Shown piece after piece: positions 1 to 64,000 of a stretch of 64,000 bases of DNA. Origin of the DNA: Actinomycetota bacterium (GTDB taxonomy: Bacteria > Actinomycetota > Geothermincolia > Geothermincolales > RBG-13-55-18); NCBI GenBank assembly GCA_013178005.1, contig JABLXL010000006.1:1-64000 (forward strand). Direction: 5' to 3'. The notes beneath the pieces are model-generated. The model was given only the letters and a program-made list of their open reading frames with translations, ran no database searches and was not told the origin of the DNA. Positions within the stretch are counted from its first letter, which is position 1. Every line of letters starts with the position of its first letter. A program made the translations under genes and the position numbers.

Positions 1-174
1 TCAAAGCCTGCGGGGTGGCTGTGCCGCCGACTGCAAGGATGGCGCAGGTGTAGTGCCAAGCCCTGTTTTTCATGCCTAAAAACGCCTATCTACCTGGTAT
101 TCTGAAACTGCAACTGTAGAAGATGAGTTTGACCTGGCTCAAATTATCGTGTGGGCACCATGAGCCGGCGGCGT

Positions 175-864
175 TCAGAGCCTCCCGTAGCTTCGCAGGT
201 AGCCTTCTATGTATTCGCGCACCTCCGAGGCGGGGCGGTAGATGCCGAAGTGCCCCTCGCAGAGTATATCCGCCTCCAGGTCCAGCAGCTTGCGCATGGA
301 GGCTCCCCAGGCGTCGAGGTCGGATCCGAAGGAGGCATAGAAAGGCCCGTGGATGTCCTGCCCGAAGAGGACCTTGTAGAGGCCGTTATCTGCCAGCAGG
401 GATATGGAGCCAGGTGTATGCCCAGGGGTGTGAATCCAACGCAAGGGGGATACGCCTCCCTCGATGACGCCCCCTTCTCCAACCAGCCGGCGCTTGACCT
501 TAAAGGGAGGGAGGTCGATCCCGTACCAGCTCGCCGCGGTGCGGCGGTCATCGCCTTCCTCCACCGCCGCGGCGTCCAGCTCGTGGATGGCCAGCGGCAC
601 GCCGTGTTTCTCGGAGAGGAAGGGGGCTCCCCCCACGTGGTCGATATGGCAGTGGGTTAGCACCACGAGCTTCAAGTCGCGCGGGGAATACCCCAACCGC
701 TCCAGGTTGGAGAGGAGTTTGCGCCAGGACTTGCCTGCCCCCGTGTCGATGAGCACCGGGTAGCCCAGGTCCACGAGGTAGACGCAGCAGTCGTCGGGGG
801 AGGTCATGTCGGGGCCCCCCACCTGGTAGATTCCCTCGCAGATCTTGAAAGGATCCAATGGCAT
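175..864 (-). CDS. MBL-fold metallo-hydrolase
   Basis: A single-domain metallo-beta-lactamase-fold hydrolase of about 229 residues. The metal-binding signature THCHIDHVGG is clear, with downstream metal ligands in HTPGHTPGS and FGQDIHGP and a C-terminal EGHFGIY. It is probably a cytoplasmic hydrolase of the broad glyoxalase II/lactonase type; the substrate cannot be read from sequence. The track opens at a GTG at 888, but the ATG at 864 has AAGGGG just upstream and gives a more typical N-terminus, so I prefer it; neither start has ideal spacing. It is transcribed away from the YjbQ-lysA genes. Confidence 0.85.
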   Translation of the reverse strand: MPLDPFKICEGIYQVGGPDMTSPDDCCVYLVDLGYPVLIDTGAGKSWRKLLSNLERLGYSPRDLKLVVLTHCHIDHVGGAPFLSEKHGVPLAIHELDAAAVEEGDDRRTAASWYGIDLPPFKVKRRLVGEGGVIEGGVSPLRWIHTPGHTPGSISLLADNGLYKVLFGQDIHGPFYASFGSDLDAWGASMRKLLDLEADILCEGHFGIYRPASEVREYIEGYLRSYGRL

Positions 865-1225
865 CACCCCTTGTGGCAGTTGAATCACAACACTGAGTTT
901 ATCACTCCTGACCTACAGGCTGGCAGGCGTCGCGCCGGCATGGGGTTTGTCGCCTTTTTCGGTTCGGAAGCGCCAGGAGAGACGATACAGCATCAAGGGC
1001 GCCCATCGTTTTCAGCCCGGAAGGCGTTTATCGAAATGGTACGGCATCCACCGGGGGCGGGTTTCCGCGTACCACCGGAAGGGCGCCCGGAACGTGCCTG
1101 GAGTTTGAGGGCCTCACCAGCTTCTGGAACCTGGTCATGGATCGTGGGCGATTCAAGAAGGATATAGGAGCCAGGCCGCCACTGCTGTTACTATAGTAGT
1201 TGCAGGAAAGTGGAAAGGAAGAGAC
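865..1225. other. Gene-free divergent intergenic region
   Basis: About 360 bp between the divergent MBL hydrolase and yjbQ. No credible coding frame is present. It contains a 6-bp inverted repeat GGTACG/CGTACC around 1036-1070 and a 10-bp palindrome TACTATAGTA at 1189-1198 close to yjbQ. It must carry the promoters for both directions, but I see no canonical -35/-10 pair. Confidence 0.6.
1189..1198 (+). promoter_or_regulatory. Palindrome TACTATAGTA, candidate -10/operator for yjbQ
   Basis: A perfect 10-bp palindrome containing the -10-like hexamer TACTAT, about 30 bp before the yjbQ start. No convincing -35 box is seen at the right spacing, so either a weak promoter or an operator is possible. 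Confidence 0.3.
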
Positions 1226-1645
1226 ATGGCGGTAGTGCACAAAAGACTGGAGTTCGAGACCGAGGGCAACGCCCATATCGTGGAGATCACGGAGGAGATA
1301 AGCAAGCTGCTTGCCGGCACGGGGCTGCGCAGCGGCATCATGAACATCTTCGTGCCGGGGGCGACGGGTGCGATCACCACCCTTGAGCACGAGCCCGGCG
1401 TATGCCGGGATTTCCGCGAGCTCTTCGATTTCCTGGCCCCGGTCGACCGCGATTACCACCACAACCGCAGGGGTGTGGATACCAACGGTCACTCGCATGT
1501 CAGGGCGGGCTTGCTGGGACCGTCACTTACCGTACCCTTCGAGGATGGGGCGCCGGTGCTGGGCACCTGGCAGCAGGTGGTGTTCGTCGATTTCGACGAG
1601 GTTCCCAGGTCCCGCACCCTGGTTATCACCTTCGTGGGAGAATAG
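1226..1645 (+). CDS. YjbQ / UPF0047 family protein
   Basis: A 139-residue protein that matches the YjbQ/UPF0047 family over its full length. Family hallmarks are the YHHNRRGVDTNGHSHVRAGLLGPS stretch with its conserved His/Asn/Ser cluster, and the C-terminal GTWQQVVFVDFD motif. Members are small beta-rich trimers; some complement thiamine-phosphate synthase mutants of E. coli, but the physiological substrate is unsettled. The ATG is preceded by the purine-rich GGAAAGGAAGAG. lysA follows 21 bp downstream, so the two are probably cotranscribed. Confidence 0.9.
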   Translation: MAVVHKRLEFETEGNAHIVEITEEISKLLAGTGLRSGIMNIFVPGATGAITTLEHEPGVCRDFRELFDFLAPVDRDYHHNRRGVDTNGHSHVRAGLLGPSLTVPFEDGAPVLGTWQQVVFVDFDEVPRSRTLVITFVGE

Positions 1646-1666
1646 GCTGGGGGTCGTAAGGGCGCA

Positions 1667-2914
1667 ATGCACGATTTCGAGTTTAAGGGCGGAGATCTAT
1701 ATTGCGAAGAGGTACCGCTACGGCGTATCGCCAAGGAGGTCGGCACTCCCGTTTACGTGTATAGCCGCCGTACCCTGAGAGACCATTACCGCCGCCTCGA
1801 CGAGGCATTCTCCTCGCTTCCCCATTTCATCTGCTATTCCGTGAAGGCCAACTCCAACCTGGCGGTGCTCGCCACCCTCGCGGCGGAAGGTGCAGGAGCG
1901 GATATAGTGTCGGGAGGAGAGCTCTACCGGGCCCTCAAGGCGGGAATGAGCCCGGACAAGGTGGTCTATGCCGGGATCGGCAAGACGCGCGAGGAGATGG
2001 ACTACGCCCTGCGCTCCGGGATTCTCATGTTCAACGTCGAGTCGGAGCTGGAGATGGAAGCCCTGGACGGGGTGGCGGGCGAGCTGGGGACGAAGGCGCC
2101 GGTGGCCTTGCGCGTAAACCCCGACGTCGACCCCGAGACCCATCCCTATATAGCCACCGGTTTAAGGGAAGCAAAGTTCGGCATCGGCATCGAGGAAGCC
2201 GTGGAGGCCTACCGTAGGGCGGCGGCCCTCGGAAACCTGGAGGTGGTGGGGGTGCACCAGCACATCGGCTCCCAGATCACGCATGTGGAGCCGTTCCGCG
2301 AGAGCATCTCGCGGGTGGGAGAGCTGGTGGAGAAGCTGCAATCCCTGGGCATCGGGATCAGGTACATCAACATCGGGGGCGGTTTCGGCATCCCCTACCG
2401 GGGGGAGGAGGTACCCTATCCGCGCGATTACGCCCTGGCCCTTGAGCCCATCCTGCGTCGGTCGGGGTGCACGGTGATCCTGGAGACAGGGCGCATGATA
2501 GTGGGCAACGCTGGGGTTTTGTTGACGCGGGTTCTCTATCGCAAGCGCACGGGGGAGAAGCGCTTCCTGGTGGTCGACGCGGCCATGAACGACCTCATCC
2601 GTCCCAGCCTATACGGATCCTTTCACGAGATCGTGCCCGTGGAAAAGCGCGATCGCCAGGGGGAGAAAGTCGACGTTGTGGGCCCTGTGTGCGAGTCGGG
2701 CGACTTCCTGGCGAGGGACAGGGAGATGCCCGCCCTCGAGCCGGGAGAGCTCCTGGCGGTGATGAGCGCGGGAGCTTACTCATTCACCATGTCGTCCAAC
2801 TACAACTCGCGCCGACGTGCCGCGGAGGTGATGGTGGACGGAGGGCGTTTCGAGGTGGTGAGGGAAAGGGAGAGCTACGACGACCTGGTGCGCGGCGAGC
2901 GCATTATGGCTTGA
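1667..2914 (+). CDS. lysA: Diaminopimelate decarboxylase
   Basis: A 415-residue PLP enzyme of fold type III (alanine-racemase-like barrel plus beta domain) that decarboxylates meso-diaminopimelate to L-lysine. The PLP lysine is in YSVKANSN near residue 60. The phosphate/PLP-binding HQHIGSQ and NIGGGFG motifs and the C-terminal catalytic segment GPVCESGDFL and GAYSFTMSSNYNSR are all present, so it appears intact. Length is normal for the family. It follows yjbQ closely and precedes the PP2C-like gene by 77 bp. It is the only lysine-pathway gene in the window. Confidence 0.96.
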   Translation: MHDFEFKGGDLYCEEVPLRRIAKEVGTPVYVYSRRTLRDHYRRLDEAFSSLPHFICYSVKANSNLAVLATLAAEGAGADIVSGGELYRALKAGMSPDKVVYAGIGKTREEMDYALRSGILMFNVESELEMEALDGVAGELGTKAPVALRVNPDVDPETHPYIATGLREAKFGIGIEEAVEAYRRAAALGNLEVVGVHQHIGSQITHVEPFRESISRVGELVEKLQSLGIGIRYINIGGGFGIPYRGEEVPYPRDYALALEPILRRSGCTVILETGRMIVGNAGVLLTRVLYRKRTGEKRFLVVDAAMNDLIRPSLYGSFHEIVPVEKRDRQGEKVDVVGPVCESGDFLARDREMPALEPGELLAVMSAGAYSFTMSSNYNSRRRAAEVMVDGGRFEVVRERESYDDLVRGERIMA

Positions 2915-2991
2915 GGCGCTCCCCGTTCCGGATGCAACGATCCGCCTGGGTATGGAAGGGCATGCGCGAGGGCATATGGAGGTGAAACACC

Positions 2992-3834
2992 ATCGGGGAA
3001 CAGGCATCCAACGTGGGCATCGCCTATAACGGGAAGAGAGGAAACCCGCCCGACGCCCCCTTCTTCTTTCTGGACTTGGGCTCCGGCGAGCCCCCAGAGG
3101 CCCTTATCTTCGCGGCGGGCCTGTGTTCCGAAAGGGAGGACGGTGCGGATCTGGAGGCTTGGCGATATGCCATTTCCCTCGCGCGCGACTTCTTCCGCGT
3201 CAAGGGCGCTGCGATAAGGGTTTCCGACTACCGGCGCATGCTCCAGGGGATATGCCTTCATGTCCACCGGCATCTCGCGAGCGAAGGGAAAGGGGCGGGG
3301 GTAGACTTGCTGCTGGTGGCAGCCGACACCTCGAGGCTATACGGCGTGCGCAGCGGTGGCGGTGCCCTTTTCCTTTTTCGCCAGGGGGAGGCGATGGAAG
3401 TGCTCGCGCCCGGGGCGGGAGCGGGCGCGCTCCTGGGCATGCCCGGGGGAGAGGACGTGGAGACGGGAGAGGCTCCCCTGCAGCCGGGAGATATGGTGGT
3501 CCTCTGCGGCACCTCGGCATCGGCGGTGATGGGGACTCGGGATATAACCCTCATCCTGAGACGCGCCTCCGACCCCGCCAAGGCCGCCCTTTTCCTTTCC
3601 GCAATCGCCGACCGCAAGGGGGCGGAAAGCCCCTACGCCGCCCTTGTCTGGGAAGTGCCCAACTTGCGCGGAGCAGCCATGCTTACCGGGGAGGAGCCGG
3701 AGGAGCCCCGAGTCATGGAGGAGGAGCCCCCTTCCGTCGAAGGCGGTGAGGCGCCTGAGGATGCCGGCGAGGTATCCCACGCCGATCAGGCGAAGAGACA
3801 GTGGCTGAGCAAGTGGAGAAGGCGCAAGGAGTGA
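2992..3834 (+). CDS. Degenerate PPM/PP2C-like protein, probable AUC start
   Basis: About 280 residues, hypothetical. The second half resembles the C-terminal strand-helix pattern of PPM/PP2C phosphatases: LQPGDMVVLCGTSAS sits where phosphatases have GDRLLLCSDGL, followed by an Ile/Leu-rich helix and a strand ending ALVWEV. The metal-binding Asp-Gly is replaced by Thr-Ser, so it is probably a non-catalytic pseudophosphatase. A Glu/Pro-rich tail of about 50 residues ends in a basic RRRKE. The track starts at GTG 3013, which has no ribosome site. A strong GGAGGTGA at 2978-2985 instead positions the in-frame ATC at 2992, and the added IGEQASNVG fits the first strand of a PP2C domain. Family call is tentative. 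Confidence 0.6.
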   Translation: MGEQASNVGIAYNGKRGNPPDAPFFFLDLGSGEPPEALIFAAGLCSEREDGADLEAWRYAISLARDFFRVKGAAIRVSDYRRMLQGICLHVHRHLASEGKGAGVDLLLVAADTSRLYGVRSGGGALFLFRQGEAMEVLAPGAGAGALLGMPGGEDVETGEAPLQPGDMVVLCGTSASAVMGTRDITLILRRASDPAKAALFLSAIADRKGAESPYAALVWEVPNLRGAAMLTGEEPEEPRVMEEEPPSVEGGEAPEDAGEVSHADQAKRQWLSKWRRRKE

Positions 3835-3835
3835 G

Positions 3836-5131
3836 CTACCTCTTCTCCCACTTCTCGAGGTAGGCCACCTGGGAAAGGGTCGATCCGGCCTCGATCTCAG
3901 CCCGGAGGCGGTTTTCCTTTTCCAGCACGTCCATGGCGCGGTTGGTGATCTCCACCACCTTGTCGCGGGGGATCACGATGACGCCGTCGTCGTCCCCCAC
4001 CATCCAGTCTCCGGGAAAAACCCGCCTTCCGCCCACCTTTACCGGCACGTTTATCTCCCCGAAGCCCTTCGGTTCCCCCGCGGTGGGGGTGATAAGGCGC
4101 GAGAAGGCCGGAAACCCGAGGGCGCGGATCTCCACCGTATCCCTGATGGCGCCGTCGATGACCACTCCGGCGACCTTCTTCTGCAGGCAGCTGTGGGTGG
4201 CAAGCTCACCCCAAAGCGCCGGTCCCAGTCCCCCGGCGTCGATGACTATCACGTCCCCCTCTTCCGCCAGGTCAATGGCCTCCACGGGTTTGGCCCAGTC
4301 CCCGGGGTACGAGCGCACGGTTAAGGCCGGCCCCACCATCTTGAAGCCCGGGCTGATGGGCATGATGCCTTCCAGCTCCCCCGAGCGGTGCATGGCATCG
4401 GAGATGTTGGGCGTGGAGACGCGCTGCAATATCTCCCGCACGTTGGCCAGGTCGACCCGCTTGTAAAGATCCGTGCGCACCGCCTCTCCGCTGAGCATGG
4501 CCCGCTTGATCTCCTCCGCGGCGCGCCGGGCGTCGCCGCTCTTGATGATGGCCCCGCCCACGATGACGATATCGGCGCCGTAGCGCACCGCCGTGGCAGC
4601 GGTCTCCGAGTTGACCCCGCCCGCCACGGCGACGGGGACGTCCACGGAGTTGGCCACCACCTTGAGCCTCTCGAAGGGGTCGCCTCCCCGCATCTGCACG
4701 TCGATGGCGGTATGCACGGCTATGTAATGGGCTCCCGCCGCCTCCGCCGCGCGCGCCCGCTCCACCGGGTCTCCCACCTCGATAAGGTCCACGATAATCT
4801 CGGCGCCGTAATTGTTGGCCGCCTCCACGCATTCCTTGACCGTGGCGTCGGAGGCCGCCCCCAGGACGTCGATGATGTTGGCCCCGGCCTTGGCGGCCGC
4901 CTCCACCTCCGCTCTTCCCGCGTCCATGGTCTTCATATCCGCGACGATGACGCGGTTGGGAAAGCGGCGGCGCAGTTCGCGCACCGCGTTGAGCCCCTCG
5001 CTCTTGATGAGCGGGGTGCCGGCTTCGATCCAGTCGGCGCCGCCCTCCACGGCCTCCTCGGCCACCTTGACGGCGCGTTCCAGGTCCACGAAGTCCAGGG
5101 CGACCTGCAGCACGGGTTGTTTCAGTTTCAT
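3836..5131 (-). CDS. hxlA: Bifunctional 3-hexulose-6-phosphate synthase / RraA-like protein
   Basis: A 431-residue two-domain protein. Residues 1-210 are an orotidine-phosphate-decarboxylase-fold barrel of the hexulose-phosphate synthase type (LQVALDFVDLERA, VADMKTMDAG, VAVAGGVN), which condenses formaldehyde with ribulose 5-phosphate or runs in reverse to make pentose phosphate. Residues 225-431 are an RraA/demethylmenaquinone-methyltransferase-like domain (STPNISDAM, VIDAGG, GVVIDGAIRD). Such fusions are known in archaea and some bacteria, where HPS often replaces the oxidative pentose pathway. The partner isomerase is not in the window. The stop lies one base from the stop of the convergent PP2C-like gene. 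Confidence 0.9.
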   Translation of the reverse strand: MKLKQPVLQVALDFVDLERAVKVAEEAVEGGADWIEAGTPLIKSEGLNAVRELRRRFPNRVIVADMKTMDAGRAEVEAAAKAGANIIDVLGAASDATVKECVEAANNYGAEIIVDLIEVGDPVERARAAEAAGAHYIAVHTAIDVQMRGGDPFERLKVVANSVDVPVAVAGGVNSETAATAVRYGADIVIVGGAIIKSGDARRAAEEIKRAMLSGEAVRTDLYKRVDLANVREILQRVSTPNISDAMHRSGELEGIMPISPGFKMVGPALTVRSYPGDWAKPVEAIDLAEEGDVIVIDAGGLGPALWGELATHSCLQKKVAGVVIDGAIRDTVEIRALGFPAFSRLITPTAGEPKGFGEINVPVKVGGRRVFPGDWMVGDDDGVIVIPRDKVVEITNRAMDVLEKENRLRAEIEAGSTLSQVAYLEKWEKR

Positions 5132-5140
5132 GGCGAAAAG

Positions 5141-5146
5141 ATTATA
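5141..5146 (-). promoter_or_regulatory. TATAAT -10 box giving a leaderless hxlA transcript
   Basis: On the minus strand the sequence reads TATAATCTTTTCGCCATG, so a perfect -10 hexamer ends only 9 nt before the ATG of the HPS-RraA gene. Transcription would start 0-3 nt before the start codon. No Shine-Dalgarno sequence is present, consistent with leaderless translation. A -35 match is not evident. Confidence 0.6.
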
Positions 5147-5402
5147 TCACCATCACGCGCTTCGCGCGGAAAAAGGAACCGGAGGCCGGGAGGAGCTTTG
5201 TTGCTTCGATAGGCGCATTCCGGGTCGCAATGGGTCGGAAGACCGGGAAGCGCCCTAACCCCCGACCTTTCCCTGCTGGTAGAATAGTCGTATTCGGTCC
5301 CAGAAGGGGAGCGCACCGTGGGGCGGGTCGACGTCCGCGGCATGCCGCGCTCCCGGAGGCACGGAAAGCGTCTCGGCGCGTAACCCGGAGGCGGAGGAGA
5401 GC

Positions 5403-6719
5403 ATGAAAGGCGAGAGGAAGAGCATCAACTTAGGCCTGATCGGTTGCGGAACGGTGGGCTCCGGCGTTTACCGCATTCTCAGGGACAACGCGGAGGCGAT
5501 ATCCCTTCGCACGGGATGTGACATCAAAGTGAGACGCGTGGCGGTCAGGGACCTCTCCGATCCCCGTTACGTGGATGTCCCCGAGGGAGAGCTGACCACG
5601 GATGCCCTGCAGGTCATCCACGACCCGGAAGTCGATATCGTGGTCGAGGTAATCGGCGGCGTGGAACCGGCGAGGACCTTCATCCTGGAGTCGATCTCCA
5701 GGGGCAAGCACGTGGTCTCCGCCAACAAAGAGCTCTTAAGCACGCACGGCGGCGAGATCCTGCGTGCCGCCGAAGAGGCGGGAGTGGACGTGGCCTACGA
5801 GGCCAGCGTGGGCGGGGCCATCCCCATACTCCTGCCCCTGAAATACAGCCTGGCCGGAAACGCCGTGGACAGCATCCTGGGAATCGTGAACGGCACCACC
5901 AATTACGTCCTCACGCGCATGAGCGAGGAGGGGCTGTCCTTCTCGGAGGCATTGAGCAAGGCGCAGGAGCGGGGTTACGCGGAGGCCGACCCCAGCGCCG
6001 ACGTGGAGGGGAAGGACGCGGCGGCCAAGCTGGCCATACTCGCCTCCATGGCCTTCAACTCCCGCGTTACCCTTGATGACGTGTACACCGAGGGCATCGC
6101 CGGGATAACCCCTGACGACATCAGGTTCGGGAGGGACCTCGGGTACGTCATCAAGCTTCTGGCGGTGGCCAAGGACGACCCCGACGGCATCAGCGTACGC
6201 GTCCATCCCACCATGATCCCGGTGGACCATCCCCTGGCGGCGGTGAGGGACGAGAACAACGCCATCTTCGTGTCAGGGGACGCGGCGGGGGAGCTGATGT
6301 TCTACGGCAAGGGAGCGGGCTCCCTGCCGGCGGCAAGCGCGGTGGTGGGGGACATAATCACCATCGCCCGCAACCTGCTTTCGGGCGGGCGCATGGCGGG
6401 GTGCACCTGTTTCTACCGCAAGCCCGTGAAGGACATGGCCGACGTCATTTGCCGCTACTTCATGCTCTTCGATGCGCCCGACCGGCCGGGGGTGCTGGCC
6501 AGGATAGCGGGGGTGTTCGGGGATAACGGGGTAAGCATTAAGTCGGTCATCCAACATGGCACGGGGAGCGAAGCGCGCATCGTGCTGGTCACGCACGCGG
6601 TGCCGGAGAGGAGCATCCGCTCCACGGTCAGGGGTCTGGAGGAACTGGGCGCGGTCAACCGCATCGCCAGCGTCATCAGGGTGGAGGACCGGGATGGGGA
6701 AGGATGCCGCGAGGGTTGA
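5403..6719 (+). CDS. hom: Homoserine dehydrogenase
   Basis: A 438-residue NAD(P)-dependent dehydrogenase that reduces aspartate semialdehyde to homoserine. The Rossmann signature GLIGCGTVGSGV is at the N-terminus, VSANKELLS and the substrate segment GGAIPILLPLK and NGTTNYVLTRM are conserved, and the catalytic-site block YAEADPSADVEGKDAAAKLAI is present. The C-terminal 85 residues form an ACT domain (PDRPGVLARIAGVFGDNGVSI), implying feedback control, probably by threonine. GGAGGCGGAGGAGAG precedes the ATG. A TAGAAT -10-like element at 5280-5285 may serve the operon. thrC follows after 163 bp. Confidence 0.96.
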   Translation: MKGERKSINLGLIGCGTVGSGVYRILRDNAEAISLRTGCDIKVRRVAVRDLSDPRYVDVPEGELTTDALQVIHDPEVDIVVEVIGGVEPARTFILESISRGKHVVSANKELLSTHGGEILRAAEEAGVDVAYEASVGGAIPILLPLKYSLAGNAVDSILGIVNGTTNYVLTRMSEEGLSFSEALSKAQERGYAEADPSADVEGKDAAAKLAILASMAFNSRVTLDDVYTEGIAGITPDDIRFGRDLGYVIKLLAVAKDDPDGISVRVHPTMIPVDHPLAAVRDENNAIFVSGDAAGELMFYGKGAGSLPAASAVVGDIITIARNLLSGGRMAGCTCFYRKPVKDMADVICRYFMLFDAPDRPGVLARIAGVFGDNGVSIKSVIQHGTGSEARIVLVTHAVPERSIRSTVRGLEELGAVNRIASVIRVEDRDGEGCREG

Positions 6720-6742
6720 CGGTAGCCGCGCGCGTCGTGGGC

Positions 6743-6761
6743 GGGCGGCGAAAGGCCGCCC
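6743..6761 (+). other. GC-rich hairpin between hom and thrC
   Basis: GGGCGGC-GAAAG-GCCGCCC forms a 7-bp stem in the hom-thrC gap. There is no downstream U-tract, so it is more likely an mRNA stability or processing hairpin than a terminator. Confidence 0.4.
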
Positions 6762-6882
6762 GGGATCGCCGGCGGGCGACGCTCGTGAGCGCGAGGAGAG
6801 CCGGAACAGGCTCCGTCCCATTGGGCCAAGCGGTTAGGGATCAAAACGCGGGCTAAGGACGCGCGTTTGGAGGAGGTAGGAA

Positions 6883-7938
6883 TTGGTAACGGAATGGCGG
6901 GGGATAATCGAGGCCTTCAGGGAGTTCCTCCCCGTGGGAGAGGGCACGCCCGTGGTTACCTTGAGGGAGGGGAACACCCCCCTGGTGGAGGCCGCTTACA
7001 TCAGCAGGCAGCTCGGGGTCGAGGTGCTTCTCAAGTGCGAGGGCATGAACCCCACGGGTTCCTTCAAGGACCGCGGCATGACGGTGGCGGTGAGCAAGGC
7101 CGTGGAGGAAGGGGCCAGGACGGTGATCTGCGCCTCCACCGGGAACACCAGCGCCTCGGCGGCGGCCTACGCGGCGCGGGCGGGCATCGGTTGCGCCGTG
7201 CTCATCCCGGGAGGAGCCATAGCCCTGGGCAAGCTCGCCCAGGCTCTCGTGCACGGAGCCACGGTGATCGCGGTGAAGGGAAACTTCGACCAGGCTTTGA
7301 AGTTGGTGAGGGAGATAAGTGAGGAGTACCCGGTGGTCCTGGTCAATTCACTGAATCCCCACCGTATAGAGGGACAGAAAACGGGGGCTTTCGAGATATG
7401 CGACGCGCTGGGGCGCGCACCAGATTACCATTTTATACCAGTTGGCAACGCGGGCAATATTACCGCTTACTGGAAGGGGTATAGGGAATATCTGGAGGCG
7501 GGACGGATCGGCTCCCTTCCGCGCATGATGGGCTGGCAGGCAGAAGGCGCCGCCCCCATCGTCAGGGGGCGGGTGGTCGAAGATCCCCGCACCGTGGCCA
7601 CGGCGATCAGGATCGGAAACCCCGCGAGCTGGGATCGCGCGGTTGCCGCGGCGAGGGAGTCGATGGGGAAAATCGACATGGTTTCCGACGAAGAGATCTT
7701 AGATGCCTACAGGCTTCTAGCGGACCGGGAAGGGGTGTTCGTTGAACCGGCCTCGGCCGCCTCGGTGGCCGGACTTTACAAGGCATGCGCGCGCGGCGAG
7801 ATCCCGGCAGGCTCCACGGTGGTGTGCGTGCTCACCGGGCATGGGCTCAAGGACCCGGGGCTGGCCGTGGAATGCGTGCGCGAACCGCTGGCGGTTCCTC
7901 CCCGAAAGGAGGAGATACTGGAGATACTGGGACTGTAG
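6883..7938 (+). CDS. thrC: Threonine synthase
   Basis: A 351-residue PLP enzyme of fold type II that converts O-phosphohomoserine to threonine. The PLP lysine is in GSFKDRGM, followed by [19 protein letters not shown] for phosphate binding, [13 protein letters not shown] for cofactor phosphate, and a C-terminal [11 protein letters not shown]. The short length is typical of the bacterial/archaeal compact ThrC class. The start is a TTG placed 5 nt after a strong GGAGGAGGTAGG site. It sits between hom and the ApgM-like gene, with no classical GHMP-type thrB nearby. Confidence 0.95.
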
Positions 7939-7963
7939 GGGGTTCAAAAGGGGGCTGTTGGAT

Positions 7964-9184
7964 ATGAAATACGTGGTCCTGGTGCCTGACGGGGCGGCGG
8001 ACAGGCCGCTGGAAGGACATGGAGGGCTGACGCCGCTGGAGGCGGCCCGCACTCCCAACATGGATTTTATTGCCAGGGAGGGGATATGCGGGACGGCGGT
8101 CACCGTGCCGGAGGGCATGCCGGCGGGGAGCGACGTGGCCAATTATTCCCTCCTGGGTTACGACCCGCGCGAGTTCTACAGCGGCAGGGGTCCCCTGGAG
8201 GCCGCGAGCATGGGCATCGAGCTGGAGCCCGAACAGGTGGCGTTCCGTTGCAACCTGGTGACCGAGAAAGAGGACGTGCTCGCTGACTACAGCGCCGGCC
8301 ACATCACCACCCCGGAGGCGCGCGAACTCATACACGCGTTGAGCGAACGCCTTGACGACGCGTTCACCGCCTTCCACCCGGGCGTCGGCTACCGCCACCT
8401 CCTGGTGCTGAAGGGGTTGAAGCACCTGGAGGACCGCTGTCACCCTCCCCACGACGTGGTCGGGAGGGAGATAGAGGGCATCCTGCCCGAGGGTCCCGGT
8501 GCGTCAAGGCTTAACGCCCTCATGCGTCTCTCCAGGCGCATTCTATCGGAGCATCCCGTGAACAAGCGGCGAGAGGCGCAAGGCCTCCCGGCCGCCAACC
8601 TCATCTGGCCCTGGGGCCAGGGGAGGACACCCAGCCTACCCACCTTCCAGGAGAAATACGGTCTGAGGGGAGCTATCATCACCGCCGTAGATCTCCTGAA
8701 GGGGCTGGGAAAACTGGCGGGGCTCGAGGTGGTGGACGTCCCCGGCGCCACGGGATATTACGACACCGATTACGCGGCCAAGGCGGCCTACGCCAGGGAG
8801 TGTCTGCGCCGCCTGGACCTGGTTTACATACACGTGGAAGCGCCGGATGAGGCGGGCCATGAGGGGAACTGGCAGGAAAAGGTAACCGCCATCGAGCGGG
8901 TGGACGAGCTCATCCTGGGCTCGCTGCTGGACGAGACGGTTCGCTCGGGAGAGGAGTTCGCCTTTCTGCTCGCCCCCGACCATCCCACGCCCCTAGAGGT
9001 GAGGACCCACGTGCCTGACCCCGTGCCCTTCGCTATCTATTTTCCACAGGCGGTGCCGGATAAGTGTAAGGCTTTCAACGAGAAAGCGGTGAGGGAGGGA
9101 TCCTTCCAAGGGCACGCAGGGTGGAAGTTAATGGAACAACTCATGGGTAAGGCAGGGGGGATACGGGCGGGCTCCAGCATGTGA
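7964..9184 (+). CDS. ApgM-family phosphoglycerate mutase, candidate homoserine kinase
   Basis: About 406 residues, alkaline-phosphatase superfamily, archaeal-type cofactor-independent phosphoglycerate mutase family. Seen: VVLVPDGAADRP with the metal/nucleophile region, TPNMDFIAREG, SDVANYSLLGYDP with the catalytic serine position, HVEAPDEAGHEG and LAPDHPTP metal ligands. The family contains true 2,3-BPG-independent mutases and also, as I recall, members shown genetically to supply homoserine kinase activity. Its place directly after hom-thrC supports homoserine kinase; its place near 2-phosphoglycerate-using genes supports mutase. The track begins in an upstream frame at 7742; the ATG at 7964 after AAAAGGGGG is the real start. 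Confidence 0.88.
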   Translation: MKYVVLVPDGAADRPLEGHGGLTPLEAARTPNMDFIAREGICGTAVTVPEGMPAGSDVANYSLLGYDPREFYSGRGPLEAASMGIELEPEQVAFRCNLVTEKEDVLADYSAGHITTPEARELIHALSERLDDAFTAFHPGVGYRHLLVLKGLKHLEDRCHPPHDVVGREIEGILPEGPGASRLNALMRLSRRILSEHPVNKRREAQGLPAANLIWPWGQGRTPSLPTFQEKYGLRGAIITAVDLLKGLGKLAGLEVVDVPGATGYYDTDYAAKAAYARECLRRLDLVYIHVEAPDEAGHEGNWQEKVTAIERVDELILGSLLDETVRSGEEFAFLLAPDHPTPLEVRTHVPDPVPFAIYFPQAVPDKCKAFNEKAVREGSFQGHAGWKLMEQLMGKAGGIRAGSSM

Positions 9185-9280
9185 TATATTGGGATTATAG
9201 ACCTGAATGCGAGAAACCCCCGTGCCGGAAGTGGTGCATAACAACACGGCAGTGTGGGGATACGAGCGGAGCGGAAAGAG

Positions 9281-10102
9281 ATGCCTGCGAGGATATTTCC
9301 CGTCAGCAAGTCGCCTGTGGTTATCGCCCATGTCTCCGATTTCCATATCGGCTCCTACCACTTCGTGGCGAACCTCATGAACCGCTGCATCCTCGAGCTC
9401 AACGAGCTGGAGCCGGACATCGTGGTGGTGACGGGCGACCTGACTAACGAAGGTTTCCGACAGGAGTACCTCACCGCGAAGTCCTACCTGGACGGGCTGG
9501 AGTGCGAGCGGGTGATGGTCATCCCCGGTAATCACGATTCGCGCAACGTGGGTTATTTACACTTCCAGGAGCTTTTCGGCCCCCTGTTCCAGAACCTGGA
9601 ATGGGCTGGAGTTTACATCATGGGAGTCGATTCCAGCGAGCCGGACCTGGATTCGGGACAGATAGGGCGTGAGAAATACGCGAGGATCGTGGAATATTTC
9701 CACGGGGTAGAGGGCTTCAAGGTCTTCGCGCTTCACCACCACCTCCTCCCCGTGCCGGGAACGGGAAGGGAAAGGAACATCGTATTCGACGCGGGAGACG
9801 TGTTGGAGCTCCTGGTGTACGCGGGCGTTGACCTGGTCCTTACGGGGCACAAGCACGTGCCCTACGTGTGGAAGCTGGAGGACCTATACGTTGTTAACGC
9901 TGGCACCATATCCTCATTGCGCCTGCGGGGGAATACCAAGCCCTGCTACAACGTGATAGAGATCAGGGAAGACCTGGTGAGGATCTTCCGGAAGTATCCC
10001 TTTGGGGGGCGCGACGTGATCGCGCAGTTCGGGGTGGGGGTGAACGACACGCAGAAGGGGCTTTCGGGGGTGGTGAGGGAGATCATCGGCTCCGATCTTT
10101 AG
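9281..10102 (+). CDS. Calcineurin-like metallophosphoesterase
   Basis: About 273 residues with all metallophosphoesterase motifs in order: DFHIG, GDLTNEG, GNHDS, ALHHHLLP and GHKHVP. It is closest in layout to the class III cyclic-nucleotide phosphodiesterase/Icc-like group of dinuclear-metal enzymes, but substrate is unknown. No signal peptide is evident, so it is probably cytoplasmic. I chose the ATG at 9281 over the track's GTG at 9254 because it follows GGAGCGGAAAGAG and starts close to the first conserved strand. It continues the plus-strand operon between the ApgM-like and cDPG genes. Confidence 0.88.
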   Translation: MPARIFPVSKSPVVIAHVSDFHIGSYHFVANLMNRCILELNELEPDIVVVTGDLTNEGFRQEYLTAKSYLDGLECERVMVIPGNHDSRNVGYLHFQELFGPLFQNLEWAGVYIMGVDSSEPDLDSGQIGREKYARIVEYFHGVEGFKVFALHHHLLPVPGTGRERNIVFDAGDVLELLVYAGVDLVLTGHKHVPYVWKLEDLYVVNAGTISSLRLRGNTKPCYNVIEIREDLVRIFRKYPFGGRDVIAQFGVGVNDTQKGLSGVVREIIGSDL

Positions 10103-10483
10103 AACGACGCCCGGCCAAGATCCAACGTCTCGGAAAAGAAGCGCCAAACGAGGATCCAGGAAGCCTTGATCGCACGTTCTTACGAAACCGCTTGGTAAGC
10201 GCGGGAAACGGCGAGGGGACAAGCCGTTCCCACCATAGCCTCAGGCGTGAGGCGCGGCCGTGATGGGGCGAGAAGGGTCTGTCGTAGGATCCCGAAAGCG
10301 CGCGATGGCCCTTCGAGCAGGCCATGGAATCGCCCATTTCAATGAGGTAGCGCTTGAGCCGGCGATGACCGGAAATTGGGAGCGAAGGCGCAGTGGGGCG
10401 TCTTGGAATGCAGCGTGCGTGGAGATGAGGTCGAGGCGGGTGGCCGGGCTGGGAGGTATAGGAAGAGACGGAAAGGAGCGCGG
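10103..10483. other. Gene-free region before the cDPG genes
   Basis: About 380 bp without a credible gene; the overlapping plus- and minus-strand frames in the track have no family signal and atypical composition. No strong hairpin, promoter pair or repeat was recognised. It ends with the GAAAGGAG ribosome site for the cDPG synthetase. Confidence 0.5.
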
Positions 10484-11857
10484 ATGTCGGAGAAGCGGCG
10501 TGCCGTCTTTCTGGTGGATGGAGAGCACCACCCCGATACCGTGCGCGGGGCGGTACGCGCCCTGGCGGAGAGGGAAAACCTGGAACCGCTTGCCCTGTAT
10601 TTCCTGGGAGGCGCAGAGAAGCTCGGCGACGCCTCGGAGTTATCGGTGGAGGGATGCGCGCTGGTGGTGCCAGGGGATCCTATTGGCGATTTCGCAAACA
10701 CGCTCGAGCGTTATTCTCCCCATGTGGTCCTGGACTTGAGCGACCTTCCCGTGCTCGGCCCGGCGATGCGCATGAGGATGGCCGCGACGGCCTTGGCGCG
10801 GGGAGTCGCCTACCTGGGGGCGGACTTCGAATTCAGGCCGCCGCGCCGCGAGCGCGTCCTAACCAAGCCCTCCTGCGCGGTGATCGGAACCGGCAAACGG
10901 TGTGGGAAGACGGCGGTGTCGGCGGAGATGGCGCGTTACCTGGCGCGCACGGGAAGGGAGCCGGTGGTGGTGGCCATGGGGAGGGGCGGGCCGCCAAGGC
11001 CGTACGTGGTGGAGGAGCGGGTGGTGGACGAGGAATACCTCCAGGGTGAGCTGGGTAAGGGATTGCACGCCGCGTCCGACCACTACGAAGACGCCATGGT
11101 TTCCGGAGTGGTGACCGTGGGATCACGCCGCTGCGGGGGAGGGATGGCGGGAGAGCCTTTCGTCACCAACTGTGCGGAGGCGGCGGCGGTGGCGGAAAGC
11201 CTGCCGGGCCGGGTGGTTATAGTGGAGGGCAGCGGATCGAGCGTGCCGCCGGTGCTCACCGATACGTCGGTGTTGGTCGTGAGCGCGGCGCAGGACCTCG
11301 AGGAAGCCCTGGGATACCTGGGCGCGTACAGGCTCTTGATTTCCGACGGGGTTATCATTACAATGGCTGAAGAGCCTTTCGCGTCTTCCCGAAGAATCCA
11401 GGAACTCCGCGAAAGGATAGAGTGGATAAGTGGCGATGTCGTTGTCCTAAACACGATTTTCAGGCCTCATCCCTTGAAACCCATCCGTGGCAGGAAGGTT
11501 TTTCTGGTTGCGACCGCGCCCCCTGAGGCAAGGGAACTGCTGGAAAAACACCTGCGTGAAAAGGAAGGTTGCGAGGTGTTGGGGAGCAGTTTCAACCTCT
11601 CGCGGCGAGACCGGCTCGTGAGCGACCTCGGGGGCGCGGACGAAGCGGAGGTGGTGCTCACCGAGCTCAAGGCGGCCGCGGTGGACGTGGTGGCGCGATA
11701 CGCGCGGCGACGCGGCAAGGAGTTGGTTTTCTTCCATAACGTTCCGGTCCCCGCCGGGGGGGATATGGACCTGGAGAGGTTTTTTGAAACCATGTGGGCG
11801 AAAGCCACGGAGAGATCATGCCGGCAGAAGAAGACAAGAAAAGAAAAGACAGGATAA
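10484..11857 (+). CDS. cpgS: Cyclic 2,3-diphosphoglycerate synthetase
   Basis: A 457-residue protein matching the cyclic 2,3-diphosphoglycerate synthetase family described from thermophilic methanogens, which closes 2,3-diphosphoglycerate to the cyclic trianhydride-like solute using ATP. Seen: an N-terminal domain beginning RRAVFLVDGEHHPD, then a P-loop-type segment IGTGKRCGKTAVSAEMARYLA and MGRGGPPRPYVVE, followed by an acidic EGSGSSVPPVLTD. Length matches the archaeal enzyme. ATG 10484 follows AAAGGAG with good spacing; the track's 10376 start is an artefact. The stop overlaps the next gene by 40 nt, so the two are translationally coupled. Confidence 0.85.
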   Translation: MSEKRRAVFLVDGEHHPDTVRGAVRALAERENLEPLALYFLGGAEKLGDASELSVEGCALVVPGDPIGDFANTLERYSPHVVLDLSDLPVLGPAMRMRMAATALARGVAYLGADFEFRPPRRERVLTKPSCAVIGTGKRCGKTAVSAEMARYLARTGREPVVVAMGRGGPPRPYVVEERVVDEEYLQGELGKGLHAASDHYEDAMVSGVVTVGSRRCGGGMAGEPFVTNCAEAAAVAESLPGRVVIVEGSGSSVPPVLTDTSVLVVSAAQDLEEALGYLGAYRLLISDGVIITMAEEPFASSRRIQELRERIEWISGDVVVLNTIFRPHPLKPIRGRKVFLVATAPPEARELLEKHLREKEGCEVLGSSFNLSRRDRLVSDLGGADEAEVVLTELKAAAVDVVARYARRRGKELVFFHNVPVPAGGDMDLERFFETMWAKATERSCRQKKTRKEKTG

Positions 11858-12780
11858 CCATCCTGGACGAGGAGCGCCACAGGGTACCCTTCTCGAAAGG
11901 CCTGACGGCCAACGCCATTATGGCCTCCGGGCTGGCGCCAGGCAGGGCTTACGCCGTGGCCTCGGACATAGAGGAGCACTTGATCAGGGAGGGCAGGCTG
12001 GAGATTAAGGCGGGTGAGCTGCGCAAGCTCATCTACGGTTTCCTCAACGAACGTGTGGGGGAGCACTACGCCGCCAACTACTGGCGCTACATCTCCTTCA
12101 GCAGCCTGAACAAGCCTCTGGTTATCCTCATCGGCGGATCGACCGGGGTGGGAAAATCTACCATAGCGACCATGCTCGCCAACAGGTTGAGCATCGTGCG
12201 CATCGTGTCCACCGACGCTATACGCGAGGTCATGCGCGCGTTCTTCTCCCGCGAGCTCATGCCCACCATACACACCTCCTCCTTCGACGCTGACACCGCC
12301 CTCATTCACCCTCTGCCGCCGCACGTGGACCCGGTGGTGGCGGGATTCCGGGAACAGAGCCTTTCGGTGCTGGTAGGGGTGAGGGCGATAATCAACCGTG
12401 CCTTGAAGGAGGGCACGCATATCATCATCGAGGGGGCGCACATCGTGCCCGGTTTCATCGCGCCGCAGCAGTTCCCGGACGCCTATATAGTCCCCCTCCT
12501 GGTTAAGGTGAGCGACGAGAAGATGCACCGCAGCCACTTCTATATACGCGAGGTCGAGACGCAGGGAACGCGTCCTTTCCAGCGCTACCTCGAGTACTTC
12601 GAGAACATACGCAAGATCCAGGACTACATCGTGCACCTGGGAAACGTGACCGGCACCAAGGCCATAGAGAGCGTGAACCTGGACACGGCGGTTACCGAGA
12701 TCGTGGATTACGTCATCAACACCGCTTACGAGATGGCCAGGAAGGACATGACCGCAGCGAAAGTGGAGCACCTGGTCTGA
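11818..12780 (+). CDS. pgk2: 2-phosphoglycerate kinase
   Basis: A 320-residue protein: an N-terminal ATP-cone-like domain (residues about 10-85) followed by a P-loop kinase domain with IGGSTGVGKSTIATMLANRL, the STDAIREVMR substrate segment and IIEGAHIVPGF. This arrangement is that of 2-phosphoglycerate kinase, which makes 2,3-diphosphoglycerate, the substrate for the upstream cDPG synthetase. The overlap with that gene and the shared pathway argue strongly for a two-enzyme cDPG module. The start ATG at 11818 follows GGAGAG; the track's GTG at 11794 is less likely. Confidence 0.87.
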   Translation: MPAEEDKKRKDRITILDEERHRVPFSKGLTANAIMASGLAPGRAYAVASDIEEHLIREGRLEIKAGELRKLIYGFLNERVGEHYAANYWRYISFSSLNKPLVILIGGSTGVGKSTIATMLANRLSIVRIVSTDAIREVMRAFFSRELMPTIHTSSFDADTALIHPLPPHVDPVVAGFREQSLSVLVGVRAIINRALKEGTHIIIEGAHIVPGFIAPQQFPDAYIVPLLVKVSDEKMHRSHFYIREVETQGTRPFQRYLEYFENIRKIQDYIVHLGNVTGTKAIESVNLDTAVTEIVDYVINTAYEMARKDMTAAKVEHLV

Positions 12781-12802
12781 GAGCGTGCGACGGAGGTAGG
12801 AG

Positions 12803-13450
12803 ATGAAGCTTTTCCTGGACACGGCAAATGTGGACCACATCAGGGAAATCAATGCATGGGGCATACTCGCCGGGGTCACCACCAATCCATCCCTCGTCTC
12901 CAAGGAAGGGAGGAGCATGCGGGAATGCCTGGAGGAGATAGCGGGCATCGTCTCCGGCCCCATCAGCGCCGAAGCGGTGAGCATGGACACGGAAGGCATG
13001 TTGCGGGAAGCGAGGGAGCTCGCGGCCATAGCCGATAACATAAACGTCAAAATCCCCATGACCCCGGAGGGACTGGCGGCGGTAAGCGTTCTTGCGCGGG
13101 AGGGGATAAAGACCAACGTGACCCTGGTCTTTTCCGCCAACCAGGCATTGTTGGCGGCGGCGGCGGGGGCCACTTTCGTGAGTCCCTTCGTGGGAAGGAT
13201 GGATGATATTGGAAACAGTGGGATGAAGGTGGTGGAGGAGATCGTGGACATCTTCGACACCCATTCCATCCCCACCCAGGTGATCGCCGCCAGCCTGCGC
13301 CATCCCATGCACGTTACGGAGGCGGCGCTGGCGGGCGCGCACATCGCGACCATCCCGTACGAGGTCATGGTGAAGATGGCGCACCATCCCCTGACCGATA
13401 TCGGGATAAGGAGATTTCTGGAGGATTATGAAAAAATCAAGGACCTATAG
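12803..13450 (+). CDS. Transaldolase / fructose-6-phosphate aldolase family
   Basis: A 215-residue class I aldolase of the short transaldolase/FSA family. Landmarks are [22 protein letters not shown], the Schiff-base lysine in [27 protein letters not shown] and [11 protein letters not shown]. Short members include both transaldolases of the pentose phosphate route and fructose-6-phosphate aldolases; sequence by eye does not separate them. With the HPS fusion gene in the window, a role in non-oxidative pentose phosphate supply is likely. The gene overlaps the leader of rho and has a GGAGG-type site at 12790-12794. Confidence 0.93.
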
Positions 13451-13490
13451 GCGCACGGGCAAGGAAAACAACCGGGAAGGAGGTGACGAA

Positions 13491-14756
13491 ATGGAGAAGA
13501 CACTGGAAAGGGAAAGCCTGGAATCCATGCTCCTGGTCGATCTTCAGGGCATCGCCCGCGAGATAGGGCTCACCGGGATAACCGGCATGCGCAAGCAGGA
13601 GCTCATCGAGAGCATCCTCAGCCGCAAGGCGGAGGACGAGGGCCTGTTCATCCGCACGGGGATCCTGGACATCCTGCCGGAGGGCTACGGGTTCCTGCGC
13701 ACGCGCGGTTACCTTCCCAGCGAGGAGGACATATACGTCTCCCTGTCCCAGATCCGTCGCTTCCACCTCAAGCGCGGCGACGAGATCACGGGGCAGGTGC
13801 GCCCTCCCAAGGACAGCGAGAAGTACAACGCGCTGCTCCGCATCGAGAAGGTGAACGGCGACAACCCGGAGGTGTGCAGGGAGCGCAAGCAGTTCGAGCA
13901 ACTGACGCCGCTCTTCCCGTTGGAGCGCCTTCGCCTGGAGACCCCGGACGAGGTGACGGCGCCGCGCATCATCGATCTCATAGCGCCCATAGGAAAGGGG
14001 CAGCGAGGGCTCATCGTGTCCCCTCCCAAGGCGGGAAAGACCACCATCCTCAAGCAGATCGCCAACAGCATCACCTACAACAATCCCGAGGTGAAGCTCA
14101 TCGTGCTGCTGGTGGACGAGCGCCCGGAGGAGGTCACGGACATGGAGCGCAGCGTGAACGGCGAGGTGATAAGCTCCACGTTCGACCAGCCTTCCGACAA
14201 CCACATCCAGGTAGCTGAGCTGGTGCTGGAAAGGGCCAAGCGCCTGGTCGAGCACAACCACGACGTGGTCATCCTGCTCGACAGCATCACCAGGCTGGCG
14301 CGCGCTTACAACCTGGCCACACCCACCAGCGGGCGCATCCTGTCCGGCGGCGTGGATTCCACCGCCCTCTACCCACCCAAGCGCTTCTTCGGGGCGGCGC
14401 GCAATATCGAGGACGGCGGAAGCATGACCATCATCGCCACCGCCCTGGTGGAGACGGGGTCCCGCATGGACGAGGTCATCTTCGAGGAGTTCAAGGGCAC
14501 GGGTAACATGGAGCTGCACCTGGACCGCAAGCTGGCGGACAAGCGCATCTTCCCGGCCATAGAGATCGACAAATCGGGGACGCGCAAGGAGGAGCTCATC
14601 ATGGCGCCCGAGGAGGCGCAGGTGGTGTGGAAGCTCCGTCGCGTGTTGCATGCCCTCGATCCCAGCGCGGCCATCGAGCTGCTCATAGACAAGATACGCA
14701 ACACCAAGAACAACGCCGAGTTCCTGAGCGAGATCGCAAGATCGCCGATTTCCTGA
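13491..14756 (+). CDS. rho: Transcription termination factor Rho
   Basis: A 421-residue hexameric RNA helicase/ATPase. It has an N-terminal Rho-N helical domain ([15 protein letters not shown]), a cold-shock-like primary RNA-binding domain ([14 protein letters not shown]), and the ATPase core with Walker [14 protein letters not shown], Walker [16 protein letters not shown] and the R-loop region [26 protein letters not shown]. There is no long actinobacterial insertion in the N-terminal domain, unlike many Actinomycetes. The ATG at 13491 follows GGAAGGAGGTGA; the track's start at 13428 is inside the upstream gene. Confidence 0.97.
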
Positions 14757-14768
14757 GGTGGGGCGAAG

Positions 14769-14794
14769 AGAAGGGGCGCCACGGCACCCCTTCT
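14769..14794 (+). terminator. Candidate hairpin terminator after rho
   Basis: AGAAGGGG and CCCCTTCT form an 8-bp stem around a 10-nt loop, 12 nt after the rho stop. Only a short pyrimidine run follows, so termination may be partial or Rho-assisted. Confidence 0.45.
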
Positions 14795-14897
14795 TCACCG
14801 CATGGATTTCACGGGCTCCTGCGCGCCACCCTGTTCAGACGCCATGGCGGTTGCTATACTATCTGGGTTGCGCGGAGGATAGCGGAGGTTGAAGAGG

Positions 14898-15155
14898 ATG
14901 AAAAAGGGAATACACCCCGATTACGTGGAGGCGACGGTCACCTGTTCCTGCGGGAACACCTTCAAGACGCGCTCCACCAAGTCCGAGTTGAGGGTGGAGA
15001 TATGCTCCCAGTGCCACCCCTTTTACTCCGGCAAGCAGAAACTGGTGGATACCGGAGGAAGGGTGGAGCGCTTCGAGCGCCGCTATGGAAAGGCGAGACC
15101 GCAGCGTAAGCGCGCGTCGGACCAGAAGGCCAGGAAGCAGGAGGGGCAGGATTAG
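14898..15155 (+). CDS. rpmE: 50S ribosomal protein L31
   Basis: An 85-residue L31 protein of the zinc-containing type: CSCGNTF and [12 protein letters not shown] supply the Cys/His ligands. The C-terminus carries a basic extension ([21 protein letters not shown]) beyond the usual 66-70 residues. ATG at 14898 lies 9 nt after GGAGG; the track's TTG at 14889 abuts that site and is unlikely. A TATACT hexamer at 14855-14860 may provide a gene-proximal promoter. The rho-rpmE-DUF1385-prfA order is widely conserved in Gram-positive lineages. Confidence 0.95.
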
Positions 15156-15221
15156 CGCCCGTTCCGATACTCCGGCGGCGGGGGGGTCCCACCAAGCCCT
15201 CTGCGCGCGCGGGCGCCTGCC

Positions 15222-15240
15222 CCGGCGCAAAGGGCGCCGG
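15222..15240 (+). other. GC-rich hairpin after rpmE
   Basis: CCGGCGC-AAAGG-GCGCCGG forms a 7-bp perfect stem 67 bp after rpmE with no U-tract. It could be a U-less terminator of the kind proposed for high-GC bacteria, or a processing site. Confidence 0.35.
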
Positions 15241-15332
15241 CCACCGAGAGCTTAGGGGCGTTTCATCCTTAGCGGGAGTTGGTGAAGTTGTGCCCTTCCC
15301 TATCCCGACCGGTGCCGAGCAAGGGCGAGGAA

Positions 15333-16232
15333 ATGCCGTCGGAAAACCGTGGCAAGGACCTGCGCATAGGCGGCCAGGCGGTTATCGAGGGCGTGATGAT
15401 GCGTGGTCGCGCCAACTGGTCGCTGGCGGTGCGCAAGCCGGATGGGGAGATCGACGTCTCCGCCGAGCCCCTTTCCTCCTTCCTGGTGCGCCACCCGGGT
15501 TGGGACAGGCCCTTCCTGCGAGGGGTGTTCCTGCTGGGCGAGAGCCTGGCCCTGGGTTGGCGCGCGCTCACCCAGTCGGCTGATATCGCCCTGCGCGAGA
15601 AGGAAGAAGACAAGGGGTTGGGCTGGCTGCAGCAAGCCCTAACGCTGGTTTTTTCCATTGCCCTCGCGGTGGGGCTCTTCATCCTCCTCCCCACCTGGCT
15701 GGCGCCGCTGATGCTGGGCGAGGGCAGCCCGGTGTGGTTGTGGAACCTGGTCGAGGGAGCCTTGCGCGTGGCCTTGTTCCTGGCCTACCTCGCCCTGGTA
15801 TCTCTTTCCAGTGAGATGCGCCGTGTCTTTCAATACCACGGGGCGGAGCACCAGTGCATCCACCTCTGGGAGCATAACTACCCCCTGGAGCCGGAGTGGG
15901 CGTTGAGGGAGGGGACGGACCACGCGCGTTGCGGCACCGCCTTCATCCTCCTGGTCCTGGTGCTCACGGTGATCGCCTACTCGTTTCTGGGGAGGCCGGC
16001 GGTATGGCTTCGCGTGCTGGAGAGGGTGGCGTTGATCCCGGTCATTTCCGGGGTTTCGTATGAGATAATGAAATACGCGGACACAAGCTCCTCCCCCTGG
16101 GTAAAGAGCCTCTTGATCCCGGGCATGTGGTTGCAGAGATTAACTACCCGCAGGCCCGGAAAGGATCAGGTAGAGGTGGCCCTTGCCGCCCTGAAGGCCT
16201 TACTGGAGCGGGAGGATCCTCGGCACGGGTGA
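15333..16232 (+). CDS. DUF1385 (YqhQ-like) integral membrane protein
   Basis: About 299 residues. The N-terminus carries the family block IGGQAVIEGVMMRG, then membrane segments around LGWLQQALTLVFSIALAVGLFILLPTWL, VALFLAYLALVSL and a C-terminal hydrophobic pair (FILLVLVLTVIAYSFLG). The polar FQYHGAEHQCIHLWEH and DHARCGTAFIL motifs carry conserved His/Glu/Cys residues that suggest a metal site. Function is unknown. It is found between rpmE and prfA in many Gram-positive genomes. The ATG at 15333 is closest to the conserved domain; a TTG at 15279 remains possible. Confidence 0.88.
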   Translation: MPSENRGKDLRIGGQAVIEGVMMRGRANWSLAVRKPDGEIDVSAEPLSSFLVRHPGWDRPFLRGVFLLGESLALGWRALTQSADIALREKEEDKGLGWLQQALTLVFSIALAVGLFILLPTWLAPLMLGEGSPVWLWNLVEGALRVALFLAYLALVSLSSEMRRVFQYHGAEHQCIHLWEHNYPLEPEWALREGTDHARCGTAFILLVLVLTVIAYSFLGRPAVWLRVLERVALIPVISGVSYEIMKYADTSSSPWVKSLLIPGMWLQRLTTRRPGKDQVEVALAALKALLEREDPRHG

Positions 16233-16352
16233 GAAGGAGGGGATCGCGGCACGGGGAGGCAGGTCGGCGTTGGCTATGGCCATCCCCGGGGGCTGCGAGA
16301 CGCACGCGCGACGCGCGGACCGGCTCCACGGGCGGGAGCGAAAGGATGAGGC

Positions 16353-17447
16353 ATGGCGTTCACGGATAGGTTGGACGAGATAGAAGGCAATTTCCTCGAG
16401 CTGGAGCGGGAACTGTCGCGGCCTGAAACCTTCCAGGACCGGCAGCGCTACGCCGAGCTGGCCCGCGCCCACGCGGAGCTCTCCGAGATCATGCCCACCC
16501 TGCGCGCCTACCGTGAGGCGGTCCGGGAGGCGCGGGAGGCGGAGGAGATGCTCGCGGGCGAGCGCGACGAGGAGATGGCGGAATTCCTCCGCGAATCCCT
16601 GCGCGCGGCCGAGGAGCGCGCGGAAGAACTGGAGCGGGAGATAAAGGTGATGCTCCTCCCCTCCGATCCTCGTGACACCAAGGACGTGATCATGGAGATC
16701 CGCGCCGGGGCGGGGGGCGAGGAGGCGGGGCTTTTCGCCGGCGACCTCTACCGCATGTACACCCGCTACGCCGACCGCAATGGCTGGAAGACGGAAGCCC
16801 TCTCGTCCAGCCCATCGGAGCTGGGGGGATTCAAGGAGATAATCTTTTCCGTGCGGGGCAAGGGCGCCTTCAGCAAGATGAAGTACGAGTCCGGCGTGCA
16901 CCGCGTGCAGCGTATCCCGGTCACCGAGTCGGGGGGGCGCATACACACCTCCACCGCCACCGTCGCGGTGCTCCCGGAAGCGGAGGAAGTGGAGGTGACC
17001 ATCAACCCGTCCGATATCAAGGTGGACGTCTTCCGCTCCACCGGCCCGGGAGGGCAGTCCGTGAACACCACGGATTCCGCCGTGCGGGTGACCCACCTTC
17101 CCACGGGCATCGTGGTTTCCTGCCAGGACGAAAAGAGCCAGCTCCAGAACCGCGAGAAAGCCCTGCGCATCCTGAGGGCCCGCTTGCTGCGCATGGAACA
17201 GGAGCGGCAGCAGAAGGAGTTGGCGGAGGAGCGGCGCTCCCAGGTGGGGACGGGCGACCGATCGGAGCGTATCCGCACCTACAACTTTCCCCAGGGTCGC
17301 GTCTCCGATCATCGCATCGGCCTCACCCTCTACCGCCTGGAGGAGGTGCTGGACGGGGACCTGGAGGAGATAATCGAGGCGCTGGCCGCCGCGGACCGCG
17401 CCGAGAAACTGGCCCGCATGGGCGAGGAGCAGGGGCAAATCCGCTGA
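16353..17447 (+). CDS. prfA: Peptide chain release factor 1
   Basis: A 364-residue class I release factor that recognises UAA/UAG. The GGQ peptidyl-hydrolysis motif is in [24 protein letters not shown]. The N-terminal coiled domain, domain 2 ([26 protein letters not shown]) and the C-terminal [19 protein letters not shown] block are complete. RF1-like identity over RF2 is supported by the AGAGGEEA start of domain 2 and by the prmC gene downstream, whose product methylates this GGQ glutamine. Confidence 0.96.
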
Positions 17448-17585
17448 TCGGGCAGCAAGATGGGCTGTTGGACTCGTATGGCCCCCTGGCCAGAAGGTGT
17501 GGGCAGAGGGGAGGGCGGGTCGGGGTGCCGCGCGTGAGTTTAATCAAAGGGTGATCTCCCGGGATCTTTCCCTTCAGGCCGGGAA

Positions 17586-17666
17586 TCCGGGAGACTCGAG
17601 ACAACAAATGGTGGTCCTTGAAGAGGGTAGCCCCGTGATCCTTTAATCCAAGAGGATACAGGGAAG
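17586..17666 (+). repeat. 81-bp intergenic repeat, copy 1
   Basis: Begins TCCGGGAGACTCGAGACAAC and ends GGATACAGGGAAG. The first 49 bases are identical to copy 2 and the last 13 are identical; the middle differs. Copy 1 contains a small inverted repeat ATCCT/AGGAT. It lies in the prfA-prmC gap (17448-17927), which has no gene. Confidence 0.85.
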
Positions 17667-17732
17667 GTTGGAGGCCCCGCGCGGGGAGTGTTGAAATCGA
17701 ACTTCCTGGGAGGACTAACCAAAGACTTATTA

Positions 17733-17813
17733 TCCGGGAGACTCGAGACAACAAATGGTGGTCCTTGAAGAGGGTAGCCCCCGTGATCTTCCCCCCAACT
17801 GGATACAGGGAAG
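17733..17813 (+). repeat. 81-bp intergenic repeat, copy 2
   Basis: Second copy of the prfA-prmC repeat, 147 bp downstream of copy 1. Its diverged middle forms a different 8-bp inverted repeat, ATCTTCCC/GGGAAGAT. The minus strand is open through both copies in the same frame, but no family is recognisable. Confidence 0.85.
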
Positions 17814-17927
17814 ATACAAGGTCCAGACCGGGGAGGTTTCATGGGGCCGGGGCGCGAACGTGTGCCTTGCACGGACGGAAGGTCAATAGATTTGGAAAAC
17901 AAGCAATCCTTGGAAGAGGGCAACGCC

Positions 17928-18788
17928 ATGAGCCTCATCGCCTGGGCGGCGGGGAGGCTGGAGCGCAGCGGCGTCTCCAGGCCGAGGCTCAATGCTGAGC
18001 TGTTGCTCGCGCACTGCACCGGGATGAGCCGGGTCGAACTCTATGCGCATTCGGAGAGGCCTGTCCCACGTAAGGAGAGGGAGAGCTTCGCCGCCGCCGT
18101 GGAGCGCAGGGCGGCCAGGGAGCCGCTCCAGTACATCACGGGAAGCAAGGGCTTCCGTTACCTGGATATTCACGTGGACAGGAGGGTGCTTATCCCCCGC
18201 CCGGAAACGGAGCTGCTGGCCCAGGTTGCCATAGAGGCCGCCGCAGCCATGGGCGGCCACCCGGTGGTGGTGGACGTGGGCACGGGCTCGGGATGCGTGG
18301 CTCTCTCCGTGGCGCGCGAATGTCCCGCTGCGGTGGTCTATGCCACCGACATCAGCGACGACTCCCTGGAGGTGGCGCACGCCAACGCGGCGAGGCAGGG
18401 CATGGAGGATCTGGTGGCTTTCCGCCGTGGGGACCTGTTGGATGCCCTGGAGGGCGAGCTGCTCGGCAGGCTGGACATCGTGGCCAGCAACCCCCCTTAT
18501 ATCAGGGAAAACGAGTTCCCCTTCCTTCCCCCCGAGGTAAGGGAACACGAGCCGTACGCCGCGCTGGTGGCGGGCCCCACGGGGATGGAGGTTCACCTGC
18601 GTCTCATGGAGCAGGCTTTATCGTGGCTTTCGCCGGAAGGGATCCTGTTCATGGAGGGGGGCGCCGACCAGGTGGAGCGGCTGGTCGAGGAGGCGCTTCG
18701 CATGGGCTACGAGGAGGCGCGGGCCCACGCGGACCTCAACCGCCTGCCGCGCGTGCTGGAAGCGCGCAAGCGAAGAAGACCTTCCTGA
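17928..18788 (+). CDS. prmC: Release factor glutamine methyltransferase
   Basis: About 286 residues. An N-terminal helical domain (LIAWAAGRLERSGVSRPRLNAELLLAHCTG) leads into a SAM-dependent methyltransferase domain with VVVDVGTGSGCVALS for SAM binding and the substrate-glutamine motif NPPYI. PrmC methylates the GGQ glutamine of RF1/RF2. The ATG at 17928 matches the usual PrmC N-terminus; an in-frame ATG at 17841 has a better ribosome site (GGGGAGG) and would add 29 residues of non-conserved sequence, so the start is uncertain. Confidence 0.93.
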   Translation: MSLIAWAAGRLERSGVSRPRLNAELLLAHCTGMSRVELYAHSERPVPRKERESFAAAVERRAAREPLQYITGSKGFRYLDIHVDRRVLIPRPETELLAQVAIEAAAAMGGHPVVVDVGTGSGCVALSVARECPAAVVYATDISDDSLEVAHANAARQGMEDLVAFRRGDLLDALEGELLGRLDIVASNPPYIRENEFPFLPPEVREHEPYAALVAGPTGMEVHLRLMEQALSWLSPEGILFMEGGADQVERLVEEALRMGYEEARAHADLNRLPRVLEARKRRRPS

Positions 18789-18922
18789 CACCGCATCGCG
18801 CTGCCGAGTCGTCTCGATGGGCGCTTCACGGGCTGAAGGGGAATGGGCTGTCGCGCCAGCGTCGCGTGGATGCGCGGGCCTGACGAAGGCATGACGCCGG
18901 TGCGGAACGGGAACCTCGCGGT

Positions 18923-18952
18923 TTGACCTTTCGAGAGAGATTTACCTACAAT
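18923..18952 (+). promoter_or_regulatory. Sigma-70-type promoter for the M23 peptidase gene
   Basis: TTGACC, an 18-bp spacer and TACAAT, with the -10 ending 34 bp before the GTG start. Expected start of transcription is near 18959. Confidence 0.7.
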
Positions 18953-18986
18953 AATACAGTAGTGTTGTAAGGCAAGGCGGTATTGC

Positions 18987-20075
18987 GTGATTCGTAAGGT
19001 TGAGAGGAAAAGGCGGAAGCTCTCGGTCCTCTTTATAAAATTTACCCTTTTTCTGGTAATCGCTACGCTGTTCGTGCTCCAGTCCGCCCCTCCCCTGGGG
19101 GCGGATTCCATCAGCGAGAAGAAAGAGCAGGCGCGCCGAGTCGAGCAACAGCTCAACTCCCTGCAGGCCGAGCTGAACCGGCTCACCTCCGAGCTCAGCC
19201 AGACCCAGTCGCGGCTCGCGGCGGTGGAGGCGAAGATAGAGGCCAACCAGGCCCAATTGGCGCAGGCGGAGGCCGAGTACCAGCGATGGCAGGGGATACT
19301 CTCGGATCGCGTGGTGGCCATGTACAAGGAGGGCAATACCACCGCGCTCGACGTGCTCCTGGAGTGCGACGACTTCGAGACCTTCGTCAACTCCTACTCC
19401 TACATGACCCGCATCGGCAACCACGACGCGGAGGCCATCCAGAGCGCGCAGAACCTCATGGCGGAGATCAAGGCCAGGAGGGCGGAGCTGGAAAGCGCGA
19501 AGGCCGAGTACCAGGCGTATTCAAGCAACCTGCAGAGCCAGAGGAGCGCCGTCCAGAGCAAACTCAATGAGCAGAAAGCCATCCTTGCCGGCATCGACGC
19601 GGAGGTCGCCTCCCTTCTCAGCAAGAGGTATGGCGGCGGGGGCGGAGGAAGCAGCGGAGGCGGAACGGGCTGGAACATCGGCCCGGTGAACGGCCTCTAC
19701 TTCCCGGTCGCGGGTCCGCACAGCTACGTAAACGACTGGGGGGCGCCGCGCTCGGTGGGGCGCACGCATAAGGGCTGCGATATCATGGCCGACTACGGCA
19801 CCCCCTGCGTGGCCATCACCAGCGGCACGGTGGTGCAGCGCAGGGGAGGAAACGCCGGGCTCTACGTCTTCCTCTACGGCGACAACGGCCATCTTTATTA
19901 CTATATGCACCTACAAAGCTACGGCGCCTCGGGAAGGGTGAGCGCGGGAGAGGTGATAGGCTACGTGGGAGACACCGGAAACGCGCGCGGTTGCCCTCAC
20001 CTCCACTTCGAGTGGCATCCCAACGGCGGCGCCGCCGTCAACCCCTACCCACTCCTTGTGGCCATCGACCGCTAG
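18987..20075 (+). CDS. Secreted coiled-coil M23 peptidase (LytM domain)
   Basis: A 362-residue cell-wall hydrolase. It has an N-terminal basic/hydrophobic signal or anchor (FIKFTLFLVIATLFVLQSAPPLGA), then a coiled coil of about 190 residues rich in Gln/Ala/Glu. A Gly/Ser linker (GGGGGGSSGGG) leads to a C-terminal LytM/M23 domain. Zinc-site motifs HKGCDIMA and HLHFEWHP and the intervening YYYMHLQ are present, so it should be an active endopeptidase. Architecture is that of EnvC/PcsB-like division-associated hydrolases, in which the coiled coil regulates activity. Start is GTG at 18987 after GGCAAGGCGG. Confidence 0.92.
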   Translation: MIRKVERKRRKLSVLFIKFTLFLVIATLFVLQSAPPLGADSISEKKEQARRVEQQLNSLQAELNRLTSELSQTQSRLAAVEAKIEANQAQLAQAEAEYQRWQGILSDRVVAMYKEGNTTALDVLLECDDFETFVNSYSYMTRIGNHDAEAIQSAQNLMAEIKARRAELESAKAEYQAYSSNLQSQRSAVQSKLNEQKAILAGIDAEVASLLSKRYGGGGGGSSGGGTGWNIGPVNGLYFPVAGPHSYVNDWGAPRSVGRTHKGCDIMADYGTPCVAITSGTVVQRRGGNAGLYVFLYGDNGHLYYYMHLQSYGASGRVSAGEVIGYVGDTGNARGCPHLHFEWHPNGGAAVNPYPLLVAIDR

Positions 20076-20220
20076 GGATCGGTGCTCGCTTGCCGTGCGC
20101 CCCGGCGCTTCGCATGGATATCGGTACATCGCATGCTTATAACGGTTAATCCTCCGCCGCCCGTCGGAAGCCACGGCATGCAAAAACGGGATCTGAGTCA
20201 GGTGCGTTGCGCCGTTACCT

Positions 20221-21297
20221 TCAGTCCGCATTGATGCCCGCCAGCGCGCACAGTCGCTGCAGGTCGATGTTTTCGTCCATCAGGTTGCGCAGGCGCTCCA
20301 GCTTCGCCGGTTCGTGGGTGCGCGCGCTGCGGATGATCTTCTCCGCGCTTTCGGCGGCGGTGAAGGTGTCCGCGCCCACCAGGATGACGGGCACTCCCAG
20401 CTCTTCCGCCCGGCTCAAGATGATGCTGGTGGGATAGAGGTTCCCGGAAAGTACTATGCAACGGGCCCCGGCCTCCAGGGCCGCGAGCTGGATGTCGCTG
20501 CGGTCACCCCCCGTTACCACGCAGAAGTTGCTGTGCCTGCGGAAGATGGAGAGCGCGTGTTCGGTCCCCATGGCTCCCACCACCACGTCCTCCACCAGTT
20601 TGTCCAGGGACTCCTCGCCGCATAGCACACGGCCGTTGAGCAGGCGTGAAAGGTCGCCCACGTTTATGGAGCGGAGCAAGCGGTCGCTGGGGAGCGCGCC
20701 GAGCACGGCGATTCCCTCCGCCTCCAGGCGGGGCGTCAGAAGCTCCTTTATGAAGGTCTCGCGGTTGGGGTCAACCATGTTGAAGATCACTCCAACAAGG
20801 CTCGAGCCGATATCGTCATGCAGTGCCAGGACGTTATCGGCGATGATCACATCCCTGAAGCGCTCAACCATCAACGCCTTCGCCCCGAGGACGGGTATGA
20901 GATGGCGGGCCGAAAGGCCGAGGAACCAGCCCTGCACGGATGTATATCCTCCCTGGACCAGCACCACGTCTTTTCCCTCCTTCACGCGGTCGAAGGCGCC
21001 CTCTATCCGCTTCAGCAGCGCGTCCTTATCCCGCTCTCCCCGCAGGCTGCCCCTGACCAGTTCCGGCGTGATGACCAGGGGACAGACGTCGTCGAGGTCC
21101 TCCGAGAGTCCCAGGGTCTCGCGGATGAGGTATGCGTCCTCGTCGGTGACCCTTCCGTCTTTCTCGAAATGGCGGTACCCCAGGGGTTTGAAATAACCCA
21201 CCCGCAGCCCTCGTCGCTGCATGTGCAGCGCCAGCCCTATGCATACCGTATGCAGTCCCGAAAGCCCGGCGGACGAAACAAGATAAAGGGGTACCAT
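20221..21297 (-). CDS. BioD-like / DRTGG-domain protein (phosphotransacetylase N-domain family)
   Basis: A 358-residue protein. The N-terminal half is a dethiobiotin-synthetase-like P-loop fold (LYLVSSAGLSGLHTVCIGLALHM, GYFKPLGY, VLVQGGYT), and the C-terminal part from about residue 215 is a DRTGG domain (VTGGDRSDIQLAALEAGARCIVLSG). This is the arrangement at the N-terminus of long phosphotransacetylases, but the catalytic Pta domain is absent. It starts 5 bp after the stop of the ADP-forming acyl-CoA synthetase gene, which supports a regulatory or sensory role for it. The P-loop is degenerate (SSAGLSGLHT), so nucleotide hydrolysis is doubtful. The track's 549-aa version is an artefact of an upstream open frame. 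Confidence 0.85.
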   Translation of the reverse strand: MVPLYLVSSAGLSGLHTVCIGLALHMQRRGLRVGYFKPLGYRHFEKDGRVTDEDAYLIRETLGLSEDLDDVCPLVITPELVRGSLRGERDKDALLKRIEGAFDRVKEGKDVVLVQGGYTSVQGWFLGLSARHLIPVLGAKALMVERFRDVIIADNVLALHDDIGSSLVGVIFNMVDPNRETFIKELLTPRLEAEGIAVLGALPSDRLLRSINVGDLSRLLNGRVLCGEESLDKLVEDVVVGAMGTEHALSIFRRHSNFCVVTGGDRSDIQLAALEAGARCIVLSGNLYPTSIILSRAEELGVPVILVGADTFTAAESAEKIIRSARTHEPAKLERLRNLMDENIDLQRLCALAGINAD

Positions 21298-21302
21298 GGT
21301 CC

Positions 21303-23396
21303 TCACTCCTCCAAGACGATCCTGGCGTCGGCTGCCAGGCAGCCCTTGCCGTTCTCCAGCACCCGCAGGGGGTTTATATCGAGCTCGCTGATGTTTTCGA
21401 AATCCGTGACCATTTGAGATACGCGCAGGATGCACTCCACCGCGGCATCGATGTCGGCGGGACTCTCCCCGCGCGCGCCCCGCAGCAGCCAGTAGCTCTT
21501 GAGCTCCCGGATCATGTCCCTCGCTTCCTCCTCGCTCACGGGCGCCAGTCGGAAGCTCACGTCCTTGAGCACCTCCACGTATATCCCGCCCAGGCCCACC
21601 ATGAGGAGCGGCCCGAACTGGCGGTCGCGGTTCATGCCCAGTATGAGCTCGTGGGAGGGCGGAAGCATCTCCTGCACCAGGACCCCCCAGATCTCGGCGC
21701 TCGGGAAAAACCTGCGCGCGTTCGAGGTCACCCTCTCGTAGGCGGTGATGAGGTCGTCGGTGTTCTCGATGCCCACCACCACTCCTCCCACGTCGGTCTT
21801 GTGCAGGATCTGGGGGGAGGCGATCTTCACCACCACGGGATAACCCATACCCCTCGCGGCCTTGATGCATTCCTCCAGGTTGGTGGCGAGGACGGTGCGG
21901 GCGACGGGCAGCCCGTAGGCGGACAGGACCTCGCGCGCCTCCACCTCGATGAGCTCCTTGCGCCCCTGCGCCCTCACGGCATCCATCACCTTCATGGCCT
22001 TCCCCTTGTCCGCGTCGAAACGCACTTGGGTGTCGGCGCGGCGGGACAGGAAGTCCCGGTATTCCTTCATGCGCCGAAGCACGTTGACCGCGTCTTCCGG
22101 ATACTGGAAACAGGGTATGTTGGCCTTTCTAAGCACGGCCTCCGCTTCCGCCACCTCGGCGCCGCCCATGAAAGCGGCCAGGACCGTCTTCTCCGTTTCC
22201 CCGGCGCACGCGGCGAGGGCAAGAGCGGTTTCCTTCGCCCGGGTGGTGGCCTGGGGGGTGAGGATGACGATGAGGGCGTCGACGCCGGGATCAGCGAGCA
22301 CGCACTCCACCGCCAGGCGGTAGCGGTCCTCGCCCGCGTCGCCCAGCACGTCCACGGGGTTATAGACGCTCGCCGCCTCCGGGAGCCCCTCGCGCAGCCT
22401 CTGCGTGGTCTCCTCGCCCAGGGCGGCGAGGGAGAGCCCGCTGCGTTCCAGGGCGTCGGAGGTGATAATACCCGGTCCCCCCGCGTTAGTCACTACCGCG
22501 ACGTTCGTGCCCTTCGGCGGGTGCTGGGAGGAGAAGCCTCGGCAGAGAGCGTAGAGCTCCTCCACCGTCTCCGCCCGCACCACCCCGCACCTGCGGAAAG
22601 CCGCGACGTAGGCGTTCTCGGAGCCCGCCAGGGTGCCGGTATGCGAGGAGACGGCGCGGGCGCCGGCCTGGGTTATGCCGGCCTTGAAAACGACCACCGG
22701 TTTGGTGCGGGAGACGCGGGATGCCACTTCCAGGAATCGCTTTCCGTCGGAGACGCCCTCGAGATAAGCGGAGATGACCGAGGTGTTGGCGTCGGCCTCC
22801 AGCACCTCGAGCATGTCGCTCTCGTCGATATCCATCTTGTTGCCGAGGCTTATGAAACGCGAGAACCCCAAGCCGTACTCCTCGGACATGCTCAGCACCG
22901 CCGTGCACAAAGCGCCCGACTGGGACATGAAGGCGACCCTTCCCACGGCGGGAGCGCGGGTGGCGAAGGTGGCGTTGATGGGAGTGTAGGTGTCGGCGAG
23001 GCCGAGGCAGTTCGGCCCCAGCACCCTAATGTCGTACTTCTCCGCCGCGCGGCGGAGCTCGGCCTCGCGCCGGTACCCCTCGCGGCCGGATTCCTTGAAT
23101 CCGGCGGAGATGATCACGGCGCCCCGCACCCCGCGTTCCCCGCACTCCTCTATTACCGATTGCACCGCGGGCGCGGGAACGATGACCATGGCGAGCTCGG
23201 GCACCTCCGGCAAGCGGGCGACGGAAGGATAGCAGGGAAGCCCCATGACCCTTTCGTGCGAAGGGTTGACGGGAAAGACCTTGCCCGTATAGCCGGATTT
23301 GATGATGTTCTCGAGCACCACCGTCCCAACCTTGCCCGGCTTATCCGAGGCCCCGATCACCGCCACAGATGCCGGTTTGAACAGTTCCTCGAGCAG
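21303..23396 (-). CDS. acd: ADP-forming acetate/acyl-CoA ligase, fused alpha-beta, CTG start
   Basis: About 697 residues, a fusion of alpha (CoA-binding Rossmann, succinyl-CoA-synthetase-like) and beta (ATP-grasp) parts. Seen: SVAVIGASDKPGKVG at the N-terminus, GPNCLGL, the phosphohistidine segment SSHTGTLAGS, and the ATP-grasp block YPVVVKIASPQILHKTDVGGV. Such enzymes convert acyl-CoA, ADP and phosphate to acid and ATP in fermenting anaerobes. A perfect GGAAGGAGGT sits 6 nt before an in-frame CTG at 23396, and the only in-frame standard start upstream (TTG 23441) lies inside the promoter, so CTG is the probable start. The DRTGG protein is cotranscribed. Confidence 0.9.
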   Translation of the reverse strand: MLEELFKPASVAVIGASDKPGKVGTVVLENIIKSGYTGKVFPVNPSHERVMGLPCYPSVARLPEVPELAMVIVPAPAVQSVIEECGERGVRGAVIISAGFKESGREGYRREAELRRAAEKYDIRVLGPNCLGLADTYTPINATFATRAPAVGRVAFMSQSGALCTAVLSMSEEYGLGFSRFISLGNKMDIDESDMLEVLEADANTSVISAYLEGVSDGKRFLEVASRVSRTKPVVVFKAGITQAGARAVSSHTGTLAGSENAYVAAFRRCGVVRAETVEELYALCRGFSSQHPPKGTNVAVVTNAGGPGIITSDALERSGLSLAALGEETTQRLREGLPEAASVYNPVDVLGDAGEDRYRLAVECVLADPGVDALIVILTPQATTRAKETALALAACAGETEKTVLAAFMGGAEVAEAEAVLRKANIPCFQYPEDAVNVLRRMKEYRDFLSRRADTQVRFDADKGKAMKVMDAVRAQGRKELIEVEAREVLSAYGLPVARTVLATNLEECIKAARGMGYPVVVKIASPQILHKTDVGGVVVGIENTDDLITAYERVTSNARRFFPSAEIWGVLVQEMLPPSHELILGMNRDRQFGPLLMVGLGGIYVEVLKDVSFRLAPVSEEEARDMIRELKSYWLLRGARGESPADIDAAVECILRVSQMVTDFENISELDINPLRVLENGKGCLAADARIVLEE

Positions 23397-23443
23397 TTTG
23401 AACCTCCTTCCCGCGTGCCTTTCATGCCCCTTCGCACCCAAAC

Positions 23444-23449
23444 ATTATA
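23444..23449 (-). promoter_or_regulatory. TATAAT -10 box for the acyl-CoA ligase gene
   Basis: A perfect minus-strand -10 hexamer whose predicted start of transcription (about 23437) leaves a 40-nt leader to the CTG at 23396. On the opposite strand TATACT at 23468-23473 may be the -10 of hsdM. Confidence 0.6.
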
Positions 23450-23527
23450 CCCGTCGTTCTGGTGGTTTATACTATTGGACTAGAAAAAGATGCCTCTGAG
23501 AAGCGGACATTAAAGGCGTGAGGGGTT

Positions 23528-25558
23528 ATGAACCACAATGAGATCGTAAACTTTATCTGGGGAGTGGCGGATCTTATCCGCGACACCTTCAAGCGCGGCA
23601 AGTATCAGGATGTGATATTGCCCCTGACCGTCCTGAGACGGATCGATTGCGTGCTTGCTCCAACCAAGGAGAATGTGCTTAAAACCAACGAAAAGTACAG
23701 GAAGGATCTCGAGAACCTGGATCCTATGCTGCGTAAAGCCTCAGGATATGCTTTCTACAACACGTCTCTTTATGATTTCGAAAAGCTGCTGGCTGACGCT
23801 CCCAATCTTGCCTCAAACCTGCGCAACTATATCGGCGGCTTCAGCCCAAATATGCGCGAGGTTCTGGAGAAGTTCGACTTCGACAACACCATCTCCAAGC
23901 TGGACGAGGCCGGTCTATTGTTCAAGGTGCTGGAACGCTTCAAGAACGTGGATCTTCATCCCGATGCGGTTGATAACCATGCCATGGGTTCTGTTTTCGA
24001 GGAACTCATCAGGAAATTCAACGAAGCTCTTAACGAAAACCCAGGCGAGCACTTCACCCCCCGCGATGTGGTCTATCTCATGGCCAAATTGCTCATCGCT
24101 GGCGATGCCAACATCCTCAGTAGGGAAGGGGCGATCGTAACCGTCTACGATCCCTGTTGCGGCACTGGTGGGATGCTCACCATCACCAAGGAAGAGATAC
24201 TCGGTTTCAATCCCCATGCCGACGTCCATCTCTTCGGCCAGGAGGTGAATCCCGAGACGTTCGCGGTATGCAAGTCGGACCTTTTCATGAAGGAGCCCAC
24301 CGGCAGGGATGCGGACAACATCGCCTTTGGGAGCACGCTTTCCAACGACCGCCACAGTGACCGACGCTTCGATTACCTGATAACCAACCCACCTTACGGT
24401 AAAGATTGGAAAAGAGATGAGGAGGAGGTGCGCTGGGAGCATGAGCGAGGCTCGGCGGGGCGCTTCGAGGCAGGGCTGCCGCGCATCAGCGACGGGCAAC
24501 TGCTATTCCTCCAACATATGCTCTCCCACATGAAACCGGTCGAGGAGGGAGGATCAAGAGTATGTATCATTATGAATGGGTCTCCCCTTTTCACCGGCGA
24601 CGCCGGAAGTGGTGAGAGCGAGATAAGGCGGTGGGTTCTCGAGAACGACTGGCTTGATGCGATTATCGCCCTGCCTGAACAGCTCTTTTACAACACGGGC
24701 ATCGCCACTTATATTTGGGTCCTGACAAACAGGAAAGAGCAGAGGCGGAGAGGGAAGGTCCTTCTCATCAACGCGACCTCCCTTTGGGAGCCCATGGAGA
24801 GAAGCCTGGGTGACAAGAGACGCAGGATATCCGATGGGCAGGCCCACCATATAATACGCCTTTACAACGCATACCGGGAAAGGGAGGATTGCCGCATTTT
24901 CCCGTACACCCATTTCGGTTACCGCAAGATAACCGTGGAACGGCCCCTGCGCCTCAACTTCCAGTCAAGCCCCGAGCGAATCGCCCGACTCGAGGACGAA
25001 AAGGTCTTTCAAAACCTGGCGGTGAGCAAGAAGAAGGATCCGAAGGCCAGGGAAAAGGAGGAAGCGGAGGGGCGGGCCAGGCAGGAGGCGATATTGGCCA
25101 TGCTAAGCGACATGCCCCAAGACCTGTTCAAGGAAAGAGAGCCGTTCCTGGAGGCGCTGAAAGAAGCAGAGCGCAAAAGCGGGATCAAGCTGGCCGCGCC
25201 CCTGCGCAAGGCGATTCTCTCGGCGCTGTCGGAGAGGGATGAGACCGCCGGGATCTGCCGGGACGGGGAGGGTAACCCGGAGCCGGACCCGGAGCTGAGG
25301 GACACCGAGAACGTTCCTCTCTCCGAGACAGTCGAGGATTATTTCATCCGAGAGGTCAAGCCATACATGCCGGACGCGTGGATCAACGAGGGCATAAGAG
25401 ACCATAAGGATGGAGAGGTCGGCAAGGTCGGCTACGAGATAAACTTCAACCGCTATTTCTATAAGTACGAGCCTCCCCGCCCCCTGGAGGAGATAGAGGC
25501 GGATATCCGAGAGCTGGAGCGAGAGATAACGCGCAAGCTGCGCGAGATAAGCCGGTAG
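23528..25558 (+). CDS. hsdM: Type I restriction-modification DNA methyltransferase subunit M
   Basis: A 676-residue HsdM. An N-terminal helical HsdM domain (IVNFIWGVADLIRDTFKRGKYQDVILPLTVLRRID) is followed by the N6-adenine methyltransferase core with TPRDVVYLMAKLL, DPCCGTGGMLT for SAM binding and the catalytic NPPYG. It methylates adenine in the bipartite site chosen by HsdS. The C-terminal 170 residues are a charged helical extension. It is the first gene of the defence island and diverges from acd. Confidence 0.96.
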   Translation: MNHNEIVNFIWGVADLIRDTFKRGKYQDVILPLTVLRRIDCVLAPTKENVLKTNEKYRKDLENLDPMLRKASGYAFYNTSLYDFEKLLADAPNLASNLRNYIGGFSPNMREVLEKFDFDNTISKLDEAGLLFKVLERFKNVDLHPDAVDNHAMGSVFEELIRKFNEALNENPGEHFTPRDVVYLMAKLLIAGDANILSREGAIVTVYDPCCGTGGMLTITKEEILGFNPHADVHLFGQEVNPETFAVCKSDLFMKEPTGRDADNIAFGSTLSNDRHSDRRFDYLITNPPYGKDWKRDEEEVRWEHERGSAGRFEAGLPRISDGQLLFLQHMLSHMKPVEEGGSRVCIIMNGSPLFTGDAGSGESEIRRWVLENDWLDAIIALPEQLFYNTGIATYIWVLTNRKEQRRRGKVLLINATSLWEPMERSLGDKRRRISDGQAHHIIRLYNAYREREDCRIFPYTHFGYRKITVERPLRLNFQSSPERIARLEDEKVFQNLAVSKKKDPKAREKEEAEGRARQEAILAMLSDMPQDLFKEREPFLEALKEAERKSGIKLAAPLRKAILSALSERDETAGICRDGEGNPEPDPELRDTENVPLSETVEDYFIREVKPYMPDAWINEGIRDHKDGEVGKVGYEINFNRYFYKYEPPRPLEEIEADIRELEREITRKLREISR

Positions 25559-25572
25559 CACTAGGCATCCCT

Positions 25573-25620
25573 TTTAAATAAATGTCGGCATATAATATTG
25601 ATTGCCGATATTTATTTAAA
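25573..25620. promoter_or_regulatory. 18-bp inverted-repeat operator upstream of abiEi
   Basis: TTTAAATAAATGTCGGCA and TGCCGATATTTATTTAAA are inverted copies with one mismatch, separated by TATAATATTGAT. The block is strongly AT-rich against the GC-rich surroundings. AbiEi antitoxins of characterised AbiE systems bind inverted repeats in their own promoter, so this is the likely autoregulatory operator. Confidence 0.8.
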
Positions 25621-25626
25621 TATACT
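25598..25626 (+). promoter_or_regulatory. abiE promoter overlapping the operator
   Basis: TTGATT, a 17-bp spacer and TATACT. The spacer is almost exactly the right arm of the operator, so a bound repressor would block RNA polymerase. A second TATAAT at 25591-25596 lies between the arms. Confidence 0.65.
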
Positions 25627-25659
25627 GGTGACAGTAGGTTCCTTAGGCACGAAAGCTGA

Positions 25660-26277
25660 ATGGCAATCTCGATGAATAAGGCTGACCTGACCCTGGAAGA
25701 GCTTAGGAGTGTCGGCGCCGGTGCGTTCTTCCGGCCCTCGCATGCCGAAGCCCTGGGAATTTCGTTCTACATGCTCCAGCGCATGGTCGAACAGGGACTG
25801 GTCGAAAAGGTCGCCAGGGGGCTGTACCGGCTGAACGCGGTCGAGCCCACCGAGCATTATTCCATGGCCGCTGTCTGCGCCCTGGTCCCCAGGGCAGTCG
25901 TTTGCCTCCTTTCGGCCTTGCACTATCATGGTATAGGCACTAGGCTTTCGCGCGAGATATGGATCGCCATCCCCCATAAGGCGAGGGCGCCGCGAATACA
26001 TGGGTTCCCCGTAAGGATCGTACGTTTTTCGGGCCCTTCGGAGAAGTACGGGGTTGTTCCCTTCACCGTTGAGGGCGTGCCCACGCGTATAACGTCGCCA
26101 GCCCGCACAGTGGTCGATTGCTTCCGCTTCCGGCGTCTGGTGGGAAAGGAAACCGCCCTGGAGGCTTTGCGTGAGACCCTGCGGGAAGGAAAGGCGAGCG
26201 TGGACGAGATCATGCGCGCTGCCGAGGTGTGCGGTGCGAGGGCGCTCGTCGTACCCTACCTTGAGGGGATGGCCTGA
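25660..26277 (+). CDS. abiEi: AbiEi family antitoxin
   Basis: A 205-residue protein with an N-terminal winged-helix domain (FFRPSHAEALGISFYMLQRMVEQGLVEKVARGLYRL) and the AbiEi C-terminal domain (SLLSALHYHGI-like VCLLSALHYHGIGTRL, ITSPARTVVDCFRFR). In type IV toxin-antitoxin/abortive-infection systems AbiEi represses its operon and counteracts AbiEii. The stop overlaps the AbiEii start as TGATG, so translation is coupled. The position between hsdM and hsdS is notable. A second in-frame ATG at 25672 is also possible. Confidence 0.93.
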   Translation: MAISMNKADLTLEELRSVGAGAFFRPSHAEALGISFYMLQRMVEQGLVEKVARGLYRLNAVEPTEHYSMAAVCALVPRAVVCLLSALHYHGIGTRLSREIWIAIPHKARAPRIHGFPVRIVRFSGPSEKYGVVPFTVEGVPTRITSPARTVVDCFRFRRLVGKETALEALRETLREGKASVDEIMRAAEVCGARALVVPYLEGMA

Positions 26278-27230
26278 TGGGCGGGTTGAACGCCAACCCG
26301 GCGGCCTCAGTACGTCAACGCCTGCTGGATCTCGCCAGGCGAAGGGGCGATGATTTCCAGTTAGTCCTGGCACGATATGGCGCGGAACGTTTCCTCTACC
26401 GCCTTGGGCGATCCGAGTTCAAGGACCGCTTCGTCCTCAAAGGTGCCATGCTTTTCGTGGTGTGGTGGGAAGATACGTACCGCCCTACCAGGGACCTTGA
26501 CCTGCTGGGCCTGGGGCGGGGCGATCCGGATACACTTGGCGGCGCCATCGCGAGGATATGCGCCGTCCCATGCCCGGAAGACGGCCTTGTCTTCGATGCG
26601 GATAACATCTCCATCGCGGCTATCCGGGAGGAGGATGAGTACGGAGGCCTTCGCGTGAAGCTCGTAGCCTATCTCGGAAAGACGCGCATCCCGCTCCAGA
26701 TCGACGTCGGTTTCGGCGACAAGGTAATCCCGCGGCCTCGCCTGGAGCGTTACCCTACCCTGCTTGATCTTCCCGCGCCTCGCGTCAAGGTGTATCCGAG
26801 AGAGACCATGGTGGCCGAGAAATTCGAGGCCATGGTGAGGCTGGGCGCGGCAAACAGTCGCATGAAGGATTTCTACGATCTGGCCGCGCTGGCGGCGAGT
26901 TATGATTTCGAAGGAAGCCTGCTGCGCGAGGCGGTAAAGGGCACTTTCGAGCGACGCCGATCTCCCGCCGGATCGGAGACGCCCTCCGCACTGCGCTCCG
27001 CTTTCTACAGCGACCCGGGGAGGGATGGCATGTGGCGCGCTTTCCTTAGCGGCAACGCCTTGCGCCTCGAAATGCCCGGGAGATTCGAGGAGGTAGGCGA
27101 GCTGTTGATCGCGTTTCTAAAACCCGTTTGGGAGAGCCTCGTGAGCGATGGTGAATTGAATGCGACCTGGACAGGAGGCGGCCCCTGGAGAACGAAGAGA
27201 GACACTGACCCTGGAGGCACCGGAGAATGA
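26277..27230 (+). CDS. abiEii: AbiEii family nucleotidyltransferase toxin
   Basis: A 317-residue AbiEii toxin of the polymerase-beta-type nucleotidyltransferase superfamily. Conserved blocks are FVLKGAMLF, the catalytic RPTRDLDLLG with its two aspartates, LQIDVGFGD, MVAEKFEAM and SRMKDFYDLA. Family members stop growth during phage infection by modifying nucleic acid, with tRNA as a reported target for related MenT toxins. All key residues are present, so it should be active. Its last codons overlap the hsdS start (ATGA), which ties toxin expression to the specificity subunit. Confidence 0.93.
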   Translation: MGGLNANPAASVRQRLLDLARRRGDDFQLVLARYGAERFLYRLGRSEFKDRFVLKGAMLFVVWWEDTYRPTRDLDLLGLGRGDPDTLGGAIARICAVPCPEDGLVFDADNISIAAIREEDEYGGLRVKLVAYLGKTRIPLQIDVGFGDKVIPRPRLERYPTLLDLPAPRVKVYPRETMVAEKFEAMVRLGAANSRMKDFYDLAALAASYDFEGSLLREAVKGTFERRRSPAGSETPSALRSAFYSDPGRDGMWRAFLSGNALRLEMPGRFEEVGELLIAFLKPVWESLVSDGELNATWTGGGPWRTKRDTDPGGTGE

Positions 27231-28636
27231 GCATGAAAGAACGGTTGGATGATAAGGGAACAAGCGGTGGAGCAAAGAGCGGCATGGCAAAGAGCCGCTT
27301 CAAGCCGTATCCGAAATACAAGGACTCCGGCATCGACTGGCTAGGCGAAATCCCGGAGCATTGGGATTTAAGGAGAATGAAATACATTTCTTGTATCCAG
27401 CCTGGAAAATCTAAACTAAGAAAGTTAGGCGATATCGAAGTAAGCTTCATCCCAATGGAATATATTGGCGAGTTCGGTACAATCAATTCTTCGGAAACCA
27501 GACAGCTTAATGATGTTTACGAAGGTTATACATTTTTTGAGGAAGGCGACATACTTGTAGCGAAGATAACGCCTTGTTTCGAGAACTTCAAAGGTGCCAT
27601 AGCAAGGAATTTAAGAAATGGAATTGGCTTCGGAACAACGGAGTTGTATGTCATAAGGCCATCGCCAAACGTCCACGCTGATTTTCTGGCCTATATGACA
27701 TACGCCGCACATTTCAGGCAAATTGGCAAGGTGGAAATGAAAGGTACAGCAGGACAACAACGTGTGCCGATAGAGTTCATTGAGAATTTCCCATGTGTAT
27801 TACCACCTTATTCTGAGCAGAAAGAGATTTCCGATTTTCTGAAAAGGGAGACGAAGAGAATCGATGATCTAGTGAATGCAAAACAGCGCTTGATCGAGTT
27901 GTTGAAGGAGAAGCGCGCGGCCCTGATCAACCAAGCTGTGACCAAGGGCCTTGATCCCAACGTCCCCATGAAAGACTCAGGCATCGACTGGCTGGGAGAA
28001 ATACCTGAGCATTGGGATGTATCTAAACTGAAACTCCTCGCTACTGTTGTGACCAGTAATGTAGATAAAAAATCATACGAAGGAGAGCAAGAAGTCAAGC
28101 TATGCAATTACACAGATGTCTACAACTATGAATATATAACCCCGGATCTTGATTTCATGCAGGCTACCGCATCTCCAGTAGAAATAAACAAGTTCAAGCT
28201 ACGTGAAGGGGATGTTCTTGTGACCAAAGATTCCGAGGATTGGCGTGATATCGCAGTGCCAGCGTTTGTGTCAGCTATGGATGACGAGGATATTCTTTGC
28301 GGCTATCACCTTGCAATACTGAGGCCGAAGCAATCGATTGTCGACGGAGAATTTCTGTTCAGATCTCTTTCATCCAGTTCAATAAATTATCAATTCAGGC
28401 TATCTGCGACCGGAATAACTCGCTACGGGTTGTCAAAATATTGGCTGGACAATTCGCTAATCCTTCGCCCACCTTTTGAAGAACAAAATGAGATAGCGGA
28501 TTTTCTTAGAGAGAAAACAGAGGAAATAGAGAAATTAATTGAGAAGATAAAAAATGGTTTAAGGAGACTCAAAGAATACCGTTCCGCGCTCATCACGGCG
28601 GCGGTGACGGGGAAAATAGACGTGCGGGGGGAATAG
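27227..28636 (+). CDS. hsdS: Type I restriction-modification specificity subunit S
   Basis: A 469-residue HsdS with two target-recognition domains, each introduced by nearly the same block: KDSGIDWLGEIPEHWDL at about residue 36 and again KDSGIDWLGEIPEHWDV at about residue 247. Each ends in a long spacer helix (ISDFLKRETKRIDDLVNAKQRLIELLKEKRAAL; IADFLREKTEEIEKLIEKIKNGLRRLKEYRSAL). Both recognition domains are clearly AT-richer than the flanking genes, as expected for exchanged domains. It overlaps abiEii by 4 nt and is 3 bp from hsdR. Confidence 0.95.
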   Translation: MSMKERLDDKGTSGGAKSGMAKSRFKPYPKYKDSGIDWLGEIPEHWDLRRMKYISCIQPGKSKLRKLGDIEVSFIPMEYIGEFGTINSSETRQLNDVYEGYTFFEEGDILVAKITPCFENFKGAIARNLRNGIGFGTTELYVIRPSPNVHADFLAYMTYAAHFRQIGKVEMKGTAGQQRVPIEFIENFPCVLPPYSEQKEISDFLKRETKRIDDLVNAKQRLIELLKEKRAALINQAVTKGLDPNVPMKDSGIDWLGEIPEHWDVSKLKLLATVVTSNVDKKSYEGEQEVKLCNYTDVYNYEYITPDLDFMQATASPVEINKFKLREGDVLVTKDSEDWRDIAVPAFVSAMDDEDILCGYHLAILRPKQSIVDGEFLFRSLSSSSINYQFRLSATGITRYGLSKYWLDNSLILRPPFEEQNEIADFLREKTEEIEKLIEKIKNGLRRLKEYRSALITAAVTGKIDVRGE

Positions 28637-28639
28637 GGC

Positions 28640-31600
28640 ATGGCTCCGGACATATCCGAGAGAAGCTTCGAGGAAACCATCGAAAAGGTACTCACCTCGG
28701 ATCCCGAGGCGTTTTCCAATACCGCTCCCGGTGAGGTCACATCCCGTGAGCCCTATGGAGATTGGTTGCCGGGTGGCTACCTGAAACGTAAACCGGGGGA
28801 TTACGACCGCTCGCTTTGCCTTATCCCTGGCGACGTCATCGCTTTCATCTACGCCACCCAGCCCAAGGAATGGGCGAAGCTCGAACAGCACCATGGAACC
28901 GAGGTAAGGGAAAAGTTCCTCGGGCGCCTCTCGCGCGAGATAGAGAGGCGGGGAGCCCTGGACGTGCTGCGCAACGGCGTCAAGGATTCCGGGTGCAAGT
29001 TCAAGCTCGCTTTCTTCCATCCCGCGAGCGGCCTCAACGAGGAGCTGCAAAGACTGTACGAAGCCAACATTTTCTCCGTCGTGCGCCAGCTCCAGTACAG
29101 CGACAAATCCGCCAAGAGCATCGACCTGGCGCTGTTTCTGAACGGCATCCCCATCTTCACCGCGGAGTTGAAGAACCCCCTCACGGGACAAAACGTTGAG
29201 AATGCCGTGAGGCAGTACCGCCACGACCGTGATCCCCGAGAGCCCCTCTTCTCCTTCCGCCGCTGCCTCGCTCACTTCGCGGTAGACCCCGACCTGGTGT
29301 ACGTGACCACGCGCCTGGCGGGGCTGCTGACGAGCTTTATTCCCTTCAACCAGGGTAAGTACGGAGGCGCCGGCAATCCACCCGTGCCTCCCACGCAGAG
29401 CGGCTACGCGACTTCGTATCTCTGGGAGCGCATCTGGGCAAGGGACAGCGTGCTGGAGCTGATCCAGCATTTCATCCAGGAGGTCGAGGTGGAGGACGAG
29501 GACGGTAGGAGGACCGGCGAACGCGTCCTCATCTTTCCCCGCTATCACCAGCTCGACGCCGTGCGCCGCCTGGTTCGTGACGCGCGCGAGAAGGGACCTG
29601 GCCAACACTACCTAATCCAGCACTCCGCGGGAAGCGGCAAGTCCAACACCATCGCCTGGCTTGCCCACCGGCTGTCGATACTCCACGACTCCGAGGACAG
29701 ACGGGTTTTCGACTCCATCGTGGTGATCACCGATCGCAGGGTGATCGACCGCCAGTTGCAGAGCGTGGTAAAGCAGTTCGAGCAGACCTTGGGGATCGTG
29801 GAGAACATCGACAGGACCAGCCGCCAACTTAAGGAGGCGCTGGAGGGGGGCAAGACCATCATCGTCAGCACCCTCCAGAAGTACCCGGTGATCGCCGGCA
29901 ACATGCAGGAGATGCCGGGGAAGCGCTTCGCGGTGATCGTGGACGAGGCGCATTCCTCTCAGACGGGGGAGAGCGTCAAGGGCCTCAAGTCGGTGCTCGC
30001 GGTCGATAACCTTGAGGAAGCCGAGGCCGAGGACTCCGTGGAACCAGAGGACTTCCAAGACGTTGTCGCCGAGCAGGCGAGGAAGCGGGGCAGGCTTCCC
30101 AACGTGAGCTTCTTCGCCTTCACCGCCACCCCCAAGTCCAAGACCCTGGAGCTCTTCGGGACCAGGCGGCCGGACGGTAAGTTCGAGGCCTTCAGCCTCT
30201 ACAGCATGCGCCAGGCCATCGAGGAGGGTTTCATACTCGACGTGCTGGAGAACTACACCACCTACAAGACCTACTGGAAACTGCTCAAGACTATCGAGGA
30301 AGACCCCGCCTACGACCGCGGCAAGGCGACCTATATCCTTCGCTCCTTTGTCGACCTGCACGAGCATTCCATCCGCAAGAAGGTGGAGATCATGGTGGAG
30401 CACTTCCATGACCGGGTCGCACACCGCATCGACGGCCAGGCCAAGGCTATGGTAGTCACCCGCTCTCGCTTGCACGCGGTGAGGTTCAAGCTGGCCATGG
30501 ACGCCTACCTGCGCGAGAGGGGTTATCCATACCGGACCCTGGTGGCTTTCTCGGGGACGGTGAAGGACGGAGGGATGGACTACACGGAGGCGGGGATGAA
30601 CGGCATCCCGGAGGCCCAGACGGCAAAGGCCTTCAAGCGGCCGGAATACCGTTTCCTCATCGTTGCCGAGAAGTTCCAGACGGGTTACGACATGCCGCTG
30701 CTCCATACCATGTACGTGGACAGGAAGCTCTCGGGGGTGCACGCGGTACAGACCCTCTCGCGCCTTAATCGCATCTATCCCCCTGCCAAGACCGAGACCA
30801 TGGTGCTTGATTTCGTGAACGAGGCCGAAGATATCCGCGAGGCCTTCCAGGAATATTATGAAAAGACCATCCTATCTGAGGAGACCGACCCCAACCTTCT
30901 CTACGACCTGGAGCGACGCCTTGCTGAGTTCGGCGTATTCAACGGGGGCGACGTGGAGGCCTTCGCGGGTTTGTACTTCAGGAACGCGGGACAGGACCAG
31001 CTGTACGCCGCCCTTGCCCCGAGCGCGGAACGTTTCGCGGAATTGACCAAAGAGGAGAAAGCGGATTTCCGGGGGGTCCTTGACGACTATGTGCGGCTGT
31101 ACGCGTTCCTTTCCCAGGTGGTTACCTTCGTGGATCCCGACCTGGAGAAGCTCTACGTGTTCGCCCGCCTGCTTAGGCGGTACCTGCCGTACGAGCGCGA
31201 ACGCCTGCCGCTGGAGATCCAGCAGGACATAGACATGGAATCCTACCGCATTACGCGGAGGTTCGAGGGTCCGATCGTACTTGAGAGAGGGCAGGTCGAG
31301 ATTCCTCCCATCGGGGCAGGTGCCTCCCGTGGCATTGCCCCGGAAGACATCGAGCCCCTGTCGGAGATCATCAGGGAATTGAACGAAAGATTCGGCACCG
31401 ATTTCTCGGATGAGGACAAGGTATTCATCAGCCAACTCGAGGAGAGACTGGCGGGAGATCCCTCCCTGCGGGCCAGCGTGCGCGCCAACACCCCCGAGAA
31501 CGCGCGCCTCACCTTCGACTACGTGGTCACCGACCGGTTGCAGGAGATGGTGGACACGAACTTCGAGTTCTACAAGCGGGTTACCGACGACCGGGCGTTC

Positions 31601-31660
31601 GCGGAGTTCTTCCTCGACTGGCTTTTCGAACGTTTTCGGAAATCGCTGGAAGGTTCATAA
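28640..31660 (+). CDS. hsdR: Type I restriction endonuclease subunit R
   Basis: A 1006-residue motor-nuclease subunit. The N-terminal PD-(D/E)XK nuclease core is visible as IDLALFLNGIPIFTAELKN. The superfamily 2 translocase domains follow with Walker A HSAGSGKSNT, motif II DEAHSSQ, motif III FFAFTATPKSKT and motif VI VQTLSRLNRI. A C-terminal helical domain contacts HsdM. Length is normal, with no frameshift, so the restriction activity appears intact. Confidence 0.96.
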   Translation: MAPDISERSFEETIEKVLTSDPEAFSNTAPGEVTSREPYGDWLPGGYLKRKPGDYDRSLCLIPGDVIAFIYATQPKEWAKLEQHHGTEVREKFLGRLSREIERRGALDVLRNGVKDSGCKFKLAFFHPASGLNEELQRLYEANIFSVVRQLQYSDKSAKSIDLALFLNGIPIFTAELKNPLTGQNVENAVRQYRHDRDPREPLFSFRRCLAHFAVDPDLVYVTTRLAGLLTSFIPFNQGKYGGAGNPPVPPTQSGYATSYLWERIWARDSVLELIQHFIQEVEVEDEDGRRTGERVLIFPRYHQLDAVRRLVRDAREKGPGQHYLIQHSAGSGKSNTIAWLAHRLSILHDSEDRRVFDSIVVITDRRVIDRQLQSVVKQFEQTLGIVENIDRTSRQLKEALEGGKTIIVSTLQKYPVIAGNMQEMPGKRFAVIVDEAHSSQTGESVKGLKSVLAVDNLEEAEAEDSVEPEDFQDVVAEQARKRGRLPNVSFFAFTATPKSKTLELFGTRRPDGKFEAFSLYSMRQAIEEGFILDVLENYTTYKTYWKLLKTIEEDPAYDRGKATYILRSFVDLHEHSIRKKVEIMVEHFHDRVAHRIDGQAKAMVVTRSRLHAVRFKLAMDAYLRERGYPYRTLVAFSGTVKDGGMDYTEAGMNGIPEAQTAKAFKRPEYRFLIVAEKFQTGYDMPLLHTMYVDRKLSGVHAVQTLSRLNRIYPPAKTETMVLDFVNEAEDIREAFQEYYEKTILSEETDPNLLYDLERRLAEFGVFNGGDVEAFAGLYFRNAGQDQLYAALAPSAERFAELTKEEKADFRGVLDDYVRLYAFLSQVVTFVDPDLEKLYVFARLLRRYLPYERERLPLEIQQDIDMESYRITRRFEGPIVLERGQVEIPPIGAGASRGIAPEDIEPLSEIIRELNERFGTDFSDEDKVFISQLEERLAGDPSLRASVRANTPENARLTFDYVVTDRLQEMVDTNFEFYKRVTDDRAFAEFFLDWLFERFRKSLEGS

Positions 31661-32025
31661 GGCGTTGATTGCTTACAAGTAATGACAAGAGGTTAAGAGA
31701 TCGATGTCGTGCAACTTACATTCGATGGAAATGAAGAGCGAACTGCACCCTGATGGTAGCATGGAGTCCCATTGAAGAACTTCGCTGTTCGATTTTCGGA
31801 TAAGGATGAGTCGGATAGTTAGAATGGTTTCATACCAGCAGCCCATCTTCTTTGACTGGCCCCTTAAGCTGGCCTATAATAGCAACTTGTGACTCCGGGT
31901 TCGAGCGTCATGCCCCGCCAAGCGACGATCCCGGGTTTCGTGTTAGTTGGGAGAAAGAAGGCGGGCCGACCGTTATCGAGCCGTGGCGGCCGGGCGGCGT
32001 GGCCCTGGAGGACGAGGACGGAAAG
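31661..32025. other. Gene-free junction between defence island and greA
   Basis: The first 190 bp after hsdR are AT-richer than the surroundings and hold no recognisable gene, then the greA promoter and a 140-nt leader follow. This is the right-hand boundary of the defence island. No att-like direct repeat matching the left boundary was found by eye. Confidence 0.5.
31852..31880 (+). promoter_or_regulatory. Sigma-70-type promoter for greA
   Basis: TTGACT, a 17-bp spacer and TATAAT, a near-consensus promoter. Transcription should begin near 31887, which rules out the track start at 31852 and favours the ATG at 32026. Confidence 0.85.
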
Positions 32026-32547
32026 ATGGAGGATAACCAATACGAACCCACCCTGGGAGAGTACCGCGAGGAGAAGGCCGACGACGTGGTGCTGACCCAA
32101 CAAGGATACCTCAAGCTCCAGGAGGAGCTGGATTACCTGAAGAACGTCAAGCGCTGGGAGGTGGCCAAGCGCATCGAGCAGGCAAGGGCGTTCGGCGACA
32201 TCATGGAGAACTCCGAGTACGACGACGCCAAGCACGAACAGGCTTTCGTGCACGGCCGCATCATGGAGATCGAGAACATCCTCGACAACGCCAGGGTCAT
32301 AAAAGACGACGAGATAGACCTCAACGTAGTGACCATAGGCTCGTCGGTGGTGCTCGAGGACATGGAGCGAAAAGAGGAGATGCGCCTGCGCCTGGTGAGC
32401 GCGGCGGAAGCGCGGGGCGACCGGGATTGCATCTCCGACCAGTCCCCGGTCGGCAAGGCCATCCTGGGGCGCAAGGCGGGCGAGGTCGTGGACGTGCAGG
32501 TCCCCTCGGGAGTGCTCAAGTACCGTATCCTTCAGATCGAACGCTAG
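32026..32547 (+). CDS. greA: Transcription elongation factor GreA
   Basis: A 173-residue Gre factor that rescues backtracked RNA polymerase by stimulating transcript cleavage. The N-terminal coiled coil (LTQQGYLKLQEELDYLKNVKRWEVAKRIEQARAFGDIMENSEYDDAKHEQAF) contains the acidic tip residues, and the C-terminal FKBP-like domain has VTIGSSVVL, ISDQSPVGKAILGRKAGEVVDV. The protein has about 15 extra N-terminal residues relative to the E. coli protein. The strong upstream promoter sets the start. Confidence 0.95.
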   Translation: MEDNQYEPTLGEYREEKADDVVLTQQGYLKLQEELDYLKNVKRWEVAKRIEQARAFGDIMENSEYDDAKHEQAFVHGRIMEIENILDNARVIKDDEIDLNVVTIGSSVVLEDMERKEEMRLRLVSAAEARGDRDCISDQSPVGKAILGRKAGEVVDVQVPSGVLKYRILQIER

Positions 32548-32586
32548 GCCGCGGAAGGGCTTGCGCCGCGAGCGGCCTTTCCCCTT
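32547..32586 (+). terminator. Candidate terminator after greA
   Basis: GGCCGC (32547-32552) pairs with GCGGCC (32572-32577), followed by TTTCCCCTT. The stem starts within the greA stop codon. The loop can form a further short GC helix. Confidence 0.5.
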
Positions 32587-32803
32587 AGGGGTTGGTTGGG
32601 TTCTGGCTCCGAGCCCAGGCGAGGACGAGGGACGGCGGCTGCGGGCAAGGGCAGCGGTTTGCCGACCGGTCCTCTATCCGGCACGGAGTCGCATGTGTCG
32701 CGAAGGGCGAGAACTCGAGCCCCTTAGTTAACGGCAAACGACGTTTATCGGTGCGTTTGGGGCCAACGATCGCGCCGTGTTCGACCGCAAAGGAAATGAG
32801 CCC

Positions 32804-34306
32804 ATGGGAGACGAGGACATCCCCCCCGCTTTCGTGGGGGAGAGCGACCTGGTGAGGGGACGCCTGGAGAAGCTGCGCCTATGGAGAGAGCGCGGCGTGG
32901 AGCCCTACGGCCTGGGTTTTTCGCGCGGCGACAATACCGCGGAGATAAAAGAGCGGTTTGCTTCCCTCGCCGACGGGGAGGAGAGCGGATACAGGGCTTC
33001 CCTGGCGGGAAGGCTTATGGCCTTGCGGAGGCACGGGAAAGCGTGCTTCGCCGACCTGGAGGACCGGGAAGGGAAACTCCAGCTCATGGCCTCCCTCGAC
33101 TCGCTGGGAGAGGAGGGCTACACGCTTTTTCAGGATCTGGATATCGGCGACATAGTGGGGGTGGAGGGAGAGGTGTTCCGCTCCCGGCGCGGGGAACTCA
33201 CCCTGCGGGTTTTCTCCTTCACCCTCCTCTCCAAAAGCCTCAGGCCTCTGCCCGAGAAGTGGCACGGCCTGAAGGACGTGGAGCTTCGCTACCGCCAGCG
33301 CTACCTGGACATGATCGTCAACCCCCAGGTGAGGGAGAACCTGCTGGTGAGGGTAAAGACCATCCAGGCCCTGCGCCGATTCCTGGACGGGCATGGCTTC
33401 ATCGAGGTGGAGACCCCCATGTTGCAGCCCATCCCGGGTGGCGCCACGGCGCGACCCTTCGTGACCTATCACCAGGCCCTGGGACAGAACCTCTATCTCC
33501 GCATCGCGCCGGAGCTTTACCTGAAGCGCTGCATCGTGGGGGGACTGGAGAAGGTCTACGAGATAAACCGCAACTTCCGCAACGAGGGCATCTCCTACAA
33601 GCACAATCCCGAGTTCACCATGCTCGAGTTCTACTGGGCCTACGTGGATTACCTGGCGCTGATGGATTTCCTGGAGGAGATGGTGTCGGCGGTGGTGGGC
33701 GAGGTCAAGGGCGCCCTCTCCTTCCCCTACCAGGGCAGGGACCTCGATCTGACCCCGCCCTGGCGCAGGGTGACCATGTCGCGGCTGGTAAGCGAGGCGG
33801 TGGGGTGCGAGATATCCTCCGGCACGCCGGAGAGGGAGCTGCGGGCCATCGCCGCCGAGCGCGAGGTGCCCCTGGAGGAGGGATGGGGTCCGGGCAAGAT
33901 CGCCACCGAGCTCTTCGAGAAGCTGGTGGAGCCCAATCTCTGGGAGCCCACCCTGGTCATGGATTACCCGCGCGAGGTATCGCCCCTGGCGCGCGCCCAT
34001 CGCAACGATCCTTTCCTCACCGAAAGGTTCGAGCTCATCGTCGCCGGACGGGAGATCGCCAACGCCTTCTCCGAGCTCATCGACCCCCTTGATCAGCGCG
34101 AACGCTTCGAGGAGCAGGCGCGCCAGAGAGAGCGGGGGGACGAGGAAGCCCACGTTGTGGATTACGATTACCTGCGAGCCCTGGAATATGGCATGCCCCC
34201 CGCCGGAGGCCTCGGCCTGGGGATCGACCGCCTGGTGATGCTGCTGACCGACTCCCACTCCATCCGCGAGGTCATACTGTTTCCGCACCTGCGCCCCGAA
34301 TCCTGA
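32804..34306 (+). CDS. lysS: Lysyl-tRNA synthetase, class II
   Basis: A 500-residue class IIb synthetase. The N-terminal OB-fold anticodon-binding domain (SLAGRLMALRRHGKACFADLEDREGKLQL) is followed by class II motif 1 (RRFLDGHGFIEVETPMLQPIPGGATARPF), motif 2 (YEINRNFRNEGISYKHNPEFTMLEFY) and motif 3 (GGLGLGIDRLVMLLTDS). All active-site motifs are intact. ATG 32804 lies after AAAGGAAATGA; the track's GTG at 32777 has no site. No T-box leader was found in the 256-bp gap after greA. Confidence 0.96.
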   Translation: MGDEDIPPAFVGESDLVRGRLEKLRLWRERGVEPYGLGFSRGDNTAEIKERFASLADGEESGYRASLAGRLMALRRHGKACFADLEDREGKLQLMASLDSLGEEGYTLFQDLDIGDIVGVEGEVFRSRRGELTLRVFSFTLLSKSLRPLPEKWHGLKDVELRYRQRYLDMIVNPQVRENLLVRVKTIQALRRFLDGHGFIEVETPMLQPIPGGATARPFVTYHQALGQNLYLRIAPELYLKRCIVGGLEKVYEINRNFRNEGISYKHNPEFTMLEFYWAYVDYLALMDFLEEMVSAVVGEVKGALSFPYQGRDLDLTPPWRRVTMSRLVSEAVGCEISSGTPERELRAIAAEREVPLEEGWGPGKIATELFEKLVEPNLWEPTLVMDYPREVSPLARAHRNDPFLTERFELIVAGREIANAFSELIDPLDQRERFEEQARQRERGDEEAHVVDYDYLRALEYGMPPAGGLGLGIDRLVMLLTDSHSIREVILFPHLRPES

Positions 34307-34885
34307 CCCCAGGCATGACACGGCCCGAAACCTGGCCCATTGGCCGGCAAGCGGTGTTTTCGGGTTTTCCTCGCAATATGTCAAGCCTGGTACCCCAGCC
34401 ATAACGATATCTTCGTAAAATTGCCGGCGATTTCCCCCGGGTTGGGTGGAGTCTTTCTGGGGGAGGGTGGTGCTGATGAACATAAGCGGTGCGAGCCGCC
34501 TGCGGCCGAAAAGCACCGTTCGAGGCCGGGAAAGACCCCGCTTGGGGGGTTCGTCAAGACACCGATGGGTGATGACGACTTACATAGGGAAACGTTTACC
34601 ATTAAAAAGCGTATATGTCGATGGGGGCGCGAGAGTTATGCGAGGGGAATCTGCCGGGAAACCCGCCGGTACGAGACCCCCGCACAGGAGACCTGGAGGC
34701 CCCGCGCCGGCGACCTGGGGGGCGGCGGAGGAGATGACGGAACGCATGGCGAAGGTTCCCCCAAAGGCATATAAATAGGTATGATTGAGGCGTGATATTT
34801 CAGCGAAAAAGGTGTGATAATAAAAAGTGAAGAAGACTAAATCGCGCGATACAGGTGGCGCGAGACATATGCGGAGGTAGATATC
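34307..34885. other. Long leader/intergenic region upstream of clpC
   Basis: 579 bp with no credible gene. A cluster of hairpins occupies 34487-34545: CGGTGC (34487-34492) pairs with GCACCG (34513-34518) around an inner GCCG/CGGC stem, followed by ACCCC-GCTTG-GGGGT. The final 120 bp are AT-rich and hold the likely clpC promoter. I see no CtsR heptads, CIRCE or HAIR element. Confidence 0.5.
34813..34821 (+). promoter_or_regulatory. Extended -10 element for clpC
   Basis: TGTGATAAT fits an extended -10 (TGnGATAAT). A convincing -35 is lacking. The start of transcription would be near 34828, giving a leader of about 58 nt. Confidence 0.45.
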
Positions 34886-37360
<2,475 letters not shown>

Positions 37361-37363
37361 AAT

Positions 37364-37459
37364 GGGGTCGTATCTTGAATTTTTCCTCGCTTTGCTTGTG
37401 GTTGCTTTTTTCTTTGGGGTCGTATCTTGAATTATTCCTCGCTTTGCTTGTGGTTGCTT
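37364..37459 (+). repeat. Two 44-bp direct repeats after clpC
   Basis: GGGGTCGTATCTTGAAT...TGTGGTTGCTT occurs at 37364-37407 and 37416-37459, differing at one position, separated by TTTTCTTT. The unit is AT-richer than the surroundings and begins 3 bp after the clpC stop. No stable hairpin is evident, although the T-run between the copies could contribute to termination. Confidence 0.85.
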
Positions 37460-37462
37460 CTT

Positions 37463-37890
37463 CCGGCCCGGGCCGTCGGGTAGCGGTCTCGCTCGGCGCG
37501 CACGAGGCCGGCCAGGAGAAAAGAAACCCCATCCAGCGCGGCCTCCCTGCGACCGACCCGGTCGTTCCCGGGCTTGTAGCAGCACTTCCCTCCTTCATCC
37601 GGCCCGGGCCGTCGGGTAGCGGTCTCGCTCGGCGCGCACGAGGCCGGCCAGGAGAAAAGAAACCCCATCCAGCGCGGCCTCCCTGCGACCGACCCGGTCG
37701 TTCCCTGGCTTGTAGCAGCACTTCCCTCCTTCATCCGGCCCGGGCCGCCGGGTAGCGGTCTCGCTCGGCGCGTACGAGGCCGGCCAGGAGAAAAGAAACC
37801 TCATCCAGTGCGGCCTCCCTGCGACCGACCCGGTCGTTCCCGGGCTCGTGGCAGCGTCTCCCTCCCTCTTCCGGCCCGGGCCGCCGGGAA
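37463..37890 (+). repeat. 136-bp tandem repeat array, three copies plus a partial
   Basis: Units start at 37463, 37599, 37735 and a partial at 37871, each beginning CCGGCCCGGGCCG. Copies 1 and 2 differ at one base; copy 3 has roughly ten changes. Each unit holds the palindrome CGGCCCGGGCCG and a GACCG-ACC-CGGTC hairpin. Because 136 is not divisible by three, any reading frame shifts at each unit, so the long minus-strand frames in the track are not genes. Together with the preceding 44-bp repeats this fills the 706-bp clpC-radA gap. Confidence 0.92.
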
Positions 37891-38010
37891 AGCTGGCCGG
37901 CGTGAGATGGGAGGAAGGCTGGGGCAGGGTGCCAGCCTAACGATCTCTTTTCACCTGGAAAGCGCCTACCGAAACATCAGGACGTTCGCGCCCTTGACAC
38001 TGGGAGGGAA

Positions 38011-38016
38011 TATAAT
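38011..38016 (+). promoter_or_regulatory. TATAAT -10 box upstream of radA
   Basis: A perfect -10 hexamer 50 bp before the radA start. A perfect TTGACA lies at 37994-37999 but the spacing is only 11 bp, too short for a normal sigma-70 promoter, so the pair probably does not act together. Confidence 0.5.
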
Positions 38017-38066
38017 CGGTCCGGGATCCAGGTCCGGGTCGGTGGTTGTGAGGCAAGGAGGCTGAT

Positions 38067-39431
38067 TTGAAGACGGAGCGATCCATGTACGTCTGCGGCG
38101 AGTGCGGAGGAGCCTCCCTGCAATGGCTGGGCAGATGCCCCGCCTGCGGCAGCTTCGGGACCATGCGCGAGGAGAGGGAAGAGCCCCCGCGGCGGGGGAC
38201 GAAGGCGCGCGAAAGCTCGCTTCTGCGCATGGAGACGGTGGAAGGGGAAAGCCCACGGTTACGCACGGGCATCGGCGAGCTTGACCGGGTGTTGGGCGGA
38301 GGGGCGGTGCCAGGGTCCTTGGTGCTCCTGGGGGGAGAGCCGGGGATAGGAAAGTCCACCCTGCTTCTTCAAGCCGCGTCATCCTTCGCTATGGGGGGCG
38401 CCAAGGTCCTGCTCGTTAGCGGTGAGGAATCGGCCGCCCAGATAGCCTCCCGCGCCAGGCGCACCTTCAGCCTCAACCCTGATCTGTATCTCGCGTGCGA
38501 GACGGATATGGAGTCGGTGGAAGGCGTGGCAAGAGAACTTTCCCCCCAGGTTATGGTGGTGGATTCCATCCAGACCATGCGCAGCCCGGAGCTCGAATCT
38601 TCCCCCGGAGGCGTGAACCAACTGCGAGAGTGCGTGGCTCGCATGCAGGCGCTGGCCAAGGAGACCGGAGCGGTGATCTTTCTGGTGGGTCACGTCACCA
38701 AGGAGGGGGTGCTGGCCGGCCCCAGGCTGGTGGAGCATATGGTGGACTGCGTCCTTTATTTCGAGGGAGAACGCTTCGACTCCCTGCGCGTCCTCCGTGC
38801 CGCCAAGAACCGTTTCGGTTCCGTGAGCGAGGTGGGTATTTTCGAGATGACCGACGCCGGGTTGCGGGAGGTGGAGGACCCCTCGCGACTCTTCCTTGAC
38901 GCGCGCGAGAAGCCGGTGCCAGGGACGGCGGTGACGGTGATAATGGAGGGCAAGCGCCCGCTGCTCGTGGAGGTGCAGGCCCTGGTGGCGCCCTCGAGAC
39001 TCCCCGCGCCCAAACGCGTATCCACCGGCATGGACGGCAGACGCCTGGCGATTAACGTGGCGGTGCTGGAGCGCAAGGCGAAGGTCGCGCTTTCGGAGCG
39101 CGATATCTACGTAGGAGTGTGTGGGGGCCTGCAGGTCTCCGAGCCGGCCCTGGACTTGGGGGTATGCATGGCTATAGCATCCTCGCGTTATGATCGGACC
39201 CTTCCCCCGCACGCGGTCTTCGTGGGCGAAGTGAGCCTCACGGGGGAGGTGCGCCCGGTTTCCCGTATCGGCGAGCGGGCCCGTGAGGCGTCGCGCCTGG
39301 GGTTCCTCTCCCTGGTCATTTCGGACAAGGCGCGCGCCCAAGGTTTGCCTCACGGCATCGAGGTGGTGGGGGTCCGGGATGTGGCTCACGCCCTGGCGGC
39401 ATTTGGGATATCCCGTGCGCGCGAGCATTAA
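38067..39431 (+). CDS. radA: DNA repair protein RadA
   Basis: A 454-residue RecA-like helicase that promotes branch migration in recombination. It has an N-terminal C4 zinc finger (YVCGECGGASLQWLGRCPACGSFG), a RecA ATPase core with Walker A GGEPGIGKST, the diagnostic KNRFG motif, and a C-terminal Lon-protease-like domain (GVCGGLQVSEPALDLGVCMAIASS). The start is TTG at 38067, 5 nt after AAGGAGG. The clpC-radA-disA neighbourhood is a conserved Gram-positive arrangement. Confidence 0.96.
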   Translation: MKTERSMYVCGECGGASLQWLGRCPACGSFGTMREEREEPPRRGTKARESSLLRMETVEGESPRLRTGIGELDRVLGGGAVPGSLVLLGGEPGIGKSTLLLQAASSFAMGGAKVLLVSGEESAAQIASRARRTFSLNPDLYLACETDMESVEGVARELSPQVMVVDSIQTMRSPELESSPGGVNQLRECVARMQALAKETGAVIFLVGHVTKEGVLAGPRLVEHMVDCVLYFEGERFDSLRVLRAAKNRFGSVSEVGIFEMTDAGLREVEDPSRLFLDAREKPVPGTAVTVIMEGKRPLLVEVQALVAPSRLPAPKRVSTGMDGRRLAINVAVLERKAKVALSERDIYVGVCGGLQVSEPALDLGVCMAIASSRYDRTLPPHAVFVGEVSLTGEVRPVSRIGERAREASRLGFLSLVISDKARAQGLPHGIEVVGVRDVAHALAAFGISRAREH

Positions 39432-39673
39432 GTGAAGGCCCGCGGCCTGCGCTGCCTCGAATTACCCTTCCCTTACGCAAACCATGCGGCACGAATACAC
39501 TATTGCCGTGCATTGGTCAAGGCGGGTGCTCGCTGCCGGCGTTGACGCGAACCATTTTTTCAGCCTCCGCGCGCGACAAGGCACGGGTGCGCTTTTTTCG
39601 CGCATTGATTATGATATAGGCAGCTCGAGGCAAGTGCCGTCAGGCCCGTGGCACCACCGTTGACGGGAGGCCC

Positions 39674-40750
39674 ATGGAAGATTACCGCAAGGACCGGGAT
39701 TACCTTGAATACCTGCGCCTGGTCGCGCCGGGAACGGAGCTGCGCGAAGCGCTGGCCCGACTAATGTCCTCGCATCTGGGAGCTCTTATAGTGATGGGTG
39801 ACGGCGACGATGTCCTTGAGGTGGTGGACGGCGGGGTCGAGCTGAACTGGGAGTTTTCCGCCGCCAATCTCTTCCAGGTATCGAAGATGGACGGAGCAGT
39901 GGTGCTTGACGAGGGGCTCTCGAAAATTCGTTTCGCCAATGTCCACCTGGTGCCGGATCCATCCATACCCACCAAGGAGGGCGGGACGCGCCACCGCACG
40001 GCGGAAAGGGTCGCGAAACAGACGGGCAGGCTGGTCATCGCCGTCTCCGAACGCATGGAAAGAGTTACCATGTACAAGGACGACTGGAGCCACGTCATCC
40101 TCTCTGTGCGCGTGCTGATAAGCAAGGCGAACCAGGCGCTGCAGACGCTGGAGAAGTACAAAGCACGCCTCGACCACGTTTCCGCCACCCTGAGCGCGCT
40201 GGAGTTCGAGGACCTGGTAAGCCTCCAGGATGTGGCGAGCGTGCTGCAACGGGCGGAGATGATGGTCAGGTTGGCGGAGGAGATCAAGGTATACCTTGCG
40301 GAGTTGGGGGTGGAAGGCAGGTTGGTTGAGCTCCAGATGGAGGAGCTCATGTTCGGGGTAGAGAGGGAGAAGAGAAACGTCATCAGGGATTACCGCGTCG
40401 AGGAGCGGGGAAAAACGGTGGAGGCGGTGGAGAAAAGCCTCACCAACCTGACCGACGAGGAGCTGCTGCAGTTGACCAGCGTGGCACAAGCCCTTGGCTA
40501 TTCCGGCGCACACGATGAGATGGACCGGCCCCTTTCTCCCCGGGGATACCGCATGCTGGAGCGCATCCCCAGGCTGCCTTCATCGGTGGTGGAGAAGCTG
40601 GTCAAGAATTTCAAGACCATGCAGAACATCATGCAGGCCTCGGAGAAGATGCTCGACGAGGTGGAAGGGGTGGGCAAGGTACGCGCCCGCGCCATCAAGG
40701 AAGGGTTGCGCCGCATAGCCGAGTCGTCGCTGGTGGAGAGGTATATTTAA
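39674..40750 (+). CDS. disA: DNA integrity scanning diadenylate cyclase DisA
   Basis: A 358-residue octameric diadenylate cyclase making c-di-AMP from two ATP. The DAC domain has MDGAVVLDEGLSKI (DGA motif) and GTRHRTAERVA (RHR motif). A central helical domain and a C-terminal helix-hairpin-helix DNA-binding domain (VEGVGKVRARAIKEGLRRIAE) follow. A TATGAT -10-like element sits at 39610-39615, and a run of six T at 39593-39598 upstream may belong to a radA terminator. GGGAGGCCC precedes the ATG. Confidence 0.97.
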   Translation: MEDYRKDRDYLEYLRLVAPGTELREALARLMSSHLGALIVMGDGDDVLEVVDGGVELNWEFSAANLFQVSKMDGAVVLDEGLSKIRFANVHLVPDPSIPTKEGGTRHRTAERVAKQTGRLVIAVSERMERVTMYKDDWSHVILSVRVLISKANQALQTLEKYKARLDHVSATLSALEFEDLVSLQDVASVLQRAEMMVRLAEEIKVYLAELGVEGRLVELQMEELMFGVEREKRNVIRDYRVEERGKTVEAVEKSLTNLTDEELLQLTSVAQALGYSGAHDEMDRPLSPRGYRMLERIPRLPSSVVEKLVKNFKTMQNIMQASEKMLDEVEGVGKVRARAIKEGLRRIAESSLVERYI

Positions 40751-40906
40751 GAGGCCCGCGGTCCCGAGGTCACTAGAGGGCTCTGTGCCAGTCGCAAAGG
40801 CCTGCGGCATGGCGATGATACCGATGGCGTATGCCGCGGACCAATGGATAAACTTATCCATTATATGGTACCTGCTTTACTGAACGGCGCTGTCGGTTTA
40901 GCGTGT

Positions 40907-40936
40907 TTGACACCCCCGAAAGACCGAACCTATAAT
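40907..40936 (+). promoter_or_regulatory. Consensus sigma-70-type promoter
   Basis: TTGACA, an 18-bp spacer and TATAAT, both hexamers perfect. Transcription should start near 40943, about 20 nt before the MazG-like gene. This is the best-matching promoter in the window. Confidence 0.88.
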
Positions 40937-40965
40937 AAACTTAACCTGATGATATGGAGGAAATG

Positions 40966-41361
40966 ATGCGCGAGGCGGATTGTGCGGAATTCCAGAAGAC
41001 CGTTTCGGAGCACCTGGTCCGCAACCGCAGTATCCTCGATGTCATGACCAAGCTCCAGGATGCCGCAACAAGGATCAACCGCGCTTTGGCGAAGACCGTC
41101 ACCAGCTGCGGTTGTTTAAGTATAGAGGCAAAAAAGCAGGAATTGCCCGAGGATGCTAGTTTTTCCCAGGTGGCCAATTACGTCAAGAGCCATATAGAGG
41201 GCAAGCTCTGCCCCAACTGCGCCGACGTCATCGAGATGGAGCTGGGCAACGCCATGTTCTATCTCGCGGCTACCTGTTGCCTGCTCGACCTGGATCTTAA
41301 AAGCGTGCTGGAGAGGGAAAACGACCGCATAAACACCCTGGGAGTGTACAGCCTCACCTAG
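40966..41361 (+). CDS. MazG-like helical protein with cysteine pairs
   Basis: About 131 residues, all-helical in appearance. The segment VIEMELGNAMFYLAATCCLLDLDLKSVLERENDR resembles the second metal-binding helix of MazG-type NTP pyrophosphohydrolases, but the expected Asp is Asn (ELGN). Two cysteine clusters, TSCGCLS and LCPNCAD, are unusual for that family and may bind metal or act in redox sensing. Three in-frame ATGs (40954, 40963, 40966) surround the GGAGG site; only 40966 has workable spacing. It has its own consensus promoter and sits between disA and carD. Function is not established. Confidence 0.65.
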   Translation: MREADCAEFQKTVSEHLVRNRSILDVMTKLQDAATRINRALAKTVTSCGCLSIEAKKQELPEDASFSQVANYVKSHIEGKLCPNCADVIEMELGNAMFYLAATCCLLDLDLKSVLERENDRINTLGVYSLT

Positions 41362-41554
41362 CGGAGCGGTGACCCCGGTGCCAGGATACGGGCAGGAGCG
41401 TCCGCAGAGTACTTGAGTTTACAGCGAAGGATGGTTGTTGCCCGGATAGCCTGGACCGCGCTTTGACCACCCCGGTACTTGCGCAAGAACGGGATGCTTT
41501 TTCGCGCGGGAGGGAAACGCCGGGAAAGCCCAAGAGGCCTGAGAGGTGATGAGG

Positions 41555-42037
41555 ATGTTTCATGTGGGCGATGTGGTAGTCTATCCTCACCATGGGGCGG
41601 GGGTCATCGAGGGCATTTCCGAGAAGGACGTGGAGGGGGAGAAAAAGAAGTATTTCGTCCTCAGGATGTGCCAGGGAAACCTAAAGGTGATGGTTCCCGC
41701 GGATAGCTCGCAGGAAGTGGGTCTGCGCAGCGTCATCGGCGAGGAAGAGGTCGAGAGGGTTTTCGACATCCTGGGCGAGAAACCGACCCCCATGCCAAGC
41801 AACTGGAACCACCGCTACAAGAAGAACCGGGAAAAGCTGCACAGCGGCGATATCTTCCAGGTGGCGGAGGTAGTGCGCAACCTCACCGTAAGGGACATGG
41901 AGAAGGGGCTTTCCAGTGGCGAGAAGCGCATGCTGGCCCACGCCCGCGAGATACTCGCGAGCGAGTTGGCTTTTGCCGTGAGGGTGGAAGCCGAGGAAGC
42001 CCTGCGCATGATCGAGGAGACGTTCTCCTCCTCCTGA
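41555..42037 (+). CDS. carD: CarD family transcriptional regulator
   Basis: About 160 residues. The N-terminal RNA-polymerase-interacting Tudor-like domain (MFHVGDVVVYPHHGAGVIEGISEKDV) and C-terminal helical DNA-contacting domain (NREKLHSGDIFQVAEVVRNL, SSGEKRMLAHAREILASELAFA) are complete. CarD binds the polymerase beta subunit and stabilises open complexes at housekeeping promoters. ATG 41555 gives the canonical MFxVGD start and lies 8 nt after AGAGG. The PIN-TRAM gene follows after 120 bp. Confidence 0.95.
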   Translation: MFHVGDVVVYPHHGAGVIEGISEKDVEGEKKKYFVLRMCQGNLKVMVPADSSQEVGLRSVIGEEEVERVFDILGEKPTPMPSNWNHRYKKNREKLHSGDIFQVAEVVRNLTVRDMEKGLSSGEKRMLAHAREILASELAFAVRVEAEEALRMIEETFSSS

Positions 42038-42052
42038 CCCGGCGTCTTGCGC

Positions 42053-42058
42053 TATAAT
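42053..42058 (+). promoter_or_regulatory. TATAAT -10 box between carD and the PIN-TRAM gene
   Basis: A perfect -10 hexamer 16 nt after the carD stop, about 100 bp before the next start. No good -35 is seen. An imperfect CCCCCGGG/CTCGGGGG pairing follows in the leader. Confidence 0.45.
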
Positions 42059-42157
42059 CTATATGGACCCCCGGGTTCCATCATCTTTTTATCATCCGCT
42101 CGGGGGAATAACTGCGAAGGGAGGGTTGCGCCGCTGGTGCGGAAGCATGGTTAGTAC

Positions 42158-43222
42158 ATGGTAGTCCTCGTCGTCCGACTCATCTTCATGTTTGTCGGAG
42201 GGATAGGGGGCTATGAGCTGGGACAGCTTCTGGAGAGGCAATACCTGCACGATCTCGACCCGACTTATTATCTTATCGGCTTAATCGTTTCCATAATCGT
42301 CTGCGTGGGGTTGGGGTTCGTGATCGGGGGAGCCGCGGGAAGGTACCTGGCCAGACTCCTCAACCGTTTCGAGGTGGCTATTCAGGACGTCCCGGGCACC
42401 GATATCCTCATGGGAGCGATCGGCATCATAGCCGGTTTCCTCATCGCCTTCCTTCCCTCGGTCATACTCTTCCGTTCCTACCCGGGATGGGTTTTCGCCC
42501 TGGTTCTCTATGCCTTCTGTGGGGTCATAGGATACATCATCGCGGTGCAGAAAAAGGAGGACATCCTTAACCTGTTCCGGGGCTCGCGCCAGGCGCCGGC
42601 CGGTCCGGATGCGGAGAAGAAGGCGCGACCCGCGCTCATCCTGGACACCAGCGTGATCATCGACGGTCGCATCACCGATATCTGCCGCTCCGGCTTTATG
42701 GAAGGGCAGCTGGTGGCGCCCCGTTTCGTCCTCGAGGAGCTTCAGTCCATAGCCGATTCCGAGGAGCCCCTCAAGCGTAACCGCGGCAGGCGCGGCCTGG
42801 ACGTGCTCAACGCCCTGCAGAGACTGGACCGCGTGGAGGTACGGATCGAGGAACGGGACTTTCCCGAGATGTCCGGAGTGGACACGAAGCTGATCGCGTT
42901 GGCCAAGGATTTGGACCTGCCGGTCATGACCACCGATTTCAACCTCAACCGAATCGCCGAGCTGCAGGGGGTGCGCGTGTTGAACATCAACGAGCTGGCG
43001 AACTCACTGAAACCGATAGTGCTTCCGGGGGAATCCGTCACCCTTACCCTGGTCAAGGAAGGCAAGGAGCAGGGCCAGGGTGTGGGGTACCTCGACGACG
43101 GCACCATGGTGGTGGTGGAAAGGGGAAAAAAGTATATCGGGCGCAAGGTGGACGTTGTGGTGACCAGTATCCTACAGACGCCGGCGGGGAGGATGATCTT
43201 CTCCACGCTGAAGGGGGGATAG
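42158..43222 (+). CDS. PIN/TRAM domain membrane protein (YacL-like)
   Basis: A 354-residue protein with four predicted N-terminal membrane segments (residues about 1-135), a PIN nuclease domain starting PALILDTSVIIDGRITDI with catalytic acidic residues, and a C-terminal TRAM domain (PGESVTLTLVKEGKEQGQGVGYLDDGTMVVVERG). It is the counterpart of B. subtilis YacL, which lies in the same radA-disA-yacL-ispD-ispF order. It is probably a membrane-tethered RNA-binding nuclease; its substrate is unknown. Confidence 0.93.
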   Translation: MVVLVVRLIFMFVGGIGGYELGQLLERQYLHDLDPTYYLIGLIVSIIVCVGLGFVIGGAAGRYLARLLNRFEVAIQDVPGTDILMGAIGIIAGFLIAFLPSVILFRSYPGWVFALVLYAFCGVIGYIIAVQKKEDILNLFRGSRQAPAGPDAEKKARPALILDTSVIIDGRITDICRSGFMEGQLVAPRFVLEELQSIADSEEPLKRNRGRRGLDVLNALQRLDRVEVRIEERDFPEMSGVDTKLIALAKDLDLPVMTTDFNLNRIAELQGVRVLNINELANSLKPIVLPGESVTLTLVKEGKEQGQGVGYLDDGTMVVVERGKKYIGRKVDVVVTSILQTPAGRMIFSTLKGG

Positions 43223-43225
43223 GAG

Positions 43226-43954
43226 ATGGGAGGGGCGGCTGCGATAGTGGCCGGCGCGGGCAGAGGAGAGAGGATAGGCCACAAGGAAGGAAAACAGTTC
43301 CTGTCCCTGGGCGGCATACCGGTGCTCGCCCGTTCTCTTCTTAACCTGGCGGCGGTGCCCGAGGTGGAGGAGATAGTCCTGGTCGTGAACGCCGGGGACA
43401 TAGAGCGTGCGGAAAGGGAGATCGTTAAGCGCTACGCCCTGGAGAAGGTGAAAGCCGTGGTGGAGGGAGGGGAATGGAGGCAGGAATCGGTCTTCCGTGC
43501 CCTGCGAACCCTGCGTTCGCGCGCGGAGACCATCGTGGTGCATGACGGGGCGAGGCCGCTCGCCACCCCCCCGTTGTTCAGGCGCGCCCTCAAGGCCTTG
43601 TCCGATTGGGACTGCGAGGGAGTGATAACCGCCGTCCCGGTGGTGGACACCATCAAGGAGGTGGAGGGAGGCTGGGTGATCAGGACCCCGGAGCGGAGGC
43701 GGCTCTGGGCGGTGCAGACACCCCAGTGTTTTCGCTCCGCCGCCCTCCAGGACGCCCACGAGCGCGCTTTCCGGGAGGGGGTTTGGGCGACGGACGACGC
43801 GGCGTTGCTGGAGAGGTACCGTTACCGCGTGAGGGTGGTGGAAGGAGAGATCACCAACATCAAGATAACCTATCCCCGCGACCTCATCATGGCGGAAGCG
43901 TTGCTGGAGGAAGGAGGGCTGGAGGTTGTCGTTCCGGACGGGTCTGGGCTTTGA
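43226..43954 (+). CDS. ispD: 2-C-methyl-D-erythritol 4-phosphate cytidylyltransferase
   Basis: A 242-residue enzyme of the MEP isoprenoid pathway that couples MEP to CTP. The nucleotide-binding AAIVAGAGRGERIGHKEGKQFLSLGGIPVLARSL (with the catalytic Arg and Lys), VVHDGARPLATP, and the C-terminal TNIKITYPRDLIMAEALL are present. The first motif carries GAGRGERIG rather than the common GxGxRMG, a mild variation. It begins 3 bp after the PIN-TRAM stop and overlaps ispF by 29 nt. Confidence 0.95.
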   Translation: MGGAAAIVAGAGRGERIGHKEGKQFLSLGGIPVLARSLLNLAAVPEVEEIVLVVNAGDIERAEREIVKRYALEKVKAVVEGGEWRQESVFRALRTLRSRAETIVVHDGARPLATPPLFRRALKALSDWDCEGVITAVPVVDTIKEVEGGWVIRTPERRRLWAVQTPQCFRSAALQDAHERAFREGVWATDDAALLERYRYRVRVVEGEITNIKITYPRDLIMAEALLEEGGLEVVVPDGSGL

Positions 43955-44411
43955 CGCTCACGCATTCGAGGAGGGCAGGAAGCTGGTGCTGGGAGGGGTT
44001 CAGGTGCCGTATGCACGTGGGCTGGCGGGTCATTCCGACGCGGACGTCCTGACCCACGCCCTCATGGACGCCCTGCTGGGCGCGTGCGGGGAGAGGGACA
44101 TCGGGGAACATTTTCCCGATCAGGATCCGGCTTACCAGGGTATATCCAGCCTTGTGCTCCTGGAGGAAGTGGTGGGTTTGCTGAGGGAGAAGAACTACCG
44201 CGTGGTGAACGCCGACTGCGTGATCGTGGCGCAGGAACCGCGCCTGGCTCCTTATATCCAGAGCATGCGTGAGGCCCTGGCCTTCACCTTGGGGATAGAG
44301 ATCGACCGGGTGGGAGTCAAGGCCACCACCACCGAGGGAATGGGTTTCGCGGGGCGCGGCGAGGGCATCGCCGCCATGGCCACGGTGTTGCTCCAGAAGC
44401 CCGAGACCTAG
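43926..44411 (+). CDS. ispF: 2-C-methyl-D-erythritol 2,4-cyclodiphosphate synthase
   Basis: A 161-residue trimeric zinc enzyme that cyclises CDP-ME 2-phosphate. Metal ligands are in GLGFDAHAF and GHSDADVLTHALMDALLGA; the C-terminal TTTEGMGFAGRGEGIAAMATVLL is typical. The start is TTG at 43926, 6 nt after GGAAGGAGGGC, and lies inside ispD, so translation is probably coupled. Confidence 0.95.
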   Translation: MSFRTGLGFDAHAFEEGRKLVLGGVQVPYARGLAGHSDADVLTHALMDALLGACGERDIGEHFPDQDPAYQGISSLVLLEEVVGLLREKNYRVVNADCVIVAQEPRLAPYIQSMREALAFTLGIEIDRVGVKATTTEGMGFAGRGEGIAAMATVLLQKPET

Positions 44412-44537
44412 GTGAGCTTCCCTGAACAGGTCCGCACGCGCGGGGCTTGCAACAATAGTATTGCGCCTGGCTCCGGGAATATGGTGCCCGGGTTCATAAA
44501 TATTGATGCTAGGCTTAGAAGCATTGTGGACGCCCGC

Positions 44538-44564
44538 TTGACAGGCGTGTTAGCATGGTAACGT
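44538..44564 (+). promoter_or_regulatory. Possible promoter of the cobalamin riboswitch transcript
   Basis: A perfect TTGACA at 44538-44543 is followed after 15 bp by an extended -10-like TGGTAACGT. The -10 is weak. The implied start near 44571 is just upstream of the riboswitch. Confidence 0.4.
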
Positions 44565-44592
44565 TCGAGATTTCTTGAAAAGAGAAAAACAT

Positions 44593-44749
44593 GCCTGCCG
44601 GATCCCGCGAGGGATAAAAGGGAAGTCGGTGAGAGTCCGACACGGTAGCGCCGCTGTGACCGGGGAGCGAAGCCCCAATGATCCACTGGCATCGGCCGGG
44701 AAGGAGGGGCGGAGCGAGGATCCGGGAGTCAGAAGACCTATCCGGCAGG
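44593..44749 (+). promoter_or_regulatory. Cobalamin (B12) riboswitch aptamer
   Basis: The closing P1 helix is CCTGCCGGAT (44593-44602) with ATCCGGCAGG (44740-44749). Between them lie the conserved core GGGAAGTCGGTGAGAGTCCG, the ACGGTAGCGCCGCTGTGACCGG block, CCACTGGC, GGGAAGG and the B12 box AGTCAGAAGACCTATCCGGC. All landmarks of the cobalamin class are present in order. It should sense adenosylcobalamin or another cobalamin form and control the downstream secreted-protein gene. Confidence 0.95.
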
Positions 44750-44794
44750 GGTCAGCAAGCTCTCCGCATCAGAGGGAACCTGACGTGAAAGGCG

Positions 44795-44831
44795 ATCTCC
44801 ACTCTCAAGGCGAGAGCGGAGATTTTATTTT
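44795..44831 (+). terminator. Intrinsic terminator of the cobalamin riboswitch
   Basis: ATCTCC-A-CTCTC pairs with GAGAG-C-GGAGAT around a 5-nt loop, followed by TTTATTTT. It lies 45 nt after the aptamer and 59 nt before the ATG, so it is the expression platform: ligand binding should promote termination. CTCTCC at 44760-44765 could pair with GGAGA of the terminator stem as an anti-terminator. Confidence 0.88.
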
Positions 44832-44889
44832 CCGCGGCTATGCCCTCCTGAGCGCGGTGGAGCGGAAAGCGAGCCAAAGGAGGGAAAAG

Positions 44890-47502
44890 ATGTCGGCGGG
44901 AATCAGGGGCGGCAAACAAGTCGCCAGCGAGAGGAAAGGTGTTCGTTTCGTGGCCGTGGCGGTCCTTGCCGTCGCCTTGACGCTGGCGGGATCGGGAATC
45001 CCCGCCCTGCAGCGGGCGCCGCGCGCCGAGGTCGCCATTGCGCAAGGAACGGAACCGGTTTTCGAGAGCGCCGATTACCGTATCAAGGACGGCACAGGAC
45101 CGCGCATCGTGGATGGCGTGGCGTACCTCTTCGCCGGGAACGACCCCTGGATGCCGCCCGGGGAAAACAGCAGCGTGGTGGCCCTTGACGCCAGGGACGG
45201 TACGCTGCTCTGGCAGAAGGAGCTGGAGTGGGCGGGCGGCATGGGATCGAAGGCGCGCCCCCTCTACGACGAGGGCCGCATCTACATCGGCTGCGGAAAG
45301 AGCGTCTACTGCCTGGACGCCGCAAACAACGGCAACGTATTGTGGGCGAAGGACATCACCCCCGCGGACGCGTCCATGGGGAACTCGGTGATCATTGCCG
45401 ACGTGGTTACGTATTCCAACGCCGCGGGCACCAAGGTGGTGGTGGTGGGGGATTACATCTATGGCAAGTACCTGGGGCTCAACGCGGATACCGGTGCCGT
45501 GCTGTGGAGCTTCGACCTCGATGCCGGTTCCTCGGCCATCGGGGCGCCAGGGGTGGACGATACCGGAAATCGCCTCTATCTTCCCCAGCACGCTTCCTTC
45601 GGCAGCCCGGTGAACGGGAAGATATTCTGCCTCGACGTGTCGGTGGCCACGCCTGCCAAGAAATGGGAACTCAAGGCTGATTACGACGTGGCCGGATCCG
45701 TTGCCCTGGACGGCGCGAACCTCTACTTCAGCGACTTCGCCTATGGCGGACCCATGGGCAACCTCTACCGTGTCGAGGACAAGGGAAGCGAGGCCGTTCT
45801 GGCCTGGAAACAGCCCATCTGGGGTTCGTCAGGCACCCCACTCGTCGACACCAACAGCGGCACCCTCTATGTCTGCGGCAACGATTACTCCGTGGGAGGG
45901 AACCATTTCTACGCCTTCGACCTGGACACGGGCGGGCTGGTCTGGGATAACCCCAACTGGGGCGCTTATAACGGAAACTGCGTGCTCTCCCCCACCACGG
46001 GTTATTTGTACGCGGGGAGCTTCGACACTGGCGCCTGGGCGCACAACAAGGGCATGGGGGCAATGGAAGCTTACACGGGCAGCGAGCTGTGGTACGTGCA
46101 GCAGAAGGGCGGGGGGGACCCCGTGGTCGCCGGCGGACTGGTCTATACCACCGCCGACGGCCGCCTCTACGCCTACGAGGAGTATAAACCCACCTCCTAC
46201 GACTGGTACTTCGCCGAGGGTTATACCGGAGAGGGCTTCGAGGAATGGCTGTGCCTGGCCAATCCGGGCGACGCTCCCGAGGACGATGCCACGGTGAACG
46301 TCACCTACCTCTTCAACGGCGAAAGAGACCCCGAGACGCTTGTGTATGGGGTGAATGCGGGCACCCGTGTCACCATCGATGTCAAGGGCGCCGTCGGGAA
46401 GGATGCGGAGGTCTCCATCAAGGTGGTTTCCGACAAGCCCTTGGTCGCGGAGCGCCCCGTTTATTTCCGGTACACCGGAACGGGCAACCATGCGTGGACG
46501 GGCGGACACTGCGTGGTGGGGGCGGACGATCCCCTGACCGACTGGTACTTCGCCGAGGGTTATACAGGAGAGGGCTTCGAGGAGTGGCTGTGCCTGGCCA
46601 ACTTCGGAGACAGCCTGGCCACGGTGAAGGTCGCCTACATATACCAGGAGGGAGAACCACTGGAGAAGGAATACTACGTGCCGGGAAACCGCCGCGTGAC
46701 CTTCAGCGTCAACTCGGAGGCAGGGGAGGGGCGAGATGTCTCCATAGCCGTGGAGAGCAACCGCCCGGTGGTGGCGGAGCGCCCCATGTACTTCTCCTAC
46801 CAGGGCATGGGATCCCATGGCTGGACGGGAGGCCACTGCGTGATCGGCGCGGCGGGAGCCGGCACTAGCTGGTACTTCGCCGAGGGTTATACAGGAGAGG
46901 GCTTCGAGGAATGGCTATGCCTTGCTAACCCCGGTGATGAGGACGCGCTGGTGGAAGTCACCTACCTCTACCAGGATGGAGAACCGGAGACCAAGGAATA
47001 CGGCGTGCCCGCGCATACCCGCCGTACCCTGAGCGTCAACCTGGAGGCGGGTGCGGGCAGGGAGCTGGGCCTGGCGGTGAAGTCCACGCGGCCCGTGCTG
47101 GCCGAGCGCCCCATCTATTTCAACTACAGGGGCGCCTGGGACGGAGGCTCCTGCGTCATCGGGGCCGCCATTCCCGGCAACTACTGGTGCCTCGCGGAGG
47201 GATACACCGATGTCCATTTCGACCAGTACGTTTGCGTATCCAATCCCGGCAAGGAGGACGCGACGGTGGTGGTGACGCCACTGTTCGGAGACGGCGAGGC
47301 GGAGGAATACGCGGTCTCCGCCGGCCGCCGCTTCACCCTGACGCTATCAAGCGCAGAGCCCACAGAGCGCGCCTACGCTATAACCTCGGACCGGGGCGTG
47401 GTGGTGGAAAGGGCAATGTATTTCGACTACCAGGGCCTGGGCGCGCACGGCTGGAAGGGCGGACACTGCACCAGGGGAGCAACCCTGAGCGATATCTACT
47501 AA
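44890..47502 (+). CDS. Secreted PQQ-type beta-propeller protein with four AEGYTGEGFEEW repeats
   Basis: An 870-residue exported protein under a cobalamin riboswitch. A signal sequence (FVAVAVLAVALTLAGSGIPAL) precedes a PQQ-like beta-propeller (about residues 60-430) with blades such as VVALDARDGTLLWQKEL, YCLDAANNGNVLWAKD and LGLNADTGAVLWSFDL. The C-terminal 430 residues are four beta-rich repeats of about 105 residues. Three begin WYFAEGYTGEGFEEWLCLANPGD and the fourth is a diverged YWCLAEGYTDVHFDQYVCVSNPG. No C-terminal anchor is seen. A corrinoid-binding or surface-scaffold role is inferred only from regulation. SD AAAGGAGGG sets the ATG; the track's 44575 start lies in the riboswitch. Confidence 0.9.
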   Translation: MSAGIRGGKQVASERKGVRFVAVAVLAVALTLAGSGIPALQRAPRAEVAIAQGTEPVFESADYRIKDGTGPRIVDGVAYLFAGNDPWMPPGENSSVVALDARDGTLLWQKELEWAGGMGSKARPLYDEGRIYIGCGKSVYCLDAANNGNVLWAKDITPADASMGNSVIIADVVTYSNAAGTKVVVVGDYIYGKYLGLNADTGAVLWSFDLDAGSSAIGAPGVDDTGNRLYLPQHASFGSPVNGKIFCLDVSVATPAKKWELKADYDVAGSVALDGANLYFSDFAYGGPMGNLYRVEDKGSEAVLAWKQPIWGSSGTPLVDTNSGTLYVCGNDYSVGGNHFYAFDLDTGGLVWDNPNWGAYNGNCVLSPTTGYLYAGSFDTGAWAHNKGMGAMEAYTGSELWYVQQKGGGDPVVAGGLVYTTADGRLYAYEEYKPTSYDWYFAEGYTGEGFEEWLCLANPGDAPEDDATVNVTYLFNGERDPETLVYGVNAGTRVTIDVKGAVGKDAEVSIKVVSDKPLVAERPVYFRYTGTGNHAWTGGHCVVGADDPLTDWYFAEGYTGEGFEEWLCLANFGDSLATVKVAYIYQEGEPLEKEYYVPGNRRVTFSVNSEAGEGRDVSIAVESNRPVVAERPMYFSYQGMGSHGWTGGHCVIGAAGAGTSWYFAEGYTGEGFEEWLCLANPGDEDALVEVTYLYQDGEPETKEYGVPAHTRRTLSVNLEAGAGRELGLAVKSTRPVLAERPIYFNYRGAWDGGSCVIGAAIPGNYWCLAEGYTDVHFDQYVCVSNPGKEDATVVVTPLFGDGEAEEYAVSAGRRFTLTLSSAEPTERAYAITSDRGVVVERAMYFDYQGLGAHGWKGGHCTRGATLSDIY

Positions 47503-48150
47503 GAGTCAAGAGGGGCGGGCGGCAGCAGGCTTGCCGTCCCGGGAGAAAGCCGGGAGGCGCACGAACCTCGCGTTTGCTCGCGGAGGGTATGAAGGTGAGA
47601 AGCGGGAGAAGAAAGGACCCTGGATGCCGCGTCCTGGCATGGCCGTTTCGTCCATGTGGGCCCGACCAGGCGCGGGGTGACGGGGCATAACCAAGATCTT
47701 CCTGATCAGCGGTCCCACTTGACCTCGCGGTCGACCAAGCCGGTCCCAGCCGGCGGGGCGGGGAAGCGTTGAGCTTCCCCGCCCGACCGCGTGTCCGGGA
47801 AGGGAGGGATCGTGCATGGGGGAGAGGTTTCGATGGGGGCGTTGGGAAGCGATATGGGAAAGCGCATGGAGCCGCCGGCGGGCGAAGTGGCCCGGCGGAG
47901 GGAGTGAGGACGGCGAACCGCCAGATGCCTTCGCGCTGGAGCTCACGGCACTGATGTCGAAAGCGCGGACGTTCTTGCAGGGCGCTTGGCCGCTTGGCTT
48001 GAAGGAACGGCCCGCGCAGAGGGTCATTCAGCGGTCTGCCCGTGCCTTTTACCTGGCGGGGAAGTGGGGCGGTAACGACGCCGGCGCGTGGGGACACATA
48101 ACGTGTACGAGTCCATGCGCAGCGGAGAGTGCTGGAGCGGCGAAGGAGCG
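47503..48150. other. Gene-free region between the propeller gene and DUF4430 gene
   Basis: About 650 bp with no credible coding frame. It contains a very strong hairpin GGGCGGGGAAGC-GTTGA-GCTTCCCCGCCC (47756-47784, 12 bp) without a U-tract, plus smaller stems such as GACC-TCGC-GGTC. I see no second cobalamin riboswitch here. It is unclear whether the DUF4430-ECF genes are read from the riboswitch promoter or from one inside this region. Confidence 0.55.
47756..47784 (+). terminator. Strong U-less hairpin, possible terminator
   Basis: A perfect 12-bp stem with a 5-nt loop, 250 bp after the propeller gene. The sequence after it (GACCGCGTG) has no U-run, so it may be a U-less terminator or a processing hairpin. 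Confidence 0.4.
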
Positions 48151-49137
48151 ATGAAGGGAATGGCCAACCGCTGGACTTGGCGTTTAGGCGCCATGGTATT
48201 CGTATCACTGGCGGCGTTCTTCCTCGTCCGGGGATGCGCCTTTATGCCCTGGAATTCCGGGGGCGGCTCCGTCTCCGTAAGGGTCACGGTCTGCAGGGAT
48301 TTTGGAAAGGAGGTCCTTAAAGACGAGGCCATCGAGGTAAGGGAGGCGAGCAGCGCAATGGAGGCGTTGCAGGCGGTGGCCGAGGTGGAAACGGCCTACG
48401 GCGGAGGTTTCATCCAGGCGGTGGACGGCGTCGCCTCGCAGTATGACGGTGGGGCGGGCCGGAAGGCGGACTGGTTCTTCTACGTGAACGGGCAGATGGC
48501 GGACGTGGGGGCGCGGGCTTACGAGGCGCGCGAGGGAGACTGGCTGCTCTTCGATTTCCACTCCTGGGAATACTCCATGTTCACGCCCGTGCTGGCGGGT
48601 TGCTTCCCCGAGCCCTTCGTGCACGGTTACGGTGGATCCCCGGAGGGCATAGCCGTGGCTTACGCCACCGGAAGGAGGGTTGAGGGAGAGGAGCTGGCCG
48701 AGTTTCTCGCCTCGCGATCGGCCTCCTCCTGCCGCCTGGTGCAGCTTGGCGGGGAATGGAGGCCCGATGATGGGGAATACGCGCTCCTGGTCGGCACGTG
48801 GCAGGAACTGGCAGGTAACGAAATGGTAGCGGAGGGCTTTCTCAACCACGCCCGCCTCGGCCTCTTCGCCTTTTTCGAGGGCGGGGAGCTGCGACTGCTT
48901 GACGCGGCAGGGTCGCTCGCGAGAAGCGTTGACGGTTCGGCGGGTCTCGTTCAGGGTCTGGGAGCGAGGCTGGGAGACGGCGAGTCGGCGCTCGTGGTGA
49001 CCGGCACCGACGAGGCGGGCTTGCGCCGGGCCTTGGACTACCTGCTGGGGGCGGATTCCCGCGCTCCCCGTCCCGTGCCGGGCGTGGTCTTGCTCCCGGG
49101 AGGGAAATCGCTAGCCCTGCCGGTGGGGAGGGATTGA
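48151..49137 (+). CDS. DUF4430 (transcobalamin C-domain-like) lipoprotein
   Basis: A 328-residue exported protein. The N-terminus is a signal peptide ending VSLAAFFLVRGC, a plausible lipobox. Residues about 45-150 are a DUF4430 domain (VSVRVTVCRDFG, SSAMEALQAVAEVE, DWFFYVNGQMADVGARAYEAREGDWLLFDFHSW), the family that shares the fold of the C-terminal beta domain of animal transcobalamin and intrinsic factor. The remaining 175 residues are an unrecognised alpha/beta domain. It stands 4 bp before EcfT, so it is likely the extracytoplasmic ligand-binding partner of that ECF transporter. Start ATG 48151 follows GAAGGAG. Confidence 0.85.
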   Translation: MKGMANRWTWRLGAMVFVSLAAFFLVRGCAFMPWNSGGGSVSVRVTVCRDFGKEVLKDEAIEVREASSAMEALQAVAEVETAYGGGFIQAVDGVASQYDGGAGRKADWFFYVNGQMADVGARAYEAREGDWLLFDFHSWEYSMFTPVLAGCFPEPFVHGYGGSPEGIAVAYATGRRVEGEELAEFLASRSASSCRLVQLGGEWRPDDGEYALLVGTWQELAGNEMVAEGFLNHARLGLFAFFEGGELRLLDAAGSLARSVDGSAGLVQGLGARLGDGESALVVTGTDEAGLRRALDYLLGADSRAPRPVPGVVLLPGGKSLALPVGRD

Positions 49138-49141
49138 GCAT

Positions 49142-50059
49142 ATGCTTCCCGTGTACCGCGAGAAGGACACCCTCGTGCACGGCCTGCATCCCCTTGCCGC
49201 GTTGGCCCTGGTGGCTTCCGTGGCCGCCGCCGCGCTGGTCCTGGAAAACCCGCTCTACACCGCGGTGGTTTGCGTGGGCGCCCTCGCCCTGCTGGCCCGG
49301 GCGGAGGCATTGGCCGACGGAAAGGCCATCCTGCGCGCCGCCGCGGTCATGGGTCTACTGGTGGCGTTCATAAACCCGCTGGTCAACAACGCGGGAGAAC
49401 ACGTGCTCGTCTACGGCCCTTCGATACCCCTCTGGGGAAAACTGGATATAACCGCCGAGGCGCTGCTTTACGGCCTGGCTGCCGGCGCGCGGCTGTTCAC
49501 CGTGGTGGCAGCCTTCTGCCTCTTCGCACTGGCGGTGAACCCGGACGATCTGCTCGAGCTTATGTCGAGGCTGTCTTTTCGCTCCTCCCTCGCGGCCGCC
49601 CTGGCGGTGCGCCTTTATCCGAGCATGGTGGTGGAGGCGGTGGAGATGCGGGACGCGCAACTGGCGCGTGGCGACCCGCTGAGCGGCGGCGGGAGGTTGA
49701 ACCGGGCCAAGGCCTATTTGCCGCTGCTCCTCTCCCTCTTCCAGGGCGCCCTTGACCGCGCAGCCTCCATTGCCGAGTCCATGAGCGCCAGGGGTTTCGG
49801 ATCCCGGGGGCGCACGCGCCGCAAGGTTGGGATTTTCCGCCCTCGCGACATCTTGGCCGCCCTGGTTTCGTCGGGGATCGCCGCCGCGGTAGTTCTGCAA
49901 TCGCTGCGTGGCGGCGGCTACGATTTCTTTCCCGTTCTCGCCGATCCCCTGGCGGAAACGGATCTACCGGCGCTGGGATTGCTTTGTTTCTCGCTCGTTT
50001 CCTTCCTTTTCGTGTGTGGGAGCTGGAAGAAATGGCACTGGTGGAGATCGAGGATCTGA
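49142..50059 (+). CDS. ecfT: ECF transporter transmembrane component EcfT
   Basis: A 305-residue membrane protein with about six hydrophobic segments and the coupling-helix motif AESMSARGFGSRG characteristic of EcfT. EcfT links the S component to the two ATPases and drives S-component toppling. It starts 4 bp after the DUF4430 lipoprotein stop and its 3' end overlaps the ATPase gene by 28 nt, indicating tight translational coupling. Confidence 0.92.
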   Translation: MLPVYREKDTLVHGLHPLAALALVASVAAAALVLENPLYTAVVCVGALALLARAEALADGKAILRAAAVMGLLVAFINPLVNNAGEHVLVYGPSIPLWGKLDITAEALLYGLAAGARLFTVVAAFCLFALAVNPDDLLELMSRLSFRSSLAAALAVRLYPSMVVEAVEMRDAQLARGDPLSGGGRLNRAKAYLPLLLSLFQGALDRAASIAESMSARGFGSRGRTRRKVGIFRPRDILAALVSSGIAAAVVLQSLRGGGYDFFPVLADPLAETDLPALGLLCFSLVSFLFVCGSWKKWHWWRSRI

Positions 50060-51939
50060 CCTTCCGTTACCCGGGGGAGGAGAAAGCCGCCCTGGATGGC
50101 TTGAACCTGAAGGTGGACAAGGGCGAGTTCGTCCTCTTGACCGGTCCCACGGGTTGCGGAAAGACGACCTTGTTGAGGCTGCTGGGAGGCCTGGTGCCGC
50201 ATTTCCACGGGGGGAGGATAAGGGGGCGGGTGACCGTCGCGGGACGCGACGTTCTCGGGAGCGATCCGCGGGAGATGGCTGCGGCGGTGGGAATGGTCTT
50301 CCAGGACGCGGAGGGGCAGCTGGTGAGCACCACCGTGGAGAGGGAGATCGCCTTCGGCATGGAGAACGCTGGGCTGCCGGCACCGGTCATCAACAAGAGG
50401 ACCGAGGAGATGCTGGTGGGCCTGGGCCTCTCCCGCCTTCGCCGCTCCTTCATCCCCGGGCTGTCGGGGGGCGAGAAGCAGAAAACCGTGCTCGCCTCGG
50501 TCATGGCCATGCATCCCCTGGTCCTGGCCCTGGACGAGCCCACCTCGCAGCTCGATCCCCTGAGCGCCGAGGAGCTGCTGACGCTGGTGCGCCGCCTGCA
50601 CGAGGAGACGGGGACCACGGTGGTGCTGTGCGAGCACCGCCTTGAGCGCTGCTACCATTACGCCTCACGGGTGCTCTACATGGAAAGGGGGCGAATCCTC
50701 TTCGACGGTGGACCCCGCGAGGCGGCGGCCTGGTGTTCCAGACACGACGATGCCTTCATACCCCCGGTGCCAAGGGTGTTCGCCCGCGCGGGATGGAAGG
50801 AGTTGCCATTGACGGTCAACGAGGGCAGGGCTTTGCTGGCCGGACTCCCGACGAGGATCGGGGACTTCTTCGGGGGAACACAGGGAGGGAGCGCTCCTCA
50901 TGGCGGGCCAGGTGGGATTTCCGTTCGCAAAGCATGGGGAGGAGACGCGGTGCCCGGGCGGGGCAGCCTCGACCAGCGCGAGTCGAGCACGGCGCGCTTG
51001 GGGTGGGCGGCTCTGGGCAGAAACGGCGGAAAGAAGCGCTCCGAACGCGGTGTCTTCGGGGAAGAGCCCTCGCGGGCGAGAGGAAGAGGGCCCGCGGCAA
51101 CGGGGCCGGAAGAGCTTTTCTTCGCCCGTGGCCTCTGGTTCGTGTATCCGGGAGGACAGGAGGCCTTGAGGGGGTTGGATTTCCGTCTGCGCGCGGGAAG
51201 CGGGATGGCTTTGCTGGGGGAGAACGGCGCTGGAAAGAGCACCTTCCTTCGTTGCATGCTCGGCCTTCTCGAGCCCTCGCGCGGTAAGGTGGAGCTCTTC
51301 GGCGGGGAGCCCTCGCGCGAGCGCCTCCCCACCCTGGCGACGCGCCTGGGATACTGTCCCCAGAATCCCCGCGCCTATTTCGTGTGCCCCACGGTGCGCG
51401 AGGAGTTGCTGCGCACCATGCGCTTGCGGGGTCGCGCGGGAAAAGAGGCGGAGAAGGCCGTGGATGAGCAGATGGAACGTATGGAGCTGTCGCACCTGGC
51501 ACGGCGGAACCCGCATGACCTCAGCGCGGGGGAAAGGGAGAAGGTGATGCTGGCCTCGGTCCTGCTCCCGCCCCTCCCGGAACTGCTGGTGATGGACGAG
51601 CCCACGCGAGGCCTGGACCATCGCAACAAGTCGGCGGTGTCGCAAATGCTGGGCGAGTACCGCGCGTCGGGCGGCACGGTTCTGGTGGTGACGCACGACA
51701 TGGAATTCGCCGCCTCTCTCGCTGAGAGGGCGGCGATAATGGGCAACGGGGGCATCGTGGCCGAAGGTCCGGCACGCGAAGTCCTGGGGGATTCCCTGTT
51801 CTTCTCCCCCCAGGTTAACCGCCTGCTGGGCGGTTTCGGAGTGGAGGTGCTGCGGGAGGAAGAGGCCATCCTCCTGCTCCGCGATGCCTTTCCAGGCGGG
51901 GAGGAGAGAAGGGGCACGGGGCCATGTTTCCCACCATAA
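50032..51939 (+). CDS. ecfA: Fused ECF ATPase (EcfA-EcfA', CbiO-type)
   Basis: About 635 residues containing two complete ABC ATPase domains. Domain 1 has LTGPTGCGKTTLL, signature LSGGEKQKTVLAS and Walker B LALDEPTSQLD. Domain 2 (from about residue 360) has LLGENGAGKST, signature LSAGEREKVMLAS and LLVMDEPTRGLD. They are joined by a Gly/Arg/Ser-rich linker of about 90 residues without apparent structure. ECF transporters normally use two separate ATPases; here both are on one chain. The ATG at 50032 replaces the track's 49984. Confidence 0.93.
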   Translation: MALVEIEDLTFRYPGEEKAALDGLNLKVDKGEFVLLTGPTGCGKTTLLRLLGGLVPHFHGGRIRGRVTVAGRDVLGSDPREMAAAVGMVFQDAEGQLVSTTVEREIAFGMENAGLPAPVINKRTEEMLVGLGLSRLRRSFIPGLSGGEKQKTVLASVMAMHPLVLALDEPTSQLDPLSAEELLTLVRRLHEETGTTVVLCEHRLERCYHYASRVLYMERGRILFDGGPREAAAWCSRHDDAFIPPVPRVFARAGWKELPLTVNEGRALLAGLPTRIGDFFGGTQGGSAPHGGPGGISVRKAWGGDAVPGRGSLDQRESSTARLGWAALGRNGGKKRSERGVFGEEPSRARGRGPAATGPEELFFARGLWFVYPGGQEALRGLDFRLRAGSGMALLGENGAGKSTFLRCMLGLLEPSRGKVELFGGEPSRERLPTLATRLGYCPQNPRAYFVCPTVREELLRTMRLRGRAGKEAEKAVDEQMERMELSHLARRNPHDLSAGEREKVMLASVLLPPLPELLVMDEPTRGLDHRNKSAVSQMLGEYRASGGTVLVVTHDMEFAASLAERAAIMGNGGIVAEGPAREVLGDSLFFSPQVNRLLGGFGVEVLREEEAILLLRDAFPGGEERRGTGPCFPP

Positions 51940-52160
51940 TCTGGAGGTATGCCGCGTGGTGAGGATGATGAGGGTGGAAGCGGGAAGGGATGTGGCGTGT
52001 GGACGCAGGTGCCTCGCGCCGCCCGCGGGAGCGAACCGGAAGGGTGGGGGTTCTCCGCGCTCCAAGGAAGAAAATGGTCGCCGTGGAAGCGCCGCGCGGA
52101 GCGCGAGATAAGCGCCGCGTCAGGCGACGGTGAATGTCGGGATGCAAGGAAGGAAATGCC

Positions 52161-53015
52161 ATGACACGCGGTAGAAAGAGCGGTCGCTCAGGCAAACGCG
52201 GGACGTTGAGGTGCCTTCGATACGCACTTCTGATCCTGGCGGCGGCCGCGGTTCTCCTGGGAGTTAAAGAGGTGCCCCCTTTCGATGCGTGGTCGCTCGT
52301 ATCGCTGCTTCTCGCCGGGATATTGCTCGCCGTGCTTTTCATCCGTTTCGAGGAGGGGGAATACGGATCCCGAGAGGTCGCGGTGGTGGGAGCGATGGCC
52401 GCGGCGGGCGCGGCCGGACGGGTGCTCTTCGCCGCCATCCCGGGAGTGCAGCCGGCAACCTTTATCGCCGTGGTCGCGGGATACGTCTTCGGGGCGGAGA
52501 TGGGTTTCATGACCGGCGCCCTGATCGCCCTTCTCAGCAATCTCTTTCTTGGGCAGGGACCTTGGACACCCTGGCAGATGCTGGCCTGGGGAGGAGCGGG
52601 CGCGGCGGGCGCGATCACCGCGTGGCTTGGCGGCGGGAAGGCACGCGTCTGGGCGGTGGCCACGGTCGCCGCTATCTGGGGTTTCGTCTTCGGCTGGTTC
52701 ATGAACCTCTGGTTCTGGCTTTCCTTCGTTTACCCGTTGACCTTGAAAACATATCTCGCCGCGTGCGCGGCGAGCTTGTGGTTCGACATATTCCATGCCG
52801 CCGGCAACCTACTCTTCGCGGCGGTCCTGGCGCGTCCCGTGATAGAGATGCTCTCGCGCTTCCGCGCGCGTTTCTCCATCACTTTCGAGGTGGAGGAAGC
52901 GGGGTCGGATGACATGAAACCGGCGGGCGGCGGCACCGGAGAGGGGGAGACGGGGATGTTCGGATGTGACCCCGTGGACGTGGCATGGGGCGATGCGGAC
53001 TCGGCTCGTGCCTGA
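52161..53015 (+). CDS. ECF transporter substrate-binding (S) component, probable corrinoid
   Basis: A 284-residue membrane protein with six to seven hydrophobic segments. The block GAAGRVLFAAIPGVQPATFIAVVAGYVFGAEMGFMTGALIALLSNLFLGQGPWTPWQM is typical of ECF S components of the vitamin/cofactor group that includes CbrT-like proteins. Substrate cannot be assigned from motifs alone; cobalamin or a precursor is inferred from the DUF4430 neighbour and the upstream riboswitch. A 220-bp gap without a recognisable gene separates it from the ATPase gene. ATG 52161 follows GGAAGGAAA. A charged tail of about 40 residues is unusual. Confidence 0.87.
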   Translation: MTRGRKSGRSGKRGTLRCLRYALLILAAAAVLLGVKEVPPFDAWSLVSLLLAGILLAVLFIRFEEGEYGSREVAVVGAMAAAGAAGRVLFAAIPGVQPATFIAVVAGYVFGAEMGFMTGALIALLSNLFLGQGPWTPWQMLAWGGAGAAGAITAWLGGGKARVWAVATVAAIWGFVFGWFMNLWFWLSFVYPLTLKTYLAACAASLWFDIFHAAGNLLFAAVLARPVIEMLSRFRARFSITFEVEEAGSDDMKPAGGGTGEGETGMFGCDPVDVAWGDADSARA

Positions 53016-53052
53016 GCCAACGGGGATGCGAGATGAGACGGAGGTGGTTCGC

Positions 53053-54375
53053 GTGATCCGGGGATGGTATAAAAAGGCAACAGCATTCCTGTTGCCTATC
53101 CTGGTGTCGTTGCTGCTTCTCGCTCCGCCATGCGCGCTCGAGGAAGCTCACGCGGGCATCGACGAGGGGGTTGCTTATATATTGGCCAACCAGGGCGCCG
53201 ATGGAGGTTTCCGCGAGCCGGGAAAGGGGGAGGTCGGCCAGGACGCCACCACCGCCTGGTGCGTTATGGCCCTGGCGGCCGCGGGGATCGACGTGCGCGG
53301 GGTAAAGAGGAACGGGAAGTCCCCACTGGATTTCCTGGCCACCCAGTCATGCAATTGGCGAAGCGTGACCGACTACGAGCGCACCCTCCTCGCCGTGGCC
53401 GCCGCGGGAGAGGACCCGCGTTCCTTCGGGGGAGTGGACCTCCTGGCCAGGGTGCGGTCTTACCAGGGCGCGGGGGGGAACATAGGAGAGGCGGTGAACT
53501 CCAATGCCTTCGGCATCCTCGCCTACCGGGCGGTAGCAGAGCCCGTTCCGGAGGGGGCGGTGACCTGGCACCGCAGAGTCCAGAACCCCGATGGCGGCTG
53601 GGGCAACAGCCCGGGGGCGGCGAGCAACCCCGACATGACCGCGGCCTCCATCATGGCTCTGAGGGCGGCGGGTGCGGAGGCGGGAGATCCCTCTATAACC
53701 GCGGCCCTCTCCTACCTGCGCACCATACAGAATCAGGACGGTGGTTTTTCCTTCCAGCCAGGAACCTCGGACACCGCCGCCACCTCGTGGTGCGCCCAGG
53801 CCATCCTGGCGGCGGGCCAGGACCCGGGGGGAAGCGCCTGGTCCAAGGGTGGCAATACCCCTATATCTTTCATTAGGTCCACGCAGGCGGCGGATGGCGG
53901 GTTCTCGTGGATGAAGGGGAGGAGCATGAACCCGGTATGGACCACCTCCTACGCGGTATGTGCCCTGGCCGGAAAACCTTACCCCGTTGCCGTCTTCCAG
54001 CCTCCCAGGCCGTCTGCGGAAGGGGGCGGTCAGGATTCGGTTTCGGGTGGAGGCGGGGATAACAGCGCGGACTCGGAAGGAAATGCGGCAACAAGCGAGA
54101 ACGTCAGCGATCCTGAGAGCGCTTCCGGGCAGGAAGGAGAGGAAGGAGCGGGGACCGGGAACAGAGACGGGGTGAGCGAGTCCGCTGGAGATGAGGCGGT
54201 GCATGAAGAACACGTTATGGCAGCGGGAGAGGACGAGAGCGTTGAAAAAAGTGGAGGTTCTCCCCTTACGCCGGTTATTGCCATCGCGGTCGTTTTGCTG
54301 TCAGGCATCTCGGTCTGGTTGTTTTACCGCTTACATCCCCGGCGGGCAGAAAACGATTCGGAGCTTCGCCGATAG
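53053..54375 (+). CDS. Membrane-anchored alpha/alpha-toroid protein (prenyltransferase/squalene-oxidase repeats)
   Basis: A 440-residue surface protein. A signal peptide (ATAFLLPILVSLLLLAPPCAL) precedes about 290 residues of prenyltransferase/squalene-oxidase-type repeats marked by QGADGGF, QNPDGGWG, QNQDGGFSF and TQAADGGFSW. A low-complexity Gly/Ser/Glu stalk (about 95 residues) and a C-terminal membrane anchor (PVIAIAVVLLSGISVWLFYRL) with a basic tail follow. This fold superfamily also contains the N-terminal alpha6/alpha6 barrel of transcobalamin and intrinsic factor. GTG 53053 lies 8 nt after GGAGG and gives a clean signal peptide. Corrinoid binding is inferred from the neighbours. Confidence 0.85.
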   Translation: MIRGWYKKATAFLLPILVSLLLLAPPCALEEAHAGIDEGVAYILANQGADGGFREPGKGEVGQDATTAWCVMALAAAGIDVRGVKRNGKSPLDFLATQSCNWRSVTDYERTLLAVAAAGEDPRSFGGVDLLARVRSYQGAGGNIGEAVNSNAFGILAYRAVAEPVPEGAVTWHRRVQNPDGGWGNSPGAASNPDMTAASIMALRAAGAEAGDPSITAALSYLRTIQNQDGGFSFQPGTSDTAATSWCAQAILAAGQDPGGSAWSKGGNTPISFIRSTQAADGGFSWMKGRSMNPVWTTSYAVCALAGKPYPVAVFQPPRPSAEGGGQDSVSGGGGDNSADSEGNAATSENVSDPESASGQEGEEGAGTGNRDGVSESAGDEAVHEEHVMAAGEDESVEKSGGSPLTPVIAIAVVLLSGISVWLFYRLHPRRAENDSELRR

Positions 54376-54417
54376 ACCCGGTGGAATCCCCATATCTTTG
54401 CAAGTATGGGCAAGGGC
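54349..54417 (+). repeat. 69-bp repeat, copy 1 (overlaps end of the toroid gene)
   Basis: GAAAACGATTC...CAAGGGC; its first 27 bp encode the last residues of the toroid protein. It shares a 32-bp identical core (GAGCTTCGCCGATAGACCCG and on to AATCCCC) with copy 2, then a stem-loop CCCATA...TATGGG enclosing CTT-TGC-AAG. Confidence 0.85.
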
Positions 54418-54464
54418 TGCCTCACTATACCTTGGTCGCCCTACCGCCTGTTTTCCCCACAGGT

Positions 54465-54534
54465 GAAAACGGTTCTGAGCTTCGCCGATAGACCCGGTGG
54501 AATCCCCCTACCTTTACAGGCATAGGGCAAGGGC
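54465..54534 (+). repeat. 70-bp repeat, copy 2
   Basis: Second copy, 116 bp downstream of copy 1. Its stem-loop reads CCCTA...TAGGG enclosing CCT/AGG, so the helix is kept although the bases differ from copy 1. It lies 15 bp before the end of the convergent DUF2267 gene. Confidence 0.85.
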
Positions 54535-54548
54535 CTTCCCCTAATGCC

Positions 54549-54827
54549 TCAGCCGTTGGTGATAGTGGGAACCTCGCTTCGCTCCTCTTCCTCAGCTCCC
54601 TCGAAGTAGATGTCCTCGCGCTCGAGGATATCCGCTGGATAGGGTTGCACCGTCCTCCACCCCTCGCGCAGGTCGTCGGGAAGGCAGCCCTCCACCGCGG
54701 CGGCGGTATCCTCCGGAAGCAGGCTCTTGAGGATGCCCACGATGACCCGCACCGCCCCGTCGGCCTGCCTCAAGCTGGCAAGCCCCGCCTCCTCCTTTAC
54801 CCTGGTGAGCAGCTCCCTGCGGTCCAT
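54549..54827 (-). CDS. DUF2267 family small protein
   Basis: A 92-residue, mostly helical acidic protein. MDRRELLTRVKEEAGLASLRQADGAVRVIVGILKSLLPEDTAAAVEGCLPDDLREGW matches the DUF2267 pattern; function is unknown. The C-terminal 30 residues are acidic and unstructured in appearance. The ATG at 54827 follows AGGGGGTGATG; the longer 129-aa frame in the track adds a non-conserved N-terminus. Confidence 0.75.
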   Translation of the reverse strand: MDRRELLTRVKEEAGLASLRQADGAVRVIVGILKSLLPEDTAAAVEGCLPDDLREGWRTVQPYPADILEREDIYFEGAEEEERSEVPTITNG

Positions 54828-55007
54828 AACATCACCCCCTACATGCTCCTGGCGTCTTGGTCGCCTCCTATATTCATTGTTCCCAGATGCAGGCGCCGTG
54901 AAGCACGGGACGCGGAACGAGAATTCCTGGCTCCTCATTAAATTTAGGCAACACGTTTGAAATGCTATCTTTGACGGTTCAACGACGACTTGATTACAAG
55001 TTCTTTC

Positions 55008-55070
55008 TATCGCACCGAAGAAAACGGAGTCAGGGTACCAGTGGCCACGATTTGGTTACGGCGAACCGGC
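55008..55070 (+). repeat. 63-bp diverged repeat, copy 1
   Basis: Begins TATCGCACCGAAGAAAACGG and ends GGCGAACCGGC. Hand alignment with copy 2 gives about 70 percent identity without gaps, at a spacing of exactly 120 bp. Confidence 0.65.
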
Positions 55071-55127
55071 TTGTATGGTGTCTGCGGTTGCGCTGGTTGA
55101 GAAACATGGCGGAAAACCTCATCCCTG

Positions 55128-55190
55128 TATGGCATGCAAGAAAACGCGGCCGGGGCACCTGTGTTCGCGGTTTGGCTGCGCTGAACCGGC
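55128..55190 (+). repeat. 63-bp diverged repeat, copy 2
   Basis: Begins TATGGCATGCAAGAAAACGC and ends GCTGAACCGGC. It ends 9 bp before the -35 box of the putative small-RNA promoter. Confidence 0.65.
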
Positions 55191-55198
55191 AGACACGG

Positions 55199-55227
55199 TT
55201 GCGTAGTTTTATGGCATATTCTATAAT
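55199..55227 (+). promoter_or_regulatory. Promoter of the putative small RNA
   Basis: TTGCGT, a 17-bp spacer and TATAAT. The -10 is perfect; the -35 keeps TTG. The predicted start, 55233-55234, coincides with the first base of the RNA's closing helix. Confidence 0.6.
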
Positions 55228-55233
55228 GTGTTC

Positions 55234-55345
55234 GCCTGGAAAAGCAGCAAGGGCGGCAAGAAGCCGCAATGGAAGCAGGCCAGGCACGGCGGAATAGCAT
55301 TGAATGTAGCCACGAAGGCTGCGGCCTTCGTGGTTTTCTATTTTT
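55234..55345 (+). ncRNA. Putative intergenic small RNA of about 112 nt
   Basis: Bounded by a promoter and a strong terminator. GCCTGG (55234-55239) pairs with CCAGGC (55280-55285) and encloses the hairpin GCGGC-AAGAA-GCCGC (55253-55267). A linker then leads to the terminator hairpin. No open reading frame of note is inside and it does not match SRP, tmRNA, 6S or RNase P landmarks. It could also be an attenuated leader of the downstream methyltransferase gene. Confidence 0.5.
55310..55345 (+). terminator. Intrinsic terminator
   Basis: CCACGAAGGC-TGCG-GCCTTCGTGG is a perfect 10-bp stem with a 4-nt loop followed by TTTTCTATTTTT. It is the best intrinsic terminator in the window. Confidence 0.9.
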
Positions 55346-55422
55346 CGGTTGAGAGCTAAACCCGGACAGGGCGGCCTGGAGGGATGGAAGCAGAAGTTGA
55401 AATAAGTATAGGAGCGCGGACT

Positions 55423-56025
55423 ATGATGACGGCGGTGCGCAATTTCTTCAACCAGAGGGCGGATACCTGGGACGACGAGGGCGTCCGGGAAAGAAGTGCG
55501 GTGAGCGAAAGGATCATCCGCGGCCTGGGCATCTTACCGGGCAGCAGGGTGCTAGATGTGGGGTGCGGGACAGGCCTCATTATACCTTGGCTTCTGGAGG
55601 CGGTCGGCGAGAGCGGTCACGTGACGGCCCTGGATATCGCGGAGCGCATGCTCCGCATCGCCCGCGAAAAGCACGGTGGCTCCAACCTGGAGTTCATCCA
55701 CGCCGATATCGCCGACACTCCGTTCCTGGACTGCTCCTTTGACGAGGTGGTCTGCCATAACTGTTTTCCGCACGTGGGCGACAAGCTGAGCGCCGTGGCG
55801 GAGATGTTCCGCATCCTCAGGCCGGGGGGAAGGGCGACGGTCTGCCACAACGAGAGCCGCGAGGAGGTCAATGCCCTGCACCGCTTCATCGGCGGGGAGG
55901 TGGGCCTGGACATGCTTCCCGGCATCGACGAGATGGAGCGCCTCTTCTCGGACGCCGGCTTCGTGGAGGTGTCGGTGCATGACGGCGAGGACATGTTCGT
56001 GTTGCAGGCGCGCAAGCCCGAATGA
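55423..56025 (+). CDS. Class I SAM-dependent methyltransferase
   Basis: About 200 residues with the SAM-binding motif VLDVGCGTGLIIPWLLEA, the acidic motif II VTALDIAERMLRIAR, HADIADTPF and the post-motif FRILRPGGRATVCHNESREEV. It belongs to the Methyltransf_11/25 type; its substrate is unknown. ATG 55423 lies 8 nt after AGGAG and starts at the conserved NFFNQRADTWD; the track's 55384 start adds 13 residues. It is followed by CooC and a metal-type ABC transporter, so modification of a metallophore or cofactor is possible. Confidence 0.88.
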   Translation: MMTAVRNFFNQRADTWDDEGVRERSAVSERIIRGLGILPGSRVLDVGCGTGLIIPWLLEAVGESGHVTALDIAERMLRIAREKHGGSNLEFIHADIADTPFLDCSFDEVVCHNCFPHVGDKLSAVAEMFRILRPGGRATVCHNESREEVNALHRFIGGEVGLDMLPGIDEMERLFSDAGFVEVSVHDGEDMFVLQARKPE

Positions 56026-56145
56026 CCCAGGCGAAGATGGAGGCATGGCTTACGGGCCTTTCTCATGCATGACGGGGGCCGTGCGCGGTTTTCCGCGGGC
56101 GGCTCCCACCTTTGAAAGCGGCAGGAAAACACGGAGGTGATGCGC

Positions 56146-56931
56146 GTGCCCAAGGTCATAGTGTGCGGTCGAGGTGGAAGCGGAAAGAGCACCTTGGTGG
56201 CCCTCCTGGCGAGGGAACTGGGGACGAGGGGTAAGGTGCTGGTGGTGGACGCCGACGAATCCAACCTGGGCCTGGGAAGCATGCTCGGGGTGGAGCCGCC
56301 TGTGGATACCATCATGGGCTTCCTGGGCGGCAAGCGCGCCGTGGGGGAGAAGCTCATGGCTCGCTTAAGGGGCGAAGGCGATGAGGAGTTGCGGCTGTTC
56401 GACGAGGAACTCGTGCCGGGGAGTATGCCCGCTGGCATCGCCGGCGGAAACGGCGTCGTCTCCATGGTTAGGGTGGGAAAGATAGAGCACAGCATGGAGG
56501 GGTGCGCATGTCCCATGGGCGCGGTGGCGCGGTCTTTCCTCAAGAGCGTCTCCACTCCGGACGGAGAATGGGTCCTGGTGGACACCGAGGCGGGCATTGA
56601 GCACTTCGGCCGCGGCGTCCTCGAGGGCGCCGACTATGTCCTGGCGCTGGTCGATCCCTCCCAGGAGGCAGTGATTCTCGCGGAGAAGGCGTGCCGGCTC
56701 GCTGAGGAAGCGGGCAAGCCTTGCGGGGTGGTCTTGAGCAAGGTCGACGCCAGGGTGAAGCCGGTCCTCGAGGGTAAGCTGGCCCACAAAGGCCTTTCCG
56801 CCATCGCGGAGATCCCTTATTCCGAGGCCGTGGCCCGGGCGAATCTCGAGGGCGATCCCGTGGTTGACGAAGACCTGCGCGAAACGGTCCGCAGCATCCT
56901 GGTGACAGTGGAAGGAGCGCTAGGGGCGTGA
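56146..56931 (+). CDS. cooC: CooC-type nickel-insertion ATPase
   Basis: About 261 residues, SIMIBI/MinD-class ATPase. The deviant Walker A is CGRGGSGKSTLVALLA, followed by VLVVDADESNLGLG, and the EHSMEGCACPMGAVARSFL segment holds the CxC pair that binds nickel at the CooC dimer interface. DTEAGIEHFGRGVLEGAD is the typical switch II region. CooC matures the Ni-Fe-S C-cluster of carbon monoxide dehydrogenase, so a CODH should be encoded elsewhere in this genome. GTG 56146 has ideal spacing to GGAGG. Confidence 0.9.
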   Translation: MPKVIVCGRGGSGKSTLVALLARELGTRGKVLVVDADESNLGLGSMLGVEPPVDTIMGFLGGKRAVGEKLMARLRGEGDEELRLFDEELVPGSMPAGIAGGNGVVSMVRVGKIEHSMEGCACPMGAVARSFLKSVSTPDGEWVLVDTEAGIEHFGRGVLEGADYVLALVDPSQEAVILAEKACRLAEEAGKPCGVVLSKVDARVKPVLEGKLAHKGLSAIAEIPYSEAVARANLEGDPVVDEDLRETVRSILVTVEGALGA

Positions 56932-57104
56932 TTGCGCGCCAAGAGGCGCTCGGCACTGGGGAGGGGATTAGGCGGCTTCTTAGCGCCGGGGCCATCGGCC
57001 GGCCGGCGTCATAGGCCCGGAAAGATCCGGCAGGGGCTTAACGAGGAATGGCCGTGAAGGTGGTCGTTCAACCCGGATGGCTGGATTCTATTGAAAAACG
57101 GGAA

Positions 57105-57136
57105 CGAGCGCGAGGCGTAACGTACGCTCGCGCTCG
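57105..57136 (+). promoter_or_regulatory. 10-bp inverted repeat before the ABC transporter operon
   Basis: CGAGCGCGAG and CTCGCGCTCG are perfect inverted copies around a 12-nt loop, 43 bp before the binding-protein start. A run of AAAAA rather than T follows, so an operator or attenuator is likelier than a terminator. No cobalamin riboswitch was found upstream of this operon. Confidence 0.45.
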
Positions 57137-57178
57137 AGAAAAAGACGGAAAGGTCACGAAAAGAAGGGAGAGGGGAAG

Positions 57179-58300
57179 ATGAAGAAAAGAGGCGCTATTT
57201 ACCTGACCCTTTTGATCGCGGTGTTCGTCGCCGCGCTGTCGCTCGCGGGATGCGGCGACAAGGGGGCCGAGGAGAAGGCATCCGGTCCGAAGACGACGCT
57301 GGTAACCGACCTCGCGGGGCGCGAAGTCGAGGTCACCGTGCCCGCGGAAAGGGTCACGGCCATAGGTCCCGGCGCACTTAGGCTGGTCTGCTACGCGGGA
57401 TGCGACGACAAGGTGGTGGGGATCGAGAACATGGAGAAACAGTGGTCCACCGGCAGGCCCTATATCATCGCCAATCCCGAGTTGCTGGACCTCCCGGTTA
57501 TCGGGCAGGGGGGACCGGACTCCACGCCCGACCCGGAGATGCTGCTTAACGCGGATCCCGACGTCATTTTCGTCGCCTACCTGGTGGACGCTGCCAAGGC
57601 CGACGAGCTGCAGGCGAAGACGGGTATACCGGTGGTGGTGCTGAGCTACGGACAGCTTGGCACCTTCGACCAGGAGGTATACGACTCCATCGCCCTCATC
57701 GGGGAGATCACCGGCGAGACCGAGAAGGCGGAAGAGGTGATCGCTTACATCAAGGGGTGCCGGAAGGATCTGGAGGAGCGCACCGCGGACATCCCCGAAG
57801 ATGAGAAGCCCAGGGTGTACGTGGGCGGCATCGGTATGAAGGGCACCCACGGGATCGAGAGCACCCAGGGCAACTTTCCCCCGCTGGCCTCCATCGGCGC
57901 CGTTAACGTGGCGGATGAGACGGGCAGCAAGGGGAGCGTGATGATAGACAAGGAAAAACTCATTGAATGGGATCCCGACATCATCTTCATCGACGAGTCC
58001 GGCCTGCAGATGGTGAGGGAAGACTACGCTGGGAACCCGGGATTCTACCAGACCCTCAAGGCGGTGAAGGAGGGCAAGGTCTACGGCTACCTGCCATACA
58101 ACTACTACACCACCAACATCGACACCGCCATCGCCGACGCGTATTTCATGGGGAAGATCGTGTTCCCCGAGGCCTTCGAGGATGTCGATCCGGAGGAAAA
58201 AGCCGACGAGATCTACGAGTTCCTCCTGGGCAAGGCCTTGTATGCACAGATGGCCAAGGACTTCGGGGGCTTCCAGAAGATCGACTTGGCCGCCAAGTAG
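57179..58300 (+). CDS. ABC transporter substrate-binding lipoprotein (FecB/BtuF type)
   Basis: A 373-residue class III periplasmic-binding-fold lipoprotein. The signal peptide ends in the lipobox SLAGC, followed by TLVTDLAGREVEVTVPAERVTAIGPG. The second lobe has a PYNYYTTNIDTAIADAYFMGKIVFPEAFEDVDPEEKADEIYEFLLG segment recurrent in metal-chelate transporters of anaerobes. The ligand could be iron siderophore, corrinoid or a nickel/cobalt chelate; proximity to CooC makes nickel attractive. It is the first gene of a four- to five-gene operon. Confidence 0.88.
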   Translation: MKKRGAIYLTLLIAVFVAALSLAGCGDKGAEEKASGPKTTLVTDLAGREVEVTVPAERVTAIGPGALRLVCYAGCDDKVVGIENMEKQWSTGRPYIIANPELLDLPVIGQGGPDSTPDPEMLLNADPDVIFVAYLVDAAKADELQAKTGIPVVVLSYGQLGTFDQEVYDSIALIGEITGETEKAEEVIAYIKGCRKDLEERTADIPEDEKPRVYVGGIGMKGTHGIESTQGNFPPLASIGAVNVADETGSKGSVMIDKEKLIEWDPDIIFIDESGLQMVREDYAGNPGFYQTLKAVKEGKVYGYLPYNYYTTNIDTAIADAYFMGKIVFPEAFEDVDPEEKADEIYEFLLGKALYAQMAKDFGGFQKIDLAAK

Positions 58301-58438
58301 CAACCCGGCAAGCGGTTGCGAGCCGGGCGGGTCGGCGAGAGCAGCCGACAGCCTGGACTCGCGGCGGGCGGTCCCTTGAGAGGTCGCACGCCAGGCGCCG
58401 CCGCGGTACCGAAAGGGCAAGGGGAGAGGCTGGTGGAC

Positions 58439-59506
58439 ATGGCGCTCACGGAGTCCGTAAGAGAGTCATATCGCGTTTACACGCGACGGAAGGTGCTCTT
58501 CATCGCGGGAGTTGCCGTCGCCACCCTGGCGCTGGGAGTGTTTTCCATGACCTTGGGCTCCGCGGGCGTCACTCCGCTGGAGGTGCTGAAGGCCCTCGTC
58601 GGACAGGCGGACCAGCGCACGGCGCAGATCGTCGTCCATATCAGGCTGGTGCGCGTGCTCGCGGCCGTTGTGGCCGGCATAGGGCTTTCGGTGGCTGGAT
58701 GCATCATGCAGGGCGTGCTCTTGAACCCCCTTGCCTCCGACTATACCCTGGGGGTCTCGCAGGGGGCGGCCTTCGGCGCCGCCCTGGCCATCGTGGCCAT
58801 GGGCGCGGGCAGCGTGCAGAGCACGGGGGCGGACGCGGTGATCATCAGGAACCCCTACCTGGTAACCGTGGCCGCTTTCGTCGGAGCGATATCGGCCACC
58901 CTTGCCGTCCTTGTCCTTGCCAGGTATAAGGGGATATCCCCCGAGGCCATGATCCTGGCGGGCATAGCCTTCGGCTCGCTTTTCTCCGCGGGCACGGTGA
59001 TCACACAGTACTTCGCCAACGATGTGCAGGTGGCGTCCATCGTCTTCTGGACCTTCGGAGACATAGGCAGGGCTTCCTGGCAGGAACTGGCGATAATGTC
59101 CGCGGTCACCCTTCCCGTCGCGGCGTATTTCGTCCTCAACCGCTGGAATTACAACGCCCTGGAGAGCGGGGACGACACCGCCAAGAGCCTGGGGGTGAAC
59201 GTGGGTCGCACGCGCATGGCGAGCATGTTCCTGGCCTCGCTGATAACCGCGGTGGCGGTTTCCTTCCTGGGCATCATCGCCTTCGTGGGGCTGGTGAGCC
59301 CGCACCTCGTCAGGCGCGTCATCGGGAGCGATTACCGATACCTGATCCCCGGCGCTTGCGCCATGGGGGCATTGCTGCTCCTGGCCTCGGATACCCTGAG
59401 CAGGACCATCATCGCCCCAGTGGTGCTTCCGGTGGGAGCCATAACCTCCTTCATGGGCGCCCCCCTTTTCCTCTACCTGCTTGCCAAGGGTTACAGGAGG
59501 GCATGA
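58439..59506 (+). CDS. ABC transporter permease (FecCD/BtuC family)
   Basis: About 355 residues with nine to ten membrane segments. Family landmarks are RLVRVLAAVVAGIGLSVAGCIMQGVLLNPLASDYTLGVSQGAAFGAALA, the ATPase-coupling region and FLGIIAFVGLVSPHLVRRVIGSDYRYLIPG. As in BtuC it probably works as a homodimer. ATG 58439 follows GGGGAGAGG; the track's 58316 start adds a non-conserved leader. The stop overlaps the ATPase gene. Confidence 0.93.
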   Translation: MALTESVRESYRVYTRRKVLFIAGVAVATLALGVFSMTLGSAGVTPLEVLKALVGQADQRTAQIVVHIRLVRVLAAVVAGIGLSVAGCIMQGVLLNPLASDYTLGVSQGAAFGAALAIVAMGAGSVQSTGADAVIIRNPYLVTVAAFVGAISATLAVLVLARYKGISPEAMILAGIAFGSLFSAGTVITQYFANDVQVASIVFWTFGDIGRASWQELAIMSAVTLPVAAYFVLNRWNYNALESGDDTAKSLGVNVGRTRMASMFLASLITAVAVSFLGIIAFVGLVSPHLVRRVIGSDYRYLIPGACAMGALLLLASDTLSRTIIAPVVLPVGAITSFMGAPLFLYLLAKGYRRA

Positions 59507-60321
59507 TGCTTACGGTGGAGGGCATAGTTTTCAGCTACGGCGTCAGGTTGGTGCTGGATTCGATCTCCCTCGAGGTCGCCGAGGGCGAGATCTGCTCCAT
59601 CATGGGAAACAACGGAGCGGGAAAGAGCACTTTGCTCAAGTGCATCCTGGGCGTCCTGCGCCCGCGCGCCGGCGTGGTGTACCTCTCGGGGGATGACGCC
59701 TCTCGCATGGCCCGCATGGAGCTGGCGCGCCGCATGGGGTACGTGGCGCAGAGGGACGGCCAGGGGGCAAGACTCACGGTGTTCGACGCGGTGCTCATGG
59801 GCCGAAGGCCGCATATCGGCTGGGCGGCGGGCGCCAGGGATCTGGAGGTCGTGGAGGAGGTCATAAGCGAGCTCAACCTCGGGCACCTGGCCCTCCGCCA
59901 CCTGGACGAGCTCAGCGGCGGGGAATTGCAGAAGGTGATGATCGCGAGGGCGCTGGCCCAGGAACCGGGAATACTGCTGCTGGACGAGCCCACCAGCAAC
60001 CTGGACTTGAGGAACCAGCTCGAGGTGATGGAGACGTTGGGGAGGGCGGTGGAGGAGAGGGGCATCGCGGCCTTGATGGCCATCCACGACGTCAACCTCG
60101 CCCTGCGCTTCTCGCGCAAGTTCATCCTGCTTTGCGGCGGCTCCGTCTTCGCATGCGGGGGCCCGGAGGTCATAGACGAGGAAAGCATGGAGAAAGTCTA
60201 CGGCGTGAAAGTGGAGGTGGAGACGCGGGGCGGCTTGAGGATGGTGGTGCCGGTGAGCGCGTGTTGCGTGGCCGGGGTAAATGGCGAGAGGAAAGGGACG
60301 AGAGATGGCGAACGAGTTTGA
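59506..60321 (+). CDS. ABC transporter ATP-binding protein (FecE/BtuD type)
   Basis: A 271-residue ATPase with Walker A IMGNNGAGKSTLLKC, Q-loop GYVAQRDGQ, signature LSGGELQKVMIARALAQEP, Walker B ILLLDEPTSNLD and H-loop AIHDVNLALRFS. It energises the permease before it. Its ATG shares a base with the permease stop and lies 5 nt after GGAGG. Its end overlaps the TrmO gene by 17 nt. Confidence 0.94.
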   Translation: MLTVEGIVFSYGVRLVLDSISLEVAEGEICSIMGNNGAGKSTLLKCILGVLRPRAGVVYLSGDDASRMARMELARRMGYVAQRDGQGARLTVFDAVLMGRRPHIGWAAGARDLEVVEEVISELNLGHLALRHLDELSGGELQKVMIARALAQEPGILLLDEPTSNLDLRNQLEVMETLGRAVEERGIAALMAIHDVNLALRFSRKFILLCGGSVFACGGPEVIDEESMEKVYGVKVEVETRGGLRMVVPVSACCVAGVNGERKGTRDGERV

Positions 60322-60886
60322 CGCGTGCGGGTTGCGCGAGGGGATGGAGTTGAAAGCAATCGGGGTGATCAGGTCGCCCTACCGCACCATGGACGAGGCA
60401 CCTTTCCAGGGGCGTTTCTCCAACGAGGAAGCGGAGTTGTGCATATTCGAGGAATACGCGGAAGGCCTCAAGGACGTGGAGGCATCGCGCTACCTCATCC
60501 TCCTCTACTGGGGGCACCTGGCGGACCGGAGCGTGCTTCAGACCGTCACCCCCTGGGGTCCGGAAGTGCGCGGCGTATTTGCCTGCCGGTCGCCTTCGCG
60601 GCCGAACCCGGTGGAGTTCTGCGTGGTGGAGCTCCTGGAAAGAAAAGGGAACCGCCTGCGGGTACGCGGCATGGACGCCGTGGACGGAAGCGCCATCGTC
60701 GACATCAAGCCCTACAGCGCGAGGATAGACTCCGTTCCTGGGGCTGGAATCGGCTGGTTCGAGGAGAAGGACGGCCGGTGGCCGCCGGCGGGCCGTGGAG
60801 ACGAAGCAAGCGCCGCCGGCCCCGGAAAGGAGGGCGACCACGGTGCGGTGAACGTGGAAGGCGAAGGTGACGCGGAGGTGGTATGA
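60305..60886 (+). CDS. TsaA/TrmO-domain SAM-dependent methyltransferase
   Basis: About 193 residues with the TrmO/YaeB beta-barrel motifs IGVIRSPYRTMDEAPFQG, VFACRSPSRPNPVEF and VDIKPYSARIDS. E. coli TrmO N6-methylates t6A37 of tRNA-Thr; short members like this one lack the C-terminal domain and often sit beside metal-chelate transporters in anaerobes, so another substrate is possible. The C-terminal 40 residues are Gly/Glu-rich. ATG 60305 follows GGACGAGAG. Confidence 0.85.
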   Translation: MANEFDACGLREGMELKAIGVIRSPYRTMDEAPFQGRFSNEEAELCIFEEYAEGLKDVEASRYLILLYWGHLADRSVLQTVTPWGPEVRGVFACRSPSRPNPVEFCVVELLERKGNRLRVRGMDAVDGSAIVDIKPYSARIDSVPGAGIGWFEEKDGRWPPAGRGDEASAAGPGKEGDHGAVNVEGEGDAEVV

Positions 60887-60887
60887 A

Positions 60888-61463
60888 ATGGAACTGAGAC
60901 CCGATCAATTCAAGCTCATGCTGCCCCTGCCGGTTACGGTGATAACCACCGTGGACGGCCATGGGGTGGCGAACGCGGCGCCCTATGGTTGCGTCATGCC
61001 CATCCTGAGACCCCTTGACCTGGTGGCCATCGCCTCCGCCCTCCCGCGCCACACCCTTCACAACATCAGGGAAACGGGGGAGTTCGTGATCAACGTCATC
61101 GGGGCGCCGTCCTTCGAGAAGGCCATGCTCACCGCGAGGAACTATCCCCCGGAAGTGGATGAGCTGCAAGAGGTAGGCCTGGAGACCTCGCCATCCAGGA
61201 CCGTCGCGCCCCCCAGGATCAATGACGCCCTGGGTTGGATAGAGGCGACCCTCGATCGAGAGGTCACGGGGAAGAACTACAGCCTGGTGATCGGGAAGGT
61301 GCTGTGCGCGGAGATCAACGACCGCTTCTGCAGCGACGGCCGCCTGGCCGAGCCCCCCGCCCTGATGCTGAGCCCCTACTACCATCTTCTGGGAGGGCGC
61401 ATCGGCGATGTGCGCGAGACCATGAAGCTCTTCCTGGGCGACCAGCCGCCGCAAGGCGAATGA
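60888..61463 (+). CDS. Flavin reductase-like FMN-binding protein
   Basis: A 191-residue split-barrel flavoprotein. PLPVTVITTVDGHGVANAAPYGCVMPI, HNIRETGEFVINVIG and the C-terminal YYHLLGGRIGDV match the flavoredoxin/flavin-reductase family, which binds FMN and transfers electrons. It could reduce a metal or corrinoid delivered by the adjacent ABC transporter; that link is inference. The ATG at 60888 lies 9 nt after GGAGG. Confidence 0.9.
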   Translation: MELRPDQFKLMLPLPVTVITTVDGHGVANAAPYGCVMPILRPLDLVAIASALPRHTLHNIRETGEFVINVIGAPSFEKAMLTARNYPPEVDELQEVGLETSPSRTVAPPRINDALGWIEATLDREVTGKNYSLVIGKVLCAEINDRFCSDGRLAEPPALMLSPYYHLLGGRIGDVRETMKLFLGDQPPQGE

Positions 61464-61542
61464 CCTGAGCGGCGCAGTGAAAGGGGAGAGAGGCGCATCC
61501 GGTGCGCTGGTAATGCCACGGGAAGTGGAGGCCGTTTACGGA

Positions 61543-63948
61543 TCAAAGATCGGATTTCGTTATGCGGATGCCGCGGGAGAGCTCGTCGGCCGCGTATTTA
61601 CGAATCTCCTTCCCGTTGATCACCAGGCCGAGGGGCCGGTCGTTCTCCAGTTTGAACCTGAGCAGCGCGTCGCGCGGCGAGGGGAGCAGGTCAGCGACCT
61701 CCAGCCTCATCCCGTCATCGTCCAGCTTGAATTCCCGCACCGCGAAACCGTCGATGCCGAAGGCGTGCCTGGCGGGTATGTCCACGTATATATCGCCATG
61801 GGCCGGGAGGATGCGGGCCGCCGCGTAAAGGGATGAACCCGCGCCCCAGTCCAGCATGAGGTAACCGGGGGTGGGGACATCGTAGCCGAAGTGGGCGTAG
61901 TTCTCCTCGATGGCGCCCCGCACCGAGGGGCGCAAGGGCACATACGGCTCTTTCCCGAGATACATGGTGGTGAAGCACGCGCGCAGGGCGGCGACCCCGC
62001 GCTCGAAGAGCTCGCGCTCGCCCGTGGCGTGGTAATAGTCGACGAGCAAGGGGGCGACGAGTCCCTGGCGCGCGTCGTTCCATTCCGCGTCGGTGTTCTG
62101 TGAGGCGAAGCCGCCGAAGGCATCTATGGAAAGAAAAGGCGGGCTCCATACCTGGTGGTAGGCGAGGAGGCGGTCGAGTGCCTTCCTTCCTGCCTCAAGG
62201 TAGCAGTCCTCGCCGCAGGCACGGTAAAGGTGCAGCAGGGCCGCCGCGGTCCAGTACATGCACATGGTGTTCTCGGGTCGGCAGCCGCTGCGCGGATCCA
62301 CCCACCCCACCGGCTTGGGCGAACACGAGAAGAAGGCCTCGTAATCGTACCACGTGTTGGAGTCCACCACCTCGCGGATGAGGAAATCGCCGCCGTCCCG
62401 CGCGCTCGCCAGGCATTCCTCGTCCCCGGTGAGCGAGGCCAGCAGGGAGAGGAACATCACCGCCGGCGCCGATTCCGCGCTCTCCGCGAGGCAGGGATCG
62501 ATGACCGGCCCGCCTCGCCTGTAGGCGACCCAGGCGGGGAAGGCTCCGCTGGGGCGCTGGAGCGAGATCACGGCTCGCGCCTGCGCGCGGCAGGCCTCCA
62601 GGGCTTCTGAACCTTCCTCGGACATATCCTCGTTTGTCGTGCCGCCCTCGAGGTCGCGCAGCCATTCCAGGAGGTGAAAACCGGTGGTGCAGCTGTCCGC
62701 GAGGTGGTAGCGGTCGAACACGGTGAAGCCGCGCGTCCCCTCGCGCCAGACCAGCTGGTCCCCCACCAGGTAAAGGACGGCGGGGAAGAGGCCGTGCAGG
62801 CGGGGCGAGGCAAGCGCGAGATCGCGCACCAACGCTGCCCGTCGCGCCAGCTCATCGTCCCCGCGCTCCCGCGCCAGCCAGGCCGCTCCGTACGCCGAAC
62901 GCAGGTTGCAGAACCAGCCCTGGAACTCGATCGCCGAGGGGGAGGCGCCCGGGTTTGACCCCAGGGTCTTGCGCAAGAGGCGGTAAAGGAGGGGGCGGTT
63001 GGTGACATGCGCCGCCCCGAAGCGCAGTATCCAGGCGTAAAGGCCGGGCAGGCGGATGAAGGCTGTGTTGGTGAGCCTGTCCTTCCTCAAGGGCGGGTGC
63101 TTGGAGTTCATGTTGTAGGCGTAACCGCCCCCACACCTCCTTCCGCCCACTTCCATCTCCACCCAGTTCTCCTCGTTATGGAAAGCCCATGTTCCCGCGA
63201 GATCGGTCAGCTCCGCCAGGGGAAGCGTCTGGGGACCGGGCTCCTGGGAGCGGGGCCTTCCGAAGCGATCCCAGAGGAAGGAGTTGACGCGGCGGTGCAG
63301 GGCGGCGCCGCCTCCCGTGGAGGCGAAAAGGTAATAGGCGAACACGATCTCCCGTCCCCTCTCCAGGGCGAAGCCCGGCAAAGAGCGGGTGTTGAAGTAC
63401 ACATGCCCCTTCACCCGGTGGCCCATTATGCCGTAGGAAAAGGTTTCCCCTTCCAGAGCCATCGCGGTTCGCAAGCCGGCCTTGTTCAAGGCGGCCAGGG
63501 ACTCCAGGTCTGGAACCAGAGCCAGCGTCGCCGCCTCTCCCTCCAGGATGATGCAGGGGGAGCGGAAGACCTGGTCGGGCGCCACCATTCCCGGCTTGGG
63601 GTGGAGGTGGGGGACGAAACGGAAGCGACCCTCCTCCGCGCCGCCCGCCACATGGAAGGAAACGGCGTAACGGGAAAGCCTGAGACCGCGCTTGGCGCGC
63701 AAGGTGTGCTGGATCCTAAAGCACCCCCCGCCAAGATCCTCTGTGGTGGTTTCGCAATCAATGAGCGCCTGCGCGGAAACGCCCTTCATGTAAGAGGTCA
63801 AACTCCATGCCTCGACGGTCGCGGCGGGAGCCTCGGCCACCTTTATCTCACCGTCCCAGTCCTCGAGGTAAAGGGCCATGGAGGTTTCGTGCCCCTCGCC
63901 ATGGCGGGCCAGGCGGAACATACCGTAATCTTCCAGGCTGTTTTTCAT
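61543..63948 (-). CDS. Large six-hairpin glycosidase-like protein, unassigned
   Basis: About 801 residues, no signal peptide, so cytoplasmic as read. The N-terminal 270 residues look beta-rich. From about residue 300 on there is a repeating alpha pattern with Trp/Tyr-rich motifs (YAWILRF, SAYGAAWLARERG, DSCTTGFHLLEWL, SGAFPAWVAYRRGG, CMYWTAAALLHLYRACG, FASQNTDAEWNDARQG) that recalls the (alpha/alpha)6 barrel of six-hairpin glycosidases. A small beta domain ends the protein. I cannot assign a GH family or substrate. It stands alone on the minus strand, convergent with the flavin reductase. ATG 63948 lies 9 nt after AAGGGGG. Confidence 0.7.
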   Translation of the reverse strand: MKNSLEDYGMFRLARHGEGHETSMALYLEDWDGEIKVAEAPAATVEAWSLTSYMKGVSAQALIDCETTTEDLGGGCFRIQHTLRAKRGLRLSRYAVSFHVAGGAEEGRFRFVPHLHPKPGMVAPDQVFRSPCIILEGEAATLALVPDLESLAALNKAGLRTAMALEGETFSYGIMGHRVKGHVYFNTRSLPGFALERGREIVFAYYLFASTGGGAALHRRVNSFLWDRFGRPRSQEPGPQTLPLAELTDLAGTWAFHNEENWVEMEVGGRRCGGGYAYNMNSKHPPLRKDRLTNTAFIRLPGLYAWILRFGAAHVTNRPLLYRLLRKTLGSNPGASPSAIEFQGWFCNLRSAYGAAWLARERGDDELARRAALVRDLALASPRLHGLFPAVLYLVGDQLVWREGTRGFTVFDRYHLADSCTTGFHLLEWLRDLEGGTTNEDMSEEGSEALEACRAQARAVISLQRPSGAFPAWVAYRRGGPVIDPCLAESAESAPAVMFLSLLASLTGDEECLASARDGGDFLIREVVDSNTWYDYEAFFSCSPKPVGWVDPRSGCRPENTMCMYWTAAALLHLYRACGEDCYLEAGRKALDRLLAYHQVWSPPFLSIDAFGGFASQNTDAEWNDARQGLVAPLLVDYYHATGERELFERGVAALRACFTTMYLGKEPYVPLRPSVRGAIEENYAHFGYDVPTPGYLMLDWGAGSSLYAAARILPAHGDIYVDIPARHAFGIDGFAVREFKLDDDGMRLEVADLLPSPRDALLRFKLENDRPLGLVINGKEIRKYAADELSRGIRITKSDL

Positions 63949-64000
63949 GGGCCTCATCCCCCTTGCGCACTCGTTGGACAGCCGGAGTCATAGCGTATGT

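Follow-up and report, generated by a model that had tools for sequence, protein, structure and literature searches.

Cyclic 2,3-diphosphoglycerate (cDPG) has been explained as a thermoprotectant, as an osmolyte, and as a store of phosphate, carbon and energy. Both the compound and its synthetase (cDPGS) were described in 2023-2025 as confined to hyperthermophilic methanogens (PMC10690619, PMC12136491). The gut mesophile Methanobrevibacter smithii accumulates cDPG, and in Methanothermobacter, for which hydrolysis of cDPG and a use as a store have been described, the compound turns over fast and its level barely follows salt (PMC1224877). The residues that hold 2,3-diphosphoglycerate (2,3-DPG), ADP or ATP, and Mg are named in the structure paper on M. 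fervidus cDPGS (PMC10690619). Genes for cDPGS have already been noted in ammonia-oxidising archaea. Our literature search, with most subscription journals and all bioRxiv preprints outside its reach, found no report of a cDPG pathway in Actinomycetota.

The window (the whole stretch of 64,000 nucleotides analysed here, from an actinomycetotal assembly of 3.6 Mb) carries a cDPGS gene on the plus strand at 10484-11857. Its frame runs from an ATG at 10484 to a stop codon at 11855-11857, encodes 457 aa, and is preceded by AAAGGAG, a good ribosome-binding site. In a phmmer search of the PDB the protein matches 8ork/8oru, the M. fervidus cDPGS, at E=1e-98, and residues 2-424 align with residues 1-433 of 8ork, so that homology is full-length and includes the N-terminal domain unique to the family. 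Profile searches gave zero Pfam and zero NCBIfam matches for the window protein, and M. fervidus cDPGS likewise has no match in Pfam. Neither database has a model that recognises cDPGS, which is probably why the bacterial pathway was overlooked. A 633-aa minus-strand open reading frame (11467-13368) lying over cDPGS and its downstream neighbor is an unsupported shadow frame.

Loss of active-site residues relative to the characterised archaeal enzymes had been named beforehand as one outcome that would refute cDPG synthesis by this organism; in the synthetase, the residues that we could map are all kept. M. fervidus E45, K46, K145, R146 and K149 correspond to E45, K46, K138, R139 and K142 in the window protein, and T150, D208, E305, E404 and K406 to T143, D199, E296, E394 and K396. 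This set leaves out P335 and T353, whose positions are uncertain. All ten residues are invariant in an alignment of 23 cDPGS sequences from bacteria, methanogens, one haloarchaeon and one Thermoplasmata archaeon; in a 16-sequence set that includes the solved proteins, E296 alone among the mapped residues falls short of strict invariance. A second solved cDPGS of 436 aa (PDB 9sxb) lacks the near-invariant glutamate at the E296 position. An AlphaFold2 model of the window protein, built from relatives (pLDDT 92.7), superposes on the substrate-bound crystal structure 8oru with a TM-score of 0.92 at 40% identity. The window protein is thus a member of the cDPGS family with an intact active site and, as modeled, the cDPGS fold.

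Directly downstream, on the same strand, lies a gene for a putative 2-phosphoglycerate kinase (2PGK; 11818-12780) with an ATP-cone followed by a P-loop kinase domain. It starts at an ATG at 11818 with GGAG shortly upstream, ends with its stop at 12780, and encodes 320 aa (328 aa if translation begins at a GTG at 11794). From 11818 to 11857 the two genes overlap by exactly 40 nt (64 nt from the alternative GTG), which suggests translational coupling. Frames, ribosome-binding sites, and phmmer and NCBIfam matches confirm both genes and the 40-nt overlap as given in the first-pass annotation. The ATP-cone scores 27.7 bits in Pfam. Against the NCBIfam 2-phosphoglycerate kinase model PRK04220 the protein reaches E=4e-91 and 306 bits, short of the curated cut-off of 343, and its 311 bits against PRK12337 are also under the cut-off for that model. 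Archaeal 2PGKs coupled to cDPGS (loci L069, L085 and L100) miss the PRK04220 cut-off as well, and the threshold therefore leaves out a whole coupled subgroup. The Walker A motif reads GGSTGVGKST; in an alignment, Methanobrevibacter and Rubrobacter 2PGKs read GVGTS, with T where the window protein has K. Based on its domain architecture, the invariant residues it has in common with the family, and its linkage to and co-occurrence with cDPGS, we treat the downstream protein as a predicted 2PGK. Four Methanobrevibacter genomes (G303-G306; L114, L115, L116) contain a second 2PGK-like sequence, partial or stop-containing, beside the full-length copy.

To the coupling of the two genes in a bacterium, already pointed out for this locus, we can add that they lie side by side across many genera and other phyla, far beyond chance. 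Among 297 evenly drawn Actinomycetota genomes, cDPGS and 2PGK each occur in 163, both together in 160 (about 54%), and neither in 131, so that of the 166 genomes in which at least one of the two is present, 160 carry both; because the genomes are linked by descent and do not count as independent samples, the tiny Fisher p-value of this co-occurrence is not meaningful as such. These numbers do not support the initial view that the pathway is unusual for bacteria. The mismatches are few, stem partly from incomplete assemblies, and include three genomes with 2PGK and no cDPGS. Of the 57 Actinomycetota loci that extend far enough downstream, 42 have 2PGK directly after cDPGS, and most of the exceptions are Rubrobacteraceae. 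In Rubrobacteraceae loci L117, L118 and L119, cDPGS remains together with the metallophosphoesterase discussed below and 2PGK is encoded at another site. This separate kinase scores above the NCBIfam cut-off for the methanogen type, and its Walker A motif contains GVGTS, not GVGKS, suggesting that the operon kinase was replaced by another 2PGK.

When each species was represented by a single genome, at least 396 cDPGS-encoding stretches were confirmed. Named bacterial carriers include Rubrobacter, Aquicultor, Coriobacteriia, Acidimicrobiia-type and Thermoleophilia MAGs, Aminicenantes, Poribacteria, Mcinerneyibacterium, Neomarinimicrobiota and a Bacillota MAG; named archaeal carriers include Methanobrevibacter, Thermoplasmata and haloarchaea. 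A record from a lone MAG may include contaminant contigs, whereas many genomes underlie the Actinomycetota result. Few Aminicenantes have the gene: among 119 sampled genomes the query genome alone gives a full-strength match, and the rest reach about 30 bits or less. The coupled pair itself also occurs in Thermoplasmata, haloarchaea, Methanolliviera, Aminicenantes, Mcinerneyibacterium and Poribacteria. A check by phylogeny for recent transfer from archaea had been proposed, and quick trees of cDPGS and 2PGK (with the root between the domains left unplaced) give no sign of such an import: both window proteins nest among Geothermincolaceae and other Actinomycetota, with SH-aLRT of at least 97 for the nearest well-supported groups. 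The pair is inherited within Actinomycetota.

As we picture the pathway, 2PGK would phosphorylate 2-phosphoglycerate with ATP to 2,3-DPG, and cDPGS would then transfer a second phosphate from ATP onto 2,3-DPG and close the ring with release of phosphate. We consider it likely that the locus encodes this complete two-step synthesis and that its host makes cDPG, with enzyme activities and accumulation predicted from the genes. The searchable literature holds no report of cDPG in carrier bacteria that we could find. Solute studies of Rubrobacter xylanophilus and one further Rubrobacter species report other compounds and not cDPG, which counts against accumulation; one of these studies is a targeted chromatographic assay, and neither species was identified by name among the carriers, while other Rubrobacter genomes carry cDPGS.

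The gene upstream at 7964-9184 (plus strand) encodes an ApgM-like protein that had been suggested as the source of 2-phosphoglycerate. We reject that role based on model scores and gene context. The protein passes PRK04200 (543 bits, cut-off 426) and TIGR02535, ‘proposed homoserine kinase’ (532 bits, cut-off 446), and misses the cut-offs of the phosphoglycerate mutase models PRK04024 and PRK04135. It follows hom (5403-6719) and thrC (6883-7938), and a profile search of the host genome found no ThrB over its cut-off. Another host protein, G000:C6, passes the PRK04135 mutase cut-off. The neighbor is better read as a predicted homoserine kinase of threonine synthesis, outside the cDPG pathway; mutase activity is possible, PRK04200 itself being named phosphoglycerate mutase. 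A third ApgM-like protein of the host (G000:C40:7739-8917, L113) best matches the general apgM model and misses every cut-off. In Ca. Solincola sediminis (L034 189-4993), thrC and the ApgM-like gene occur twice in tandem, partly incomplete. In Poribacteria, by contrast, 2PGK-cDPGS is indeed followed by a phosphoglycerate mutase gene whose product scores above the cut-off of PRK04024. Downstream of 2PGK in the window, a fructose-6-phosphate aldolase or transaldolase-like gene (TalC/FSA; 12803-13450, plus strand; TIGR00875, 324 bits) is a syntenic neighbor whose position is kept in many Actinomycetota loci, and we claim no pathway role for it.

Between the ApgM-like gene and cDPGS lies a gene for a calcineurin-like metallophosphoesterase (MPE; 9281-10102, plus strand), identified by Pfam Metallophos and by its fold, which we propose as a candidate cDPG hydrolase or 2,3-DPG phosphatase. 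The enzyme would probably either reopen cDPG or dephosphorylate 2,3-DPG, so that carbon and phosphate re-enter glycolysis or gluconeogenesis. Its metal-site motifs (DxH, GD, GNHD, HHH and GHxH) are invariant in an alignment, and its nearest solved folds are the cyclic-nucleotide phosphodiesterase Rv0805 and the glycerophosphodiesterase GpdQ. PADLOC and NCBIfam defence models match it weakly and partially only, and we discard a reading as a defence system. Of the 57 Actinomycetota loci that extend far enough for it to be seen, 53 have the gene directly upstream of cDPGS. Among 59 relatives, MPE was found in 46 of the 47 genomes with cDPGS, a count in which the match is a paralogue elsewhere in a few genomes (e.g., G031 and G046), and in one of the 12 without; that lone genome is 62% complete and has the gene at a contig end. 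Gene context and fold give about an even chance that MPE is the breakdown enzyme, acting on either cDPG or 2,3-DPG.

The most serious alternative, to which we assign a little under an even chance, is that MPE is unrelated to cDPG and is kept in place by synteny in Actinomycetota. There, MPE belongs to an extended run of genes, reaching as far as rho, whose order is conserved, with hom, thrC and talC as further conserved neighbors, and its adjacency to cDPGS is thus partly synteny. It is also absent beside cDPGS in three Acidimicrobiia-type loci and in genome G032. An invariant GRER motif, tried as a mark specific to the cDPGS-linked proteins, is ruled out in that role, since a paralogue elsewhere in the host genome has it too. 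Against a mere syntenic bystander stand two observations. In Rubrobacter, MPE still adjoins cDPGS although 2PGK has moved away. In Thermoplasmata, Mcinerneyibacterium and Aminicenantes, the operon is ordered differently: cDPGS-2PGK is usually followed by a CBS-domain protein and then by a double metallophosphoesterase, which shares 34-37% identity with the window MPE over its first half and has the window gene as its best match in the host genome. Two haloarchaeal loci (L094 5023-5802 and L100 8239-9018) have a PHP-domain phosphoesterase after cDPGS-2PGK, in the place of MPE. Among the NCBIfam models closest to the L100 protein are one for a nucleoside bisphosphate phosphatase and one for a cyclic phosphate diesterase.

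A second alternative concerns what cDPG is for: the compound could be chiefly a thermoprotective or osmotic solute present in large amounts, the role proposed for it in hyperthermophilic methanogens, and the operon a heat adaptation of a thermophilic host. Species related to the host have names or record titles that refer to hot springs (Ca. Solincola, Ca. Geothermincola), and cDPGS is inferred to have been lost en route to moderate habitats in ammonia-oxidising archaea. The host assembly has no 16S rRNA gene from which a temperature could be estimated; the IVYWREL temperature formula gives about 72 C for the window frames, a crude value with a few false frames in it. We nonetheless consider this account unlikely. 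Among the carriers are Methanobrevibacter from rumen and gut, haloarchaea, and Actinomycetota from groundwater, fen and soil-type settings (habitats as given in record titles), and neither the accumulation in M. smithii nor a Methanothermobacter level that barely tracks salt fits it well (PMC1224877). The pair in Aminicenantes, Poribacteria, haloarchaea, Thermoplasmata and mesophilic Methanobrevibacter makes a purely thermoprotective role doubtful, and the spread over apparently mesophilic carriers suggests that what cDPG does in all of them is storage and turnover, thermoprotection coming second. The thermoprotective role first attached to this locus is possible, yet nothing points to it specifically. 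Under our preferred reading, cDPG would serve mainly as a dynamic reserve of phosphate, carbon and energy and as a protective anion, and thermoprotection would be an added use in hot hosts.

It is improbable that cDPGS and 2PGK mainly make or regulate 2,3-bisphosphoglycerate as a mutase cofactor or signal, with cDPG as a minor or regulatory product. 2PGK homologues without reported cDPGS occur in Deinococcus-Thermus (PMC1274311), and the three sampled Actinomycetota genomes with 2PGK alone point the same way. On the other side, either gene hardly ever occurs without the other in Actinomycetota, the active site for ring closure does not vary, and the apparent host mutase (G000:C6) belongs to the cofactor-independent ApgM type (in a search that left out dPGM). 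Least probable of all is that the bacterial cDPGS, about 40% identical to the only characterised cDPGS and with bacterial members known from sequence, acts on some other bisphosphate or phosphorylated acid related to 2,3-DPG under a misleading annotation, given that all mapped 2,3-DPG- and Mg-contacting residues (PMC10690619) are invariant and that the gene is linked in several phyla to the kinase making 2,3-DPG.

In Thermoplasmata, Mcinerneyibacterium and one Aminicenantes, the operon with cDPGS and 2PGK also encodes a small protein with two CBS domains, and such a protein occurs near the pair in Poribacteria (L069 8236-8667, L072 8242-8673, L076 8242-8673, L096 8246-8674 and L098 8693-9199). 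It could be an adenylate sensor of the cDPG pathway. Tentatively, and with rather more doubt than confidence, we suggest a wider picture in which cDPG is a widespread bacterial phosphate and energy metabolite instead of an archaeal extremolyte, old in Actinomycetota and independent of temperature. It would have a dedicated cycle of synthesis and breakdown, with MPE (in haloarchaea the PHP phosphoesterase) as the missing cDPG hydrolase and, in some lineages, the CBS protein sensing energy state.

If the bacterial genes work, a restriction to hyperthermophilic methanogens is wrong by a wide margin, and about half of the sampled Actinomycetota genomes would have the pathway. The bacterial carriers would then provide many, possibly easier, enzymes for making cDPG, a valued protectant, and a test of whether the compound concerns heat or phosphate and energy storage. 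MPE offers a candidate gene for its breakdown. cDPGS and 2PGK are members of known families, and the proposed link of MPE to the cDPG pathway is new here.

Compared with the described systems, the window cDPGS has in common with M. fervidus cDPGS (8ork, 8oru) the N-terminal dimer and substrate domain, the P-loop domain, the active-site residues and the predicted fold; it differs in being bacterial, 40% identical, encoded beside 2PGK and a metallophosphoesterase, and of predicted activity. The putative 2PGK resembles the methanogen enzyme (PRK04220/COG2074) in its ATP-cone and P-loop kinase domains and in many invariant residues, and departs from that family in its score (306 bits against a cut-off of 343) and in a Walker A motif with GKST, in contrast to GTSS or GTST in Methanobrevibacter and Rubrobacter members. 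The ApgM-like protein corresponds to the ApgM-type ‘proposed homoserine kinase’ (TIGR02535), passing its cut-off and sitting after hom and thrC. MPE has the metallophosphoesterase fold and metal-site motifs in common with Rv0805, a class III cyclic-nucleotide phosphodiesterase, and with GpdQ, whereas its family is about 20% identical to them, carries in addition a GRER/AGD region that is invariant, and lies among different genes. Finally, the membrane-bound cDPG hydrolase of Methanothermobacter thermautotrophicus, known by its activity, would catalyse the breakdown step that we assign to MPE, a likeness of functional analogy only.
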